Source of the DNA: Bacillus pumilus
Lineage (GTDB): Bacteria; Bacillota; Bacilli; Bacillales; Bacillaceae
Length of the DNA stretch: 64,000 nucleotides
Assembly: GCF_009937765.1 (NCBI RefSeq)
Contig: NZ_CP047089.1
Span: forward strand, 804,272-868,271
Reading direction: 5' to 3'
Part shown: one piece after another, positions 1-64,000 of the stretch
Layout of the letters: every line of letters begins with the position of its first letter
How positions within the stretch are numbered: position 1 is the first letter of the stretch
Notes under the pieces: generated by a model
Databases searched by the model: none
The model's input: only the letters and a program-made list of their open reading frames with translations
What the model was told of the DNA's origin: nothing
Position numbers and translations under genes: made by a program

Positions 1-55
1 ATTCCTCCGTTTGTTTCAGATGGAACAGATGACCTTGCATCTGTTCTCATCCGTG

Positions 56-325
56 TTAGAAACCGCATTTGATTTTCACGTACATGCCTAAGAACTTGAA
101 TTCGCCTAAAAATTTAGAGCCTTTTCCAAAGGTCTTGCATGCCCAAATCAATGCTGCGACTGTCACAATACCTAAAATAGCGGCAAGGACATAAATCCAA
201 AATGCATTTTTCTGTACGTTCTTAGAAGTTAGAATTCGTTGCTTCCTTTCATCATAAGCCGCCAATAGGTGAAGGACATACATATACACACCTACTGGAA
301 AACGAAGGCTAAAAGGATTCAGCAT
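56..325 (-). CDS. small membrane protein of unknown function
   Basis: An 89-residue protein. The start was set at the ATG at 323-325 because a strong AGGGGGTG Shine-Dalgarno lies just upstream; the longer reading frame begins inside untranslated sequence. Residues about 1-35 are polar and aromatic. One clear membrane helix (FWIYVLAAILGIVTVAALIW) follows, then a short basic tail. There is no signal peptidase site and no motif I recognise. It lies downstream of the eno terminator, so it has its own transcript. Function unknown; probably an integral inner-membrane peptide. Confidence 0.6.
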   Translation of the reverse strand: MLNPFSLRFPVGVYMYVLHLLAAYDERKQRILTSKNVQKNAFWIYVLAAILGIVTVAALIWACKTFGKGSKFLGEFKFLGMYVKIKCGF

Positions 326-525
326 CTCATCACCCCCTAATATATGTAAAATGATACTATCCCGCATACAGAAAACATAAGTTCATTTCAGATCATATTT
401 TTAGTCGATTTTTCATGATCTATTGCTTATAAATGGTAAAGCTGTGCGCTTTCCCTCTGACTGAAGGACGATTTTTTACAAAAATAGGATGTGACTATTG
501 AAACAGCTGCGGAATCTCTATCAAC

Positions 526-572
526 CAAAAAAAAACGCTGCGCCCACTCTAATATAAGAGCGGAACGCAGCG
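526..572 (-). terminator. rho-independent terminator of the glycolytic operon
   Basis: On the minus strand the arms CGCTGCG (566-572) and CGCAGCG (536-542) form a stem with further internal pairing (CTCT/AGAG), followed by an uninterrupted run of T residues. It lies 12 bases after the eno stop codon and closes the cggR-to-eno transcript. Confidence 0.9.
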
Positions 573-583
573 CGTTGCTGGCA

Positions 584-1897
<1,314 letters not shown>

Positions 1898-1905
1898 TCA
1901 ATTTG

Positions 1906-4225
<2,320 letters not shown>

Positions 4226-5410
4226 TTATTTATCGTTTAATGCAGTAACACCTGGAAGCTCTTTGCCTTCCATAAATTCAAGTGAAGCGCCGCCGCCTGT
4301 AGAAATATGGCTCATCTGATCGGCAAGACCAAATTTCTCAACAGCTGCTGCTGAATCTCCACCGCCAATGACAGAATATGTATCTTTTGCTTCTGCCAGT
4401 GCTTCTGCGATTGCTTTTGTTCCTTTAGCGAATGCATCGATTTCAAATACACCCATTGGTCCGTTCCAAACAACAAGTTTGCTGTTTTTAATGACATCAG
4501 CATACTTCTCTCTTGTCTCTGTTCCAATATCAAGTGCTTCTAGATCACTTGGAATTTCAGAGATTGGCACAATGCTTGTATTCGCATCATTTGAAAAGTC
4601 GTCGGCTACCAGAACATCTGTTGGAATCAGGAAGTTCACGCCTTTTTCTTTTGCACGGTCCATAAAGGATTTCGCTAAATCTACTTTGTCTTCTTCTAAT
4701 AGAGATTTCCCTACTTCGTGGCCAAGTGCTTTTACAAATGTATAAGCAAGTCCGCCGCCGATGATGAGGTTGTCCACTTTATCAAGAAGACTTTCAATCA
4801 CACCGATTTTATCCTTTACTTTTGCGCCACCAATAATCGCTGTAAATGGGCGATCAGGGTTTGAAATGGCTTTTCCTAGAACCTCAAGCTCTTTTTGCAT
4901 GAGGAAGCCCGAAACAGCCGGAAGATATGCTGCAATTCCAGCAGTGGATGCATGTGCACGGTGTGCAGCACCGAACGCATCATTGACATACACATCAGCT
5001 AAATCAGCAAATGCTTTTGATAGTTCAGGATCGTTCTTTTCTTCACCAGGATAGAAACGAACGTTTTCAAGCACTAGCACATCTCCATCTTTTAAGTCAG
5101 AGATTTGCTTTTTCACGTTGTCGCCGTAAGCTTCATCCGCTTTTTTCACTTCTTGTCCAAGAAGCTCTTGCAGACGTTTCGCTACAGGTGTCAGACGCAA
5201 TTCTTCAGTAACTTGACCCTTCGGACGACCCAAATGACTAGCTAGTAGTACCTTTGCGCCTTGTCCTGTTAAATACTCAATCGTTGGTAATGCTGCGCGA
5301 ATACGAGTATCATCCGTCACTTTTCCGTCTTTCATTGGAACGTTAAAATCTACGCGGCAGAACACAACTTTACCTTTTACGTCAATGTCTTTTACTGATT
5401 TCTTATTCAT
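4226..5410 (-). CDS. pgk: phosphoglycerate kinase
   Basis: Transfers phosphate from 1,3-bisphosphoglycerate to ADP. 394 residues, two-domain kinase. Visible are the substrate motif FNVPM, the loop SHLGRPKG, the hinge and nucleotide region [11 protein letters not shown] and the C-terminal glycine-rich [13 protein letters not shown]. The ATG at 5408-5410 matches the family N-terminus ([10 protein letters not shown]). Its ribosome site AAAGGAGG is unusually far away (about 14 bases) and lies inside a small inverted repeat (see the separate entry). A terminator-like hairpin separates it from gapA, so expression relative to gapA is probably reduced. Confidence 0.96.
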
Positions 5411-5417
5411 GCTCGTC

Positions 5418-5430
5418 AGGAGATCCTCCT
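5418..5430 (-). promoter_or_regulatory. pgk ribosome site inside a small inverted repeat
   Basis: On the minus strand AGGAG-GAT-CTCCT forms a 5-bp stem with a 3-base loop that contains the Shine-Dalgarno of pgk. The initiation codon is 7 bases beyond the repeat. If folded, the hairpin would hide the ribosome site. The inverted repeat is seen; a regulatory effect is inference. Confidence 0.4.
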
Positions 5431-5528
5431 TTATTCTGGTTTCCTTACGCATTGGACAAGTCTCTCTTTATCCTTTTCCCATTTTGCCCTCATCAAAACG
5501 AGAAATCGTGCAGAACGGATAAAAACAG

Positions 5529-5562
5529 AGAAAAAGGGAAAGGGATGCTTCCCCTTCCCTTG
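5529..5562 (-). terminator. internal terminator-like hairpin between gapA and pgk
   Basis: The minus strand carries a 12-bp stem (5551-5562 against 5536-5547, one G-T pair) with an AGCA loop, followed by a modest T run. It lies about 60 bases after the gapA stop. In B. subtilis gapA transcripts are more abundant than the distal genes; a partial terminator here fits that pattern. Confidence 0.7.
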
Positions 5563-5623
5563 TCCGTCTTCATTATATCGTGTCTCTAGGAAAGAACCAA
5601 GTGAGTTCCTTCAGTGTGACAAA

Positions 5624-6631
5624 TTAAAGACCTTGTTTTGCAATGTAAGCTGCAAGGTCAACAACGCGGTGAGAATATCCACTCTCGTTATCGTACCAAG
5701 AAATGACTTTCACCATGCTGCCTTCCATTACCATTGTAGAAAGAGCATCGATTGTTGAAGAGTTTGCATTACCATTATAGTCACCAGATACTAATGGCTC
5801 TTCGCTGTAGCCAAGGATTCCATTAAGTTCTCCTTCAGCTGCTTCTTTAAGTGCTGCATTTACATCTTCAGCCGTTACATCTTGGTTTAATTCAGCTACA
5901 AGGTCAACTAAAGAAACGTTAGGTGTTGGAACACGCATAGCGCCACCGTTTAATTTACCTTTAAGTTCAGGCAATACAAGTGAAACAGCTTTTGCAGCAC
6001 CTGTAGAAGTTGGGATGATGTTTTCCGCAGCTGCACGAGCACGACGGTAGTCTTTGTGCGGAAGATCAAGAATTTGTTGGTCATTTGTGTATGAGTGAAC
6101 TGTTGTCATCATACCGCGTTTAATACCAAATTTATCGTTAAGTACTTTTGCAAATGGAGCTAAGCAGTTTGTTGTACAAGATGCATTAGAGATGACATCG
6201 TGGCTAGCTGCATCGTATTTGTCTTCGTTTACACCCATAACGATTGTGATATCTTCTTCGTTAGCAGGAGCAGAGATGATGACTTTTTTAGCGCCAGCTT
6301 CTAAGTGTTTAGCAGCGTCTGCACGTTTTGTGAAGAATCCAGTAGATTCAACAACGATTTCTACGCCTTGTTTACCCCAGCTTAATTTCGCAGGGTCACG
6401 CTCAGCTGATACTTCGATTGTTTTACCGTTCACTACTAAGTTCGTACCATCTACAGAAACCTCTGCATCTAGTTTTCCGTGAACAGAGTCATATTGTAAA
6501 AGGTGTGCAAGCATGTTAGCGTCTGTTAGATCGTTAACCGCTACTACCTCAACTTCAGGATTGTTTAATGCTGCACGAAATACGTTACGTCCAATACGTC
6601 CAAATCCGTTAATACCGACTTTTACTGCCAT
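5624..6631 (-). CDS. gapA: glyceraldehyde-3-phosphate dehydrogenase (NAD, glycolytic)
   Basis: Oxidises glyceraldehyde 3-phosphate to 1,3-bisphosphoglycerate with NAD. 335 residues. The N-terminal Rossmann motif [11 protein letters not shown] is followed by VVAVNDLTD, where the aspartate favours NAD over NADP, which points to the glycolytic GapA and not GapB. The catalytic cysteine is in SNASCTTNC and the substrate region includes STGAAKAV. It lies 31 bases after cggR with a GGAGG ribosome site. In B. subtilis the cggR-gapA message is cleaved by RNase Y, which stabilises gapA RNA; I cannot see the cleavage site directly. Confidence 0.98.
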
Positions 6632-6662
6632 GATGTTTCCTCCTTTTATAGGTCACAATGTT

Positions 6663-7700
6663 TTATATTGAGGGATCAATTGACTCCCTTAATAACTCTT
6701 TTGCGGCTCCTTCGTCTGTGACAAGAACCGTTCGGCGGGGTTTTTTGAAATAAGCTTCAATGGCCCCTGCCTTTGATGATCCACCTGCAACAGCAATGAT
6801 GTGTGGAATGCTTTCTAAATCATCTAGCTGCATGCCGACGGAGTGCACTTTGTGGACGACCTCACCATCACGGTTAAAGTAATAGCCAAAGGCCTCTGTC
6901 ACTGCGTCATGCTCATCAATCTTTTTTAAATCTTCAGCTGGTGTGTTTCGTCTCATCGCCATTGTTTTTGCTTCACCGATTCCATGAATGAGCATCGTGG
7001 ATGATTTAATCGTTTGAAGCACTTCTTTGACGGACGGCTCTTCAATAATGGAAGAGTAAGCACCTTCTGACAACTGTCCTGGAACAAACAGCAGTTTGTA
7101 AGTACCGGAAGCTTTTTCAGCCATGTGGGCACAAATGGTGTTTGCCTGATTTTTTACATTCTCCCCAAGACCGCCTCTTGCAGGGACAAACATCATGTCT
7201 CTGTTTTTAGCATCAGGGGTCATCATTTCGGCAACGGCTTCCATCGTCGTTCCGCCAGTGACGGCGACGATATTATTTCCAGTAAACCTTTTTTTCATAC
7301 ATTGCACAGCAGCTCTTCCCATCTCTTGCTTCACCCACGGGGATTCGTCACTGTCACCAGAAACGATCATGACTTCTTCTAGGCCTAACTTCCTCTTTAA
7401 TGTATTTTCCAAAAAGGTTAAACCTAAAACGTCCTTCATCATTCCTTCAAGCATTTCAAGCAAAGCGTGACCTTCACTCGTCAGCATCATGCCGCTCGTT
7501 TTGACATCCAGCAAATTTTGCTCTTTTAAAAACTGAACTTCAGCTCTTAAGATGCGTTCACTGAGACCTAGACTCGTCGCAAGGCTTCTGCGGCCGATTG
7601 GTTCAGCTAACCTGATGTATTGCAAAATGTCGTAGCGTTTTTGCATAACTGTGAGAAGATCTGGCAATAATTTTTTTTGAGCTTCCAATAAACGATTCAT
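6663..7700 (-). CDS. cggR: central glycolytic genes repressor CggR
   Basis: SorC/DeoR-type repressor of its own operon, released by fructose 1,6-bisphosphate. 345 residues (B. subtilis protein about 340). The N-terminal winged helix-turn-helix spans about residues 25-75 (RRSLATSLGLSERILRAE). The C-terminal sugar-phosphate domain contains VTGGTTMEAVAEMM, VPARGGLGENV and IIAVAGGSSKAGAI. First gene of the glycolytic operon. Its operator, two adjacent 20-bp repeats, lies 24 bases upstream of the start codon. The start is an ATG behind a rather weak AAAGGG site. Confidence 0.97.
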   Translation of the reverse strand: MNRLLEAQKKLLPDLLTVMQKRYDILQYIRLAEPIGRRSLATSLGLSERILRAEVQFLKEQNLLDVKTSGMMLTSEGHALLEMLEGMMKDVLGLTFLENTLKRKLGLEEVMIVSGDSDESPWVKQEMGRAAVQCMKKRFTGNNIVAVTGGTTMEAVAEMMTPDAKNRDMMFVPARGGLGENVKNQANTICAHMAEKASGTYKLLFVPGQLSEGAYSSIIEEPSVKEVLQTIKSSTMLIHGIGEAKTMAMRRNTPAEDLKKIDEHDAVTEAFGYYFNRDGEVVHKVHSVGMQLDDLESIPHIIAVAGGSSKAGAIEAYFKKPRRTVLVTDEGAAKELLRESIDPSI

Positions 7701-7723
7701 GGCTAACGACCCTTTCTTTTCAC

Positions 7724-7763
7724 GTTGGACTAAAAACGTCCCACTGTGACAAAAAACGTCCCG
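7724..7763 (-). promoter_or_regulatory. CggR operator, two tandem 20-bp direct repeats
   Basis: On the minus strand CGGGACGTTTTTTGTCACAG (7744-7763) is followed directly by TGGGACGTTTTTAGTCCAAC (7724-7743). The repeated core GGGACGTTTTT-GTC is the known CggR-binding sequence. The operator lies about 30 bases downstream of the predicted transcription start, so bound repressor would block elongation or clearance. Confidence 0.9.
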
Positions 7764-7801
7764 CCACAGCCAAAAAAAATCAATCCCTGCTTTCTTTAAT
7801 T

Positions 7802-7830
7802 ATTTTAACAGGATAATCTTGCATTTTCAA
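7802..7830 (-). promoter_or_regulatory. sigma-A promoter of cggR operon
   Basis: Minus-strand TTGAAA (7825-7830), 17-base spacer, TAAAAT (7802-7807). It is placed just upstream of the CggR operator, giving a predicted start near 7795 and a leader of about 95 bases. Confidence 0.75.
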
Positions 7831-7964
7831 CTCCTACAAACACATTTAGACAAAAAATAGACACATTTTCACCGATAACCTGCTTGTCATCAAGGTTCTT
7901 GCTATGATATTTCTTTTCAAAATATTTTATTTTCTTCTATATTGAATGAATTCATCCATGAAAG

Positions 7965-7999
7965 TGTGCATGCGTAAGAGGTCCGCATGCACATTTTTT
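7965..7999. terminator. inverted repeat downstream of rocE
   Basis: TGTGCATGCG (7965-7974) and CGCATGCACA (7984-7993) form a perfect 10-bp stem with a 9-base loop. A run of six T follows on the plus strand, while the minus strand, the direction of rocE, has only a weak T stretch. It probably ends rocE transcription, but the better T tract points the other way. Confidence 0.5.
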
Positions 8000-8013
8000 G
8001 TATAGTCGGTCTT

Positions 8014-9429
8014 TTATGTTTTTGGAATTCCTTCCTCTTCGGCGAAACGCTTTGCCTCTTCCTTCGGTTTGATTTTGAGATAATAAATGATGTAGCAGGC
8101 GGCCATAAACGGTACGCCGCAATAAAGGCCAATCCGCTGTTCCTCAATAAAGAATAAGCTGATAAGCACGATGCCAAAGGCAATGAAGCCTGCTAGTGGG
8201 ACAAATGGATAGAGCGGTGTACGGAAGACGAGATCCTTTACATCTCCACCGTCTTTTATGAATTGTTTTCTAAAGAAATATTGAGACAAACAAATGGACA
8301 TCCACACGACAACAAGAACCATTCCAGAAATTGAAATAAGCCACACATACACCGTTTTTGGTGCCACGACACTTGTAAGCAGAGATAGAGCAGATACACC
8401 CATTGTCACCAATAATGCATTGATCGGGATTTTACGCTTGGACAGTTTTTTCGTAAAGTCGGGTCCTTTTCCGTCCTTTGAAAGTGACCAGAGCATACGT
8501 GATGATGCATACAATCCAGAGTTTGCTACAGATAAGACCGCTGTGATGATAATAAAATTCATGATATCTGCAGCATATGGGATGCCGACCTTGTCCAGCA
8601 CGACCACAAACGGACTGTCGACTGCGCCTGCTGTCTGCCATGGAAGAAGTGCGGCTAGAACCGCAATGGATAAAACGAAAAAGACCATTGTTCTCCAAAT
8701 AATATTTCGTATTGATCGAGGCAATGTTTTTTCAGGGCTTTCACTCTCACCTGCTGCGATCCCTACAAGCTCTGTTCCTTGAAAGGAGAAATTGACCGTG
8801 ACCATGGTTAATAAAATAGCAAAAACACCATTAGGAAATAGTCCGCCATGATCCGTCAAATGATGAAATAAAGGGGCTGGTTCTCCGCCTTTTAAATGAA
8901 TCATTCCGAAAATTGCGCCAATTCCGATGATAATAAACAATAGGATGGCCGCAACCTTGATGGCTGAAAACCAAAACTCCGTTTCAGCGAAGCTGCGAGC
9001 AGAGATGGCATTCACGGCAAATAATATGACGCTAAATGCTAGACACCAAAGCCAAACCGGGATATCTGGAAACCACCTTTGGAGCAATATGCCTGCTGAT
9101 GTAAACTCCAGACCAATTGTACACGCCCAGCTAAACCAATACAGCCAGCCGATCATAAAACCTGTGGACGGGCCGATATATTTGGTTGCATATTCCTGAA
9201 AGGAACCGGCGGTCGGCATCGCCACTGCTAATTCTCCAAGACACAGCATGACCAAATACATTAAAAATCCGCCAATGATAAACGATAGAATGGCTCCCCC
9301 TGGTCCTGCCTGATGGATAATCAGTCCTGATCCAAGGAAAAGACCCGTACCGATGACCCCGCCTAGGGCAATCATAAAGAGATGTCTGCTTTTCATGGAA
9401 CGCTCTAATTCATTATGCTGTTCTTGCAT
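8014..9429 (-). CDS. rocE: arginine/ornithine-type amino acid permease (RocE/RocC family)
   Basis: APC-superfamily amino acid permease, 471 residues with 12 predicted membrane helices. The N-terminal SRHLFMIALGGVIGTGLFLGSG is the family signature, and AAGESESPEKTLPRSI lies in a mid-protein loop. The ATG at 9427-9429 was chosen: an upstream in-frame GTG lies within the GGGGAAGTGG ribosome site. It follows rocD and shares its direction, which supports arginine or ornithine uptake. From memory its sequence resembles RocC at least as much as RocE, so the symbol rests on position. A hairpin between rocD and rocE may lower its expression. No rocF (arginase) follows. Confidence 0.85.
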   Translation of the reverse strand: MQEQHNELERSMKSRHLFMIALGGVIGTGLFLGSGLIIHQAGPGGAILSFIIGGFLMYLVMLCLGELAVAMPTAGSFQEYATKYIGPSTGFMIGWLYWFSWACTIGLEFTSAGILLQRWFPDIPVWLWCLAFSVILFAVNAISARSFAETEFWFSAIKVAAILLFIIIGIGAIFGMIHLKGGEPAPLFHHLTDHGGLFPNGVFAILLTMVTVNFSFQGTELVGIAAGESESPEKTLPRSIRNIIWRTMVFFVLSIAVLAALLPWQTAGAVDSPFVVVLDKVGIPYAADIMNFIIITAVLSVANSGLYASSRMLWSLSKDGKGPDFTKKLSKRKIPINALLVTMGVSALSLLTSVVAPKTVYVWLISISGMVLVVVWMSICLSQYFFRKQFIKDGGDVKDLVFRTPLYPFVPLAGFIAFGIVLISLFFIEEQRIGLYCGVPFMAACYIIYYLKIKPKEEAKRFAEEEGIPKT

Positions 9430-9493
9430 CAAATCCACTTCCCCACTTTCTCTCTTCTATTCAGCATCCTTTGACAAAATTCGCTGTTTGTTG

Positions 9494-9530
9494 AAAAAGA
9501 AAGGGAGAAAGTGAAGCCTTCTCCCCCTTT
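9494..9530 (-). terminator. terminator-like hairpin between rocD and rocE
   Basis: Minus-strand arms 9519-9530 and 9500-9509 (GGGAGAA/TTCTCCC core) are followed by a T-rich stretch. It lies directly after the rocD stop and could make rocE transcription partial. Confidence 0.55.
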
Positions 9531-9535
9531 GCCAT

Positions 9536-10732
9536 TTAAGCTTGAAACAATGCTTCAATATGACCAATCGCCCAGTCTAAATCTTCTTTTGAAATGGTCA
9601 GCGGTGGTGCAAAACGGATGACGGTTTCATGGGTTTCCTTACATAACAAACCTGCTTGTTTTAGCTTTTCACAATAAGGTCTAGCTGCCTCTGTCAGCTC
9701 CATGCCTATAAATAGTCCGCGTCCACGCACTTCTTTAATCATAGGACTTTGAATGCGTGACAATTTGTCTTTGAAGTATTCACCAAGCTCCATAGAGCGT
9801 GCTGCAAGTTTTTCGTCGATTAAGACATCCAGTGCAGCAAGCGACACCGCACATGCAAGTGGATTTCCTCCAAAAGTAGACCCATGAGAACCGGGGTTAA
9901 ACACACCTAAAATATCACGGTTTGCTACGACACATGAGATTGGGAATACTCCGCCGCCTAAAGCTTTCCCAAGAATCAGCATATCTGGCTCAATGTCTTC
10001 CCAATCACAAGCAAACATCTTACCTGTTCGTGCTAATCCCACTTGAATTTCATCTGCAATGAACAGCACATGGTTTTGTTCACAAAGCGCTTTTGCATCT
10101 TTCAAGAATCCTTCTGGTGGCATGACAATACCTGCTTCACCTTGAATCGGTTCTATGAGGAAAGCCGCTGTCTGTGGTGTGATTGCTTCACGTAACGCTT
10201 CAATATCTCCGTAAGGAATCAGCTTAATTCCAGGAAGCATTGGACCGAAACCTCTTTGATATTCTGCTTCTGAGGAAAGAGACACAGCCGTCATCGTTCT
10301 CCCATGGAAATTGCCAACACACGCAATGATTTCTGCACGGTTCTCTTCGATTCCCTTTACATCATAGCCCCAGCGTCTTGCGGCTTTTATGGCTGTTTCT
10401 ACAGCCTCAGCACCTGTATTCATTGGGAGTGCCATGTCTTTATTCGTCAGTTTGCAAATTTTCTCATACCAAGGGCCAAGCTGATCATTATGAAAGGCTC
10501 TCGACGTGAGTGTCACACGGTCTGCCTGTTTTTTTAGCGCTTCAATGATGCGAGGGTGGCGATGTCCTTGGTTCACTGCAGAATACGCACTTAGCATATC
10601 CATATATCGATTGCCTTCAGGGTCTGTCACCCACACTCCCTCAGCCTCTGAAATGACAATTGGCAGTGGATGATAGTTTGCCGCTCCATATTGTTCTGTT
10701 TGTTGAATCAATTCTTTTGTCTGTGTCATCAT
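9536..10732 (-). CDS. rocD: ornithine aminotransferase
   Basis: PLP-dependent class III aminotransferase converting ornithine and 2-oxoglutarate to glutamate semialdehyde and glutamate in arginine catabolism. 398 residues. Visible are the substrate segment [15 protein letters not shown], the cofactor aspartate in [14 protein letters not shown], the Schiff-base lysine in ILGKALGGG and the phosphate-binding [12 protein letters not shown]. The ribosome site AAGGAGGA precedes two adjacent ATG codons. A sigma-L promoter and RocR-type sites lie upstream, with rocR divergent, so ornithine- or arginine-induced expression is expected. Confidence 0.97.
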
Positions 10733-10790
10733 CTATTCCTCCTTCTATCAGGTAGCTTCTTTCATTTGGATACATCTTCATCCATATGTT

Positions 10791-10809
10791 ATGCAAGGAT
10801 CGTGCCAAC
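10791..10809 (-). promoter_or_regulatory. sigma-L (sigma-54) -24/-12 promoter of rocD
   Basis: Minus-strand TTGGCACG-ATCC-TTGCAT carries the invariant GG and GC dinucleotides at the exact sigma-54 spacing. It is positioned about 60 bases before the rocD start codon. Confidence 0.93.
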
Positions 10810-10850
10810 TTTCTGACCGCTTGATCACAAGGATCTAAATCACTCATTGA

Positions 10851-10906
10851 GCAAAATTTCTTTGCACATGCCAAATTTTTTAGAGGAAACCGCAAAATTT
10901 TTCATG
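10851..10906. promoter_or_regulatory. probable RocR upstream activating sites (two)
   Basis: A palindrome GCAAA-N5-TTTGC lies at 10851-10865 and a second, half-degenerate copy (GCAAAATTTTTCATG) at 10892-10906, about 40 bases apart. They are 45-100 bases upstream of the sigma-L promoter, where a sigma-54 activator binds. The resemblance to B. subtilis RocR sites is from memory. Confidence 0.65.
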
Positions 10907-10938
10907 TAAAATAGAAGTAACGTCAGGAGGTGGCGCAA

Positions 10939-12381
10939 GTGAAAAAAGATCTGCATACCGCAAAGCTTGAAAATGAGATTGATTTATATAAACAAATGCT
11001 CGATTTAATTGATGTCGGGGTTCATGCAATTGATGAGAATGGACATACGGTTGTTTATAATAAAAAAATGATGGAGATTGAGTCTTTAAAACGCTCTGAT
11101 GTTCTCCATAAAAATGTACTCGATTTCTTCGCCTTTCAAGATGAAATGCACAGTACACTTGTCCAAGCGCTGCGTACCGGAAAACAAACCGTACATGCCA
11201 AGCAGACGTATCATAATTACAATGGAAAAGAAATTACAACGATTAACCATACATATCCGCTCGTTCGAGACGGTCTCATTCAAGGGGCTGTTGAAATTTC
11301 GAATGATGTCACCAAGCTGGAACGGCTGATTCATCACAATATGAAGAAAAAAGGAAGCACTCGCTTTACCTTCGAATCCATTATTGGACAAAGCCCTGCA
11401 TTTTTAGAGGTGATTGAGCATGCGAAACGAGTGACACGCACCTCTTCTTATGTGCTCATTGTTGGCGAAACAGGGACTGGGAAAGAACTGTTTGCTCAAA
11501 GCATTCATAACGGCAGCAGCCGGTCATCTGGACCATTTATTACCCAAAATTGTGCGGCACTGCCTGATAATCTGATTGAAAGCCTGCTTTTTGGTACACA
11601 AAAAGGAGCTTTTACGGGAGCAGCTGATCAGCCTGGCTTATTTGAGCAGGCGCAAGGAGGAACCTTGCTTTTAGATGAGATCAACTCATTAAATCCTCAT
11701 CTTCAAGCAAAACTACTGCGCGTCTTACAGGAGAAACGCGTGAGAAGGCTTGGCAGCACAAAGGAAATCGCTGTTGATGTAAGAGTGATTGCCAATATGA
11801 ACGAGGACCCTGTGGATGCCATCGCAGGTGGACGCATGCGTAAAGATTTATTTTATCGTCTCGGTATTGTCACCTTATTTATTCCGCCGCTTTCTGAACG
11901 AAAAGAGGACATTCCTACGTTTGTGAATCATTTTATTCAAAAATATAATGAGCTGTTTCAAATGAAGGTGAAGGCAGCTGATGAAGAGGTACTTGCCCTT
12001 TTTAAGGCGTATGATTGGCCAGGCAATGTAAGAGAACTGGAGCATGTGATTGAGGCGGGGATGAATATGATGATGGATGAAGACGAATTAAGTATGCATC
12101 ACCTTCCCTATCATTTTCGATTTAAGCAAATGGAAGGCCGTCCTCCTGCGCAATTGCAAACTAATTCTTTGCAGCAAACCGTAGCTGCTGACACCTTTGT
12201 CTATACAAGCCCTGAACAAACGACTGATTTTCAAACCCAAATGGAACGATTCGAAAAACAATACATCGTCCATTACTTAGAAAAAATGGACGATAATATT
12301 TCACAGACTGCTAAGTTATTGGGCATGAGCAGGCAAAGTCTGCAATATCGAATGAAAAAGCTACATATTTCTCGTCAATAA
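10939..12381 (+). CDS. rocR: sigma-54-dependent transcriptional activator RocR
   Basis: NtrC/NifA-type activator of arginine catabolism. 480 residues. An N-terminal PAS-like sensor (about 10-125) contains GVHAIDENGHTVVYN. The AAA+ domain (about 145-385) has Walker A GETGTGKE, the sigma-54 contact loop written here as GAFTGA and Walker B GGTLLLDEI. A C-terminal Fis-type helix-turn-helix follows (ISQTAKLLGMSRQSLQYRMKK). The GTG at 10939 was chosen because the upstream in-frame GTG overlaps the AGGAGGTGG site. It is divergent from rocD and shares the activating sites. Confidence 0.95.
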   Translation: MKKDLHTAKLENEIDLYKQMLDLIDVGVHAIDENGHTVVYNKKMMEIESLKRSDVLHKNVLDFFAFQDEMHSTLVQALRTGKQTVHAKQTYHNYNGKEITTINHTYPLVRDGLIQGAVEISNDVTKLERLIHHNMKKKGSTRFTFESIIGQSPAFLEVIEHAKRVTRTSSYVLIVGETGTGKELFAQSIHNGSSRSSGPFITQNCAALPDNLIESLLFGTQKGAFTGAADQPGLFEQAQGGTLLLDEINSLNPHLQAKLLRVLQEKRVRRLGSTKEIAVDVRVIANMNEDPVDAIAGGRMRKDLFYRLGIVTLFIPPLSERKEDIPTFVNHFIQKYNELFQMKVKAADEEVLALFKAYDWPGNVRELEHVIEAGMNMMMDEDELSMHHLPYHFRFKQMEGRPPAQLQTNSLQQTVAADTFVYTSPEQTTDFQTQMERFEKQYIVHYLEKMDDNISQTAKLLGMSRQSLQYRMKKLHISRQ

Positions 12382-12384
12382 TAG

Positions 12385-12409
12385 AGCTGTGCCATCATTC
12401 GGCACAGCT
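12385..12409. terminator. shared hairpin between convergent rocR and lutR
   Basis: AGCTGTGCC (12385-12393) pairs with GGCACAGCT (12401-12409), a perfect 9-bp stem with a 7-base loop, directly after the rocR stop and touching the lutR stop codon. T tracts on both sides are weak, so termination efficiency is uncertain. Confidence 0.55.
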
Positions 12410-13146
12410 TATTGTGTATCTGACTGTTCTGCTGGTTTTTGTAGCACATCACCGAGCAAGGTTTCTACATTTTTCAAATGCGTAAGCATCGCTTTCTCTG
12501 CTTCTTCTGGCTGCCTGGCCATGACGGCTTTGTAAATTTGTTCATGTTCTTCGTAAAGCTTCCGAATCGAGGCTTTCGTTGAGAATAACACAACTTTTCT
12601 CGTTTCCCGCATCGTTTCGACTAACAAGGTTGAGACTTGATTCATTAACACCTTTAATATGTCATTCTTCGAGGCTTTGGCTAATGCAAGATGGAAGGTG
12701 AGATCTGCCTCTTCACCAATTTCTTCACGGGCTTCTGCTTGCTTCATTTGTTCGAGTGCATCACGCAGCTGATGAAGGTCATCGTCCGTCCGAAGCAGCG
12801 CCGCCTTTTTGACAGCACCTGTTTCAATAATCGTTCTCACTTCAAGGAGCTGTCTGACATCATGCTGCTTCATTAAAAATGCAGGAGATAAAGAAAATGC
12901 GAGCTGTTCCGGATCGAACTGCTTCACATATGTGCCTTCCCCTTGTTTCATTTCTATTAATCCGATTGCCTTGAGAGCAGACAGCGCCTCTCTCACAGCG
13001 GAACGGCTGACTTGAAAGCTTTCTGAAAGCGCTTGAACCGAATCTAATTTTTCTCCCGGAAGAAGCTCACCAGTACGAATGGATTCGATTAATGCATCCG
13101 CAATTTCTTCATATATTTTTTTGGTTTTTATTTGTTTATATTTCAA
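12409..13146 (-). CDS. lutR: GntR/FadR-family regulator LutR
   Basis: Repressor of lactate-utilisation genes in B. subtilis, where it also influences biofilm. 245 residues. An N-terminal GntR winged helix (about 8-75, with SVQALSESFQVSRSAVREALSA) is followed by an FCD ligand domain (about 90-230) with the metal/ligand histidine pattern DLTFHLALAKAS. Translation starts at a TTG behind GAGGTGAG. The lutABC target genes are not in this window, so it acts at a distance. Its place beside sigL matches B. subtilis. Confidence 0.85.
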   Translation of the reverse strand: MKYKQIKTKKIYEEIADALIESIRTGELLPGEKLDSVQALSESFQVSRSAVREALSALKAIGLIEMKQGEGTYVKQFDPEQLAFSLSPAFLMKQHDVRQLLEVRTIIETGAVKKAALLRTDDDLHQLRDALEQMKQAEAREEIGEEADLTFHLALAKASKNDILKVLMNQVSTLLVETMRETRKVVLFSTKASIRKLYEEHEQIYKAVMARQPEEAEKAMLTHLKNVETLLGDVLQKPAEQSDTQ

Positions 13147-13278
13147 TTGGTCTCACCTCATCACTGTTGTCTACCCTTCTCGGCTCATGCCCTATCTTAT
13201 ACTTTACCCCAAAATTTCCGTTCACACGTCTCCCCGATTTAATTTTCAAAAAATCTTCTGCGTACCTCGCTTCCAACT

Positions 13279-13313
13279 AAAAAAAGCACCTGCCATGTTT
13301 CTGGCAAGTACTT
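13279..13313 (-). terminator. terminator of sigL
   Basis: A 12-bp stem on the minus strand (13302-13313 with 13284-13295, wobble pairs only) has a 6-base loop and is followed by a T run. It begins just after the sigL stop. Confidence 0.9.
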
Positions 13314-13317
13314 CATT

Positions 13318-14616
13318 TTAATCATAGCGCTTCCGCAGTGTAGATGATGGAAGATTCATTTGTTCACGGTATTTCGCAATGGTTCTGCGCGACACTCGGA
13401 TGCCAAAGGTTTGCTGTAGTTTCGTCATCATTTGCTGATCTGAATACGGTTTTTTCTTATTTTCCGTTTGGATCAGCTCTGTGATGTACGTCTTGACTGT
13501 ATAGCTAGATGCCTCTTCCAGCGAGGGTCCTTCTAGCTTTGCTTGGAAAAATTGTTTCATTTCCATGAGACCATAAGGGGTTTGCACCATTTTCCCTTTC
13601 ACTGTTCGGCTGACTGTGGACTCATGCACTTGCAAGATATCTGCGATCCGCCTCATCGTAAGCGGTTTCATTTTATGTTTCCCTGTAAGGAAAAAATCTG
13701 TCTGGTGTAAGATAATCTCACGAACGACATGGGTCATCGTTTGTTTTCTTTGCTTCAGCGCTTGGACAAGCCAATTGTACTGCTGCTCTTTTTCCTTTAG
13801 ATACACATATGCTTCATGACGCTTTTGGTCTTGAATCATGGCGAAGTATCTTTCATTCATTTCAACATCTGGGAAAGCGCGCTGATTCAGCTCAAATGTA
13901 ATGTGATCCTGCACGACAGTAATTGTTACATCTGGCTCTATATACATATGATCTTCTTCGTATGAGAAATGGATGCCTGGTCTTGGTTCAAGCTGCGACA
14001 CCTCATCTTGTACTGCTTGTAGTGTTTTCATGGAAATGCCTGTTTTCGCCGCGATTTCCTTCCAAGCCTTTCTTGCAAAGAGAAAAAAGTGCTCATCGAT
14101 GATCAGCTCGGCTTCGTACCAGCGTTCCTTTTTTCTTCTTAGTTGAAGCAGGATGCATTCTTGTAATGATCTCGCCCCAATACCAGCAGGCTCTAGTGAT
14201 TGAAGCTGATGAAGGACGGCTTCTACTTCTTCAGCTGACACCTTTAAGACAGCTGCCATTTCGTCAACCGGTTCATTTAAATAGCCGTTGGAATCAATGG
14301 ACTCGATCATAAAATGAAAGATTTTTTGATTCTTTTCATTTAGATTTAAATCAATGGCTTGTTTCTTTAAATACATTTGCAGGCTTTCTTTTTGATGCGT
14401 TCGATACGGCTCTGTCATTCGGTCTTGAGATTTTTTATGATAAACTGGTTGATAGCTGTCCGTGTCTTTCCGCTCAATCAGAGGGTTCTCAAGCGCTAAC
14501 TGGTCAAGATACTCGCCAAGCTCAGTGCTATTCAGCTGGAGCAATGTAATGGCCTGCCTGAGTTCTTGTGTGAGCACCTGCTTTAATACTTGTTCTTGTT
14601 GCAGATTAAGGCTCAT
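13318..14616 (-). CDS. sigL: RNA polymerase sigma-54 factor (sigma-L)
   Basis: Sigma-54 family factor used for rocDE, levanase and bkd-type promoters. 432 residues (B. subtilis about 436). Region I is a glutamine/leucine-rich N-terminus (residues 1-50, QEQVLKQVLTQELRQAITLLQLN). The core-binding domain lies in the middle, and the C-terminal RpoN box motif is ISRRTIAKYREQ-like, seen here as VSRRTIAKYREQMNLPSS. It starts with an ATG after a GGGAGGGGA ribosome site. The sigma-L promoter of rocD lies only a few kilobases away. Confidence 0.96.
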   Translation of the reverse strand: MSLNLQQEQVLKQVLTQELRQAITLLQLNSTELGEYLDQLALENPLIERKDTDSYQPVYHKKSQDRMTEPYRTHQKESLQMYLKKQAIDLNLNEKNQKIFHFMIESIDSNGYLNEPVDEMAAVLKVSAEEVEAVLHQLQSLEPAGIGARSLQECILLQLRRKKERWYEAELIIDEHFFLFARKAWKEIAAKTGISMKTLQAVQDEVSQLEPRPGIHFSYEEDHMYIEPDVTITVVQDHITFELNQRAFPDVEMNERYFAMIQDQKRHEAYVYLKEKEQQYNWLVQALKQRKQTMTHVVREIILHQTDFFLTGKHKMKPLTMRRIADILQVHESTVSRTVKGKMVQTPYGLMEMKQFFQAKLEGPSLEEASSYTVKTYITELIQTENKKKPYSDQQMMTKLQQTFGIRVSRRTIAKYREQMNLPSSTLRKRYD

Positions 14617-14686
14617 TGTCTCCCCTCCCTCTCATCATTTTACATGAAGATTGACGGACCGTATATACGAAATAGGAGTGATTTCC

Positions 14687-14902
14687 ATGTCTGAACTTTT
14701 TTCCGTTCCATACTTTGTTGACAACTTGAAACAGCACATCGCCATGAATCAAAATGAAGACAAAATTCATGCGATGAATGCCTATTACCGCTCAGTGGTG
14801 TCAACACTTGTACAAGATCAGCTGACCAAAAACGCTGTGGTTTTGAAGCGTATTCAGCATCTTGATGAGGCGTATCAAAAGGTGAAAAAAGAAAGTGAAT
14901 GA
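14687..14902 (+). CDS. yvfG: conserved small protein YvfG
   Basis: 71-residue soluble protein of unknown function, almost entirely helical (NLKQHIAMNQNEDKIHAMNAYYRS). The start MSELFSVPYF was chosen because TAGGAGTG lies 6 bases upstream. It is divergent from sigL, as in B. subtilis. A strong terminator follows. A crystal structure of the B. subtilis protein is known to me as a helical dimer, but no function is established. Confidence 0.9.
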   Translation: MSELFSVPYFVDNLKQHIAMNQNEDKIHAMNAYYRSVVSTLVQDQLTKNAVVLKRIQHLDEAYQKVKKESE

Positions 14903-14912
14903 TTGAATAAGC

Positions 14913-14949
14913 ACACCCTTTGTCATAATGGCAAAGGGTGTTTTTCTTT
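14913..14949 (+). terminator. terminator of yvfG, overlapping the MATE gene end
   Basis: ACACCCTTTG (14913-14922) pairs with CAAAGGGTGT (14932-14941), followed by TTTTCTTTT. The stem contains the stop codon and last codons of the convergent MATE gene. Confidence 0.9.
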
Positions 14950-16248
14950 TGCAAAAAGTTTCTGATCAAGCCTTGATTTGTACATCATCAAAAAGCCAGA
15001 CCGTCCAACTGTATAGATGATAAAGGAAAACCATAAACCATGATTGTGCCAAATAGGCGTAACTGCTGCTTGAACAACGATAAACAAGACCATCGCAAAC
15101 AGCATCGAATTTCTGACAGGGGCAATTTCTGTTGCACCTGTAAATACGCCGTATATGACCAAACCGAAACAAGCGGCAAACGGATAGAGAACGAGCCAGT
15201 CTGCATAGCCTAATGTCACATCTAGAAGACGCGGAAGATTTGTAAACAAGCCCAAGATCGGCTCTTTTAAGAGAAAATAAACCGACGCAATGAGGCATGC
15301 CATAACAAGTGCCCACTGCCTTGAAAGGGTTAAAGTTCTCTCATAAAGGGTGCGGTCATTTGCTCCAACTGATCTGCCCACAAGGATGCTGGATGCATTG
15401 GCAAAACCATCGAACAAATAAGCCATGATGTAGTGAATTTGAAATAAGATGGCATTGGCCGCCAGCATCTCTGTTCCAAAAGAAGCTCCTTTTGCTGTAA
15501 ACATGTTAATCACGACGAGCAGACAAATCGTTCGAATAAACAAATCTTTATTCACATGAAACATTTTCTGCACTGCCTGTGTATCCATGATTTTTTTAAG
15601 AGACGGCATTTGGAACCCGTTTTTTGAATGCTTCATGATGATCCATGCGCCTAGCACAAAGGCGGTTAATTCAGATATCAATGTCGCAGCCGCCACCCCT
15701 TTGACTGCAAACGAAAACACATGAACAAGCAGAAGGGCAAGTACCATATTCATGACATTGATCAAGATTTGTAAAGAGAGGGCTTCTTTCATTTTTGCCA
15801 TTCCCATCAGCCAGCCTAATATCACATAATTCATCAAGGTAAACGGCGCACCCCAAATTCGAATATGAAAGTAATCTGCTGCAAATTGCCGAACATCCGC
15901 AGCGGGAGAGATCACGAGAAAAGCAGATTGAATAATAGGCCATTGCAGAGCAATAAAACAAAGGCCGACAATGATGGCGATTAAAAAGGGTCTTAGAAAA
16001 GCAAGTACGCCCTGCTCTTCACTCTGCGCCCCGTTTGCCTGAGCGGCAAACGCAGATGTACTCACCCGCAAAAAACCAAAGAGCCAATAGAGTGTACTGA
16101 AAATAAGACTGCCAACCGCGACGCCTCCAATATATGCGGGATTGGCAAGCTGACCGACAACAGCTGTATCAACAGCTCCAAGTAATGGAGTGGTCATCGT
16201 TGAGATGGTTAAAGGAATGGCTAAAGCTAAATACGCTCGATGGTTCAC
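14923..16248 (-). CDS. MATE-family multidrug/metabolite exporter (DinF-like)
   Basis: Multi-antimicrobial extrusion protein of 441 residues with 12 predicted helices in two homologous halves (about 1-220 and 235-430). Typical motifs are the N-terminal LAIPLTISTMTTPLLGAVDTA and the mid-protein GASFGTEMLAANAILFQ. Expected to be an inner-membrane antiporter driven by sodium or protons; substrate unknown. It lies just downstream of a metal-chelate importer operon but behind a terminator. Whether it exports a chelator is speculation. The stop codon lies inside the yvfG terminator hairpin. Confidence 0.88.
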   Translation of the reverse strand: MNHRAYLALAIPLTISTMTTPLLGAVDTAVVGQLANPAYIGGVAVGSLIFSTLYWLFGFLRVSTSAFAAQANGAQSEEQGVLAFLRPFLIAIIVGLCFIALQWPIIQSAFLVISPAADVRQFAADYFHIRIWGAPFTLMNYVILGWLMGMAKMKEALSLQILINVMNMVLALLLVHVFSFAVKGVAAATLISELTAFVLGAWIIMKHSKNGFQMPSLKKIMDTQAVQKMFHVNKDLFIRTICLLVVINMFTAKGASFGTEMLAANAILFQIHYIMAYLFDGFANASSILVGRSVGANDRTLYERTLTLSRQWALVMACLIASVYFLLKEPILGLFTNLPRLLDVTLGYADWLVLYPFAACFGLVIYGVFTGATEIAPVRNSMLFAMVLFIVVQAAVTPIWHNHGLWFSFIIYTVGRSGFLMMYKSRLDQKLFAKEKHPLPL

Positions 16249-16268
16249 GATGCCACCTGCCTTTCATG

Positions 16269-16293
16269 AAAAATAGCCTCTTCTAAAAGAGGC
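16269..16293 (-). terminator. terminator of the Fur-box Nik/Cnt-type operon
   Basis: Minus-strand GCCTCTT-N4-AAGAGGC (16276-16293) is followed by TATTTTTC. Confidence 0.85.
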
Positions 16294-16310
16294 ATTGCTG
16301 AAATAAAGAA

Positions 16311-17126
16311 TTATCGAAACGGTCTACCAATTGTTCGGGACAAAGGATGGTCTGCGAGCATTGCATCTCTCATTTTTTGCACCGCTTTCTCTTCTGATGA
16401 AAAGAAATCATCCTTTGATTGAAATTGAGCAACAAGTTCACCTTGATCCAATATCGCCAATTGATCACTTAAGTGATAGGCTGCTGTCATATCATGTGTA
16501 ATAAATAAGTAAGCGACACCTAGTTCCTTCTTTAATTCTACTAATAAATCTAAAATGACACCCTGTGTGACCATGTCTAGACTGCTGACGGATTCATCCA
16601 GTACGACGAGCTTTGGCTGCAGCAATAAGGCTCTAGCAATGTTGATCCTTTGCAGCTGACCACCGCTGAATTGATGCGGATATTTAGACAAATCCTTTTC
16701 ACTGAGCCCGACTCTTTCCAGCCAATGGATGAGCACGCTTTTACGTTCTTTTCGGCTCATGGTTTCATAGTTTTCAAGCGGCTCGGATAAAATTTGTTCG
16801 ACTGTCCACCTTGGATTGACCGCCGAGTACGAATCTTGAAACACCGCTTGCACATGCCGGCGATAATGTTTGCGTGTTCGTTGATCTGCACAATATATAT
16901 CCTGCCCTTCAAAGAGAACCTGACCGGCTTTTGGCTTCTCTAGACCAAGTATGATACGGCCTAGCGTGCTTTTCCCTGCGCCGCTTTGCCCCAGCAATCC
17001 GACGCACGTGCCTTCTTCAATGATTAAATCGACGCCGTTTAAAACTTGGTCTGCGCCTTTTTTTTTCATCAGAAACGACCGGTTGTTGTATGAATGACTA
17101 ACTGCTTTCACTTCTAATAAATGCAA
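16311..17126 (-). CDS. ABC importer ATPase 2 (NikE/CntF/OppF type), Fur-box operon
   Basis: Nucleotide-binding subunit of a peptide/nickel/metal-chelate importer, 271 residues. Walker A is GQSGAGKST, the ABC signature FSGGQLQR and Walker B LVVLDESVS; the H-loop is ITHDM. The in-frame GTG at 17136-17138 lies inside GAGGTGAG, so the TTG at 17124-17126 (start of MHLLEVKAVSHSY) was chosen. Last gene of a five-gene operon with the order binding protein, permease, permease, ATPase, ATPase. Substrate is discussed under the binding protein. Confidence 0.87.
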   Translation of the reverse strand: MHLLEVKAVSHSYNNRSFLMKKKGADQVLNGVDLIIEEGTCVGLLGQSGAGKSTLGRIILGLEKPKAGQVLFEGQDIYCADQRTRKHYRRHVQAVFQDSYSAVNPRWTVEQILSEPLENYETMSRKERKSVLIHWLERVGLSEKDLSKYPHQFSGGQLQRINIARALLLQPKLVVLDESVSSLDMVTQGVILDLLVELKKELGVAYLFITHDMTAAYHLSDQLAILDQGELVAQFQSKDDFFSSEEKAVQKMRDAMLADHPLSRTIGRPFR

Positions 17127-17139
17127 GGGTCTTCTCACC

Positions 17140-17946
17140 TCAAATCGGGCAAACAGCTGGGATGGATGGACGAGCTGCTAATAGTTTCTTTGTATAATCA
17201 TGCTTTGGGTTTTCAAAAAGCTCCAGCACTTCTGCTTTCTCTACCATTTCTCCCTGCCTCATGACAACAACCTGATCTGCCATTTCTGCAATGACGCCAA
17301 GGTCGTGAGTAATGAGCAAAATGGCGGTTCCATACTCATGACGAATGTGGTTCAGATGCTCCAGCACCAGTTTCTGCGTGTGTACATCTAAAGCAGTTGT
17401 TGGTTCATCTGCTATGAGGAGAGGCGGGTGCATACAGGCAGCCATGGCAATCATGACACGTTGCAGCATGCCGCCGCTTAGTTCAAAAGGATACTTGTTT
17501 AATAGCTTGTCTGGCTGCGGCAGATTCATCTGCGCTAACGCATCCATCGCCTTCGCTTTTGCCTGCCTTTTACTAACAGTGGTATGCCGGCGGATGGTTT
17601 CAATCAGCTGATGACCGATCGTCCATACAGGAGTAAAGCTGTTCATTGGATTTTGCATAATATACGAGATGTCCTTACCCCGAATAGAACGCATATCCCT
17701 TTCACTCATACCGATCAATTCTCGTCCTTGTAATGTGATGCTGCCAGTAACATCCGTTGTTTTCCGGTCAAGCATATGTAAGATCGACATACTTGTGACT
17801 GTTTTCCCGCAGCCGCTCTCACCTATTAATCCAACGATTTGACCACGCCCTACTTCAAACGATACGTCCTGAATAAGAGAGGTTGTCCCATGAGGCGTTT
17901 TCGTCTGCACATGCAGGTTCTCTATTTGTAAAATGGACTCTTGCAC
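17140..17946 (-). CDS. ABC importer ATPase 1 (NikD/CntD/OppD type), Fur-box operon
   Basis: Nucleotide-binding subunit, 268 residues from the GTG at 17944-17946, chosen because AAAGGA lies 9 bases upstream; a longer frame to 17982 has no good ribosome site. Walker A is GESGCGKT, signature LSGGMLQR and Walker B LLIADEPTT; the H-loop is ITHDLGV. It forms the heterodimeric motor with the ATPase encoded downstream. With the shorter start it follows the permease gene by 13 bases. Confidence 0.87.
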   Translation of the reverse strand: MQESILQIENLHVQTKTPHGTTSLIQDVSFEVGRGQIVGLIGESGCGKTVTSMSILHMLDRKTTDVTGSITLQGRELIGMSERDMRSIRGKDISYIMQNPMNSFTPVWTIGHQLIETIRRHTTVSKRQAKAKAMDALAQMNLPQPDKLLNKYPFELSGGMLQRVMIAMAACMHPPLLIADEPTTALDVHTQKLVLEHLNHIRHEYGTAILLITHDLGVIAEMADQVVVMRQGEMVEKAEVLELFENPKHDYTKKLLAARPSIPAVCPI

Positions 17947-17959
17947 ATTGATCATTCCT

Positions 17960-18793
17960 TTACACTCGGCGTTTGATACCATATTTCTCTGAAAGGGCTT
18001 CTCCTAGTAAATTAAAAAGAACGACGACAGCCATGATGACAAGACCTGGATACAGCATCAACTGCGGATTCGTTTGAATATACGATTTTCCTTCATGGAT
18101 CATCGCTCCCCATTCTGGCATAGGAGGCTGAACGCCTAATCCGAGAAAGGACATTGCTGAAATGTCCATAATCGCCCAGCCCATTTCAAGTGTGCCAATG
18201 ACAGCGAGTGGCGGCAAGACATTTGGAATCATATGCTTTCTCATGATATTCCAGTGGGATGTCCCGCTAATTTTCGCCGCGGCAATAAAGTTCTGTTCCT
18301 TTAAACTCAGTACCATTCCTCTGAAGACGCGAGCATAGTATACCCATTGTACAAGCATCAAAGCCAGCACAACTTGAGACAGTCCAGGACCGAAGATGCC
18401 GACTAGTCCGAGGATCAGCACTAGGTTCGGGAATGCCATGATCCCGTCGCAGATTCTCATTAAGACGTGATCGATCCAGCCGCCTTTATAACCTGACAAC
18501 ACCCCAACGATTAACCCAATCAATAAAGAAGAGAGAAAGATTAATAACGCACAGCCTAGTGAAACACGGGCACCATATAAAATTCGTGATAAATTGCACC
18601 GGCCTAATTGATCTGTCCCAAGAGGATACTCCCACGAAGACCCCTTTAGCTTCATCGCTAGATTGACAGCCGCCGGATCATGCGGGGCAATCCACGGTGC
18701 ACATATTGTGACAATCAGCAATAGACCAAGGAACACCACGCAGATCGAGATCATCTTTTGATGAGAGAAGAGATATTTTCCTTTTGTCATCAT
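17960..18793 (-). CDS. ABC importer permease 2 (NikC/CntC type), Fur-box operon
   Basis: 277-residue inner-membrane permease of the OppC/NikC family with about six helices. The N-terminal PHDPAAVNLAMKLKG-YPLGTDQLGR segment is the family hallmark, and the ATPase-coupling EAA loop is AAKISGTSHWNIMRKHMIPN. The start overlaps the upstream permease by 4 bases (ATGA), showing coupling. Confidence 0.92.
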   Translation of the reverse strand: MMTKGKYLFSHQKMISICVVFLGLLLIVTICAPWIAPHDPAAVNLAMKLKGSSWEYPLGTDQLGRCNLSRILYGARVSLGCALLIFLSSLLIGLIVGVLSGYKGGWIDHVLMRICDGIMAFPNLVLILGLVGIFGPGLSQVVLALMLVQWVYYARVFRGMVLSLKEQNFIAAAKISGTSHWNIMRKHMIPNVLPPLAVIGTLEMGWAIMDISAMSFLGLGVQPPMPEWGAMIHEGKSYIQTNPQLMLYPGLVIMAVVVLFNLLGEALSEKYGIKRRV

Positions 18794-19734
18794 GACTGGC
18801 GGCCTTCCTTTCTGGAAATACGGGGGTCAATGATCAGCTGAAGTAAGTCCACAATCAAGCTGCTCAAGATAAAGATACATGCTGCCATGAGGACATAGAA
18901 TTGAATGACCGGCAGATCCCGGTTAAAGATCGCTTCAATAAAGAAGCGTCCAAACCCTGGCCATGAAAAAACTGCCTCGACGATAATGGTTCCTGTGAGC
19001 AGCTTGCCAAGATTCACCCCAAGCCCTGTCAGCATGGGCGATATCGCAATTCTCAATACATGCTTGAACATGATTGACCGTTCCTTTAATCCTCTGATTC
19101 TCGCATATTGAACAAACGGCTCTTGTAGCGCCTCACTCACACTTGATCGTAATAGCCTTGTATACATCGCAATTAAAGGGACGGCCAGTGTGACCGACGG
19201 CAGGATGAGATGCGCCCATGTTCCGACCCCTTCAACCGGTAGAAGATCGAGCTTCACGGAAAAAAAGAAGATGAGCAAATACCCCAAGACAAACGTCGGG
19301 ATAGATGCTCCTAAGAAAGAAACGAGCCGGCTCACATGATCAACAATTCCATTTTTCCTCATGCCGCTGAAAAATCCGAGTGGAATGCTGACACAGATAG
19401 CGATCAGTAGACTAGTCAGCGCCAACTGAATCGTCGCGGGTATTCTATAGATCACCTCATGAAGCACAGGCTGGTTAGACATATATGACTTACCAAAATC
19501 AAGGTGAATGACTTTTTCAATGGTGTGAAGATATTGCATATAAAACGGTTGGTCTAATCCAAATTCACTTCGTTTTTGCGATAATATTTCATCCGTTGGC
19601 TGGATATGAGCCGCTGCTAAATATGCCTCCGCCGGGTCAACTGGAGAAAGGTGAATCATACCAGTCGTGAAAAGAGTGGCTAATAAAAATACAGGGATGA
19701 TTGATAGCATGCGTTTGACGATATAGCGGCCCAT
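18790..19734 (-). CDS. ABC importer permease 1 (NikB/CntB type), Fur-box operon
   Basis: 314-residue inner-membrane permease of the OppB/NikB family. The N-terminus YIVKRMLSIIPVFLLATLF is typical, the conserved DP-rich loop (SPVDPAEAYL) follows and the EAA loop is YARIRGLKERSIMFKHVLR. It lies 18 bases after the binding-protein gene with an AGGAA-type ribosome site. Confidence 0.92.
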   Translation of the reverse strand: MGRYIVKRMLSIIPVFLLATLFTTGMIHLSPVDPAEAYLAAAHIQPTDEILSQKRSEFGLDQPFYMQYLHTIEKVIHLDFGKSYMSNQPVLHEVIYRIPATIQLALTSLLIAICVSIPLGFFSGMRKNGIVDHVSRLVSFLGASIPTFVLGYLLIFFFSVKLDLLPVEGVGTWAHLILPSVTLAVPLIAMYTRLLRSSVSEALQEPFVQYARIRGLKERSIMFKHVLRIAISPMLTGLGVNLGKLLTGTIIVEAVFSWPGFGRFFIEAIFNRDLPVIQFYVLMAACIFILSSLIVDLLQLIIDPRISRKEGRQS

Positions 19735-19752
19735 TTCCTAACCTTCCTTCTA

Positions 19753-21375
19753 TTACTTCAGCTTAATACCTGTGAATGGATGTTCATCGCGATTTGCTGG
19801 GAACTCAAAGTCCTTCACATTTTTTTGATAAACGGCTGTCTTTTTAAAATAAGAGATTGGCACAATCGCTCCTTGATCCTGTAATGAAGATAAGACAGAC
19901 GAATAAAGTGCTTTTCGTTTGTTTTCATTGGTTGTTGATGGAATTTCGCTCATTTCTTTGATCAGCTTGTCCTTATTTGGATAGGCTGAGATGGCTTCTT
20001 TGAATCCAAAACCATCTGATGAGACGACGTTCATAAATGTATGCGGATCATATGGCGCTCCGTAGTTGCTAAAGAAGTTCATATCAAACTTGTTGGCTTT
20101 AAAGCGCTGCACCTGTGTTGCCAGCTCCACACCTTCAAGTTTGACGCCAACACCGATGGCACCCCATTCTGCTTGAAGCGTCTCCGCCATCGCTTTTTGA
20201 ATTGATTCTGCTGAATCATACATCATACTAAATTCAAGCGTTTTTCCATCTTTTTCACGAACGGTTTTTCCTTTTGGAAGTGTCCATCCTGCTTCATCCA
20301 GCAATGCTTTCGCTTTGTCTACATCATATTGGAACGACTTCACCTTAATATCGGATGTGTAAGGCATGTTGGTCGGCAATATGTGATCTGCTTCATCCTC
20401 TAAGCCAGAGGTGACACCTTCTACCATTGATTTCTTATTGATCGCATATTGAAGGGCGTGTCGCACTTTCTCATCTGACAGCTGATCGACTTTTGTGTTC
20501 ATGACAAGCTGTCTCGTTGCTACAGGCTCTGACATTTTTGTTTCATACTTGCCGCTTGCCTCTAACTGTTTGTAGGCATCTAAGCTAATGGTTCCTTCTC
20601 CATAAAGGACATCTACATCACCTTTTTCAAATGCCATAACTCTCGTTTCCGCATCTGGGATGACCTTGACTTTGATTTCTTTGATCTTTGGTTTTTCTCC
20701 CCAATAATGATCATTCCGTTCAAAAATGGCATAGTCATCTTTTTGATATGTTTTTAATACCCAAGGGCCTGTCCCTACTGGTTTTTCAATTCCTTTTGAT
20801 GTATCTCCGTTTTTAGGGAAGCCTGCTTCGCCTAGAAAACGAACCGGGCGGACAACGGCTAATTCTTGAACAGTTGGATAATATGGCTCTGTTAATGTGA
20901 GTTTAAACGTTTTCTTGTCTACTGCTTCTGTTTTTTTGATTTTTTTTATCACACCTAACCAGCTATGTATATCCTTGTTTTTCAAGATGGAATCAAAGTT
21001 CTTTTTCACAATGTTTGCATTAAACTCAGATCCATCTGAAAATGTCACTTTGTCTCTTAGATGGAACGTGTACACCTTGCCATCCTTTGACACATCCCAT
21101 GATTTCGCTAATTCAGGTTTTAGCTTTCCATTCTTTTGATAGCTGACCAATGGCTCGTAAATCATTGATTGCGCGAACAATTGTGATGGGTTGTATACGT
21201 GCGGATTCATTTCGCCAATATCTCTCGGCCAGGCCATCGTGATCATGTCAGGATGATCCTTATCTCCACCTGCTCCATTGTTTGCTTGAGAGCAGCCTAC
21301 TAATAAAAAGATAATCAGGAAAGGGATGACTGTATTTATTTTAATTTTCGGAAAAAAATGGCTCCAAATCGACAT
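19753..21375 (-). CDS. NikA/CntA-type metal-chelate-binding lipoprotein, Fur-box operon
   Basis: Family 5 solute-binding protein, 540 residues. A lipoprotein signal ends in FLLVGCS, so the mature protein is anchored at the outer face of the membrane. MNPHVYNPSQLFAQSMIYEPLV and GTGPWVLKTYQKDDYAIFERND are close to NikA-type proteins, and GAPYDPHTF fits the same class. This suggests a nickel-, cobalt- or metallophore-bound metal and not a peptide. A near-perfect Fur box lies 25 bases upstream, so iron limitation should induce it. No metallophore biosynthesis genes are in the window. The exact metal is not determined by sequence. Confidence 0.87.
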   Translation of the reverse strand: MSIWSHFFPKIKINTVIPFLIIFLLVGCSQANNGAGGDKDHPDMITMAWPRDIGEMNPHVYNPSQLFAQSMIYEPLVSYQKNGKLKPELAKSWDVSKDGKVYTFHLRDKVTFSDGSEFNANIVKKNFDSILKNKDIHSWLGVIKKIKKTEAVDKKTFKLTLTEPYYPTVQELAVVRPVRFLGEAGFPKNGDTSKGIEKPVGTGPWVLKTYQKDDYAIFERNDHYWGEKPKIKEIKVKVIPDAETRVMAFEKGDVDVLYGEGTISLDAYKQLEASGKYETKMSEPVATRQLVMNTKVDQLSDEKVRHALQYAINKKSMVEGVTSGLEDEADHILPTNMPYTSDIKVKSFQYDVDKAKALLDEAGWTLPKGKTVREKDGKTLEFSMMYDSAESIQKAMAETLQAEWGAIGVGVKLEGVELATQVQRFKANKFDMNFFSNYGAPYDPHTFMNVVSSDGFGFKEAISAYPNKDKLIKEMSEIPSTTNENKRKALYSSVLSSLQDQGAIVPISYFKKTAVYQKNVKDFEFPANRDEHPFTGIKLK

Positions 21376-21398
21376 AAGATGTTCCTCCTAATTGATGC

Positions 21399-21413
21399 TG
21401 ATAATCATTTTCA
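21399..21413 (-). promoter_or_regulatory. Fur box upstream of the Nik/Cnt-type operon
   Basis: Minus-strand TGAAAATGATTATCA matches the Bacillus 7-1-7 Fur consensus TGATAATNATTATCA with a single mismatch. It lies between the ribosome site and any upstream promoter. Confidence 0.85.
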
Positions 21414-21504
21414 TTTTAAGGAGGAAGGTCCTCGTTGTCAATATCATATTTAAATCGAATTGACAATACTTATTCCTATTTATCCCACTAAATGGTGAAT
21501 TTGA

Positions 21505-21541
21505 TAAAAAGAGAGGCAGGCTGCTTACGAGTGAGCAGCCT
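21505..21541 (-). terminator. terminator at the end of the eps operon
   Basis: Minus-strand AGGCTGCT (21534-21541) pairs with AGCAGCCT (21518-21525), and a T run follows after seven bases. The stem includes the epsN stop codon. Confidence 0.65.
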
Positions 21542-22706
21542 GTGAAGAGGGGATTGTTTTTTCTCGCAGGGCATGACGAAGTATGTCAATGATACGATCC
21601 TGTTCAGCTTCTGTCATACTTGTTCCAGAGGGGAGACAAAGCCCTGTTTCAAATAACAACTCAGATACGGGAGTGCCTTTCGCAGCCGAATAAAAGAGGC
21701 AATCACGAAAGAGCGGCTGCTGGTGCAGCGGCTTCCATACACGCCTTGCTTCGATCTGTTCTTTTTCTAGTGCAGCAATGATGTCCACTGGAGATGTTTG
21801 CTTTTCACAATCAATAGTCAATGTCGTCAGCCAACGGTTAGACTTGGTGTTTTTATATTCTGGCATGAAATAAAGACCTTCTACTTTAGATAATGCATCC
21901 TGGTACCGCTTGAAAATGTGACGCTTTTGTTCAACACGCTCGTCCAATATTTCCATTTGAGCGATCCCGACGCCTGCTAGCAGGTTGCTCATGCGATAGT
22001 TATATCCTATCTCTTGATGCTCATAATGCATCGCGGGCTCTCTAGCCTGTGAAGCGAGAAAGCGGCAGCGTTCGATCGCAGCTTCATCATCACTCACAAG
22101 CATTCCGCCGCCTGATGTTGTAATGATTTTATTTCCATTAAACGAATAGACACCGAACCTGCCCATTGAGCCGCTTTTTTCTCCTTTATATAGAGCGCCT
22201 AACGATTCAGCCGCATCCTCAATGACTGGTACATCGTATGCTTCACACAACGCCATGATCTCGTCCATTTTTGCGCTTTGTCCATATAAATGCACGACTA
22301 TGACTGCACGTGGTCTTTTTCCGAGTCGTTTTGATTCCTCAAAGGCTTTCTCTAAAGCAAGCGGGCACATATTCCATGTATCCTTTTCAGAATCAATAAA
22401 AACGGGTGTCGCTTGTTCATATAAAATTGGATTTGCAGTTGCCACAAATGTGAGGGTGGAACAAAAGACCATGTCCCCTTTTTGAACACCAATAAGCTTT
22501 AATGCGAGGTGAATGGCTGCTGTTCCAGAAGATAAAGCCGCTCCTGCCTTCACTCCTGCATAGTGCGCAACTGCCTGCTCAAATTCATTCACAAGAGGTC
22601 CCAGCGGTGCAATCCAGTTGCTCTTGAAGGCTTCCTCTATTTTCAAATACTCTTTTCCGCTCATATGCGGAGGTGATAAGTAAATTCGTTTCCTTTCTTG
22701 CATCAT
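21525..22706 (-). CDS. epsN: PLP-dependent sugar aminotransferase EpsN
   Basis: DegT/DnrJ/EryC1-family aminotransferase, thought to make the amino sugar (N,N'-diacetylbacillosamine branch) of the matrix exopolysaccharide with EpsC and EpsM. 393 residues. IYLSPPHMSGKEYLKIEEAF is family-typical, the cofactor aspartate lies in VPVIEDAAESLG and the Schiff-base lysine in SFNGNKIITTSGGG. The start overlaps epsM by 4 bases. It is the last gene of this eps operon; the pyruvyltransferase epsO that ends the B. subtilis operon is missing. Confidence 0.94.
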   Translation of the reverse strand: MMQERKRIYLSPPHMSGKEYLKIEEAFKSNWIAPLGPLVNEFEQAVAHYAGVKAGAALSSGTAAIHLALKLIGVQKGDMVFCSTLTFVATANPILYEQATPVFIDSEKDTWNMCPLALEKAFEESKRLGKRPRAVIVVHLYGQSAKMDEIMALCEAYDVPVIEDAAESLGALYKGEKSGSMGRFGVYSFNGNKIITTSGGGMLVSDDEAAIERCRFLASQAREPAMHYEHQEIGYNYRMSNLLAGVGIAQMEILDERVEQKRHIFKRYQDALSKVEGLYFMPEYKNTKSNRWLTTLTIDCEKQTSPVDIIAALEKEQIEARRVWKPLHQQPLFRDCLFYSAAKGTPVSELLFETGLCLPSGTSMTEAEQDRIIDILRHALREKTIPSSQAAHS

Positions 22707-23389
22707 TTCCCACCCTCTCTCCGATCTTTGATTTCTCTTGCAGGTATGCCTACAGCGACTTTCTGATCGTGTATATCTTTTGTGACTGTGGCTCCTGCGC
22801 CAATGATTGTCCAGCTTCCGATCGTTGTCCCGGGAATCACAACAGCACCTGCCCCTATATGTGTACCCTTTCGTACAGACACACAGCCAGTTAACACTGC
22901 TCCCGGTGACAGATGCACAAACGATTCGAGTATACAGTCATGCTCTACGATTGATCCTGTGTTGATAATCGCATGTTCACCGATTGCTGCATCTGCTTGA
23001 ACGACTGCCGTTGCCATCACGACAGCTCCCCTTCCAATGATCGCTGATGGACTTACGACCGCCCGTGGATGGATGAGTGTGGCAAATGCCGTGTTTCCAA
23101 AAGCGAGGCGTTCCTTTACTAACTGTCTGCTCTCATTTTGTCCAATCGCAATCAGCCATTTCATATGCGGTATTGTCTCTCTCAGCTCTTGACTCATAGA
23201 GATCGGTCCATACAAGATACTGCTTTTAGTCGTAGTTTCTTCAAATTGATCATCTAATACAGCGCATAATGAGTAATCGGGATGGGCAGCAATCATTTCT
23301 TGAATGACTTTGCTATGCCCACCAGCACCAATTAAACCAATCGGTTGCTCTTTACATATCGGTTCCTTTGAATTTTTCAGCTGTGGCAT
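22703..23389 (-). CDS. epsM: sugar O/N-acetyltransferase EpsM
   Basis: NeuD/PglD-type acetyltransferase acting on the amino sugar made by EpsN. 228 residues. An N-terminal nucleotide-binding-like segment (IGLIGAGGHSKVIQEMI) is followed by a left-handed beta-helix of hexapeptide repeats (about 100-215; INTGSIVEHDC, VHLSPGAVLTG, IGAGAVVIPG). It overlaps epsL by 38 bases. The start is uncertain: no strong ribosome site precedes the ATG, and B. subtilis EpsM lacks about the first dozen residues predicted here. Confidence 0.88.
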   Translation of the reverse strand: MPQLKNSKEPICKEQPIGLIGAGGHSKVIQEMIAAHPDYSLCAVLDDQFEETTTKSSILYGPISMSQELRETIPHMKWLIAIGQNESRQLVKERLAFGNTAFATLIHPRAVVSPSAIIGRGAVVMATAVVQADAAIGEHAIINTGSIVEHDCILESFVHLSPGAVLTGCVSVRKGTHIGAGAVVIPGTTIGSWTIIGAGATVTKDIHDQKVAVGIPAREIKDRREGGK

Positions 23390-23948
23390 GATGCGGCTGC
23401 TGCACCCCCTCTGTTTTGATCACTTTCAGCAAGGTCATCCATAAAATTTTCATATCAAGCCAAAATGATTGATGCTCGACATACCAGAGGTCATAGGTGA
23501 ATTTCTCCTCCCAGGAGATCGTGTTCCTTCCATTCACCTGTGCCCATCCAGTAATGCCAGGCTTGACAAGATGGCGCCTTGCTTGCTCCTCTGTATACAT
23601 TGGCAAATACTCCATCAAAAGCGGCCTTGGTCCAACGAGACTAAGCTCTCCTTTTAGGACATTGACTAGCTGCGGCAATTCATCAAGACTGAGCTTGCGA
23701 ATCAAGGCGCCGGTTTTTGTTAATCGAAGATGATCTGGCAGGAGCACCCCATGCTCGTCGCGTTCATCGGTCATCGTCCGAAATTTATACAGCATAAATG
23801 GCCGGCCATATAGACCAGGCCGCTTCTGCCGAAACAACACAGGCTTCCCAATTTTCCACCGAATCAGTCCATACAGCAGAAGAAAAAGAAGACTGCCTGC
23901 GATGAGCAGCGTCAATGCCACCATCACATCTAACATTCTTTTCATCAT
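23352..23948 (-). CDS. epsL: undecaprenyl-phosphate sugar phosphotransferase EpsL
   Basis: Initiating phosphoglycosyl transferase of the WcaJ/PglC type that loads the first sugar on the lipid carrier. 198 residues: one N-terminal membrane helix (about 8-28), then the catalytic domain with YKFRTMTDERDEHG, LSLDELPQLVNVLKGE and SLVGPRPLLMEYLPMY, and the C-terminal GITGWAQVNGRN. The ATG follows AAGGAG by 5 bases. It lies 17 bases after epsK. Confidence 0.95.
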   Translation of the reverse strand: MMKRMLDVMVALTLLIAGSLLFLLLYGLIRWKIGKPVLFRQKRPGLYGRPFMLYKFRTMTDERDEHGVLLPDHLRLTKTGALIRKLSLDELPQLVNVLKGELSLVGPRPLLMEYLPMYTEEQARRHLVKPGITGWAQVNGRNTISWEEKFTYDLWYVEHQSFWLDMKILWMTLLKVIKTEGVQQPHHATAEKFKGTDM

Positions 23949-23965
23949 GAAATCTCCTTATCTCA

Positions 23966-25480
23966 CTAGCGGGAAACAGCTTGTTTCACCTTACTCACCA
24001 GCTGCTGCCGCTCTCGTTTTGTTCCTGCAAATTGATACAAGTAGCCCATATAAAGAAAGAAACAAAAACCGCCAATACAAAACAGCTCCCACCATGAGGT
24101 CACATTATAAATCGCTTGAATTCCTGCACAGACACCCCAAATCATGAGCGCTCCTGCAAGTGGAACGATTGTATGTTTATAAAAGATGGTCCGTTTCTGT
24201 TTCGTGATGCGGGCCGTATAAAATGGCAGAAACACGATATTTTTGATCAATAATACAATCGCTCCCGCTGATGCAATGCCATATAAACCAAGCTGAAGCA
24301 TATGAGTCAATCCATAGGCAAAAAGCACATTGGATACACCTAATATGAGCGTGACCACCGCCGGAACCTTCAATCGATTAAAAGCGGTCGGCACATATGT
24401 CAGCGGTAAAAACATCAAGGTCAAGCATAAATAAGCAGCATGAATCATGAGAAGCCATTTCAGCTCTTCAAAGGCAGGTCCAAGCCATAAAAGCATGAGT
24501 GGACCGGCAAGTCCTCCGAGCAGAGCGGCTGGAAACGCGACAAATAAACCGCTCCACTTAATGGCACTCGCTGCATATTGGATGAGACCTTCTTCATCTT
24601 GATTCGAGTAAAATTTGGTAATCGTTGGGGCAAACACAACCGCCAATGTTCCTGCGAGTGTGCGTAATAGTAATGGAAATTGTAATATCGCCGCATACTG
24701 TCCCGTCGCTTCCGCTCCAATGAGCAGATTCGTCATCAATAAATCAATCTGTAGAAATAGTAAAATCCCCATTTGCTCAAAAGAATGCCAGACCCCTGAT
24801 CGAACAAGAGTGAGACTAGAAGATAGTGAAACGTGCCGCCACTTAAACGAAAACCAAGGGATGAGTTTTTTAAAATAATAGATACCTATTCCCATAGCTG
24901 CCAAGCTTCCTATCACAGCCGCAAGTGGAATATGCCAGATGGCGGGTGCCGTCCATGTAAACAGCATCACAATCATCAGTGCCCTCAAAAACATTTGAAT
25001 GGCCTGACCAATACTTGATACATATAACTTATTCGCATAAAACGGCGCAGCCCCAATGCCCGACATGACAAAATTGAGCATAAATAAAAGACCCCCTAAT
25101 ATAAAGGCGGTCTGTGTATCCTTTGCGAGATCACCAGGCACATGAAGCCACTCTACTAACTGGCGGGACATGAACAGACAAAACAGAAACAGACTGATCG
25201 ATAAAAAAACAGAACTGACGAAATAAGATGAGAGATAGCGCTGCGCCTTCTCGATTTCCCCTTTATGAGCCGCCACAGAAAAAAAGCGCACCACAACAGC
25301 ACTTAATGAAGCCGTGATAACCGATAAATAGTTGATCATATTTTGCGTCAGATGGATTAAGCCGAATGCTTCGACTCCAAGTGTATGAACGATGTACGGC
25401 GTTAAACAAACAGACATAAGCATCATCAAGACAAACGTCATGATGTTTGCACTGGCGTTGTAAAGAAATGCTCGATTCAT
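23966..25480 (-). CDS. epsK: polysaccharide repeat-unit flippase EpsK
   Basis: Wzx-type lipid-linked oligosaccharide flippase of the MOP superfamily, 504 residues with about 14 helices. The N-terminus NASANIMTFVLMMLMSVCLTPYIV resembles the family. It should move the repeat unit to the outer face for EpsG to polymerise. No clear ribosome site precedes the ATG, suggesting translation coupled to epsI, whose stop lies 28 bases upstream. In B. subtilis epsJ separates epsI and epsK; here it does not. Confidence 0.9.
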   Translation of the reverse strand: MNRAFLYNASANIMTFVLMMLMSVCLTPYIVHTLGVEAFGLIHLTQNMINYLSVITASLSAVVVRFFSVAAHKGEIEKAQRYLSSYFVSSVFLSISLFLFCLFMSRQLVEWLHVPGDLAKDTQTAFILGGLLFMLNFVMSGIGAAPFYANKLYVSSIGQAIQMFLRALMIVMLFTWTAPAIWHIPLAAVIGSLAAMGIGIYYFKKLIPWFSFKWRHVSLSSSLTLVRSGVWHSFEQMGILLFLQIDLLMTNLLIGAEATGQYAAILQFPLLLRTLAGTLAVVFAPTITKFYSNQDEEGLIQYAASAIKWSGLFVAFPAALLGGLAGPLMLLWLGPAFEELKWLLMIHAAYLCLTLMFLPLTYVPTAFNRLKVPAVVTLILGVSNVLFAYGLTHMLQLGLYGIASAGAIVLLIKNIVFLPFYTARITKQKRTIFYKHTIVPLAGALMIWGVCAGIQAIYNVTSWWELFCIGGFCFFLYMGYLYQFAGTKRERQQLVSKVKQAVSR

Positions 25481-25508
25481 TTTGATTTCACGCAGCGTGT
25501 AAAAGCCT

Positions 25509-26531
25509 TCATCCAGCTTCCTCTCCCTTTTGTCCGCTCGTTTTCATCAGTTGATGAATCGCCTCTTTCACAGACGCCTCATTCGGTTCTTTCAATAGCG
25601 TCAAAAAAGGAAGATGTGCCACCCATTCATACCCTTCCATCACCTTATGATCAAACGACCTGAGGACAACACACGGTGTTTTTGTAATCGCACAAAAAAT
25701 CATACCGTGAAGCCGATCTGTGACGACGACCTGCGCCTTACGTAACTCTGTCCATAACGCAGATAATTCATCTAGGCGAGTCGTTCGATCAACTCGTTTG
25801 CCAATTGTCGTTGTAATCAAACCGACTGGATCATACGTCTCTTGAATATGCTGCTTTAGCTGCTGCCGCTCCTTTTCAGTGAGATACGCTTCCTTATCCT
25901 CTCGCAAACAAAGTAGAACCCCTTCACGTTTTGGTTCCTTAGTCGATTCATCTAATGTCAGCACCATATCAGGCTGTTTCCATACATCTTGATCAGGGAA
26001 GTGCTGTTTCATCCAAGTGTAGGTTGTTTGATCTCTTGCCATGAGAAGCAGCCTTGGATGGTGTTTGTATGTTTGAATGGCGCGGCGTTCCTCTCTTTTC
26101 CCTCTCTTTGTTTCTGTAAAATGGACAGTTGCCGGCAATTGAATCACGGGGTAGGACTTGAAGGTTTTCATGATAAATTGTCTCGTCCATTCTTCATAAC
26201 GGTATAAGTCTCCCATATTGCCCCCACCGATGATACAAACGATGTCCTCTGGATGCCGCATACGCTTTAACGGACGGGCGAGGCGATAGATCTCTTTCAT
26301 GTCCACTTCCATGATATCGTAGGCAGGAAAGTGCTCTTTTAAAAAACAATAACTCGCATAGGCAATGGCATGATCGCCTAAATTATCATGCCCTGGCAGC
26401 AGCGTGAGAATGATTTTCTTCTGATGACTTCGCTCTGGCAGGCTTTGGCGGCTTAGTCGGTATTCAAGTGGATATTTAACCTTTAAGAGCAGCCACTCTG
26501 CGGCGTGCGCCTTCAATTGCTGCAATGTCAA
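25509..26531 (-). CDS. epsI: polysaccharide pyruvyl transferase EpsI
   Basis: Polysaccharide pyruvyl transferase family enzyme adding acidic pyruvyl groups to the matrix polymer. 340 residues from the TTG at 26529-26531, chosen because AGGGGTGATG lies at good distance and the resulting N-terminus MTLQQLKAHAAEWLLLKVKYP matches the B. subtilis protein. Motifs: LTLLPGHDNLGDHAIA, IIGGGNMGDLYRYEEW and TDRLHGMIFCAI. An ATG two codons upstream sits on the ribosome site. It follows epsH by 11 bases. Confidence 0.93.
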   Translation of the reverse strand: MTLQQLKAHAAEWLLLKVKYPLEYRLSRQSLPERSHQKKIILTLLPGHDNLGDHAIAYASYCFLKEHFPAYDIMEVDMKEIYRLARPLKRMRHPEDIVCIIGGGNMGDLYRYEEWTRQFIMKTFKSYPVIQLPATVHFTETKRGKREERRAIQTYKHHPRLLLMARDQTTYTWMKQHFPDQDVWKQPDMVLTLDESTKEPKREGVLLCLREDKEAYLTEKERQQLKQHIQETYDPVGLITTTIGKRVDRTTRLDELSALWTELRKAQVVVTDRLHGMIFCAITKTPCVVLRSFDHKVMEGYEWVAHLPFLTLLKEPNEASVKEAIHQLMKTSGQKGEEAG

Positions 26532-26542
26532 TCTCATCACCC

Positions 26543-27565
26543 CTATTTCCTTGTTTGATATTCGATCCATTTTTGATAGCTAGAAGCGGCGGCAGATAGT
26601 GGATAGACCAGCCGGCACTTCGCAAGGAATAAAATCATTCGCTTTCGAGCGGTCAGCTTCGATGGTTCCACTTGTTTGACAGCATCCTGAAAAGCCTCGT
26701 GTGTCACCATTTCCCGCATGTGATCAAGTTTTTCCCGAAGAGAGAGTGCATTTTGGCTCTTCCATTCGTTGAGCATACAATGAAGGGTATGATTGACAAT
26801 AAAAAAATCAAGTGCCTTCTCATACAAAGAGATGTCATCATATTCTGTCAAAAACAAGCGCTGCGCATGATAAAAAGTGAGTCCATGATGAAAATACTGC
26901 TTCTGATATCGTTGCACAATAGAAGACAGATGGACCCGGTAGTAATAAAGAGGTTCATGAACAAAGGCAATGCCGCGTGATAAAGAAAAACAGCGCAGCG
27001 TCACATATTGATCTTCTATGTTCTCAAGTTCCCCCCTCAGCGGAAATCGGATGTCGTGTTCTTCGATAAAGGCACGCCGATACAGCTTATTCCATGAGAA
27101 CCCCGTGATGTCTCCGTGCAATAACGCTTCAATTAAACTTGTTTTTTCGGCTGATCGCTCGGCTAACAGCGTCGTTGGTATGGTTCGCTTTGACTGTTCA
27201 AATTGAATCCAGTATTCACTGATTACTAGATCTGCGCCGGTCATTTTAGCTTTTTCATATAAGGCTTCGCAGTAATGTGGTGCGAGAACATCGTCTGAAT
27301 CAATAAAGGCAATATACGTGCCCTTTGCTTCTTCGATGCCCCGGTTTCTCACAGCGCCTAACCCTTGATTGGTTTGATGAATGACCCGAAACCGCTGATC
27401 TTGCGCAGCAAATGCTTCAAGATATTCTCCGCTACGATCTGTAGATCCATCATTCACGAGAATGACCTCAATATCTGAAAAACTTTGATCTACAATTGAT
27501 TGAAGGCATTGCTCCAAATATTGACTCGTATTGTAGACTGCGACCAATAGACTGATAGCTGGCAT
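26543..27565 (-). CDS. epsH: family 2 glycosyltransferase EpsH (epsH position)
   Basis: GT-A inverting glycosyltransferase, 340 residues. The nucleotide-binding N-terminus (ISLLVAVYNTSQYLEQCLQSI), VNDGSTDRSGEYL and the DSDD metal motif (YIAFIDSDDVLAPHY) are clear. The ATG at 27563-27565 was chosen: the in-frame upstream GTG lies within AAAGGTGGAG. EpsH and EpsJ are similar; its place between epsG and epsI makes epsH the better name, and the other is absent. Confidence 0.85.
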   Translation of the reverse strand: MPAISLLVAVYNTSQYLEQCLQSIVDQSFSDIEVILVNDGSTDRSGEYLEAFAAQDQRFRVIHQTNQGLGAVRNRGIEEAKGTYIAFIDSDDVLAPHYCEALYEKAKMTGADLVISEYWIQFEQSKRTIPTTLLAERSAEKTSLIEALLHGDITGFSWNKLYRRAFIEEHDIRFPLRGELENIEDQYVTLRCFSLSRGIAFVHEPLYYYRVHLSSIVQRYQKQYFHHGLTFYHAQRLFLTEYDDISLYEKALDFFIVNHTLHCMLNEWKSQNALSLREKLDHMREMVTHEAFQDAVKQVEPSKLTARKRMILFLAKCRLVYPLSAAASSYQKWIEYQTRK

Positions 27566-27592
27566 GACAACATGCTCCACCTTTCTTAAAAT

Positions 27593-28696
27593 CTACTTTG
27601 TAAATATCGTCCTATACGGCAACACAGATGAATCGAACGGCATCAGCATGATGCTGTACAGAATATAGCAAACAGCAATCCCTACATAGATAAAGACATT
27701 AGACCGCTGATCAAAAATACGTGTGAAATATGGCAGTAAAATAAGCTGATACAAACCAAAATAGATATGAAATCTTGCATAAATGACATCCTTTGTGGCA
27801 AGGATGCCAAACAAGAAACCGAGCAAACAAAAATTCACAACGTAATCACTCTCTGGCGTCAGCTCACGAAGCCGTTTTCGATAAAAGAAGGCAAGCAAAA
27901 GCGGCAAAATCAATACACCGATTTTTGTCACATTCATTCCATTTGTATTCGTTGTGAGCCATTCCTCGTAATGCCCATATGAACTGCCCTGTAGCATCAC
28001 GACAAACACGGAAACAAAGCGGTCATAAAGAGCGGTTAACCCTAAGAAAATCATGCATAAGACAAGCATCATCCACGACCACGATTTAGTTCTCACGATA
28101 AAATACACAGGAATCATGATAAGAGCCGATGAATGAAACAAGGAACATACGAGGACAAGCGGAAAATACAATTTCCACTGACCATTGATCACAAGACGGA
28201 TGGCATAAAAAAGAATCGCCGCCACCATATATTGACGCATGCCATTAAACGAAGCGTAATAATGAAAGGTGCCGAGAAAAAGCAGCATACTTAGCTCAAA
28301 GGGACGGCCATATTGAATGAGCGTCTTGATGATAAAAAAATAGGTGATCGCCCCAACTGAGATATACATAATTTGCGGATCATGGGACAGTTGATTGAGC
28401 ATCCATAAAATAAACGTAAATCCTGGGTCAGTGGCCGCCTTATCCACACCAAATCCGAAGATATGCCAAGGCTTTTCATAATTGACGGAGAACTCATACA
28501 TCTGTCCATACGTGACAAAATCGGTTCCTACTTTGTACCGAATACCAGCGACAATACAAAGAAACAAAAACGGAAATAACACGAGAATCTTGTTAGGTCG
28601 CCATCCGCTTTGAATGGTATCATCTCGCCTGCCGTAAAATGCAGCAAAGCTCGACCATAAATAGACCATGATCATGTTCACCAAATATACCGCCAT
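27593..28696 (-). CDS. epsG: exopolysaccharide polymerase-like membrane protein EpsG
   Basis: Wzy-like polytopic membrane protein of the EpsG family, 367 residues with about 10 helices and the family's [18 protein letters not shown] loop near residue 50. It is presumed to polymerise repeat units outside the membrane. It sits between epsF and epsH with short gaps of 14 and 27 bases. Confidence 0.92.
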
Positions 28697-28710
28697 CTGC
28701 CATTCCTTCC

Positions 28711-29841
28711 TTACAGTCCATATCCATTCATCACACGTGTGATGTTCTGTTTGACATCAAATCCTCTTTGTTCAAGCTGGGACGTAATGGTCTCTTGAAG
28801 AGGCGGCTCTGCATGATACGCTTCAAGCACCGCCTTCATCCATTCATGCGCGGAATCCCGAAGCGACATTCTTTTCACAAGACCGCAGCCCAAATCTACT
28901 TCCTCTGTAATATGATCTGAAATCACACAAGGCAATCCAGATGCCTGTGCTTCCACTAAAACGAGCGGAAGTCCTTCAAACAAGGAAGGCATGACAAAAA
29001 CATCAAATGCTTTCATATATTGTGGAATGTCCGATACGACGCCTGTAAAGACAATGTCGTCTAACAAGCCGGCCTTGTCCGCATACGATTCAACCACCTG
29101 CTTCAGCGGTCCATCTCCTACAAGGACAAGCTGAAATGAGACCCCCTGCCTCTTTAAGGTCTGTGCCAGTTCCATAAAAAAAACGTGATTTTTTTGTTCA
29201 TGAAAGCGGCCAATATGACCTATCACCATGCTCTTTTCGTGAAGACCTAGCTGCTTCTTGATCTTCACCTTTTCTTCTGGATCAGGCTGAAAGAAAAGGG
29301 ATAAATCAATCCCATTCGGCAGCACCTCAACCTGTCCATTCTTCATTTTTTTCTGACCAAATAAAAAGGCACCGGCATCCTCACCACATGCAACAAGCTT
29401 TGTAGAAAATGCAAAAATCAGCCGGCGAAATCCTTTGAGCATCATATGGTCTATCCCATTTGGCGACTGTTTCCAAGCAGTATTATGCGAATGACAAATA
29501 CGTACCTTCACACCCGCCAATTTCGCAGCAAGGGCAGAGAAGCCTGTTTGAAAATCTGTATGTGCATGCACTGCTTGATACGGTCCTGTTCGCTTGATTG
29601 TCTTTGTCAAAGTTCTGACAAATGCAAAAGGGGAGGAAGCTCCAATACTCGGGACATAAAAAATACGTCCACCGAGTTTCTGAATTTCCTCATCATAATC
29701 ACAGACATCCTTCCGGTGGGTAATAAAGTCAAATTGAAGGACATTTCGATCGAGTGCACGATAGATGTTCATGATCATCGTTTCAGCTCCGCCGCGGTTC
29801 ATCCCGCCCACAATATGAAGGACACGCTTTGGCTCACTCAT
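28711..29841 (-). CDS. epsF: family 4 glycosyltransferase EpsF
   Basis: GT-B retaining glycosyltransferase, 376 residues. The N-terminal domain begins [20 protein letters not shown] and includes [11 protein letters not shown]. The C-terminal nucleotide-sugar site includes [20 protein letters not shown] and the E-X7-E region [17 protein letters not shown]. It overlaps epsE by 8 bases. Confidence 0.94.
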
Positions 29842-30673
29842 CCCGAATCGGCCTCCTTTTCAACAAAGACGCCTCTAGCTTCCGCTGGTGATAAAATTTC
29901 ATGATCTTCGGTGATAAACAGGCGCGGACTACCGGCTTTAGCGCAAACAGATAATGAATCGGCGACAATTTTAATATCCAGCATGCTTTTAAAACGAGCC
30001 AAGCATTATCTATCGAATATTGAAACTTACGACGATGAAAAGCCGCTTCATCCTCTCTTACAAGGTATAACGGCTCTTGTAAATTAAAGCCTTTTCTCCC
30101 CGCAGCAAAAAAACGAATCCACAGATCGATATCTTCCATCCGCCTCGTTGTTTTCACAGAGCGATATCCATTTAAATCCTTGTACGCAGTAGCTCTCATC
30201 ATAATGGTTCCATGACAAAAAGGCGTTCCTCTTGCCAGCACTTTTCGATCAGGCGCTGAAATCAGTGCACGTACACCTTTTGTGCCCGATTCATCAAACA
30301 CGGTCATCGCCGTCCCAACCACATCATATTCAGGATGTGATTCAAGGAAATGCACCTGTTTTTCTAAACGATCAGGTACTGATATATCGTCGCCATCCTG
30401 CCTTGCAATCAAGTCTCCCCTCGCTTCAGCTAGACAGCGATTCAGACTGGCAGCGAGCCTTTGATTATGCTCATTGCGGATAAGGCGAATTCTTTCAGGG
30501 TCTCGTTTTGTATAAGACAGCACTTTTTCATAGGTGCCGTCTGTTGATGCGTCATCACATATGATGAACTCCCAGTTGTCATATGTTTGCTGAAGAATGG
30601 ATTCAATACTTTCTTCTACTGTGTCTTGGCAATTGTAGACGCCCATGATGATAGACACTTTTGGCTTACGCAT
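29834..30673 (-). CDS. epsE: family 2 glycosyltransferase and flagellar clutch EpsE
   Basis: In B. subtilis EpsE both contributes to exopolysaccharide synthesis and disengages the flagellar rotor by contacting FliG. 279 residues. GT-A motifs are VSIIMGVYNCQDTVEESI, CDDASTDGTYE and ARQDGDD, with RRMEDIDLWIRFF later. The ATG at 30671-30673 was taken because AAGGTGAT precedes it by 8 bases; the GTG two codons earlier overlaps that site. Clutch residues cannot be tested by eye, so that role is by homology. Confidence 0.93.
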   Translation of the reverse strand: MRKPKVSIIMGVYNCQDTVEESIESILQQTYDNWEFIICDDASTDGTYEKVLSYTKRDPERIRLIRNEHNQRLAASLNRCLAEARGDLIARQDGDDISVPDRLEKQVHFLESHPEYDVVGTAMTVFDESGTKGVRALISAPDRKVLARGTPFCHGTIMMRATAYKDLNGYRSVKTTRRMEDIDLWIRFFAAGRKGFNLQEPLYLVREDEAAFHRRKFQYSIDNAWLVLKACWILKLSPIHYLFALKPVVRACLSPKIMKFYHQRKLEASLLKRRPIRDE

Positions 30674-30675
30674 GC

Positions 30676-31821
30676 TCACATCACCTTCTCTGCTTGATCC
30701 ATATAAGTGGTATAAATTTCTTCCATCGCACTCACCGTCTGCTCCTGTGCAAATGCATGTGCTAAGGAGCGCCCTGCTTTTCCCATGAGGGGCAGCTGAT
30801 CCCTTTTGTGATAAAGCTGGTGCAAATATTCAGCCAAGTCATTCACATCATGTGGTTTGACTAAAAAGCCATTCACGCCATGTCTGATCAGTTCACAGTG
30901 TCCTCTATTCTCTGTAGCAATGACCGGCTTTTCTGCAGACATGGCTTCAAGCAGATTCATGCCAAGCCCTTCTCTCAAACTAGTCGATACACATACATCA
31001 CTCAAATGCATCCATTCTTCAATTTGTTTGCAAAAACCAGCAAATTGGACCTGCTTTTCAAGATGGAGCTCATGAACTAGCTTTTCATACGTCGGCCGCA
31101 TGGCCCCTTCCCCGGCAAACACGATCTTCACATTTGGTATTTTCCTATATAGCTTGGCACATGCTTTGATGAGCATCCCTTGGTTTTTATTCGCATTTAA
31201 TTCGCCAGCGCACAGCACAATAAAATCTGCTGAAGAAAAGCCATGGACTGCACGAAGACGCTGCTTTTCTTTTTCATTAACTGGTGCAAATCGTTTCATA
31301 TCCACACCCATACCAGGAACATAATAAACAGATGCCCGCTCTTTTGATAGACGATCAGCTCTTTTAAAATCTTCTCCATTAATGGTGATCAGAGCGTCTG
31401 TATGGCGGGCGAGCCATCGCTCAATTGGATAATAGAGCAACCAGTTTTGAAGCGGCGCTCCTTGCCAAAAGTGAAAGCCATGTGCTGTGTAAAGTACCTT
31501 CGTCCCTTTTCTGCGCGCGCTTTTGGCTGCAAGTCTACCAATCACACTGCCCATTGGTGTGTGACAATGGATGAAGTCGTAGTGCTCTTTCGCTAACAGC
31601 TTCTTCAGCTCAACATACGCAAGCCGGTTGTGCACATGAAAAGGAGAGCGCTGAATCGGAATCGAGTGCGCTTGATCCACATAGGGAAGCTCCAGCTGAC
31701 CATTTGCCGCTGTATGCACTTCCCATCCTTGTTCCTGAAACCACCGAAAATACGGAAGGTGAAATGCCTGAAAATGATAGTCAACCGTTGCGCAAAACAA
31801 GACTTTTTTCTTCATCGGCAA
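30676..31821 (-). CDS. epsD: family 4 glycosyltransferase EpsD
   Basis: GT-B glycosyltransferase of 381 residues. The N-terminus KKVLFCATVDYHFQAFHLPYF, HCHTPMGSVIGRLAA and the C-terminal E-X7-E stretch (TSLREGLGMNLLEAMSAEKPV) are clear. Translation probably starts at the TTG at 31819-31821, six bases after GAGGGGG, or two codons later at ATG. The start lies 41 bases inside epsC in another frame, indicating coupling. Confidence 0.92.
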   Translation of the reverse strand: MPMKKKVLFCATVDYHFQAFHLPYFRWFQEQGWEVHTAANGQLELPYVDQAHSIPIQRSPFHVHNRLAYVELKKLLAKEHYDFIHCHTPMGSVIGRLAAKSARRKGTKVLYTAHGFHFWQGAPLQNWLLYYPIERWLARHTDALITINGEDFKRADRLSKERASVYYVPGMGVDMKRFAPVNEKEKQRLRAVHGFSSADFIVLCAGELNANKNQGMLIKACAKLYRKIPNVKIVFAGEGAMRPTYEKLVHELHLEKQVQFAGFCKQIEEWMHLSDVCVSTSLREGLGMNLLEAMSAEKPVIATENRGHCELIRHGVNGFLVKPHDVNDLAEYLHQLYHKRDQLPLMGKAGRSLAHAFAQEQTVSAMEEIYTTYMDQAEKVM

Positions 31822-33655
31822 GCGCTTCCCCCTCTCTTGTCATCTGTTCAGACAACAAATCATGTGATTCGATGGCAGCAAACAATGCTTCTCTCATTTG
31901 CTCTTCACTCATCATGTCAAATTCATGGATAAAGCGGTTCAGCACATATGGGTCCCCATCCAGCGCATGGCCGATATGAATTTTCGGGAAAATTTGTTCC
32001 TGTGCTTTTTCATGTTGGTTGAGTAGTTCCTCATACATTTTCTCCCCAGGGCGAATGCCTGTGAACGTAATCGGAATCTGGTCTGTAGTGTAGCCTGAGA
32101 GGTGAATGAGGTTTTCTGCGAGGTCGACAATTTTCACTGGCTCCCCCATATCTAATACAAAAATCTGTCTTCCTTCTGCTAGGGCTCCCGCCTGAATGAC
32201 AAGTCTTGATGCTTCTGGAATGGTCATAAAATATCTTGTCATGGCTGGGTGTGTGACCGTGACCGGCCCCCCTTGTTCAATCTGTTTCTTAAAAATTGGA
32301 ATGACGCTTCCCCTGCTTCCGAGTACATTTCCAAACCGAACCGCGACAAATTTTGTGTCACTGCTTGCCCCCATTTGCATGATTAGCATTTCAGCAAATC
32401 GTTTTGTGGCGCCCATGACATTGGCAGGATTGACCGCTTTGTCAGAGGAAATGAGGACAAATGTTTCAATGCCATGCTCATGTGCAGCTTCTGCGACATT
32501 TTTTGTCCCGATAATATTGTTTTTCACGGCTTCTTTTGGACTGATCTCCATGAGCGGGACATGCTTATGTGCCGCGGCATGATAAATCATATCCGGCTGA
32601 AACTGACCAACGATTTCACTCATTTTTTGTTTATCTTGGATATCCGCAATTTGCGGATAGAGACTGATGGTGTCCCCATAAATTTCTTTCAGCTCTAGTA
32701 AAATAGAATGAATGCTAAATTCTCCATGTCCCACAAGCACAATCGCTTGAGGAGCAAACACACAAATTTGACGACAGATTTCTGATCCAATTGATCCGCC
32801 TGCCCCTGTAACCATGATCGTTTTCCCCTTTAAATGGACAGATAGACGGCTTGAATCTAATTGAATCGGTTCTCTCCCTAATAAATCCTCTGGCTGTACA
32901 TCTCGTAATTGATTCAGCGCATGGGTTCCTTTTAAAATCTGCTCCATCTCCGGCATGATCTGCGTTTTGACCCCCGTCGCTACGCACTCCTTATACAGCC
33001 CTTTTAACGTATGACTGCTTTTGGACGGAATGGCGATGATGATCTTTTGTATATCCATCATCACAACAGCTGTTTGAATCTGTTCTTTTCCTCCTAGAAC
33101 AGGCAGTCCCATGATTTCAAGCTTATGCTTCGTCTTGTCATCATCTATGAAGGCGACGGGTTCAATATGTACATCACTCGATTGCTGAAGCTGACGAACG
33201 ATAATGGTCCCAGCCGATCCGGCGCCAATGATTAAAGCCCGCTCTTTTTCTACCTGTAGCCGCTTTGCCCCATCATGGAGTAGCCTGGACGCCATTCGAG
33301 ATGCACCGATGAATAATACGTGGAAAAGCCACACGATGAATAAAAAACGAAAGGGCCATGTCTGCACGAAAAGGTACAGCATTGCCATTGAAAATAAAAA
33401 AGAACATACAAAGGTCTTCATTAAAGAAAATAACTCTCTTACTCCTGTATAAGCCCATACTTGCTTGTACACGTGAAAAATATACGAAAACAAATGGTGC
33501 CCAATGAGTAGACTGAGCGAAGAAATGACGAGCATTTCAAATGTATAAACAGTTAACGCCGCTTCTTGGACAAATTGAAAACCAAAAAAGACAGCCACTA
33601 AGATGAGATATGAATCTAGTGCCACGATGATTGATAATCTTTGGGCGTAAGTCAA
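31781..33655 (-). CDS. epsC: UDP-sugar 4,6-dehydratase EpsC
   Basis: Membrane-bound nucleotide-sugar 4,6-dehydratase of the PglF/WbpM type that starts the amino-sugar branch continued by EpsN and EpsM. 624 residues: four N-terminal helices (about 1-125), a Rossmann-like domain (about 140-260, LIIGAGSAGTIIVRQL) and the short-chain dehydratase domain (about 280-560) with MVTGAGGSIGSEICRQI and SSDKAVNPANVMGATKR. It starts with a TTG after GGGGGAGGAG. It lies 164 bases after epsB, the gap holding an EAR-type RNA. Confidence 0.94.
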   Translation of the reverse strand: MTYAQRLSIIVALDSYLILVAVFFGFQFVQEAALTVYTFEMLVISSLSLLIGHHLFSYIFHVYKQVWAYTGVRELFSLMKTFVCSFLFSMAMLYLFVQTWPFRFLFIVWLFHVLFIGASRMASRLLHDGAKRLQVEKERALIIGAGSAGTIIVRQLQQSSDVHIEPVAFIDDDKTKHKLEIMGLPVLGGKEQIQTAVVMMDIQKIIIAIPSKSSHTLKGLYKECVATGVKTQIMPEMEQILKGTHALNQLRDVQPEDLLGREPIQLDSSRLSVHLKGKTIMVTGAGGSIGSEICRQICVFAPQAIVLVGHGEFSIHSILLELKEIYGDTISLYPQIADIQDKQKMSEIVGQFQPDMIYHAAAHKHVPLMEISPKEAVKNNIIGTKNVAEAAHEHGIETFVLISSDKAVNPANVMGATKRFAEMLIMQMGASSDTKFVAVRFGNVLGSRGSVIPIFKKQIEQGGPVTVTHPAMTRYFMTIPEASRLVIQAGALAEGRQIFVLDMGEPVKIVDLAENLIHLSGYTTDQIPITFTGIRPGEKMYEELLNQHEKAQEQIFPKIHIGHALDGDPYVLNRFIHEFDMMSEEQMREALFAAIESHDLLSEQMTREGEALADEEKSLVLRNG

Positions 33656-33819
33656 CGCTCCTCCCCCTTTTTAAAACATCACTATTCTTACGTAAAATGG
33701 GCATCAAACCCGTCCTCACATCCCACTATTGATGACGAGCATCTAAGGCATTGTCATGCCCACAGCAGGATCGAGTGCCTCCATTGTTAAAGATTAGGAG
33801 ACATCACCTATCAATCTTG
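33656..33819 (-). ncRNA. EAR / epsC-type processive antitermination RNA
   Basis: The only long gap inside the eps operon, between epsB and epsC, where B. subtilis carries the EAR element that promotes readthrough of distal terminators. On the minus strand it contains GGCACTCGATCCTGCTGTGG, and TGGGCAT (33756-33762) can pair with ATGCCCA (33698-33704) to close a structured region of about 65 bases. I recall these blocks as conserved in the epsC RNA motif; no covariance search was run. Confidence 0.8.
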
Positions 33820-34503
33820 TTAATACATATACAGCCTTCCCTTTTTCTCTTTTTTTCCATTTAGCATAGCTCCAAGTAGTTTACCTGTTGTCCCGTCTAA
33901 TACTTCTTTTGATTTCTTCACTGCAGCTATCTTTGTTTTGCCGCTTAAGACAACGAGAATGCTTCCATCTGTCCGGTTCGCCAGGATCTTTGCATCGGCC
34001 ACTGGCAGAAGCGGCGCAGAATCCACAATCACCATGTCATATTGCTGTTCGATTTCATAAAACAGCTGCTTCATGACAGAAGAGGAGAGCAGCTCAGCTG
34101 GATTCGGCGGAATGGTTCCGCTCGGAAGCAGCTCTAAATGCTCAATGGGTGTGGGTAAAATGGCTTCCTCCAAGCTGCAATTATTTAATAGCACATTGGT
34201 CAAGCCCGTATGATGACTCAGGTCAAAATATTCATGAACAGCCGGCTTTCGCAAATCAGCATCCATCAGCAGCACCCGCTTTTTCTGCTGTGCAAAAACA
34301 GCTGCTAGGTTTGCAGCCGTAAATGATTTCCCTTCCTTCGGCAAGGAGGATGTCACCAATATAGATTTCAACCTTGTTTGGATGGATGTGAATTCAATGT
34401 TCGTTCGGATCGTACGGAATTGTTCTGCTATGACAGAGTGAGGATTTAATACTGAAATACAGGATAAATCTCTCTTTTCTCTTTTCTTTCTCTTAAAGAT
34501 CAA
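33820..34503 (-). CDS. epsB: tyrosine kinase EpsB
   Basis: BY-kinase catalytic partner of EpsA, controlling exopolysaccharide synthesis. 227 residues. Walker A is SSLPKEGKS, Walker A' is [11 protein letters not shown] and Walker B VIVDSAPL. The C-terminus GRLYMY keeps tyrosines at positions 225 and 227, the autophosphorylation cluster. It overlaps epsA by 11 bases. Confidence 0.95.
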
Positions 34504-35224
34504 TGTTCTGTCCTCCCGTTATGACGGACTGCTTGTCTTTTTTTGCCCTCCTGTCTGCCTGCATCTGATAGACGCTGCCGAGCGACGGCAATCCGATCTC
34601 TTCTCTTATTTGATGTGTTCGTTTTACAGTATCATCGAGTAAGTTCATTAAGAAAATGAGTGTTACCCCCCCTAATAAAGAGGCGCCTAGTGCCAGTACG
34701 ATATGAACGAATTTTCTTGAATTCATAAGAATCGTATTGGACAGTTTGGCTTCAGACAAAACATTAATGCGATCCATATTCATGGTTTTTTTGATTTCTT
34801 CTTGCAGCACCTCTGTTGCAGTATTCGCAATGGCAACTGCCTTTGCGCGATCCTCATCTTGTACAGAAATATTAATGACCTCTGACTCATTTTCTGTACT
34901 TGTGGCAATTTTGTGTTTTAATCCTTCAGCTGATTCTGTGAGGTTGAGTGTTTCTTTTACTTTTTCAATGACGATTGGACTTTTTAATAAAACTTGAAAG
35001 GTACGTGTATATTGAAGGTTCATCTGAATATCGTTTAAGTTTGCTTGTGCGTCATTGCTGCGTTTATGAACAAGAATTTGAGTGGTTGCCTGATATACAG
35101 GAGTCGAGACATAGAACTGATAGTAGGCTGAAATGCCCGTTACGATCAGGACAATCAGGATCAGAAGGGCCATTTTCTCTTTAATGACAGAAAACAGCTG
35201 CTTAAAACCTATATTCTCATTCAT
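34493..35224 (-). CDS. epsA: polysaccharide co-polymerase and kinase activator EpsA
   Basis: Wzz-type modulator and EpsB activator. 243 residues: short cytoplasmic N-terminus, helix 1 (about 19-38), an extracytoplasmic domain, helix 2 (about 178-200) and a cytoplasmic tail that contacts EpsB. First gene of the operon. SinR-type operators lie upstream and slrR is divergent. Confidence 0.94.
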
Positions 35225-35284
35225 AGATACCTCCCGATTTCATCATAAAAAGGTTATATATGGTTTCTTTTTGTTAATGATTGG

Positions 35285-35290
35285 ATTATA
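35285..35290 (-). promoter_or_regulatory. possible eps -10 element
   Basis: Minus-strand TATAAT about 60 bases before epsA. The matching -35 (TTTTCT at 17 bases) is poor. SinR-type sites lie further upstream. Confidence 0.4.
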
Positions 35291-35333
35291 AAAGATAATA
35301 CCCGCAAAGAAAAATGTCATAATAGGTCTTATA

Positions 35334-35436
35334 GTTCTTTTTAAAGAACGAAATCGTTCGTTTTCTTTTGTTTACTTCCTGATTCTTACGTTTTTGAATT
35401 TTATAAAGAACAATTTATTTCTTATAATGAACGAAA
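35334..35436. promoter_or_regulatory. SinR/SlrR operator cluster between epsA and slrR
   Basis: A perfect palindrome GTTCTTTTTAAAGAAC spans 35334-35349, overlapping GAACGA-AA-TCGTTC at 35346-35359. Further half sites are AAAGAAC at 35405-35411 and GAACGAAA at 35429-35436. GTTCTYT is the SinR half-site consensus. One half site falls in the spacer of the putative slrR promoter, whose -10 TATAAT is at 35423-35428. One SinR complex could thus control both divergent units. Confidence 0.85.
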
Positions 35437-35481
35437 AGGTCGCACTACGATTAGCTAGGGAGAAGGGAGATCATTGATCGA

Positions 35482-35952
35482 ATGATAGGAAAGGTGATAC
35501 GCATTTACCGAAAGAGGAAAGGATACTCCATTCAGCAGCTGGCTGAAGATGCCCATGTCTCTAAATCGTATTTGAGTAAGATTGAGCGCGGTGTCCACAG
35601 AAATCCATCTGTCCAGTTTTTAAAAAAGGTATCCTCTTCGCTAGAGATTGATTTACAAGAGCTGTTTGATGCAGAGACGATGATGTTTCATGACGCTGAG
35701 AGTGGTGAACACGAATGGCGGGAGCATATCGTCAATGCCGTCCAATCCGGCATGCCAAAAGAAGAACTCTATCAGCTTCTCCAAACGTCTCGAAAGGAGC
35801 AGGAAGATAGAACGTTACATGTCACTCATAGAAAGCTGACGGATTCGAATATATCAGAGTGGAAGGGTCTGATGAGTGAAGCAAAGGCTATCGGCTTAAG
35901 CATTGAGGAAGTAAAAGCATTCCTTGCCAACATGGGAGAACGACGGGCGTAA
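35482..35952 (+). CDS. slrR: biofilm regulator SlrR
   Basis: SinR paralogue that forms heterocomplexes with SinR and represses autolysin and flagellar genes in biofilm-forming cells. 156 residues. The N-terminal Xre helix-turn-helix (about 1-65, RKRKGYSIQQLAEDAHVSKS) is followed by a C-terminal SinI/SinR-like dimerisation hook (about 115-152, ISEWKGLMSEAKAIGLSIEE). The start is supported by homology; its AAGGGAG site is 13 bases away, so translation may be weak. Confidence 0.94.
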   Translation: MIGKVIRIYRKRKGYSIQQLAEDAHVSKSYLSKIERGVHRNPSVQFLKKVSSSLEIDLQELFDAETMMFHDAESGEHEWREHIVNAVQSGMPKEELYQLLQTSRKEQEDRTLHVTHRKLTDSNISEWKGLMSEAKAIGLSIEEVKAFLANMGERRA

Positions 35953-36002
35953 GCCTTTCAGGAAGAGTCAAATTGCGGGGAGAGGCGTTTGACGCTTCGC
36001 TG

Positions 36003-36036
36003 AAAAAGAGCCTTTTATCATGAAAAGGCTCTTTTT
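36003..36036. terminator. bidirectional terminator between slrR and the holin gene
   Basis: AAAAAGAGCCTTTT (36003-36016) and AAAAGGCTCTTTTT (36023-36036) form a 14-bp stem ending in T runs on both strands. Confidence 0.92.
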
Positions 36037-36040
36037 CCTC

Positions 36041-36265
36041 TTATTCTGCTTTTTTTGTTCGTGCTTTTTTCGTTATATCATTGTTTTTCCAATAGGCCCA
36101 GAGAGATGTAATCCCAAGAAAGGCTAACGTGATGAATTGTTGAATACCTTCTTCATCAATAGGAATTGGGCTTTTTCCCGCAGCGGTTAGCGCACTGTTG
36201 ACAAGTGCGAGCAAAAGCAGTACAAGCCTTGCGATTGTACCTGCACTAATTTTTTGAACCTCCAA
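36041..36265 (-). CDS. orphan phage-type holin (XhlB/SPP1 family)
   Basis: 74 residues. GTIARLVLLLLALVNSALTAAGKSPIPIDEEG is close to PBSX XhlB and SPP1-type holins: two short helices (about 10-28 and 46-62) and a basic C-terminal tail. Holins form lesions that release endolysin. No endolysin or other phage gene is adjacent, so it is an isolated or co-opted gene. Starts at a TTG behind GGAGGGG and shares the slrR terminator. Confidence 0.78.
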   Translation of the reverse strand: MEVQKISAGTIARLVLLLLALVNSALTAAGKSPIPIDEEGIQQFITLAFLGITSLWAYWKNNDITKKARTKKAE

Positions 36266-36354
36266 CTGTAACCCCTCCCTTTCTTCCCCTTCACGGGTGA
36301 TACGGCTCGTTCTTTCTCATATGTATGCAAAAGCCGAATGAATAGAAGACCGGA

Positions 36355-36395
36355 TCAAAAAAAGAGACATCATACCTATATAAGGAATGATGCCT
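36355..36395 (-). terminator. terminator of the siderophore-importer operon
   Basis: Minus-strand AGGCATCAT pairs with ATGATGTCT across an inner CCT/AGG stem (36365-36395), followed by TCTTTTTTT. Confidence 0.85.
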
Positions 36396-36404
36396 GATTT
36401 CATC

Positions 36405-37307
36405 TTATTTTGATGTAGAGAACATCTCTTTCGCTTCATCCAATGCCATTTTATTGCCTAGTGCTGAGTAATCGAGCCATGGCTGATCGACAATCGGATA
36501 GACCTGATTGTTCTTCACAGCTTTTAGACCCTTCCAAATCGGTGTCTTTTCTAGTTGCTTGAATGCTTGCTGCGCTTTATCATCGCGGTTCACGACGACA
36601 AAGATAGCATCTGCATCATAGTCAGGAAGAACCTCTTGAGAAATCACTTCAAATGGACGCTTGCTGTCCAGTTTCTTCACACCATCGACAGGTGTAAGGC
36701 CTAAATCCTCGTACAAGATTGGACCCATTGGGCGCTTCATGCTAAATACTCGAAGCTCTTTTGCCGTCACACGGATCGCCATTACTTTTCCGTTTCCAAT
36801 CTTTTGTTTGATGAGTGATTTGACTTCTTTTGCTTCTTGATTGTAATCCTGAATATATTGATCGGCTTCTTTCTCTTTATTGACGAGCTTGCCGATTTTT
36901 TTCAAATGATCGCGCCAAGTGCCGTTATTTAAATTAAATACTTCTGTTTTGGCGATTTTCTTATATTTCGATAAATCTTGTCCAGCTAGTTCTTCATCAA
37001 CGTAAATAACATCTGGTTGTAGGGCAAGCAGAGACTCCATATCGGGATCGGCTGCGATACCAAGCTTCTTCGTACCACTCAGCTGCTTTTTCGCATGTGG
37101 AAGGAAATCCTTTAAATCCCCTCCTACAACAGAGCCTGCCGGCTTGATACCGAGTGCTAATAAGTCATTCGTTAAATGAATAGACAAGGAAGCAATTTTC
37201 GGTGTTCCATGATCATTTTGAGTTGCTTTATTCTTTGTTTCCTGTTGACCACAAGCAGCAAGTATGATGAAACAGAGCGTTAAACCAAGTACAAGTAATT
37301 TTTTCAT
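36405..37307 (-). CDS. iron-siderophore-binding lipoprotein
   Basis: Class III periplasmic-type binding protein (PF01497 fold), 300 residues. The lipoprotein signal ends in IILAACG. PDMESLLALQPDVIYVDEEL is the typical lobe-one stretch and ends with LDYSALGNKMALDEAKEMF. Expected to deliver a hydroxamate or related ferric siderophore to the two permeases encoded upstream. Closest by memory to the YfiY/YhfQ group; the actual ligand is unknown. Controlled by a Fur box upstream of the first permease. No ATPase gene is present, so a shared one such as YusV is likely used. Confidence 0.86.
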   Translation of the reverse strand: MKKLLVLGLTLCFIILAACGQQETKNKATQNDHGTPKIASLSIHLTNDLLALGIKPAGSVVGGDLKDFLPHAKKQLSGTKKLGIAADPDMESLLALQPDVIYVDEELAGQDLSKYKKIAKTEVFNLNNGTWRDHLKKIGKLVNKEKEADQYIQDYNQEAKEVKSLIKQKIGNGKVMAIRVTAKELRVFSMKRPMGPILYEDLGLTPVDGVKKLDSKRPFEVISQEVLPDYDADAIFVVVNRDDKAQQAFKQLEKTPIWKGLKAVKNNQVYPIVDQPWLDYSALGNKMALDEAKEMFSTSK

Positions 37308-37327
37308 GATGAGTTCCTCTTTCTTGT

Positions 37328-38329
37328 TTATTTCGTTTTTGCTAATAAATAGAGAAAATAAGGAGCGCCGATAAAAGCCACAACGACACCCGCTGGTATA
37401 GCATTTGGGGCAAAGATGGAACGTCCGATTGTATCGGCACTAACCAAAATCAACAAGCCGATGAGCCCACTAACAGGTAAAAAATATTGATGAAGTGAGC
37501 CGACAAGCCGCCTTGCCAAATGCGGGGCGACAAGTCCAATAAAACCAATACCACCTGTCATCGAAACACTTGCACTCGCCAAACCAACAGCTAAGGTTAG
37601 CAAAAGGAGACGCTGACGCTGGACACGTACACCGACACTTGAGGCAACAGCATCTCCTAATGTCAACGCATTGAGCGTGCTTGACTGCATCAACGTAAGC
37701 GGTACAAGACATACAATCCAAGGCAAAAGCGCTAACACATGAATCCAGTCTCTCCCCCATACATTGCCAACAAGCCATCTTGAAGCAAATGTATAAGTAT
37801 CTTCATCTAGCTTGAGTGACAAAAATAATGTCAAAGCACTGAATCCCGCTGCCACCGCAATTCCTACTAGGATCAGCCGAATGGGAACGAGACCTTCCTG
37901 CCGGTCATACGCCAAAAGCACGATGACCGCTGCCGCAAGAAGTCCCCCGCCAAATGTGAAGAGCGGAATAAGAAGAGAGGGATTGCCTTCTAGTGCGTGA
38001 AAATACGTCACAAACACGATTAAGCCAAAAGCGGCGCCTGCATTCAGTCCAATAATCCCTGGATCGGCCAGCGGGTTACGAGATAGACTTTGCAAAATGC
38101 CTCCCGCAATACCAAGACCAATTCCCGCTAGCATCGTTACCACGATTCGGGGCAGACGATAGTCAAACAGCACCGTTTCACTTTGAAAATCTCCAAAGCC
38201 GAATAACGTTTTGACGACCACAAGAGGATTCAGTTTCAGCGTACCGGTATTTAAGCTATACAGCACAACAGCCGCACTTAGACAAAGCAAAACGACTGTC
38301 ACAGCAAGAGCTCGCTTTTTCTCTCTCAC
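37328..38329 (-). CDS. iron-siderophore permease 2 (FecCD family)
   Basis: 333-residue BtuC/FecD-type permease with 10 predicted helices. Signature stretches are LPRIVVTMLAGIGLGIAGGILQ, NPLADPGIIGLNAGAA and GGIGFIGLVAPHLARRLVG. It forms a heterodimeric channel with the upstream permease, whose last 4 bases it overlaps. Confidence 0.93.
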   Translation of the reverse strand: MREKKRALAVTVVLLCLSAAVVLYSLNTGTLKLNPLVVVKTLFGFGDFQSETVLFDYRLPRIVVTMLAGIGLGIAGGILQSLSRNPLADPGIIGLNAGAAFGLIVFVTYFHALEGNPSLLIPLFTFGGGLLAAAVIVLLAYDRQEGLVPIRLILVGIAVAAGFSALTLFLSLKLDEDTYTFASRWLVGNVWGRDWIHVLALLPWIVCLVPLTLMQSSTLNALTLGDAVASSVGVRVQRQRLLLLTLAVGLASASVSMTGGIGFIGLVAPHLARRLVGSLHQYFLPVSGLIGLLILVSADTIGRSIFAPNAIPAGVVVAFIGAPYFLYLLAKTK

Positions 38330-39378
38330 GACAGGTTCCTCCCTTCTTTTCTGGCAATATATAAGAAGAAAGGAACACCGACAAGTGCCACCATCACGCC
38401 AATAGCAAGCTCTCGCGGCGGATTAACGGTGCGGCTGGCAAGGTCAGCAAAGACAAGCAGCACCGCGCCTAATATCGCTGACATCGGAATGACGAAACGA
38501 TAGTTTACACCAACCAGCTTTCGTGCGATATGCGGGATAACAAGACCGACAAATCCAATGGAGCCGACTGCTGATACAGAAACCCCTGCTAATAATACAG
38601 CAGCTACCATTCCTAGTATTCGCACTTGTCGCGTTTTCACCCCAAAATTTGCCGCAACATCTTCACCAAGCGACAGTAGCGAAAGTGACCGTCCTAATAG
38701 CATCGCCCATACGATCACTATGAGAATGACCGGGGCAAGAATAGTCAGCTGCGGCCATTTCACACCAGCCACTCCGCCTGCATACCAAAACGCAAGGTCC
38801 TGACTTAAGTCAAAATAAATCGCGATTCCAGAGCTAAGTGCATGAAGCAATGCAGCCACTACGGCTCCTGCTACTGTTAAGCGCAGTGGTGTCAAAACGC
38901 CACCAGCCGCACCAATCGCAAAGATCAGCAGCGTACTAAGCACTGCACCAATAAAGGAAAACAACATCAATGCCGAATAAGGGATGCCTGGGAAAAAAGC
39001 AAAACAGAGAGCGACCACAAACATCGCACCGCCATTGATGCCCAAAATCCCCGCATCGGCCAGCGGGTTTCTTGTTATTCCCTGCATGAGCGCACCCGCT
39101 ACGGCAAATGCCGCTCCAACAAGAGCTGCTCCTAAAACACGTGGAAGTCTTAATTCATGGATGATCTGTTGCTCTGTGACATCTGACTGATAATTAAATA
39201 CAGCTGTCCAAACCGTTTGCAGAGACAATGTTTTGGCACCATATGACACAGCCAAAAACATGGCAGCCGCCAAACCAATGACGGCGAGAAAAAATATCAA
39301 AAAGAACAAAATATATGATGATCGTTTTTGTTGAGGTGTTCGCTTATCCTGCAAAATCGGTGTCATCCTTTTCTTCAT
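38326..39378 (-). CDS. iron-siderophore permease 1 (FecCD family)
   Basis: 350-residue BtuC/FecC-type permease with about 10 helices. It has LPRVLGAALVGAAFAVAGALMQ, NPLADAGILGINGGAM and GSIGFVGLVIPHIARKLVG. First gene of a three-gene operon (permease, permease, binding protein). The ATG has no strong ribosome site, so the start could lie a few codons downstream. A Fur box lies 19-33 bases upstream. Confidence 0.9.
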   Translation of the reverse strand: MKKRMTPILQDKRTPQQKRSSYILFFLIFFLAVIGLAAAMFLAVSYGAKTLSLQTVWTAVFNYQSDVTEQQIIHELRLPRVLGAALVGAAFAVAGALMQGITRNPLADAGILGINGGAMFVVALCFAFFPGIPYSALMLFSFIGAVLSTLLIFAIGAAGGVLTPLRLTVAGAVVAALLHALSSGIAIYFDLSQDLAFWYAGGVAGVKWPQLTILAPVILIVIVWAMLLGRSLSLLSLGEDVAANFGVKTRQVRILGMVAAVLLAGVSVSAVGSIGFVGLVIPHIARKLVGVNYRFVIPMSAILGAVLLVFADLASRTVNPPRELAIGVMVALVGVPFFLYIARKEGRNLS

Positions 39379-39396
39379 TAAAAGTCTGTTTGAAAA

Positions 39397-39411
39397 TGAG
39401 AATCATAATCA
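39397..39411. promoter_or_regulatory. Fur box upstream of the siderophore importer
   Basis: TGAGAATCATAATCA matches TGATAATNATTATCA at 13 of 15 positions, and an adjacent overlapping TGAAAATGAGAATCA extends it, as in typical two-dimer Fur sites. Confidence 0.8.
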
Positions 39412-39544
39412 TCAAAATTATATCTGCCTGCCTGTCAAAAATCAATCTACGCCTTATTTTTTAATTAATGAAGGTATTCAGGTGACAGCCTTTGCTCATT
39501 TCAAACGGCCTATCATTTTTTCTCATAGTTTAATAGGAAAATAG

Positions 39545-39574
39545 TTGACATTCCGCCTGGATATCCTCTAAAAT
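39545..39574 (+). promoter_or_regulatory. sigma-A promoter of pdaC
   Basis: TTGACA (39545-39550), 18-base spacer, TAAAAT (39569-39574). Confidence 0.7.
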
Positions 39575-39592
39575 TACAAAAGTAAGTCAAAT

Positions 39593-39609
39593 GTTATAAA
39601 AATATTACA
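39593..39609. promoter_or_regulatory. possible WalR site in the pdaC leader
   Basis: Read on the minus strand, TGTAAT-N5-TATAAC matches the WalR consensus TGTWAH-N5-TGTWAH at all but one position. It lies just downstream of the predicted start, where binding would repress; B. subtilis pdaC is, as I recall, a WalR-regulon gene. Confidence 0.4.
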
Positions 39610-39663
39610 AACAGATGTCAAACTGATAAAGAATGGCCCGTCTTGAGAGGAGATTTGAACGTT

Positions 39664-41073
39664 GTGTCACTAAAGGGAAAATGGAGTATCGGCCTATTTG
39701 CACTTGCGATCGTCATTGGAGTCGTTGCTTTCTTTCAGAATCAACAAGCAAGTGGAACCGAGAAGAAAAATGTAAAACAGGATACGAACTATAAAAACGT
39801 CGAAATCGTTACTCTCGTAAATGACGGGAAATTTATGAGATATGCAGTCAACTATCCTCTTTTTCATCAAAAGAAGCTAGATGACAAGATTCAAAGCTAC
39901 GCCAATTCAGCTTTAGAGCATTTCAAAAAGACGTTTAGTGAAGCCAAGGACGTCGATGAAAACAAACGCTTTGAATTGAATATTGATTATGATATGGTGC
40001 ATTATGCGAAGCAGTCTGCTGCGATTCGCTTTACCACTTATACCTATACAGGTCAGCAAAATGGGACCACTAATCATCTCACGATCAACTATGATTTTCA
40101 GAAAAAAACCTTTCTTGACACAAAAGATCTATTTCTGCCTAAAACCAACTTTTTGAAGAAATTATCCTACATTACATATTCGGAGCTTCAAAAGGACAAA
40201 ACCTTATCTAAGGATCAAGCGCTCCTTCAGAAAGGAACAGCCCCGACTGCTCAAAACTTCAGTCAATTTGCCTTGAAAGAGAAATATGTAGAATTTTATT
40301 TCCCAGCCTCGCAAGTCGCCGACGAGGATCTTGGTCCGCAAACACTCGCGATTAAAAAGACGCTGCTGAAAGATATAATGAAGCCAGAATATATGAATAA
40401 AACCAAAAATCAAAATGAAATGAAAGAACCAAATCCGAAAAGAAAAGCCGTCAAGCTGCCGCAAAAATCAAAACTTGATCTAAATCAAAAAGCCATTGCC
40501 CTTACATTTGATGATGGTCCGAACCCTGCGACCACCTCAAAAATTTTAGAAGCACTGAAGGAAAATAAAGGACATGCGACCTTTTTCGTATTAGGCAGCA
40601 GGGTGCAGTATTACCCTGGTATGCTTGCCGATATTCTAAAAGGCGGGAATGAAATCGGGAACCACTCTTACAGTCATCCTTTATTAACAAGACTTCCTTT
40701 AAAAGAGGCGGTGAAACAAGTAAAGGACACTCAGAAGCTGATTGAGAAAGCGAGCGGCTATACACCTACTCACTTTAGACCGCCATATGGTGGAACAAAT
40801 CAAAACATCAATCAAGCGGTTGGGATGAAGGTCTCTTTATGGGATGTTGATCCAGAGGATTGGAAAGTTCGCAACAGCCAGCAGATCACAAACCACGTTC
40901 TCTCACATGCAGCAGATGGTAGAACGGTATTGATGCACGATATTTATGACAGCTCAGCTCAAGCAGCAGTGAAGATCATTCATGAACTCACCAAACAAGG
41001 GTATCAGCTCGTCACAGTCAGCGAACTTGATGAATTAAAAAAAGAGCGACATGAACAAGCCCCTGTGCAATAA
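39664..41073 (+). CDS. pdaC: peptidoglycan N-acetylmuramic acid deacetylase PdaC
   Basis: Carbohydrate esterase 4 enzyme deacetylating peptidoglycan (and, in vitro, chitin oligomers), which gives lysozyme tolerance. 469 residues: an N-terminal membrane anchor (about 4-22), a DUF4163/DUF3298-type domain (about 45-250) and a NodB deacetylase domain (about 275-460). Catalytic blocks are TFDDGPN, HSYSHPLL, RPPYGG, DPEDW and LMHDIYD. The GTG at 39664 fits the AGGAG site and the family length; an upstream TTG frame does not. Confidence 0.92.
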   Translation: MSLKGKWSIGLFALAIVIGVVAFFQNQQASGTEKKNVKQDTNYKNVEIVTLVNDGKFMRYAVNYPLFHQKKLDDKIQSYANSALEHFKKTFSEAKDVDENKRFELNIDYDMVHYAKQSAAIRFTTYTYTGQQNGTTNHLTINYDFQKKTFLDTKDLFLPKTNFLKKLSYITYSELQKDKTLSKDQALLQKGTAPTAQNFSQFALKEKYVEFYFPASQVADEDLGPQTLAIKKTLLKDIMKPEYMNKTKNQNEMKEPNPKRKAVKLPQKSKLDLNQKAIALTFDDGPNPATTSKILEALKENKGHATFFVLGSRVQYYPGMLADILKGGNEIGNHSYSHPLLTRLPLKEAVKQVKDTQKLIEKASGYTPTHFRPPYGGTNQNINQAVGMKVSLWDVDPEDWKVRNSQQITNHVLSHAADGRTVLMHDIYDSSAQAAVKIIHELTKQGYQLVTVSELDELKKERHEQAPVQ

Positions 41074-41087
41074 CACAGGGGTTTTCT
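41060..41087 (+). terminator. terminator of pdaC
   Basis: CCCCTGTG and CACAGGGG pair around a 6-base loop that holds the pdaC stop codon; TTTTCTTT follows. Confidence 0.88.
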
Positions 41088-42647
41088 TTATGACTCCAAA
41101 GATTTTTTTTGTTTCAATAATGCTTGAAATGTCTCCTCCAGCTCCTGAGACGGCTCAATACTTAACCGGCTGAGCACTTCAGACAGCTGTAAATCAATTA
41201 ACAGCAGCTCCTCTTCTCTTTGGGTCACAGCTGGTTTGTCGTCTTTTTGTTTATACGCTTCATATGTTCCGTCAAATGCTTCAATACGCTTTTCATGAAC
41301 ATGAAAAATGCGAGTTGCCACCTTCTCAATCAGTCTGCGGTCGTGGGAAATGAACACAACAGTACCTGGGTAATCCCTCAAGAGACCTTCAAGCGCTTCA
41401 ACTGCCGCCAGATCTAGAAAGTTCGTCGGTTCATCCAGCATAAGAACATTGGCATCGCTGACAAGTAAGGACGCCAGCATGGTCTTCACCCGTTCTCCCC
41501 CGCTTAACACCCCAACAGGTTTATGCACGTCATCTCCTCGAAATCCAAGTCTCGCTAAAACCGTTCGTACCACTGTCTCATCTTGAACTGCCTCTTTCAG
41601 CGCATTTTGTAAAATTGATTCATCTACCGTTAATCCTGAAAGATCTTGACGAAAATAGCCTAGCTTGACAGCTTCTGAGCGAGAAACTCCGGGATGTCCA
41701 TTCACCAGCATTCGGAGAAATGTCGTTTTTCCGCTCCCATTCTTGCCAATGATGGCAACCTTGTCCCCGCCTCTCACTTCCACATTCGCCTGCTTCCAAA
41801 GCAATTGATCGCCAACCTTGCCATCTACATTTTTCACTCGCAAAATGGTACGGCTCGCTACTTCCTTCATTGAATGCTGCGTCATTTGAATGGGCTGAAT
41901 GTCTTTTACTTTTTCAACTTTTTCTAATTTCTCCATCCTTGTTTCAATTGATTTGGCGGTTTTTTGCAGCTTTTTTTGCTTATTTGCATAGTAGGGCTTT
42001 GCAATTTTTGGCCCTGAGGATTTCAGCTTTTGAGATGGCTTTGTCGCTTTGTCGGCTTTTTTCTTTTTCTTTTCCAGCGCATGCTCTAACTGTTTTTTCT
42101 TTTGTGTATAAGCTTCATACGCTTCCATCTGCTGACGATGCGCTAACTCTTTTTGCTGTGCAAAATGCGTGTAGTTGCCTTTGTATTGATTGAGACGTCC
42201 ATGATCCAGCTCCCAAATTTCCGTACATACCGCATCTAAAAAAGCACGATCATGTGAAACGACGATGAGAGCTCCTTGATAAGTGTGAAGCTTTTCTTCC
42301 AACCACTCAATGTGCTCAGTATCTAAATGAGTCGTTGGTTCATCTGCTAATAAAAGGGCAGAAGGACGATTTAACGCGCGCTCAATATAAGTCTGGGTCA
42401 TCTCACCACCACTCTGTGTGCCTTCTGCTTGTTTTAGCTGAGGTAGCAGTGTGCAGGTCGTTGTGGCAGCAAACGTGCCACTGTCTGGTTTCTCTTGCCC
42501 CGTGAGCACGTGTAATAGTGTCGTTTTCCCGCTTCCATTTGCCCCGACAAGTCCAATACGGTCACTTTGATGGATGGTAAGTTCCTCAATATCAAATAAC
42601 AATCGGTCTTTTCGAAATACTTTTAACTGATTGGCTTTTACTAACAT
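41088..42647 (-). CDS. Vga-type ABC-F ribosome protection protein
   Basis: Cytoplasmic ABC-F ATPase of the Vga(A)/VgaL class, which displaces lincosamides, pleuromutilins and streptogramin A from the ribosome. 519 residues, like Vga(A). Walker A 1 is VGANGSGKT with signature QSGGEMTQ and Walker B LLLADEPTTHLD; Walker A 2 is IGKNGSGKT with LSGGERVK and LMLDEPTNFLD. A lysine-rich linker (about 195-255) carries the ribosome-reaching arm, and the C-terminal tail ends EVLSRLSIEPSQELEE as in Vga. The start MLVKANQLK was chosen over a 48-codon upstream extension that reads through the leader. Resistance itself is inferred. Confidence 0.9.
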   Translation of the reverse strand: MLVKANQLKVFRKDRLLFDIEELTIHQSDRIGLVGANGSGKTTLLHVLTGQEKPDSGTFAATTTCTLLPQLKQAEGTQSGGEMTQTYIERALNRPSALLLADEPTTHLDTEHIEWLEEKLHTYQGALIVVSHDRAFLDAVCTEIWELDHGRLNQYKGNYTHFAQQKELAHRQQMEAYEAYTQKKKQLEHALEKKKKKADKATKPSQKLKSSGPKIAKPYYANKQKKLQKTAKSIETRMEKLEKVEKVKDIQPIQMTQHSMKEVASRTILRVKNVDGKVGDQLLWKQANVEVRGGDKVAIIGKNGSGKTTFLRMLVNGHPGVSRSEAVKLGYFRQDLSGLTVDESILQNALKEAVQDETVVRTVLARLGFRGDDVHKPVGVLSGGERVKTMLASLLVSDANVLMLDEPTNFLDLAAVEALEGLLRDYPGTVVFISHDRRLIEKVATRIFHVHEKRIEAFDGTYEAYKQKDDKPAVTQREEELLLIDLQLSEVLSRLSIEPSQELEETFQALLKQKKSLES

Positions 42648-42675
42648 CCAACCCTCTCCTTTCGTATCAGGAGAC

Positions 42676-42710
42676 ATGAAAAAGCCTCCCATTCTCAGAA
42701 TAGGAGGCAA
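42676..42710 (-). terminator. attenuator terminator before the ABC-F gene
   Basis: Minus-strand GCCTCCTATTC/GAATGGGAGGC forms an 11-bp stem with a 3-base loop (42686-42710) and is followed by TTTTTC. It lies upstream of the gene's ribosome site, within the leader. Confidence 0.88.
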
Positions 42711-42834
42711 AATGGTGTACAAAAATAAGCGGATCAATCCCGGATGACGTGCCGTTCCTACCTGAACACACACATCCCCCGTATCAATCACGTCATTCTT
42801 TGATTCCCATGCTGTACCATCCTATTCCGAAGCT

Positions 42835-42896
42835 AAAAAATGAAAACGCAGCAAACATGGCAAACTAATTGTTTGCTCACTGCCTTTGTTTTTTCA
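42835..42896 (-). other. second leader hairpin before the ABC-F gene
   Basis: Minus-strand GCAAAC-N5-GTTTGC sits inside longer pairing of TGAAAA and GCAG with CTGC and TTTTCA; T residues (42835-42840) follow. It could be an early terminator or an anti-terminator partner. Confidence 0.6.
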
Positions 42897-42917
42897 TTTT
42901 GCTTACAGGTCATAGGA

Positions 42918-42934
42918 TTAGTACTTCATTGCAT
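42918..42934 (-). other. candidate minimal leader ORFs
   Basis: Behind GGAAGGGTGA two tiny frames overlap: ATG CAA TGA (42926-42934) and ATG AAG TAC TAA (42918-42929). Either could serve as a ribosome-sensing leader peptide for attenuation; neither is provable by eye. Confidence 0.35.
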
Positions 42935-42964
42935 TGGGTCACCCTTCCGTCGTTTGTTACGTAT

Positions 42965-42993
42965 ACGATAAAAGATTGGTTATTTTTTGTCAA
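42965..42993 (-). promoter_or_regulatory. promoter of the ABC-F leader
   Basis: Minus-strand TTGACA (42988-42993), 17-base spacer, TATCGT (42965-42970). It overlaps the 3' end of the upstream ATPase gene and gives a leader of about 310 bases. Confidence 0.65.
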
Positions 42994-43750
42994 GTTGAAA
43001 TGGCATAAGTGAGTCCATTAATTTCAGCGTAAATGGATGAACCGCATCAAGCAGTTCATTCTTATTACATTCTTCCACTATGCTTCCTTCATGTAAGAAA
43101 AGGAGACGATCACATAGATACACTGCCGCTTCTATATCATGAGTAATCATAAGGATGGTCATGTCTAGCTCTTGTTTTAATGTCTCGAGCAGCTCCAATA
43201 TTTGCACCTGAACAGAGACATCTAGTGAGCTCAGAACTTCGTCTAGTATGAGAATGGATGGATGCGTTGAAATTGCTCGTGCGATACACACTCGCTGGAG
43301 CTGACCACCGCTTAGCTGATGAGCATACTGATTTAGTAAAGAAGAGGGTAATCTGACTTGTTCAAGCAACGATAAAATCTTCTGATCCACATTTTTTTCC
43401 TGCTTTAACAATCGCATAGGTTCCGCAACGATCTCTTTCACCGTAAAGGAAGGGTGAACTGAAGATCGATAATCCTGAAAGACAACACTCATTTTTCCAC
43501 GGTTCATCTTCCGCCATGTGTCAGCTGACTTCCTATCAATCTGCACCTTGCCGTGATCTATTTTTTCTAAACCGAGCAGGATTCGTGCCAATGTACTTTT
43601 ACCGCTGCCGCTTTCACCGACTAATCCGGCACATTGTCCCTTTTCGATTTCAAACGAAACGTTTGAGATGCGTGGTGTTGACCGCATTTGCCGAGGAAAG
43701 AAACCTTTCTTCTCTCCATGTTTGATGAGACTATCAGCTGTGATCAACAT
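42980..43750 (-). CDS. ABC importer ATPase 2 (NikE/CntF type), Zur-box operon
   Basis: 256-residue nucleotide-binding subunit. Walker A is GESGSGKST, signature LSGGQLQR and Walker B ILILDEVLS; the H-loop is ITHDIE. It overlaps the other ATPase gene by 7 bases. Its 3' end holds the promoter of the next gene, and no terminator is seen, so readthrough into the ABC-F leader is possible. Confidence 0.88.
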   Translation of the reverse strand: MLITADSLIKHGEKKGFFPRQMRSTPRISNVSFEIEKGQCAGLVGESGSGKSTLARILLGLEKIDHGKVQIDRKSADTWRKMNRGKMSVVFQDYRSSVHPSFTVKEIVAEPMRLLKQEKNVDQKILSLLEQVRLPSSLLNQYAHQLSGGQLQRVCIARAISTHPSILILDEVLSSLDVSVQVQILELLETLKQELDMTILMITHDIEAAVYLCDRLLFLHEGSIVEECNKNELLDAVHPFTLKLMDSLMPFQLDKK

Positions 43751-44559
43751 GGAAATGCCCTCAACCTCTGCTGCCGCAACGTTTCCAGGGGGGCAGATAA
43801 TCGGCGCCTCGTCTCAAGTAGATGCTTCGTTTGTTGATGCTCAGGCACTGTGAATATCTTCTCAGCTGGGCGATGCTCAAGCATCTCCCCTTGATGCATC
43901 ACCAACACCTCGTCAGCAATTGCCTGAACGACGCCTAAATCATGCGAAATGATGATCAAGACCGCGCCTGTTTCTTCTTTCAGCCTCTGTAATTGCATGA
44001 TAACTTCACGCCGATTATACGAATCAAGCGACGAAGTTGGCTCATCGGCAATAATCACATCAGGAGAAAGCATCATCGCGATTGCAATCATCACTCGCTG
44101 AAGCATACCTCCAGATAATTCATGAGGATATTTCTTCAATAATTCATTTGGATTATTCAAATGAACTCGCTCCAGTCCCGCGATGGCATGTGCTTTCCCT
44201 TTATTTCCGTGTAAGCCCAAATGTCGCTGGAATGTTTCCATCATTTGATGACCAATGGTTTCGATGGGGTTGAACGCATTCATCGCATCCTGTGAGATGA
44301 AGCCAATTCGCTTGCCTCGCCACTGCTCAGCCGTCTGAATTGTCAATGTTTCGTCATCAAATAGGATCGTTCCCTCTACTTCTAGCGAAGGTGGAATCAA
44401 GCCAATTAACGCTTTTGCGACGGTTGATTTTCCGCTCCCACTTTCTCCAATTATGGCTAAACAGTGTTGCTGCTGTAGGGAGAATGTCATGTTCGTCACG
44501 ATACTCTTTTGCTGGACTGGATCATGTACGGACAGGTTTTTTACGTCGATGAAAGGCAA
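43744..44559 (-). CDS. ABC importer ATPase 1 (NikD/CntD type), Zur-box operon
   Basis: 271-residue nucleotide-binding subunit with Walker A GESGSGKST, signature LSGGMLQR, Walker B VIIADEPTS and H-loop ISHDLGV. It starts at a TTG about 10 bases after AAGGGAG and overlaps the permease gene by 38 bases. Confidence 0.88.
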   Translation of the reverse strand: MPFIDVKNLSVHDPVQQKSIVTNMTFSLQQQHCLAIIGESGSGKSTVAKALIGLIPPSLEVEGTILFDDETLTIQTAEQWRGKRIGFISQDAMNAFNPIETIGHQMMETFQRHLGLHGNKGKAHAIAGLERVHLNNPNELLKKYPHELSGGMLQRVMIAIAMMLSPDVIIADEPTSSLDSYNRREVIMQLQRLKEETGAVLIIISHDLGVVQAIADEVLVMHQGEMLEHRPAEKIFTVPEHQQTKHLLETRRRLSAPLETLRQQRLRAFPC

Positions 44560-45412
44560 ATGGTCTCGCTCCCTTCTTATTGTGATGATACATCGCAGGG
44601 GTCGTAGCCTGTTGCAGGCTGTCTCCTAAAAAGTTCAGCGCCATGACCACAAATAAGATGGCGAGCCCAGGCGCAAGCATATGGGCTGGATGGGTCACCA
44701 TGACATTTTTCGCTTCGTTGAGCATCATCCCCCATTCCGGGGTAGGTGCGCTCACACCTAATCCCAGAAAAGACAAGGCTGATATATTTAAAATGACCCA
44801 TCCCGCATCAAGTGTCGCAAAAACAGCTATTTCTCCTGAAATGCGAGGAAATAAATGCTTTCTCAGGATGTAAAATGAAGAGCCGCCAGACACTTTTACA
44901 AACTGAACAGATGGTTCATTCACATATTGTAGAACAGATGAACGAATCATCCTTGTATACCAAGCCCATTTCGCTAGGACATTTGCCAAAATTATATTGA
45001 ACAGTCCAGGCCCCAGTATCCCGACAATCGCTAGAATCATCACTTCTGCTGGGAAAGAGAGCATGACATCACACACCCTCATCAACAAGCCGTCCACCTT
45101 TCCTCGGTAAAAACCCGCCATGATTCCAAGTAAACTGCCAATGAGCATCGTTATACACATCGTCAGCATCGCCGTAAGCATTGTGGTGCGAACCCCATAT
45201 AAAAGCCGTGACAATACGCACCTCCCGAGCTGATCCGTTCCAAGCGGATAAGTCAGACTGATGCCGGCATATTTTTGAAGAATGTTCGTTTCGGTTGGGT
45301 CATGTGGTGCGAGCACTGGTGCAAGCAGTCCTGCTAAAGCGACAAGTACTAATAACCAGATAGAAACAACCGCCATACGATCTTTTTTTAATTGTTGCCA
45401 ACCTATCTTCAC
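44522..45412 (-). CDS. ABC importer permease 2 (NikC/CntC type), Zur-box operon
   Basis: 296-residue permease with about six helices; APHDPTETNILQKYAG-YPLGTDQLGR is the family hallmark and VKVSGGSSFYILRKHLFP the coupling loop. The GTG at 45410-45412 was chosen because AAAGGAGG lies 7 bases away; a GTG two codons earlier is too close. Confidence 0.9.
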   Translation of the reverse strand: MKIGWQQLKKDRMAVVSIWLLVLVALAGLLAPVLAPHDPTETNILQKYAGISLTYPLGTDQLGRCVLSRLLYGVRTTMLTAMLTMCITMLIGSLLGIMAGFYRGKVDGLLMRVCDVMLSFPAEVMILAIVGILGPGLFNIILANVLAKWAWYTRMIRSSVLQYVNEPSVQFVKVSGGSSFYILRKHLFPRISGEIAVFATLDAGWVILNISALSFLGLGVSAPTPEWGMMLNEAKNVMVTHPAHMLAPGLAILFVVMALNFLGDSLQQATTPAMYHHNKKGARPFAFHRRKKPVRT

Positions 45413-45414
45413 TT

Positions 45415-46344
45415 TCACGCCTCCTTTCGCAGTTGAGGATTCATCATCATTTGTACAACATCAGCCACGAGGTTACACACAACAAAAAGGAACCCCATCA
45501 CAAATAAATAAGCTTGAATAATCGGAAAATCAGCGTGAAAAATAGCTGTTACACACAACCGGCCAACCCCTGGCCAAGCAAAAAGATTTTCAATAATAAC
45601 CGTGCCAGCAATAAGCTTAGGAATAGACATACCAAGTGCTGTAACTGCTAATTGAAGCGCATGTCTCATTACTTTCAATTGAATAGCGCGTTCCTTTAAC
45701 CCGCGAGCTCTTGCATAAAAAACAAAGGGCTCGTGCTGAAATTTCAGGATTTGATTTCGGATCAGTCTCACATAGGTGGATAAGTAGCCAAGCGATAGTG
45801 TGACAGCTGGGAGAAGAAGCGATTTGAACCCTTCCATACCACTTGTATTAACCCAATTGAATTTGACAGAAAAAAGCCAAATAAATAAAATCCCTAACCA
45901 AAAACTAGGCATTGAAGCAGCGATAAACACAAAGGCTCTCAGTACTCGGTCCAACCAGGTATGCGCTGCATACGCACAGATCACTCCGAATAACAAACTC
46001 AGCACAATGATGAAAAAGAGCGCTGCTCCTGCAAGCTGCAATGTAGCAGGCATCGCCCCCATGATGAGATCAAAAACCGGTTCTTGTGTGACATAACTCC
46101 TGCCAAAATCACCTGATAATCCATCTTTAAGCCATGTGACATACCGTATTAGAAATGGCTGATCTAAGCCTAGCTCCTGCCGCATCGATTCAATCATGTC
46201 TTCTGTTGGAGTGACTTGATTCACCCGCAAAGCGACTTCAGCTGGATCACTTGCCCGCATCGTCAGCAGGACAAAGGCAAAGAAAGTAATGAACACCATG
46301 AGTGGGAAAAGAAGCAATATTCGTTTGAAGAGATAGCGTGTCAT
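45415..46344 (-). CDS. ABC importer permease 1 (NikB/CntB type), Zur-box operon
   Basis: 309-residue permease of the OppB/NikB family with N-terminus TRYLFKRILLLFPLMVF, the DPAEVALRVNQV segment and coupling loop YARARGLKERAIQLKVMRHA. It follows the binding-protein gene by 15 bases with a GGAGG site. Confidence 0.9.
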   Translation of the reverse strand: MTRYLFKRILLLFPLMVFITFFAFVLLTMRASDPAEVALRVNQVTPTEDMIESMRQELGLDQPFLIRYVTWLKDGLSGDFGRSYVTQEPVFDLIMGAMPATLQLAGAALFFIIVLSLLFGVICAYAAHTWLDRVLRAFVFIAASMPSFWLGILFIWLFSVKFNWVNTSGMEGFKSLLLPAVTLSLGYLSTYVRLIRNQILKFQHEPFVFYARARGLKERAIQLKVMRHALQLAVTALGMSIPKLIAGTVIIENLFAWPGVGRLCVTAIFHADFPIIQAYLFVMGFLFVVCNLVADVVQMMMNPQLRKEA

Positions 46345-46359
46345 GTGTGCGCCTCCTCT

Positions 46360-47991
46360 TTATGACGAAAAATACATACGGTCAAAGGGAATTTCATACT
46401 GTGACACGTGAAAACCAATGCCTTTCAGGCGCTTATTATAAACAGCCTTTGTCACAGAATAAGAGATTGGAATGTAGACATTTTCATCATGAATATACGT
46501 CAAGACGTCTCGATACATTTGTTTCCGCTTTTTCTCATCTGGTTCTACCAATACTTTCGTAATCGTCTCGTCCAGCCACTTTTTCTTCTTCAACCCTAAT
46601 TGGGCTTGGTAATCAGCATGTGATGCTACGCGGAACGAAGAAACATAGGTTTGAGGATCATAAGGAAGTCCCCATGATAGTGAGTACATCAGGTCGAATT
46701 TCCCTGTTTTTTGTCGATCTAGAAATGCCTGTTTTTCTTCTCCTCTAATATCCAGATTAACTCCAACCTGCTTGAAATCTTGTTGAATCGATTCACTTAT
46801 CGTTCTTTCGCCTGCATTATCGGAATTATAGTAAATGGCGACACTCAGCCTTTTGCCATTTTGATAGCGGTAGCCATCTTCTTTCAGCTTCCAGCCTGCC
46901 TCATCCAATAATGTCTCTGCTTTCTCTTTTTGATAGGTTTTCTTTTTCAGAGGGATATCCGCGTAAGGGACTGACGGGGCAAGCAGCGTATGGGCCACCT
47001 GTTCCGTTCCATTTAAAATGCCTTTTGTGATCATCTCTTTTTGAATGGCATATTGAAACGCTTCTCTGACTTTCGGATCTTTTGTCATTGGCTGGTTTGA
47101 ATTGATGACAATCGACCTCGAACCAACAGGTGGACTCACGGTCACACCATATTGACCTGCTTCCTTTAAAGCCTGGAATGAGTCTCCGTCGATCATGTCA
47201 CCATCCGCTCCAAATAAGAGATCTATTTCTCCTTTTTGCAGAGCAAGTAAAATCGTTTGATGATCCGGCATGACTTTCCATTTCACTGTTGAAATGTTTG
47301 GCTTTCTCCCCCAGTAGTGGTCATTCGCTTTAAAAACGGCATATTGATTTTTTTTATGTTCCTTTAGCACATAAGGACCTGTGCCTGCATAGCTTTGAAC
47401 TCCTTTTGCAGTCGTTCCATCAATGAAGCTTTTTGGAGAAATAAAACGGAAGGGACGTGTTAAGCCCAATTCTTCTAACGTAGGATAATAAGGCTCTTTT
47501 AATGTGAGAATAAAAGTATATTCGTCCACCGCCTTTGTGGATTTGATTTCGGATACGAGATTCAGCCAAGCGTTCTTTTCAATGTTTTTAACGACGGCGT
47601 CCATATTCATTTTCACTGCCTTTGCATTAAAAGGCTCACCGTCTGAAAAAGTCACGCCTTTTCGAAGGTGAAAGGTGTAGGTCCTCCCATCCTTTGAAAT
47701 GTCCCAACTTTTGGCTAAGGCAGGCTGAACGCCCTTCTCTGTATTGACGACAAGCGATTCAAACACCATATTTTGAGCGGCCATCTCTCCGCCATATAAA
47801 TGGGGATTGATATCCCTTATATCTTTTGTACTTGCATACACCAGCTCATCTTCTTCTCTGTCATTCATACCGGAAGATGCTTTGTTATCAGAACATGATG
47901 CCAACAAAAAACAAGCCATGACTGAAAAAAGCATCAAGGTGTATGTCACATAGGTTTGCTTTTTCTTTATGTAAACAGGCTGATCACTCAT
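46360..47991 (-). CDS. NikA/CntA-type metal-chelate-binding lipoprotein, Zur-box operon
   Basis: Family 5 binding protein, 543 residues. The start MSDQPVYIKKKQ was chosen because GGAGGTAG lies 5 bases upstream; the longer frame reads into the Zur boxes. The lipoprotein signal ends in CFLLASCS. DINPHLYGGEMAAQNMVFESLV and YAGTGPYVLKEHKKNQYAVFKAND mark the NikA/CntA class. Tandem Zur boxes directly upstream indicate zinc-starvation control, suggesting zinc or a zinc-chelate as cargo. The related operon at 16311-21375 has a Fur box instead. Confidence 0.88.
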   Translation of the reverse strand: MSDQPVYIKKKQTYVTYTLMLFSVMACFLLASCSDNKASSGMNDREEDELVYASTKDIRDINPHLYGGEMAAQNMVFESLVVNTEKGVQPALAKSWDISKDGRTYTFHLRKGVTFSDGEPFNAKAVKMNMDAVVKNIEKNAWLNLVSEIKSTKAVDEYTFILTLKEPYYPTLEELGLTRPFRFISPKSFIDGTTAKGVQSYAGTGPYVLKEHKKNQYAVFKANDHYWGRKPNISTVKWKVMPDHQTILLALQKGEIDLLFGADGDMIDGDSFQALKEAGQYGVTVSPPVGSRSIVINSNQPMTKDPKVREAFQYAIQKEMITKGILNGTEQVAHTLLAPSVPYADIPLKKKTYQKEKAETLLDEAGWKLKEDGYRYQNGKRLSVAIYYNSDNAGERTISESIQQDFKQVGVNLDIRGEEKQAFLDRQKTGKFDLMYSLSWGLPYDPQTYVSSFRVASHADYQAQLGLKKKKWLDETITKVLVEPDEKKRKQMYRDVLTYIHDENVYIPISYSVTKAVYNKRLKGIGFHVSQYEIPFDRMYFSS

Positions 47992-48016
47992 ATGTACTAC
48001 CTCCGAATCTTGTATT

Positions 48017-48054
48017 ATCGTAATCATTACGATTATTAATCGAAATGATTACGA
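48017..48054. promoter_or_regulatory. tandem Zur boxes
   Basis: A perfect palindrome ATCGTAATCATTACGAT (48017-48033) and a second copy TCGAAATGATTACGA (48040-48054) match the Bacillus Zur consensus TCGTAATNATTACGA. They lie 26-63 bases upstream of the binding-protein start. Confidence 0.92.
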
Positions 48055-48108
48055 ATTGAATAATAGCATACAGGAATCGGGAATACAATCACTTTTTTCA
48101 TCAAAAAA

Positions 48109-48128
48109 CAGACTCATAATTGAGTCTG
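48109..48128. repeat. left copy of 20-bp palindromic duplication flanking the IS
   Basis: CAGACTCATAATTGAGTCTG, an 8-bp-arm palindrome, is identical in sequence and orientation to 49634-49653. On the minus strand it is directly followed by six T, as in an intrinsic terminator. Confidence 0.9.
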
Positions 48129-48130
48129 TC

Positions 48131-48160
48131 AGCTTGTAGACAAAGTCTACAAGCTTTTTT
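48131..48160 (+). terminator. hairpin terminator in the left end of the IS
   Basis: AGCTTGTAGAC-AAA-GTCTACAAGCT followed by T5 on the plus strand, upstream of the transposase. It would stop transcription entering from outside. TATAAT at 48162-48167 is a possible transposase -10. Confidence 0.85.
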
Positions 48161-48200
48161 GTATAATAAGGGTAATAACAATAATCTGTGGGGGATAAAC

Positions 48201-49556
48201 ATGTTATCGAAACGTGAAGAAGAAAGAAGAAATCAATTAGAAGTAGTGGCTTTAGATGAATTAGTGCCTGAAGATCATCTTGTGCGGAAAATTGAACAAG
48301 CAATCGATTTCGACTTCATTTATGATCTTGTCAAAGATCATTATAGTTCTAATAATGGTAGACCAAGTGTTGATCCTGTTGTTCTCATTAAGATGGTCTT
48401 AATCCAATATCTATTTGGTATTCGCTCTATGCGTCAAACCATTAAAGAAATTGAAACCAATGTGGCTTATCGTTGGTTTATTGGGTATGGATTTTCGGAG
48501 AAAATTCCGCACTTTTCTACCTTCGGTAAAAACTACGTGAGACGCTTCCACGATACAGATTTATTCGAACAAATTTTTTATCGAATCTTAAGAGAAGCGA
48601 TGAAAAAAGGGCTCGTTGACCCGTCTATCGCCTTCATTGATTCGACTCATGTCAAAGCGAACGCCAATAAGAAAAAACTTGAAAAGAAAATCGTTCGAGT
48701 TGAGACAAGAAGTTATCAAAATCAGCTTCATGAGGAGATCAATATTGATCGTGAAGAACATGGAAAAAAGCCCTTACCCCTACAGAATAAAGAAGAAACA
48801 AAAGAAATCAAGGTCAGTACAACTGACCCAGAGAGTGGCTATTATGTAAAGTATGAACGTGAAAAGTCATTTGCTTATTCATTTCATACAGCTTGTGATT
48901 CAAAAGGATTTATTTTAGGCTCGCTGGTCACAGGCGGAAATGTTCATGATAGTCGTATGTTGGATTCACTCGTATCAAAAGTGACAGAGAAAGTCGGAAA
49001 ACCAAATGTAGTCGCAGTAGATGCGGGATATAAAACACCTTACATCGCTAAGTTCTTAATGGATCAAGAGATAAGACCTGTCATGCCCTACACTCGTCCA
49101 AGAACAAAAGCTGGTTATTTGAAAAAGAATGAATACGTATATGATGCATATTTTGATTGTTACATTTGCCCCAACGGGCAAATTCTCTCTTATCGTACAA
49201 CGACTAGAGAAGGCTATAAGCAATATGCATCCGATTCAGAAGTATGTGAGTCCTGCTCGTTTTTAGATAAGTGTACCCAAAGTCAAAACCACACCAAACA
49301 AATTCATCGGCATATTTGGCAGGATTATCTAGATGAAGCAGACAATCTGAGACTCACTGAAATAAATAAGAGCATCTACGCAAAACGGAAAGAAACGATT
49401 GAACGCGTTTTTGCGGATGCAAAAGAAAAGCATGGTATGCGTTGGACGAAACTTCGTGGACTAAAAAAAGTTTCAATGCAAGCGATGCTTACTTTCGCTG
49501 CCATGAACCTTAAAAAGCTAGCAAACTGGACATGGAAAGTACCATGTCCAGCGTAA
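48201..49556 (+). CDS. IS1182-family transposase
   Basis: 451 residues from the ATG after GGGGGATAAAC; a 27-codon upstream extension lies in the terminal repeat. An N-terminal DUF772-type helical domain (about 20-110, PSVDPVVLIKMVLIQYLFGIRSMR) precedes the DDE domain: first Asp in AFIDSTHVKANAN, second in VVAVDAGYKTPYIA and Glu in KRKETIERVFADAKEKHGMR. A zinc-ribbon-like cysteine cluster (CYICPNG, CESCSFLDKC) lies between. All catalytic residues are intact. Confidence 0.92.
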   Translation: MLSKREEERRNQLEVVALDELVPEDHLVRKIEQAIDFDFIYDLVKDHYSSNNGRPSVDPVVLIKMVLIQYLFGIRSMRQTIKEIETNVAYRWFIGYGFSEKIPHFSTFGKNYVRRFHDTDLFEQIFYRILREAMKKGLVDPSIAFIDSTHVKANANKKKLEKKIVRVETRSYQNQLHEEINIDREEHGKKPLPLQNKEETKEIKVSTTDPESGYYVKYEREKSFAYSFHTACDSKGFILGSLVTGGNVHDSRMLDSLVSKVTEKVGKPNVVAVDAGYKTPYIAKFLMDQEIRPVMPYTRPRTKAGYLKKNEYVYDAYFDCYICPNGQILSYRTTTREGYKQYASDSEVCESCSFLDKCTQSQNHTKQIHRHIWQDYLDEADNLRLTEINKSIYAKRKETIERVFADAKEKHGMRWTKLRGLKKVSMQAMLTFAAMNLKKLANWTWKVPCPA

Positions 49557-49585
49557 AACACATGATGTTTTTTCAAAAAATGTGA

Positions 49586-49620
49586 AAACCCCACTTTTAC
49601 TTGAAGTAAAAGTGGGGTTT
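49586..49620. terminator. terminator hairpin in the right end of the IS
   Basis: AAACCCCACTTTTACTT and AAGTAAAAGTGGGGTTT arms around a single G form a long stem. Read on the minus strand it is followed by TTTTCACATTTTTT, so it could also stop transcription coming from the glycosyltransferase gene. Confidence 0.8.
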
Positions 49621-49633
49621 GTCTACGGTCTGA

Positions 49634-49653
49634 CAGACTCATAATTGAGTCTG
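49634..49653. repeat. right copy of 20-bp palindromic duplication flanking the IS
   Basis: Identical to 48109-48128. It contains the stop codon and last codons of the glycosyltransferase gene. Confidence 0.9.
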
Positions 49654-50808
49654 TTTCGTCTGCATCCATTGATCGATCGTCCGCAATGCTTTATCGGTTC
49701 CACCTGCTGTTTGGAAGCTTTCTTCAATTTTTTCAATTCCAGCACGGTACGTGTCGCTTCCTAGAACAGATTCTACGGTTTCTCTTAGCTGCTTTGCTGT
49801 CAGTTGATCTTTATCAAGTGCTCGGGCAGCAGATAGCTCGGTCAGTCTTTGTGCGACCATCGGCTGATCTTTGTCGACCGGAATGACAACCATTGGCACG
49901 TGATAATGAATGCCTTCATTGACACTGTTCATTCCGCCATGTGTCACAAACACGTCTGTCAGTTCAAGCACTTCAAGCTGCGGCACATAAGACTCGATCA
50001 GAAAATGAGAAGGTGCTTCTTTTAAGAGAGACCGATCCACTTTTTCACCTGTTGCGAGTACCACTTTTCCATCAAAATCGGCAAAGGCATCAATACACAT
50101 ATTAAAAAATGCCTCTGTATCTCCAAGAACAGTTCCCATCGAAATAAAGACAACTTTTTCTCGCTCAAGAGCTTCCAGCGGGAAATCATGCTGATCTGCC
50201 CTTTTTAGAAAGCTCGGTCCAATGAAAACAAATGAGTCGTTCACTGCATCGACAGAAGGCTGAAAATATTCACTTGTATACACGATATTCAGTTCTCCGC
50301 GATTTTTCATAAATTGCATCAAACGCGTTGGCTGAACGCCAAAACGCTCTTGTATGCTTTCTAACAGATGATCAGCTCTCTCATCCTTTCTGTATAGCGG
50401 TGTATCAAAATGCGCCTCTTGCAGCACAAAGGATGGATTTGAACCGATCCCTGGAATTTGTAAGTAATCTCGAACAAGCTCCCCTGCCCCAAACATATCA
50501 AAATAGACAAAATCAAATGAATGCTGCTGAGATAGTGTTTCCACCACCTCTAAAATATCAAATGATGTTTGCAGCATGGCATGAAAGAACGGCTGCATGG
50601 AATCAAGATTTCCTTCATCCACGTGTAATGTCCGAATATAGTCTGGATGTTTATGTACGTGAGCGCCTAAGCGTTTCATTCGTTCCTCATAATGTACAGT
50701 TGTGACCGCATGCACTTCATCTCCACGATCTACCCATGCTTTGATAATTCCTAACATAGGATTCACATGCCCTTCAGCAGGAAATGTAATCAATAAAACC
50801 TTCGCCAC
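49639..50808 (-). CDS. macrolide-type UDP-glucosyltransferase (YjiC/YojK family)
   Basis: GT1-family, GT-B fold enzyme that glucosylates small hydrophobic acceptors such as macrolides or flavonoids. 389 residues. The N-terminal acceptor domain has FPAEGHVNPMLGI with the probable catalytic His. The C-terminal nucleotide-sugar motif is VTHGGMNSVNEGIHYHVPM followed by PVDKDQPMVAQR. Starts at a GTG behind AGGAGG. Its last codons (KQTQL, stop) lie inside a palindrome that was probably its terminator stem and is now split from its T run by the IS. Substrate unknown. Confidence 0.88.
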   Translation of the reverse strand: MAKVLLITFPAEGHVNPMLGIIKAWVDRGDEVHAVTTVHYEERMKRLGAHVHKHPDYIRTLHVDEGNLDSMQPFFHAMLQTSFDILEVVETLSQQHSFDFVYFDMFGAGELVRDYLQIPGIGSNPSFVLQEAHFDTPLYRKDERADHLLESIQERFGVQPTRLMQFMKNRGELNIVYTSEYFQPSVDAVNDSFVFIGPSFLKRADQHDFPLEALEREKVVFISMGTVLGDTEAFFNMCIDAFADFDGKVVLATGEKVDRSLLKEAPSHFLIESYVPQLEVLELTDVFVTHGGMNSVNEGIHYHVPMVVIPVDKDQPMVAQRLTELSAARALDKDQLTAKQLRETVESVLGSDTYRAGIEKIEESFQTAGGTDKALRTIDQWMQTKQTQL

Positions 50809-50933
50809 AGAAATACCTCCTCATTGTCAATTCTCTTCCATGTTAATCATATACAGCCAGCAGGCTCAACAAATACGCCTGTAAAGGGAAGAAATGAGTC
50901 TTATGGCTAGTATTTCATGATAAAGTGGCAGGA

Positions 50934-50971
50934 AAAAAGACAAAGTCTCCTAATAAGAACTTTGTCTTTTT
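50934..50971. terminator. bidirectional hairpin between the glycosyltransferase and the secreted-protein gene
   Basis: AAAAAGACAAAGT and ACTTTGTCTTTTT arms with a 12-base loop and T runs on both strands. It lies in the 243-base gap before the next gene; I see nothing else there. Confidence 0.75.
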
Positions 50972-51051
50972 CACATTATGATTTGAGAAGCATTTTTTTT
51001 AAATACATCAGACTGTTTTTTCAATGGAGATCGGATCTAATGTTTTGATAT

Positions 51052-51603
51052 TTATTCAAAGCACGCTGAATACACATTTCCTATATTGAAAAATTCAAGC
51101 AGTGCTCTTTTTGCTTCAGGACTAGCATTTTTCGCTGCTTTATTTACAGCTGCCTTTACAGCATTCCACTTACTTTTCCCCGCCTGTCTGGCGGCTTTAT
51201 ACGCTGGAATCAATGTTTTAACAAATTTTGTCGCGCCTCCTGCAGCTTTTATTGCGGACTTGACTTTTGCAATTTTTGCTATTGGTATAACATTGGTTAT
51301 AATAGCAGTTCCAACCGCAGAAATACAACCAACTACACCCATAGTAACAACCTCACCATGTCGTTGAAGAGGGATATTAGAGTTCTCTTTCAACCATTTA
51401 ACTACGGCTTCATCTCCTTTTGCAATAACGCTGTCAGGTAAAGCTTCAATCGTCAATAAAACCTCTAGCAACTCTTGATACTCTTCATCCACTTCTGAAT
51501 TAGGACTAATTGCTGTTGCATTCGCTGTAAAAATCGTTGACAATAACATGAAAAGAGCTGTTATGAAGCATATAACACTCTTCTTATGAAAAATAGTTGT
51601 CAT
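51052..51603 (-). CDS. secreted basic protein, bacteriocin/toxin candidate
   Basis: 183 residues from the ATG at 51601-51603 (AAAGGGG upstream). A clear Sec signal peptide (basic HKK, hydrophobic ICFITALFMLLSTIF, cleavage near ANATA) is followed by an acidic stretch (about 33-90) and then a strongly cationic, alanine/glycine-rich half: GVVGCISAVGTAIITNVIP as a membrane-active-looking segment, then many Lys/Ala repeats (KVKSAIKAAGG, KWNAVKAAVNKAAK). Two cysteines (GC and near the C-terminus AC) could pair. The layout recalls secreted non-lantibiotic bacteriocins with an acidic pro-part, such as SdpC-type or streptococcin A-M57-like proteins, but I recognise no family. Confidence 0.65.
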   Translation of the reverse strand: MTTIFHKKSVICFITALFMLLSTIFTANATAISPNSEVDEEYQELLEVLLTIEALPDSVIAKGDEAVVKWLKENSNIPLQRHGEVVTMGVVGCISAVGTAIITNVIPIAKIAKVKSAIKAAGGATKFVKTLIPAYKAARQAGKSKWNAVKAAVNKAAKNASPEAKRALLEFFNIGNVYSACFE

Positions 51604-51703
51604 CCAATATACCCCTTTCTTGTTTATTTTTTGTATATGAGGTAAAAATATCATATTATAATAATTGTTTCAATTTTATAGATTCATATTGGAGGGATAT
51701 TTT

Positions 51704-51886
51704 GTGAAAGTCTTGGAGAAATACAGTTATTTAATCATCATTCTTTGTCTGGCGGCAATGATCGTGACAAACTTCACTGTGAATGACAATACAATAAAAA
51801 ATACTGTATCCGTGATTGGATTTATCATTGTTCTTCTTACAATTATACCTGCGGCTATTTACAGGAAAGGCCAAAAAGGCAGGTAA
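51704..51886 (+). CDS. small two-helix membrane protein, possible immunity protein
   Basis: 60 residues from the GTG at 51704 behind GGAGGGA. Two hydrophobic helices (YLIIILCLAAMIVTNF and TVSVIGFIIVLLTIIPAAIY) are separated by a short polar loop, with a basic tail (RKGQKGR). It is divergent from the secreted basic protein, with about 100 bases between start codons. Size and topology fit a bacteriocin immunity protein; no homologue is recognised. Confidence 0.6.
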   Translation: MKVLEKYSYLIIILCLAAMIVTNFTVNDNTIKNTVSVIGFIIVLLTIIPAAIYRKGQKGR

Positions 51887-51899
51887 CCCCTTTATAGCA

Positions 51900-51940
51900 A
51901 TAACCCCCATTCTTATGTTAAGAGTGGGGGTTATTTTATT
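51900..51940 (+). terminator. terminator of the small membrane gene
   Basis: ATAACCCCCATTCTT and AAGAGTGGGGGTTAT arms form a stem of about 14 bp, followed by TTTATT. Confidence 0.9.
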
Positions 51941-52011
51941 ATACTCGGATAGATGTTGCTGTGTTGCTACAAGATCATTTTTTCACTAACGATCAATCCG
52001 ATTGAACATAC

Positions 52012-52038
52012 AAAAAACCCTCATCAAATGAAGAGGGG
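52012..52038 (-). terminator. terminator of the tRNA-Arg gene
   Basis: Minus-strand CCCTC-N10-GAGGG is followed by TTTTTTG, about 40 bases after the tRNA. Confidence 0.8.
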
Positions 52039-52077
52039 TTCATGAAAGACCTTTATCATCGTAAACAAGGTCAAGTA

Positions 52078-52153
52078 CGCGCTCGGAGGGATTCGAACCC
52101 CCGGCAGACGTGGTACCGGAAACCACCGCTCTATCCAACTGAGCTACGAGCGC
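52078..52153 (-). tRNA. trnQ-Arg: tRNA-Arg (CCG)
   Basis: Full cloverleaf on the minus strand: acceptor GCGCTCG/CGAGCGC, D arm with GCTCAGTTGGATAGAGC, anticodon arm GTGGT-TTCCGGT-ACCAC with anticodon CCG, and T arm GGGGGTTCGAATCCC. No CCA is encoded. Its place beside clpP matches trnQ-Arg of B. subtilis. Confidence 0.96.
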
Positions 52154-52270
52154 ACGATATGTTTTTGAACGTCAGCATATCAAATTATAAGGGAAATGCT
52201 GCAAGAAAGCAATGATATTCTGATGTCTTCAAAGAAGAAGCCTGCACCGAAAAGATGCAGACATGTCTAC

Positions 52271-52612
52271 TTATGCACTTTTAACTGATGCAATAATTTT
52301 TCGTTCTATGTTTTCATTTACTTCATCCACTGTTTTGACAAGACAAATGATCCCATCAATAAATGGCCAAATGAACAATGTCAACCATCCTAGTAGAAGC
52401 ATAGTCACTGCATAGCCTTTCTTTTCATCAAGATAAAAACGATGAACGGCAATCGCTCCAAGGAACCACCACAAAATAAATACAACTAATTTCGACTTTT
52501 TTTTGGCTTGAAGTTCGGTTGATACAACAATACGTTGTTGATCAGTCAAATTACTTTTCTCCAAAAGATTATCCACTCTTTTTCCTTCTTTCTGACTATA
52601 TAATGATGACAT
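52271..52612 (-). CDS. TM2-domain membrane protein
   Basis: 113 residues from the ATG at 52610-52612. A short charged N-terminal region (about 1-40) is followed by a TM2 domain: helix VVFILWWFLGAIAVHRFYLDEKKGYAV with the diagnostic G-x2-x-HRFYL turn, then helix TMLLLGWLTLFIWPFIDGI. Function unknown. The ribosome site GAGGT lies inside a perfect palindrome. An extension to 52762 has no ribosome site and was not used. Confidence 0.75.
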   Translation of the reverse strand: MSSLYSQKEGKRVDNLLEKSNLTDQQRIVVSTELQAKKKSKLVVFILWWFLGAIAVHRFYLDEKKGYAVTMLLLGWLTLFIWPFIDGIICLVKTVDEVNENIERKIIASVKSA

Positions 52613-52630
52613 AGGTAATATTACCTCATA
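52605..52630 (-). promoter_or_regulatory. palindrome over the TM2-gene ribosome site
   Basis: AGGTAATATTACCT (52613-52626) is a perfect 14-bp palindrome ending immediately before the start codon and including the Shine-Dalgarno. It could be an operator or a small translation-masking hairpin. Confidence 0.4.
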
Positions 52631-52732
52631 GCAGAAAGTTTTACCATATTTTTTTAAAACTTTTCCATGGTTTAAGAAAATAAATTTTGGGAAAAATAAC
52701 ATGTGGTTGTCGAATTTTTTGATTGCGTTTTG

Positions 52733-52749
52733 TTTGACCTTTATTGACC
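52733..52749. promoter_or_regulatory. CtsR operator of clpP
   Basis: Read on the minus strand, GGTCAATAAAGGTCAAA is the heptad direct repeat recognised by CtsR. It overlaps the -35 element of clpP, so bound CtsR blocks transcription until heat or protein stress. Confidence 0.92.
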
Positions 52750-52762
52750 AAAAATGTATCAT
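52734..52762 (+). promoter_or_regulatory. sigma-A promoter of clpP
   Basis: TTGACC (52734-52739), 17-base spacer, TATCAT (52757-52762). Confidence 0.8.
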
Positions 52763-52801
52763 TGAATTACATACTTACCTAAAAGGTGAAGGAGGAACAT
52801 T

Positions 52802-53398
52802 ATGAATTTAATACCTACAGTCATTGAACAAACAAATCGTGGGGAAAGAGCTTACGACATTTATTCTCGTCTTTTAAAAGACCGTATTATCATGCTTGGT
52901 TCTGCGATCGATGACAATGTTGCCAACTCCATCGTGTCACAGCTGCTTTTCTTAGAAGCTGAAGATCCAGAAAAAGATATTTCTATCTACATTAACAGCC
53001 CTGGCGGTTCAATCACAGCTGGTATGGCCATTTACGATACGATGCAATTTATTAAACCAAAGGTATCAACCATTTGTATTGGTATGGCTGCATCTATGGG
53101 TGCGTTCCTGCTTGCTGCTGGTGAAAAAGGTAAGCGTTATGCCCTTCCAAACAGTGAAGTCATGATTCACCAACCACTAGGTGGTGCCCAAGGTCAAGCA
53201 ACAGAAATTGAAATTGCGGCAAAACGAATCCTTTCTTTACGCGATAAACTGAACCAAGTACTTGCTGAACGTACTGGTCAGCCAATTGAAGTCATTGAGC
53301 GCGATACAGATCGTGACAACTTCAAAACAGCGGAAGAAGCACTTCAATACGGACTCATTGACAAAGTCTTGACCCGTAATACAGAAGAACAAAAATAA
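52802..53398 (+). CDS. clpP: ATP-dependent Clp protease proteolytic subunit
   Basis: Serine protease subunit that forms a 14-mer and degrades proteins fed by ClpX, ClpC and ClpE. 198 residues. [21 protein letters not shown] is family-typical, the catalytic Ser is in [11 protein letters not shown], the His in MIHQPLGG and the Asp in ERDTDRDNF. The ribosome site AAGGAGGAA is strong. A CtsR operator covers the promoter, so it belongs to the class III heat-shock genes. Confidence 0.98.
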
Positions 53399-53410
53399 TA
53401 TGACAAAATA

Positions 53411-53441
53411 AACCGTCTGCTCCTTGAACAGACGGTTTTTT
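53411..53441. terminator. terminator between convergent clpP and yvdD
   Basis: AACCGTCTG and CAGACGGTT arms with a 9-base loop, followed by T5 on the plus strand. Confidence 0.9.
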
Positions 53442-53457
53442 GTGTTGAAAATACGCT

Positions 53458-54036
53458 TTACGACAACTCCGTCCATTTCTGCTCAAGAGTTGGTGTTTGA
53501 TAAGAAGACATCTGTGTAATTAATTCCTCCGGTTCGCTGGAAGCATGTAACAATTGAAGATGTGATTCATTCGAAAAACCTTCCTGTACACTAAACTTCA
53601 CCATGTCTATAAGCGGATTGAAATAGTCATTCACTTGATACAAGCCGATTGGCTTTTGGTGAATGCCGATTTGAGCCCAGCATAGCACCTCAAATAATTC
53701 TTCATATGTACCAAAGCCGCCTGGCATTGCAATAAATCCATCAGCCAGCTCACTCATTTTCGCTTTTCGTTCGTGCATTCCTGTTACTTCGATTAATTCT
53801 GTCAGCTCTTGATGCACCACTTCTCCTCTAAAAAGCCCTTTAGGCATCACCCCAATGACTTGCCCGCCATGTCTTAAGATCTCATCTGCAATGGCACCCA
53901 TTAATCCAATTCGTGAACCGCCGTATACAAGTCGGATGTCTTGCTCTGCCATATAAGCCCCTAGCTCTACAGCCTTTTCTTTGTAGACGTCCTTCACGCC
54001 TGGATTCGAACCAGCAAACACACAAATCGTTTTCAT
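53458..54036 (-). CDS. yvdD: LOG-family nucleoside 5'-monophosphate phosphoribohydrolase YvdD
   Basis: Lysine-decarboxylase-like (LOG) hydrolase that releases bases from 5'-monophosphates, as in cytokinin activation. 192 residues. The motif GGSRIGLMG is followed by [20 protein letters not shown], where PGG-GT-E is diagnostic; [10 protein letters not shown] precedes it. The ATG at 54034-54036 follows TGGAG by 8 bases and matches the family N-terminus [13 protein letters not shown]. It is convergent with clpP. Confidence 0.92.
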
Positions 54037-54173
54037 CAAAAACAGCTCCATCTCTCTCTATGATTTCTTCACCCACTCATTCTACTATAATTGTTTTTCA
54101 AAAAACAGCCGCTCCATCTATATATAGTGTAAAATCAAAAGGTGCACACCATATAAGGAGCTGTTTAAAGAGA

Positions 54174-54503
54174 ATGCAAACAAATGAGATGGAGAAATGG
54201 ATCAAGGATTTTTACAAAAAGAGAAATTGGGCAGAATACGGACCGTTTATCCGGTTAGGGTTCCTGATGGAAGAAACAGGCGAACTCGCGCGCGCTGTTA
54301 GAGCCATTGAGATCGGACGTGACCGGCCTGACGAGCAAAAACAAAAATCAGCTGAGTTGAAGAGAGAACTCGTTGAAGAAATGGGAGATGTATTAGGGAA
54401 TCTACTTATTTTAGCCGATCTCTATGATGTCACAGTAGAAGAGATTTTCTCCTCGCATCAACAGAAACTCACAAAGCGTTTTTCAGAACTGAAAAGCACG
54501 TGA
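54174..54503 (+). CDS. yvdC: MazG-like nucleotide pyrophosphohydrolase YvdC
   Basis: 109 residues, helical MazG-type fold that hydrolyses nucleoside triphosphates. EETGELARAVRAIEIGRD and ELVEEMGDVLGNLLILADL supply the EExxE...ExxD acidic metal site. The ATG at 54174 is supported by homology, though AAGGAG is about 13 bases upstream. Divergent from yvdD. Confidence 0.88.
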   Translation: MQTNEMEKWIKDFYKKRNWAEYGPFIRLGFLMEETGELARAVRAIEIGRDRPDEQKQKSAELKRELVEEMGDVLGNLLILADLYDVTVEEIFSSHQQKLTKRFSELKST

Positions 54504-54525
54504 CCACATTGTCACGTGCTTTTTT
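54493..54525 (+). terminator. terminator of yvdC
   Basis: AAGCACGTGAC and GTCACGTGCTT arms with a 6-base loop, followed by TTTTT. The yvdC stop codon is within the stem. Confidence 0.9.
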
Positions 54526-54531
54526 CCACCC

Positions 54532-56154
54532 CTATAGATGCTGAGGTGAAATATCATCAGTTCGTTCAAAGAAATACTGTTTTCCAATATGATGGAAAAG
54601 ACCTGTTCGACGCAAAAGCTCTTTCGGCTGTGATTGAAGTCCGACAATCATCAGCTTACCATTATGATGCTTTAACCGATTGGAGATATTCATCAGCACC
54701 GCTTCTGCTGATGTGTCCATATAATTGACTTTATTCATGAGCAGAATGAGCGTTTTCGGCTTTGTCTGAACATGGTCCAAAATTGAATTTTCGAGTGAAT
54801 CTGTTGTTCCGAAAAACAGCGGCCCTTCAATGGCGTACATACTGATGCCTTGCTGGTCTGTCTGTTTTTCTAAAGCAGCTGCCGTTTCCATTTGGGGAAC
54901 CACAACATTTGGACGAATGCTGGTTATCTGGCTCATTTTTTTGATAAAAGCGATAAAGGCTAAAATGAGCCCTGCGGTGACGCCAATTATCAAATCACCG
55001 ATGACCGTCAGCAAGAAGGTAACGACAAGTACAAGGGAATCCGCATTTTTCACTTTTACAATATTGATAAACTCTTTTTTCTCACTCATATTCCAAGCTA
55101 CAAACATTAAAATCGGTGCCATCGCAGCAAGTGGAATCATCGACGCATATGGTGCAAATAGCATTAAGATAAGCAAGACGACGACGCCATGCACAACACC
55201 TGAAATCGGGCTTGCTCCGCCATTTTTGATGTTTGTTGCCGTACGGGCAATCGCCCCAGTCGCTGGAATTCCTCCAAACAACGGTGCCGCCATATTGGCA
55301 ATTCCTTGCCCGACAAGCTCTTTATTGCTGTCATGCTTTGAGCCTTTCATATTGTCTGCGACCATTGCGGATAAAATTGATTCCACGCCGCCTAAAAGCG
55401 CAATGATAATCGCTGGAGGGAGGAGATAGATCATTTTTTCAATCGTTAATTCAGGAAAAGCAAAGCTTGGTAGCTGACGAGGAATTTCCCCGTATGCCGA
55501 GCCGATCGTTTCAACTTGTCCTTGGAAAAAGAGAACAGCTAGAAACGTTGAAGCCAATAAACCTAATAGAGCACCAGGTATTTTTGGAATGTATTTTTGT
55601 GCCGCCAAAATCACAATGAGCCCAATCACAGCTGTGAGGATGGCAAGACTGTTTACGGTACCGAGATGGACCACAATTTCTCTCATATTGAGGAAAAAGC
55701 TTTCATGCTTTTCAACACCCTTTAATCCGAGGAAGTTGGCAATCTGCCCTGAAAAAATAATGACAGCAATGCCAGCAGTAAAGCCGATGATAACCGGACG
55801 AGGAATAAATTTCATGAGCTTTCCTAGTTTGAATATTCCGAATAAGACAAGTATACACCCTGCCATAAAACCGGCAATGAGTAAGTTTTCGATACCATAT
55901 TGGCTGACGATACCAAATAAAATCGGAACAAACGCCCCAGTCGGCCCGCCAATCTGATACTTTGAACCACCAAACAATGAAATCAAAATGCCGGCAACGA
56001 TGACTGTATATAATCCATATTCTGGTCCGACACCAGATGCAATGGCAAAAGCCATGCCTAAAGGAATTGCCACAACGCCCACGACAAGCCCAGCGATTAA
56101 ATCACGTCTCAACTTTGATGTATCATATCCTTCAAATCTTCCATAAAAACGCAT
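54532..56154 (-). CDS. yvdB: SulP-family anion transporter (YvdB type)
   Basis: 540-residue SulP/SLC26 transporter: about 12-14 helices (about 15-420) and a cytoplasmic STAS domain (about 435-530, LMNKVNYMDTSAEAVL). GMAFAIASGVGPEYGLYT and GIPATGAIARTATN are conserved family stretches. With the carbonic anhydrase 37 bases upstream in the same direction it is likely a bicarbonate transporter, although sulfate or another anion is possible. Confidence 0.92.
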   Translation of the reverse strand: MRFYGRFEGYDTSKLRRDLIAGLVVGVVAIPLGMAFAIASGVGPEYGLYTVIVAGILISLFGGSKYQIGGPTGAFVPILFGIVSQYGIENLLIAGFMAGCILVLFGIFKLGKLMKFIPRPVIIGFTAGIAVIIFSGQIANFLGLKGVEKHESFFLNMREIVVHLGTVNSLAILTAVIGLIVILAAQKYIPKIPGALLGLLASTFLAVLFFQGQVETIGSAYGEIPRQLPSFAFPELTIEKMIYLLPPAIIIALLGGVESILSAMVADNMKGSKHDSNKELVGQGIANMAAPLFGGIPATGAIARTATNIKNGGASPISGVVHGVVVLLILMLFAPYASMIPLAAMAPILMFVAWNMSEKKEFINIVKVKNADSLVLVVTFLLTVIGDLIIGVTAGLILAFIAFIKKMSQITSIRPNVVVPQMETAAALEKQTDQQGISMYAIEGPLFFGTTDSLENSILDHVQTKPKTLILLMNKVNYMDTSAEAVLMNISNRLKHHNGKLMIVGLQSQPKELLRRTGLFHHIGKQYFFERTDDISPQHL

Positions 56155-56191
56155 GGTATGTGTTGGCCTCCTTCAAGTATGTGTAGATGAT

Positions 56192-56773
56192 TTAGGTATA
56201 CTGCGCGTCAATCTGTTTATCTTTCACAACGACATCCAGCTTTCCCGTTGCTGGATGAATGACAAGTCCATGAACAGCCACATCACTTGGCATAAGTGGA
56301 TGCTCTTTGACCAATTTCACACTTTGGGACACGCTCTCTTCAACCGAATCAAAGCCTGTCAGCCATCCCTTTAAATCAACCCCTGAGTTTTTCACAATGC
56401 TCAAACATTTCTCTTCAATACCGCGCGCTTTCGCCTTTTCAAGTAAAGGATCTGCCGCAAGACCTGCCATTCCGCATTCATGATGTCCTACAATGCATAC
56501 CTCTTCTGCCTTTAGTTCATAGATAGCTAGAAGAATACTCCGCATCACACTGCCAAAAGGATGTGTGACGATGGCGCCCGCATTTTTAATGACCTTCGCA
56601 TCACCGTTGCGCAGTCCCATGGATTGCGGCAATAATTCCAAAAGACGTGTATCCATGCAAGTTAATATAACGAGTTTCTTTTCGGGAAATTTCCCCGCTT
56701 TGTAAGGCTCATAATGTCTCTCATGTACGAACTCTGAATTGTGCTGAAGAATCTGTTCTAATTTTGATCCCAT
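56192..56773 (-). CDS. yvdA: beta-carbonic anhydrase (YvdA type)
   Basis: Interconverts CO2 and bicarbonate. 193 residues from the ATG at 56771-56773, behind GGGAGATGG; a longer frame to 56923 was not used. The zinc ligands and dyad are in ILTCMDTRL (Cys, Asp, Arg) and VGHHECGM (His, Cys). Followed by the SulP gene, indicating joint handling of bicarbonate. The enzyme family and metal site are seen; activity is inferred. Confidence 0.9.
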   Translation of the reverse strand: MGSKLEQILQHNSEFVHERHYEPYKAGKFPEKKLVILTCMDTRLLELLPQSMGLRNGDAKVIKNAGAIVTHPFGSVMRSILLAIYELKAEEVCIVGHHECGMAGLAADPLLEKAKARGIEEKCLSIVKNSGVDLKGWLTGFDSVEESVSQSVKLVKEHPLMPSDVAVHGLVIHPATGKLDVVVKDKQIDAQYT

Positions 56774-57320
56774 TTTGCCATCTCCCATCTCTTTATAAGT
56801 CACGTAAGCTCCTGCTTGGCCTCCTTTTCTTTCGTGTGTTCTCAAGCATAAAGAGGAAAAATGATAGAAAAAAAAGAAAAAAATGAGAAAACGATGAGAA
56901 GACTTGTGATCATTTTCTATCATTTACGATTCATCGCAAGAGGGGCGCGGCATTCCTTTCAATCTATCGTTCTCTGATCGCCAAAAGACGATGAAATGGT
57001 TTAGTAGAAAACAACCTTCCCGTTTAATATGTTTCAAATATAATCATTTTTCTATCAAAAAATCTCGATCTATTTTCCAGTTTGTTAGATAATCTCTCAG
57101 AAAAACAAGCTTTTTCATATGTCACATCTCCCATTAGCTGATTTCCATATAAGTAAAAAATGCATCAGATGGCATATGAATATACCTTTTCACTAAGAAA
57201 CTGTCTCTCTTTTCCGTTATTTTAGTATATTAAATATTGAGCAGATAACCTTCAAACGTGTTCAACCGAAATGGTTGCTTTATAATAAAAGGAGCAAGAT
57301 GATCATGTGAAAGGAGCGAG
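56774..57320. other. intergenic region, about 550 bases
   Basis: AT-rich stretch between divergent yvdA and yvcT. A TATAAT (57281-57286) upstream of yvcT is a possible -10 with a poor -35. I see no convincing small ORF or structured RNA. Confidence 0.5.
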
Positions 57321-58298
57321 TTGACATTGACACCACACATTTTTGTCGCCAAACCATTACCCGCCTCATTTGAGGAATTACTAAAGGAACACTGTACATA
57401 CGAGGTGTGGCAATCCAAAGACCCCATTCCAAAAGATATTTTGTTTCAAAAACTGCAGCATGCTGATGGTCTTTTAACGTCTGGAACGAAAATCGATCAA
57501 GAGCTATTAGATCACGCTCCCAAACTTAAGGTAGTGAGCAATAACTCTGTTGGCTATGACAATTTCGATATAGAAGTGATGAGGCAAAGAGGCGTAATTG
57601 GGACGCACACGCCCCATACACTCGACCATACTGTCGCAGACCTTGCATTTTCACTCATTCTTTCCTCTGCACGAAGAATTGCCGAGCTTGATCGTTTTAT
57701 CCGTGAGGGGAATTGGACGAAATTTGTACAGGAAGAAGATATTTTTGGCATCGATGTCCATCATCAATCGCTTGGCATTATTGGCATGGGACGAATCGGA
57801 GAGCAAGTCGCCAAACGAGCTGCTCATGGTTTTGATATGAATGTCCTGTATCATAACCGCAGCCGGAATGAAAAGGCTGAATCAGCATATGGCGCTTTAT
57901 ATTGCACACTTGATGACTTGTTAAAACAAGCTGATATCATTGTCTTGATTACACCGCTGACCGATGAAACGTATCATATGATTGGCGAACGAGAATTGAA
58001 GTTAATGAAGCAAACGGCTTTATTTGTAAACATCTCCCGCGGGAAAACAGTGGATGAAAAAAGCCTCATTCAAGCACTTCAAGAGGGATGGATTAAAGGT
58101 GCAGGTCTTGATGTGTTTGAACAGGAACCGCTTCAGGAGAATCATCCTTTCAAAGAAATGAACAATGTCACCCTTGTCCCTCACATCGGTTCCGCTACTG
58201 AAACAACACGGGATCTTATGCTGAAACGAGCCATTCATAATGTGATTCATGGAATTGATGGCAAAGCCCCTATAGATATTGTGAAAGAGCTTGCTTGA
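57321..58298 (+). CDS. yvcT: D-isomer 2-hydroxyacid dehydrogenase YvcT
   Basis: NAD(P)H-dependent 2-ketogluconate/glyoxylate-type reductase. 325 residues. The substrate domain is split around the Rossmann domain with [13 protein letters not shown]. The catalytic Arg is in [10 protein letters not shown], the Glu in DVFEQEPL and the His in PHIGSATE. It starts at a TTG behind AAAGGAG; a second in-frame TTG two codons later is equally possible. Physiological substrate not settled. Confidence 0.92.
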
Positions 58299-58308
58299 TT
58301 TTAATCGG

Positions 58309-58344
58309 AAAAGACGCAGAATTAAGAGCTGCGTCTTTTTCTTT
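58309..58344 (+). terminator. terminator of yvcT
   Basis: AAAAGACGCAG and CTGCGTCTTTT arms with a 9-base loop, followed by T-rich sequence. Confidence 0.9.
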
Positions 58345-58399
58345 ATTTCATCAGAAGGGTATCAGGAGAAAAGCCTCATTTTAGCAAAGATCCTGTTTC

Positions 58400-58431
58400 T
58401 TTACATTTCCTTCATGTTCGGGTGCTATAAT
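58400..58431 (+). promoter_or_regulatory. PhoP-type promoter of the ribonuclease gene
   Basis: TTTACA-N5-TTCATG direct repeats (58400-58416) of the PhoP box type precede TATAAT (58426-58431) with no good -35. The same layout is described for binase and indicates induction by phosphate starvation. Confidence 0.75.
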
Positions 58432-58488
58432 ATGAGGTAGACAAGCATCAAGAGGACAGCTTCCGATTTCCTTAATAGGAGGATGAAG

Positions 58489-58977
58489 ATGAAAAAAATC
58501 AGTTCGGTTTTTACTATGTTTGCTCTGATCGCTGCTATTCTGTTTTCTGGTTTTATTCCGCAGCAAGCCTATGCTGAAACACCACTTACACCGACCGCCA
58601 CAAATGAAACAGCTTCTATTCAACTGACATCAGATGTCCATACTCTTGCCGTCATTAATACGTTTGATGGTGTAGCCGATTATTTGATTCGCTACAAACG
58701 ACTGCCCGATAACTACATCACAAAATCACAAGCAAGTGCCCTTGGTTGGGTGGCGTCAAAGGGAAATCTAGCAGAGGTTGCCCCAGGCAAAAGCATTGGT
58801 GGAGATGTTTTCTCTAACCGGGAGGGGCGTCTTCCTTCAGCAAGCGGACGCACATGGCGTGAAGCAGATATCAACTACGTCTCAGGCTTCCGCAATGCTG
58901 ACCGCCTCGTGTATTCAAGTGACTGGCTCATTTACAAAACAACAGACCATTACGCAACATTCACACGTATTCGATAA
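58489..58977 (+). CDS. extracellular guanyl-specific ribonuclease (binase)
   Basis: Secreted small RNase of the barnase family, 162-residue precursor. The ATG at 58489 follows AGGAGG by 6 bases. A Sec signal ends near QQAYA, then a short pro-part of about 25 residues; the mature 109-residue enzyme begins AVINTFDG. In mature numbering the catalytic Glu72 (TWREADIN), His101 (TTDHYATF), Lys26 and Arg86 are all present. It differs from remembered binase by only a few residues. No barstar gene is adjacent; the inhibitor must be encoded elsewhere. Confidence 0.96.
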   Translation: MKKISSVFTMFALIAAILFSGFIPQQAYAETPLTPTATNETASIQLTSDVHTLAVINTFDGVADYLIRYKRLPDNYITKSQASALGWVASKGNLAEVAPGKSIGGDVFSNREGRLPSASGRTWREADINYVSGFRNADRLVYSSDWLIYKTTDHYATFTRIR

Positions 58978-58983
58978 TCAATC

Positions 58984-59019
58984 AAAAAAACAGCCCATTT
59001 GACGCAGGGCTGTTTTTTT
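58984..59019. terminator. bidirectional terminator between the RNase and NAT genes
   Basis: AAAAAAACAGCCC and GGGCTGTTTTTTT arms with a 10-base loop. Confidence 0.92.
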
Positions 59020-59023
59020 AATG

Positions 59024-59770
59024 CTACTTCGGCAACAGGGTTTTCACATATTCGTCAAAAGGAAGGGGTAGCGGTTTTTTCGACACTTCTTCGTGTTCAT
59101 GTGTGGTGACATGTTCCTCCGTGACAATGACACGTCCTGTTGGTGTAAGCTTTGAAGCAAGCGGTCTTTTGTTAAAAGGAGAGGCTTCATTTTCATAAAT
59201 CTCCTGTCTCATTTGGACCAATGTAGGCTCGCTCACCTCTTGCAATGTGAATGCGTAGCCTATTTCAGCGCCTTCTCCTCTATCTAATTGGAGAAGATGT
59301 GTCCCTTTTTCGGTTTCCTCCTCTTTGACTCGAAACCGAATAGACGCTCCTTTGATCCATTCTTCCGTAAAAGGTACAGGCTGGAGAGGTAAATTCACAC
59401 CAAAACCCGCATCAATCAGATACCGTTCGTTGTGATGATTCAACGTCATGGCTACATGTGTACCATCAATTGCCCATGCTCCTGCTTCCTTGTTATACAC
59501 AGTCCCTTGAACGAGCTGTACAGCAAGTCCTGTCTCTTTTAACACATAATATAAAAGAGGATTGAGATCGTAACAAAGACCTCCTCTGTTTCCTTCAATA
59601 AGATGCTGATTCAACCCTTCTTGATTCAGGGCATAGGATTGTTTGTTCAGCACAGATCTATTTTCAAATGGAAAGGTGTAGGCCATCTTTTTTAATAAAG
59701 CAGGTAGGTCATCAAAGGTGATGGACTGTCCTTCGTATCCGATTTTCTGTAAAAATGCTGATTGCATCAT
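59024..59770 (-). CDS. arylamine N-acetyltransferase
   Basis: Acetyl-CoA-dependent acetyltransferase of arylamines and hydrazines. 248 residues. The catalytic triad is Cys in GNRGGLCYDLN, His in DGTHVAMT and Asp in IDAGFGVN. The ATG at 59768-59770 was chosen as AGAAGGGA lies at a normal distance; an ATG two codons earlier is too close. It corresponds to YvcN by position. Confidence 0.92.
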   Translation of the reverse strand: MMQSAFLQKIGYEGQSITFDDLPALLKKMAYTFPFENRSVLNKQSYALNQEGLNQHLIEGNRGGLCYDLNPLLYYVLKETGLAVQLVQGTVYNKEAGAWAIDGTHVAMTLNHHNERYLIDAGFGVNLPLQPVPFTEEWIKGASIRFRVKEEETEKGTHLLQLDRGEGAEIGYAFTLQEVSEPTLVQMRQEIYENEASPFNKRPLASKLTPTGRVIVTEEHVTTHEHEEVSKKPLPLPFDEYVKTLLPK

Positions 59771-59784
59771 GTTCATTCCCTTCT

Positions 59785-59819
59785 AAAAAAACTGAGTCTA
59801 TGAAGAGACTCAGTTTTCT
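59785..59819 (-). terminator. terminator of crh
   Basis: Minus-strand AAAACTGAGTCT and AGACTCAGTTTT arms with a 6-base loop followed by a T run; the crh stop codon lies in the stem. Confidence 0.9.
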
Positions 59820-60067
59820 TGATTGATAAAATCCGTTAACGCATCAATGGCTTCTTGTTCATCTGCACCATCTGCTATCAGTGTAACAGTGACCCCAGAG
59901 CTGATCGCAAGGCTCATGAGACCCATAATGCTCTTCGCATTGACTCTTTTTCCGTCCTTCTCTAGAAAAATTTCAGCCCCAAAGCGATTCGCTTCCTGTA
60001 CAAACAAAGCAGCGGGACGAGCCTGCAAGCCTGTTTTCAACTGGATGGTGACCGTTTTTTCCACCAT
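59810..60067 (-). CDS. crh: HPr-like catabolite repression protein Crh
   Basis: 85 residues, HPr fold. The usual active-site histidine is replaced by Gln15 (LKTGLQARPAA), so it cannot take part in PTS transfer, while regulatory Ser46 (NAKSIMGLMSLA) is kept for HPr-kinase phosphorylation. Phosphorylated Crh acts as CcpA co-repressor. It lies 26 bases after whiA in the same direction. Confidence 0.97.
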   Translation of the reverse strand: MVEKTVTIQLKTGLQARPAALFVQEANRFGAEIFLEKDGKRVNAKSIMGLMSLAISSGVTVTLIADGADEQEAIDALTDFINQEN

Positions 60068-60093
60068 ATGATCTGCCTCCCTTTTTCATTCTC

Positions 60094-61044
60094 CTATTTG
60101 AGTGTAACAGCTTGTCCGTTTCGTAATTGTTCTGCAATTTGATCTAGCTTTCTTAAGCGGTGATTAATGCCTGATTTGCTGATCTTACCGCTTTCCACCA
60201 TTTCTCCCAGTTCCTTTAGCGTGACCTCTTGATAGTCGACTCTTAGCTTTGCAATTTCACGCAGCTTATCTGGCAGGGCATCAAGTCCAATTTTTTCATC
60301 AATGAATTGAATGTTTTCGACCTGACGGAGCGATGCACCAATCGTTTTATTCAAGTTTGCTGTTTCACAATTGACGAGCCGGTTCACGGAGTTCCGCATA
60401 TCACGGACGATCCGAACGTCTTCGAAGCGAAGAAGTGAATTATGCGCACCTACAACACTTAAGAATTCAGTGATTTTTTCGGCTTCTTTCATATATGTGA
60501 TGTAGCCTTTTTTCCGCTCAAGTGTTTTACTGTTGAGATGAAATTGGTTCATCAACTCACAAAGGGCATCATTGTGTTCTTTATAGAGTGAAAAAATCTC
60601 AAGGTGATAGGAAGACGTTTCTGGGTTATTCACAGAACCGCCTGCTAAAAAAGCACCTCTCATATACGAGCGCTTACAGCATCTTTTCTTTACAAGCTCT
60701 TCTGAAATATTACGCTCAAATACAAATTGTTCACCTAATATTTTCAAATCCTCTAAAATGGTTTTCGCTCGTTCTACCAGTCTGACAATATACACATTAT
60801 TCTTTTTTAATCTCATTTTCTTACGAACGAGCAACTCGACTGTGACATCATATTTCTTTTTTAGCAGCGTATAAATCCGCCTTGCGATCGCTGCGTTCTC
60901 CGTCTGTATATCTAGAATTAATTTTCGATTAGAGAAAGATAATGAACCGTTCATACGGATGAGGGCAGAAAGCTCTGCTTTTGTGCAGCAGTCCTTCACG
61001 TCCAGATTAGTCAGCTCTTTTTTTGTTTCGGATGCAAATGACAT
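60094..61044 (-). CDS. whiA: cell division/DNA-binding protein WhiA
   Basis: 316 residues. LAGLIDADG homing-endonuclease-like domains (about 20-215, without an active nuclease site) are followed by a C-terminal helix-turn-helix (about 235-310, [23 protein letters not shown]). In B. subtilis it affects Z-ring formation and chromosome segregation. The start [11 protein letters not shown] (ATG at 61042-61044) was chosen over an upstream GTG-containing frame. Part of the rapZ-glmR-whiA-crh operon. Confidence 0.96.
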
Positions 61045-61061
61045 CCTTGCCACCCCCATTC

Positions 61062-62021
61062 CTATTTTTTCTTATGCAGCAGGTCGACAAGCAGCGCGGC
61101 TACTTTCAGCGTGTCGTGACGAATCACATGCTGGTCATATGTAATAATTTCCCCAGGGATGACTTCCAGTCCCATTGCCTTGAGTACATCTGTGTCGAAC
61201 TGTACAGGCTGTGCCTGTTCTTCTGCATATTTTGCTTTGATCTCTTCTGGAATTTCTTTATTGTTCACAAAAATGGTATCAATAAATGGACGAACCATAT
61301 GATCGTTTAATGCTTGCACATGATCAGCTGCACTGTAGGAAAGCGTTTCCCCTGGCTGCGTCATGACATTGCAAATATACACTTTTTTCGCCTTTGAGCG
61401 AATGACCTCTTCACCAATATGCGGTACAAGCAAGTTTGGCAAGATACTTGTATACAAGCTGCCTGGTCCAATCACAATCAAATCCGCTTCACGAATGACT
61501 TGAATCGATTCTGGGAGCGGCTCAATCGTATCAGGTGTGAGGAACACTCGTTTAATTCGCTCACCGTAGGTTGGGATTTTTGATTCTCCTGTTACCACTT
61601 GCCCATTTTCTAATTCAGCGTGTAGAACAACACTTGAATTCGCTGCTGGCAAGACTTTTCCTCTCACATTTAAGACCTTGCTCATTTCTGTGACGGCATG
61701 AAAAAAATCACCGGTTATATTTGTCATGGCCGCAAGAATGAGGTTGCCAAGAGAGTGACCTGTTAAGTCATTCCCTTTGTTAAAACGGTGCTGAAATAAG
61801 TCTTCTACAAGCGGTTCAACATCAGAGAGAGCTGCAAGGACATTTCGAATATCGCCTGGAGGCGGAATATTCAAATCATGGCGCAGTCTGCCTGAACTGC
61901 CTCCGTCATCAGCAACCGTTACAATAGCGGTAATGTCCACTGGCTTTGTTTTTAGCCCTCTGAGCAAAACAGATAAGCCAGTGCCCCCGCCAAGAATGAC
62001 CACCTTTGGAAGTGTCGTCAT
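61062..62021 (-). CDS. glmR: GlmR/YvcK, UDP-GlcNAc-binding regulator of cell-wall metabolism
   Basis: 319 residues, CofD/UPF0052 fold. The N-terminal [15 protein letters not shown] binds the ligand; [16 protein letters not shown] and [17 protein letters not shown] are conserved. It stimulates GlmS and directs carbon to peptidoglycan under gluconeogenic growth in B. subtilis. It adjoins rapZ (its start codon directly follows the rapZ stop). Confidence 0.96.
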
Positions 62022-62909
62022 CTATTTTCTACTTCTCTTTTCAATGTCCCGGTGAGTGACATGAGTGTAGTAGTCATTTTTAAAATACTCCGATAAGTAG
62101 TTCGCTAGCGTCACTGATCGGTGCTGTCCACCTGTACAGCCAATAGCGATCACAAGCTGACTTTTTCCTTCCCGTTTATAGGACGGAAGCATAAAGCTGA
62201 GAAGATCAATTAATTTCTCTGTGAATTTTTGTGTCTCGCTCCATTTCATTACATAGGAGCGCACTTCTTCATCGTTTCCAGTCTGTGGACGCATGCTCTC
62301 AATATAGTAAGGATTCGGCAGGAATCTTACATCAAATACAAGATCAGCATCAATCGGCAGACCGTATTTAAAACCGAAGGACATCACATTCACTGTAAAC
62401 ACCTGTCCTTGGCTTGTGGCAAAGTGCGCGACAATTTTTTCTCGAAGCTGTTTTGGCTTTAAATCCGATGTATCAAAAATCATCTGAGCTCGGCCTTTTA
62501 ACTCTTCTAACAGATCGCGTTCCATCGCGATTCCTTCGAGCGGCAAACCTGTTGTCGCAAGAGGATGCGAACGTCTCGTTTCTTTGTATCTTGAGACAAG
62601 CACCTTATCGTTTGCATCTAGAAATAATATCCTTGGTGTGATCCAACCAAGATCACTCATTTCATCTAAGGCTGCAATTAAGCTGTCAAAGAATTCACGT
62701 CCTCGCAAATCCATCACAAGGGCAACCTTGCTCATCTTCGAATTCGATTCCTTCATGAGTTCTAGGAATTTAGGTAAAAGTGATGGCGGCAAGTTATCTA
62801 CACAGAAGTACCCTAAATCTTCAAAGCTTTGAATGGCAACGGTTTTCCCCGCACCTGACATTCCAGTAATAATCACAAGCTGAATATCTTCTTGTTTGTG
62901 TGTATTCAT
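62022..62909 (-). CDS. rapZ: RNase adapter / nucleotide-binding protein RapZ (YvcJ)
   Basis: 295 residues. Walker A GMSGAGKT and the Walker B-like ALVMDLRG lie in the N-terminal half; the C-terminal domain has [19 protein letters not shown]. Binds UDP-GlcNAc and nucleotides. The ATG at 62907-62909 matches the family start and AAGGAGAGG; the longer frame to 62945 overlaps this ribosome site. Confidence 0.96.
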
Positions 62910-62948
62910 GCCTGCTTCCTCTCCTTCTTTATAAAAACGGTTCATGTA

Positions 62949-63413
62949 TTAGTCTCCTTGAGGATCTAACCGATAAGCAATCAATTCAAAATCAGGTGTA
63001 TACGTAAAAGTACCATGCAGAAGTCCTTTTCCCTTTAGCATGAAATCAAGAATATGGGAATCTCCTGGCGCCATCGGTAAATGCGGCACATCCTTTGCTT
63101 CATGCCACTTTAAAATGCCTTCCTCTGACTCTGTCACGTTTTTTCCAGTAAATGAATCTGCCATAAAGGTGAACATCATCCACTCTTGAACGATTTGATC
63201 GCCTTCTTTTATGATAAAGGTAAAAACACCTTTTAACTGAGGATTTAAAATATAAATTCCTGTTTCTTCTCTATACTCTCGAACGACTGAATCCTTGACC
63301 GATTCTCCGCTTTCCATTTTGCCGCCCGGCGCTACCCACCAGCCCCGTCTTGGCTTTTGCAGCAAGAGAACTTGATCTTCGTGATGCAGCACACAATTGG
63401 TTACTCGTTGCAT
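62949..63413 (-). CDS. yvcI: Nudix hydrolase YvcI
   Basis: 154 residues. The Nudix box GGKMESGESVKDSVVREYREETG is nearly canonical (positions about 33-55; GX5EX7REUXEEXGU). It hydrolyses a nucleoside-diphosphate-linked substrate, possibly 8-oxo-GTP or a related compound. First gene of the rapZ-glmR-whiA-crh cluster; AGGTGA precedes its ATG. Confidence 0.94.
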   Translation of the reverse strand: MQRVTNCVLHHEDQVLLLQKPRRGWWVAPGGKMESGESVKDSVVREYREETGIYILNPQLKGVFTFIIKEGDQIVQEWMMFTFMADSFTGKNVTESEEGILKWHEAKDVPHLPMAPGDSHILDFMLKGKGLLHGTFTYTPDFELIAYRLDPQGD

Positions 63414-63615
63414 CAGCTGTCACCTACTCTTTTATGTCTTTAACTTATTATACAGGTTCATCCTGACTCCCACAATGAACATGCCCCTTCTTCATCGAAA
63501 ACAGATCGAATTTCCTCTGAAAGGAGTGGCGGACAATTACTCTACTCTTTATTTTACAGCAACGAATGGTTCTCCATGCGTCATTTGTGAACATCTCTTG
63601 AATTTCTGATTTTAA

Positions 63616-63648
63616 GCAAAAAAAAGGACACGGATTCTCATCCGTGCC
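63616..63648 (-). terminator. terminator downstream of trxB
   Basis: Minus-strand GGCACGGAT-GAGA-ATCCGTGTCC is followed by eight T. It is about 120 bases after the trxB stop. Confidence 0.88.
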
Positions 63649-63770
63649 AAACATGTATTCCTTATAAAAGGGGGTCAATTACTAGTTTTATCATAACGGA
63701 AAATTATTTCACCCGTGTTACATTCCAGTTAAAAGCCCATGACGCTATATTAAGGATTTACGACAGCCTT

Positions 63771-64000
<230 letters not shown>

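Follow-up and report, generated by a model that had tools for sequence, protein, structure and literature searches.

An IS1182-family insertion sequence of Bacillus pumilus flanked by two copies of a terminator-like stem-loop, and comparable duplications in its relatives

The element and the stem-loop at its edges

The stretch analysed here (the window) comprises 64,000 nucleotides of a Bacillus pumilus contig and contains an insertion sequence (IS) lying between two minus-strand genes: one for a macrolide-family glycosyltransferase and one for a CntA/NikA-like substrate-binding lipoprotein (Table 1). The IS consists of a single open reading frame enclosed by terminal inverted repeats, as is typical of the IS1182 family, and its transposase matches the family model NF033551 with E 3e-143 and a score of 478 against a cut-off of 270. 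The IS1182-type assignment of the initial annotation thus stands; its extent, given there as 48109-49653, contracts to the element proper of Table 1. A DNA search of the same genome recovers a further full-length copy at 99% identity.

Table 1. Features at the insertion site, in window positions
Feature	Position	Strand	Remarks
CntA/NikA-like substrate-binding lipoprotein gene	46360..48027	-	other flank of the IS; TIGR02294, E 5e-182
Six A on the plus strand	48103..48108	-	U-run of the original glycosyltransferase terminator; now across the IS
Left copy of the duplicated stem-loop (TSD)	48108..48129	.	still attached to the minus-strand U-run tract; terminator-like on the minus strand
IS1182-family insertion sequence, 1503 bp	48130..49632	+	CAG start, CTG end, inverted repeats
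Left terminal inverted repeat CAGCTTGTAGACAAA	48130..48144	+	15 bp, imperfect
Terminator-like hairpin and T-run, inward-facing	48131..48160	+	11-bp stem, loop 3, TTTTT; holds most of the left inverted repeat
IS1182 transposase, 451 aa, DDE type	48201..49556	+	NCBIfam NF033551; Pfam DDE_Tnp_1_6, DUF772, DDE_Tnp_1
Terminator-like hairpin, inward-facing, right IS end	49586..49620	-	17-bp arms
Right terminal inverted repeat CAGACCGTAGACAAA (minus-strand reading)	49618..49632	-	15 bp, imperfect
Right copy of the duplicated stem-loop	49633..49654	.	contains the glycosyltransferase stop codon; U-run lost
Macrolide-family glycosyltransferase gene	49639..50808	-	its terminator was the insertion target; TIGR01426, E 1e-91

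The IS is bordered by two identical copies, in the same orientation, of ACAGACTCATAATTGAGTCTGT, a 22-bp stem-loop with a stem of 9 and a loop of 4. The initial annotation had already seen one palindrome at both edges in one orientation, with the glycosyltransferase stop codon in the stem and the T-run stranded across the IS, and all of this is borne out; the doubling of the whole hairpin is likewise correct, except that its length, put at 20 bp, becomes 22 bp once the outermost A:T pair, which had been omitted, is counted. A consensus scan of positions 47950-49800 returned seven terminator-like sites, including the left hairpin copy (on the minus strand) and both IS ends; the right, glycosyltransferase-proximal copy is absent from these seven. 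As the U-run now lies beyond the IS and the right copy receives no terminator-like call, on the side of the glycosyltransferase gene the original terminator is broken in two. Since terminator-like hairpins face inward at both IS ends, the glycosyltransferase transcript may still end early, thanks to these IS-borne hairpins.

Three residues of the transposase, D147, D274 and E401, are invariant in 33 of 33 aligned transposases, those of ISSau3, ISSep1 and ISCfr1 included, and in view of this conservation and the DDE Pfam match they presumably form the DDE catalytic triad. Four cysteines, C323, C349, C352 and C358 (residues 323-358, window 49167-49274), are invariant in the same 33 rows, sit between the second and third putative catalytic residues and could possibly constitute a zinc-binding insert. 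A sequence search for a solved structure of a relative of this transposase found none.

Two further features of the neighbourhood deserve mention. The inverted repeat consensus CAGNNTGTNGACAAA includes TNGACA, which resembles a -35 box, with TATAAT 19 bp beyond it (window 48130-48167), a spacing that falls outside the range of the consensus scan used on the window; at the left end of the IS a promoter, the hairpin and the inverted repeat would overlap. Upstream of the lipoprotein gene there are two palindromes, TCGTAATCATTACGA and TCGAAATGATTACGA (window 48018-48054), which we take to resemble Bacillus Zur boxes, and this suggests that the gene is under zinc control.

Other copies, empty sites and a miniature element

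The search of the same genome yields two full IS copies and a series of end pieces with abrupt ends (122-130 bp long on the left; 123-128 bp on the right, apart from one of 489 bp), which run on into rRNA operons, other pieces or other DNA. By matching split halves through identical hairpins six additional insertions were reconstructed, a pairing that we infer from the hairpin itself. The other copies, which the initial annotation had named as a place to look for palindromic flanks, do have them: the same hairpin stands on both sides in 8/8 traced insertions (six from paired halves), with duplications of 22, 22, 22, 22, 24, 24, 27 and 32 bp, each different in sequence. Left out of this count are one remnant of a right end (2296746) and one fragment from inside the IS (3772308).

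The 3.77-Mb contig record of this genome resembles contigs joined end to end (loci L026-L036): IS and rRNA-operon sequences are truncated, the IS is cut 122-130 bp inside the repeat, in a k-mer-like manner, and the halves of a single insertion lie far apart. We considered the split halves as real rearrangements and rejected this, an assembly effect being more likely.

Searching with the glycosyltransferase flank matched 42 sister genomes, and we read the best 15 of these. Six of the 15 lack an element at the window site and show one hairpin there, tracts included (L168, L171, L174, L176, L178, L181), which is the empty site anticipated by the initial annotation. In four (L167, L169, L172, L179) another element ends at the hairpin, which is decayed in L172 and has one extra base in L179, and in five (L170, L173, L175, L177, L180) the site is rearranged or diverged. 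L170, L173 and L175 retain a half-hairpin beside unrelated sequence, such as a deletion with one endpoint in the loop might leave. For the other seven insertion sites we read 48 genome-sites, drawn from 76 matches with two loci fetched twice counted once: by eye, 37 have one hairpin and no element, nine are occupied at the hairpin by an element, and L206 and L215 have undergone rearrangement. A scripted version of the empty-site test missed six of the 37 through its limits on loop and perfect pairing. Across all eight sites an element is present at the hairpin in 13/63 genome-sites, affecting seven of the eight.

Some terminator-like hairpins of the sister genomes are occupied by a non-autonomous repeat of about 175 bp (a MITE) with IS1182-like ends of the type CAGCGTGTAGACAAAC and CAGATTGTTGACAAAG, identified in full at L169, L219, L227, L234 and L241. 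In the window's own genome, where 40 of 80 candidates were scored, nearly full-length copies number at least 40, one of them at L032:1583-1757. A hairpin-like duplication of 19-30 bp accompanies 25 of the 30 copies examined and is exact in 13 of these 25. In L250, L257 and L258 each side still has a hairpin, but the two have ceased to be exact matches; of the two hairpins that border L246 the left one is not flush; and in L275 one side lacks a hairpin. In sister species the MITE sometimes sits at the same hairpin as the IS; thus, in G021 (L169) it occupies the window IS's own hairpin with a target site duplication of 24 bp, 1 bp further out on each arm. From the shared ends it is likely that the window transposase moves this MITE. 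At L274 one hairpin copy deviates from the other at two paired positions, a compensatory change that preserves the stem, and both may hence have been kept as working hairpins.

Duplications and targets across the clade

We compiled 102 loci: the best 80 of 547 confirmed relatives, whose transposases were 66-84% identical in protein sequence to the window transposase in a genome scan, 20 stretches from sister genomes and the two own full copies (loci L066-L165, L025 and the window, as given to the end-finder). Duplications of at least 15 bp were found in 69 of the 102, 64 of them within the best 80 of the 547 relatives. All 69 differ in sequence, and 67 are identical on both sides. Their lengths span 19-35 bp, save for one decayed case of 16, and 50/69 begin with A and finish with T. 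Nearly all are palindromic. Self-complementarity was scored with up to three end bases trimmed and a gap of three tolerated in the middle; it reaches 80% or more in 60 of 68 duplications (that of the window together with those of its relatives; L128 was omitted for its decayed left end), as compared with 52 of 13,403 length-matched random windows drawn from these loci and scored identically. In 66/68 the duplication is symmetric about its own midpoint. In 52 of the 66 sites (out of 69) used for the analysis of G:C pairs, the cut falls 1-3 bp beyond the outermost G:C pair. The duplication tracks the stem-loop, and therefore its length varies: it correlates with the length of the G:C-bounded hairpin with r 0.54 over 66 sites and r 0.88 over the 59 whose outermost G:C pair lies inside the duplication, a relation that is partly built in, as the stem is shared. 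A looser stem measure, which extended outward past mismatches, gave r 0.20 and p 0.12 against duplication length; it counted chance pairs outside the stem and was superseded by the G:C-bounded measure.

The 33 loci without a duplication of at least 15 bp have mostly a lost end, a contig edge or a remnant only. For twenty of the 102 the end-finder scored two ends but no shared duplication: here contig edges are reached in L066, L069-L071 and L078; the printed flanks indicate a missing, decayed or doubtful end in L075, L079, L102, L106, L143, L145, L151, L154, L155, L157 and L158; the hairpins to the left and right of L135 are unlike; those of L148 are the same but offset by 1 nt; and in L153 similar stems flank the element with the loop changed. 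No ends were found in seven loci (L077, L088, L109, L141, L152, L156, L165) and no transposase match in six (L159-L164). The last of the twenty, L147:876-3966, presents a distinct arrangement, in which two adjoining IS1182-type elements, the second assigned by eye from its open reading frame and ends, share one pair of duplicated hairpins, as if the composite had moved as one unit or one element had inserted at the other's edge.

The distribution of the targets was assessed on 65 of the 69 sites, rejoined across the element. Fifty-two lie at most 150 bp from the 3' end of an open reading frame reading toward the hairpin (20% of 6500 random positions do), the other 13 having no convergent gene end within that distance; 18 lie between two convergent 3' ends (random positions: 1.9%); and none lies inside an open reading frame of at least 200 aa, where 54.5% of random positions fall. 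Selection against insertion into genes can explain this avoidance of reading frames; such selection cannot make the duplication equal the hairpin. The targets also differ from other hairpins in their flanks. A perfect-hairpin procedure, which missed 17 of the 69 targets and left 52, found both an upstream A-tract and a downstream T-tract at 27/52 targets against 10/70 intergenic hairpins of the same loci (p 1e-5), and neither tract at 1/52 against 28/70 (p 2e-7). In a simple count over all 69 sites, 36 have both tracts, 14 only a T-run on the right, 14 only an A-run on the left and 5 neither. The target, named as a terminator by the initial annotation, is better described as a stem-loop that is flanked by A/T tracts and in most cases follows the 3' end of a gene; terminator-like describes its sequence. 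Like the targets, the element ends fold: in a folding test a hairpin with a T-run appears at the left end of 37/69 elements and the right end of 56/69, against a background of 52/414, and a strict perfect-stem test detects fewer (left 10/69, right 36/69, background 54/2070).

To gauge taxonomic breadth, we hand-picked 25 plasmid regions out of record lists with 1948, 2009 and 267 matches. Sixteen have hairpin duplications: those of Bacillus, Sutcliffiella, Enterococcus, Staphylococcus arlettae and Alkalihalophilus among the Bacillota, and of Vibrio, Salinivibrio, Klebsiella, Providencia, Rhizobium, Sphingobium and Aminobacter among the Gamma- and Alphaproteobacteria. Six regions have hairpins that do not match (L290 and L299, different on each side) or are one-sided (four ISEfa7 loci, which represent two distinct insertions, three being the same, with the hairpin on the right side only by eye). 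The remaining three hold more distant family members, ISSau3, ISSep1 and ISCfr1, whose transposases are 25-28% identical to the window's and at which the script detected no hairpin duplication, the ends of ISSau3 and ISSep1 being placed without certainty. In a tree of 33 transposases these three fall outside the other 30, on long branches and with support of 91/82 (not starred). Since 28 of the 30 transposases of the inner group go with a hairpin duplication and none was detected for the three outside members, the duplication seems to be a trait of a clade within the IS1182 family and not of the family as a whole.

Insertion mechanism and relation to known systems

Classically, each DDE transposase has a fixed spacing between its two cuts. 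A duplication that is centred on a hairpin, has no fixed length and ends near the foot of the stem is not what strand transfer of fixed geometry into linear DNA yields, and a spacing that changes with the hairpin points to recognition of DNA structure rather than sequence. We therefore consider the window IS, with a probability of roughly 70%, to be a member of a hairpin-targeting and hairpin-duplicating IS1182 clade whose DDE transposase would act on an extruded cruciform. In the proposed pathway the target stem-loop is extruded as a cruciform, which the flanking A/T tracts would aid; the transposase would act on the extruded stem-loop, and the two 3' ends of the element would attack the 5' foot of each arm. 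These points of attack would be adjacent in the cruciform and 19-35 bp apart in linear DNA, such that gap repair after the joining of both IS ends would copy the entire hairpin to either side. The inward-facing hairpins of the IS ends may allow each neighbour to retain a transcription stop, in which case terminators would be a low-cost target. Because the IS ends fold as well, the transposase may bind similar structures in donor and target, which we offer as a suggestion.

The chief competitor is a target in the form of a hairpin on one single strand, be it the lagging-strand template or the strand displaced behind RNA polymerase, with the second strand copied later. Single-stranded DNA would fold into the same hairpins and is naturally expected at terminators, and all the analyses of duplications, targets and cut sites are compatible with such a target. 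Nevertheless, a DDE transposase links the two element ends to two strands, and the symmetric, two-sided duplication would come about more simply from a cruciform; we also saw no bias in IS orientation relative to the tracts (14 versus 14, among 69 sites) or the neighbouring gene ends (20 on the left only versus 14 on the right only, among 65 sites); we consequently regard a single-stranded target as rather unlikely. A second alternative takes the transposase to sense the A-/T-tract symmetry of the linear duplex, with a flexible gap between half-sites and the hairpin incidental to the layout of terminators. It would account for the enrichment of both tracts at targets over intergenic hairpins (27/52 versus 10/70) and for the 50 of 69 duplications that start with A and end with T. 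Yet 14 sites have the right tract only and 14 the left only, while the duplication remains centred on the hairpin in 66/68, and a gap of 19-35 bp amounts to a rotation of up to 1.5 helical turns, more than a rigid complex would be expected to accommodate; tract sensing thus appears decidedly improbable. Slightly less credible still is a dependence on termination itself, through paused RNA polymerase or the RNA hairpin and not DNA structure: the targets are mostly at gene 3' ends, but we saw no bias in how the IS is oriented to transcription, and the cuts in the two arms are symmetric. A last alternative, for which we found no positive evidence, makes the hairpin a part of the element that moves with it, or a later product of recombination; in a single copy, identical hairpins at the two ends would resemble long terminal repeats. 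It is refuted by the 69/69 hairpins that differ and by the empty sites that hold the same hairpin.

With action on an extruded cruciform as the preferred reading for the window IS, a broader proposition strikes us as having somewhat better than even odds: namely, that the whole DDE clade, in the Bacillota and the Gamma- and Alphaproteobacteria, transfers strands at the feet of extruded cruciforms. The duplication would then be a footprint of the stem-loop whose length reads the extent of extrusion, and the IS and MITEs would be natural probes of terminator stem-loops extruded in living cells. It becomes testable whether terminator palindromes are extruded as cruciforms in the cell and whether the transposase uses them. 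On the practical side, the duplicated hairpins help in locating element ends, empty sites and gene-sparing insertions.

Terminator stem-loops are likewise the aim of group IIC introns, which are retroelements without a transposase and are not known to duplicate the hairpin.

Within the IS1182 family itself, ISEfa7 and ISBspe1 (names taken from plasmid annotation) have transposases 58% and 48% identical to the window's. Like the window IS, the ISBspe1 copy (20 bp) and one copy of ISEfa7 (23 bp) lie between duplicated hairpins, unlike the four other ISEfa7 loci with their one-sided hairpin. In the literature searched, beyond which ISfinder lies, we found no description of target duplications for either element. 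ISPse1 and MITEPye1 resemble the window IS in family name and inverted repeats but have short duplications of 4 bp, and no hairpin duplication is described in the relevant passages of the reports (PMC3281130, PMC11578231). IS1182-related transposases are more generally stated to act in some cases with and in others without duplication or deletion of the target, and possibly to recognise DNA structure (PMC12056078, in a passage citing others), and a review is quoted as having some family members target palindromic sequences, with no detailed data (as relayed in PMC5678879).

The closest precedents are IS1272 and TnSha1 of staphylococci, IS1182-family elements for which a stem-loop replacing transposition is described. 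As presented in the pertinent sections, their targets include several confirmed terminators, structure-defined cuts are proposed, and IS1272, of about 1.9 kb and with a 548-aa transposase, produces no target duplication, the stem-loop being partly or wholly deleted (PMC4923244, PMC5678879). Judged from these sections, they share with the window IS the family and the targeting of hairpins without a sequence consensus, and the aiming of an IS1182-family element at terminator hairpins is in this sense known (PMC4923244, PMC5678879). The window IS differs in size, at 1503 bp with a 451-aa transposase, and in outcome: IS1272 deletes the stem-loop, whereas here it stands on both sides of the element, duplicated whole, and empty sites have one hairpin. 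IS1272 was compared by description only; the longer transposases of ISSau3 and ISSep1, also from Staphylococcus, are 25-27% identical to the window's over about 235-238 aa, the 548-aa ISSau3 protein 27% over 238 aa.

What appears to be new is the observation of whole-hairpin duplication as the usual outcome in a group of related elements. Our full-text literature searches returned no report of it, and as two IS reviews and ISfinder lie outside their scope this claim of absence is weak. The outcome was foreseen in the model for IS1272: according to the Discussion and the legend to Fig 13 of PMC5678879, in pathway b the stem-loop is attacked at its 5' feet and becomes duplicated in full, while IS1272 itself is thought to use the 3' feet, hence the loss of its stem-loop. 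Pathway b predicts exactly what is seen at the window IS; in those parts of the paper it is a possible branch without an example, whereas in the present clade it is the usual outcome. The clade therefore supplies a case for this branch of the 2017 model, and a comparison of the duplicating with the deleting members of the family could reveal what decides between the two outcomes.
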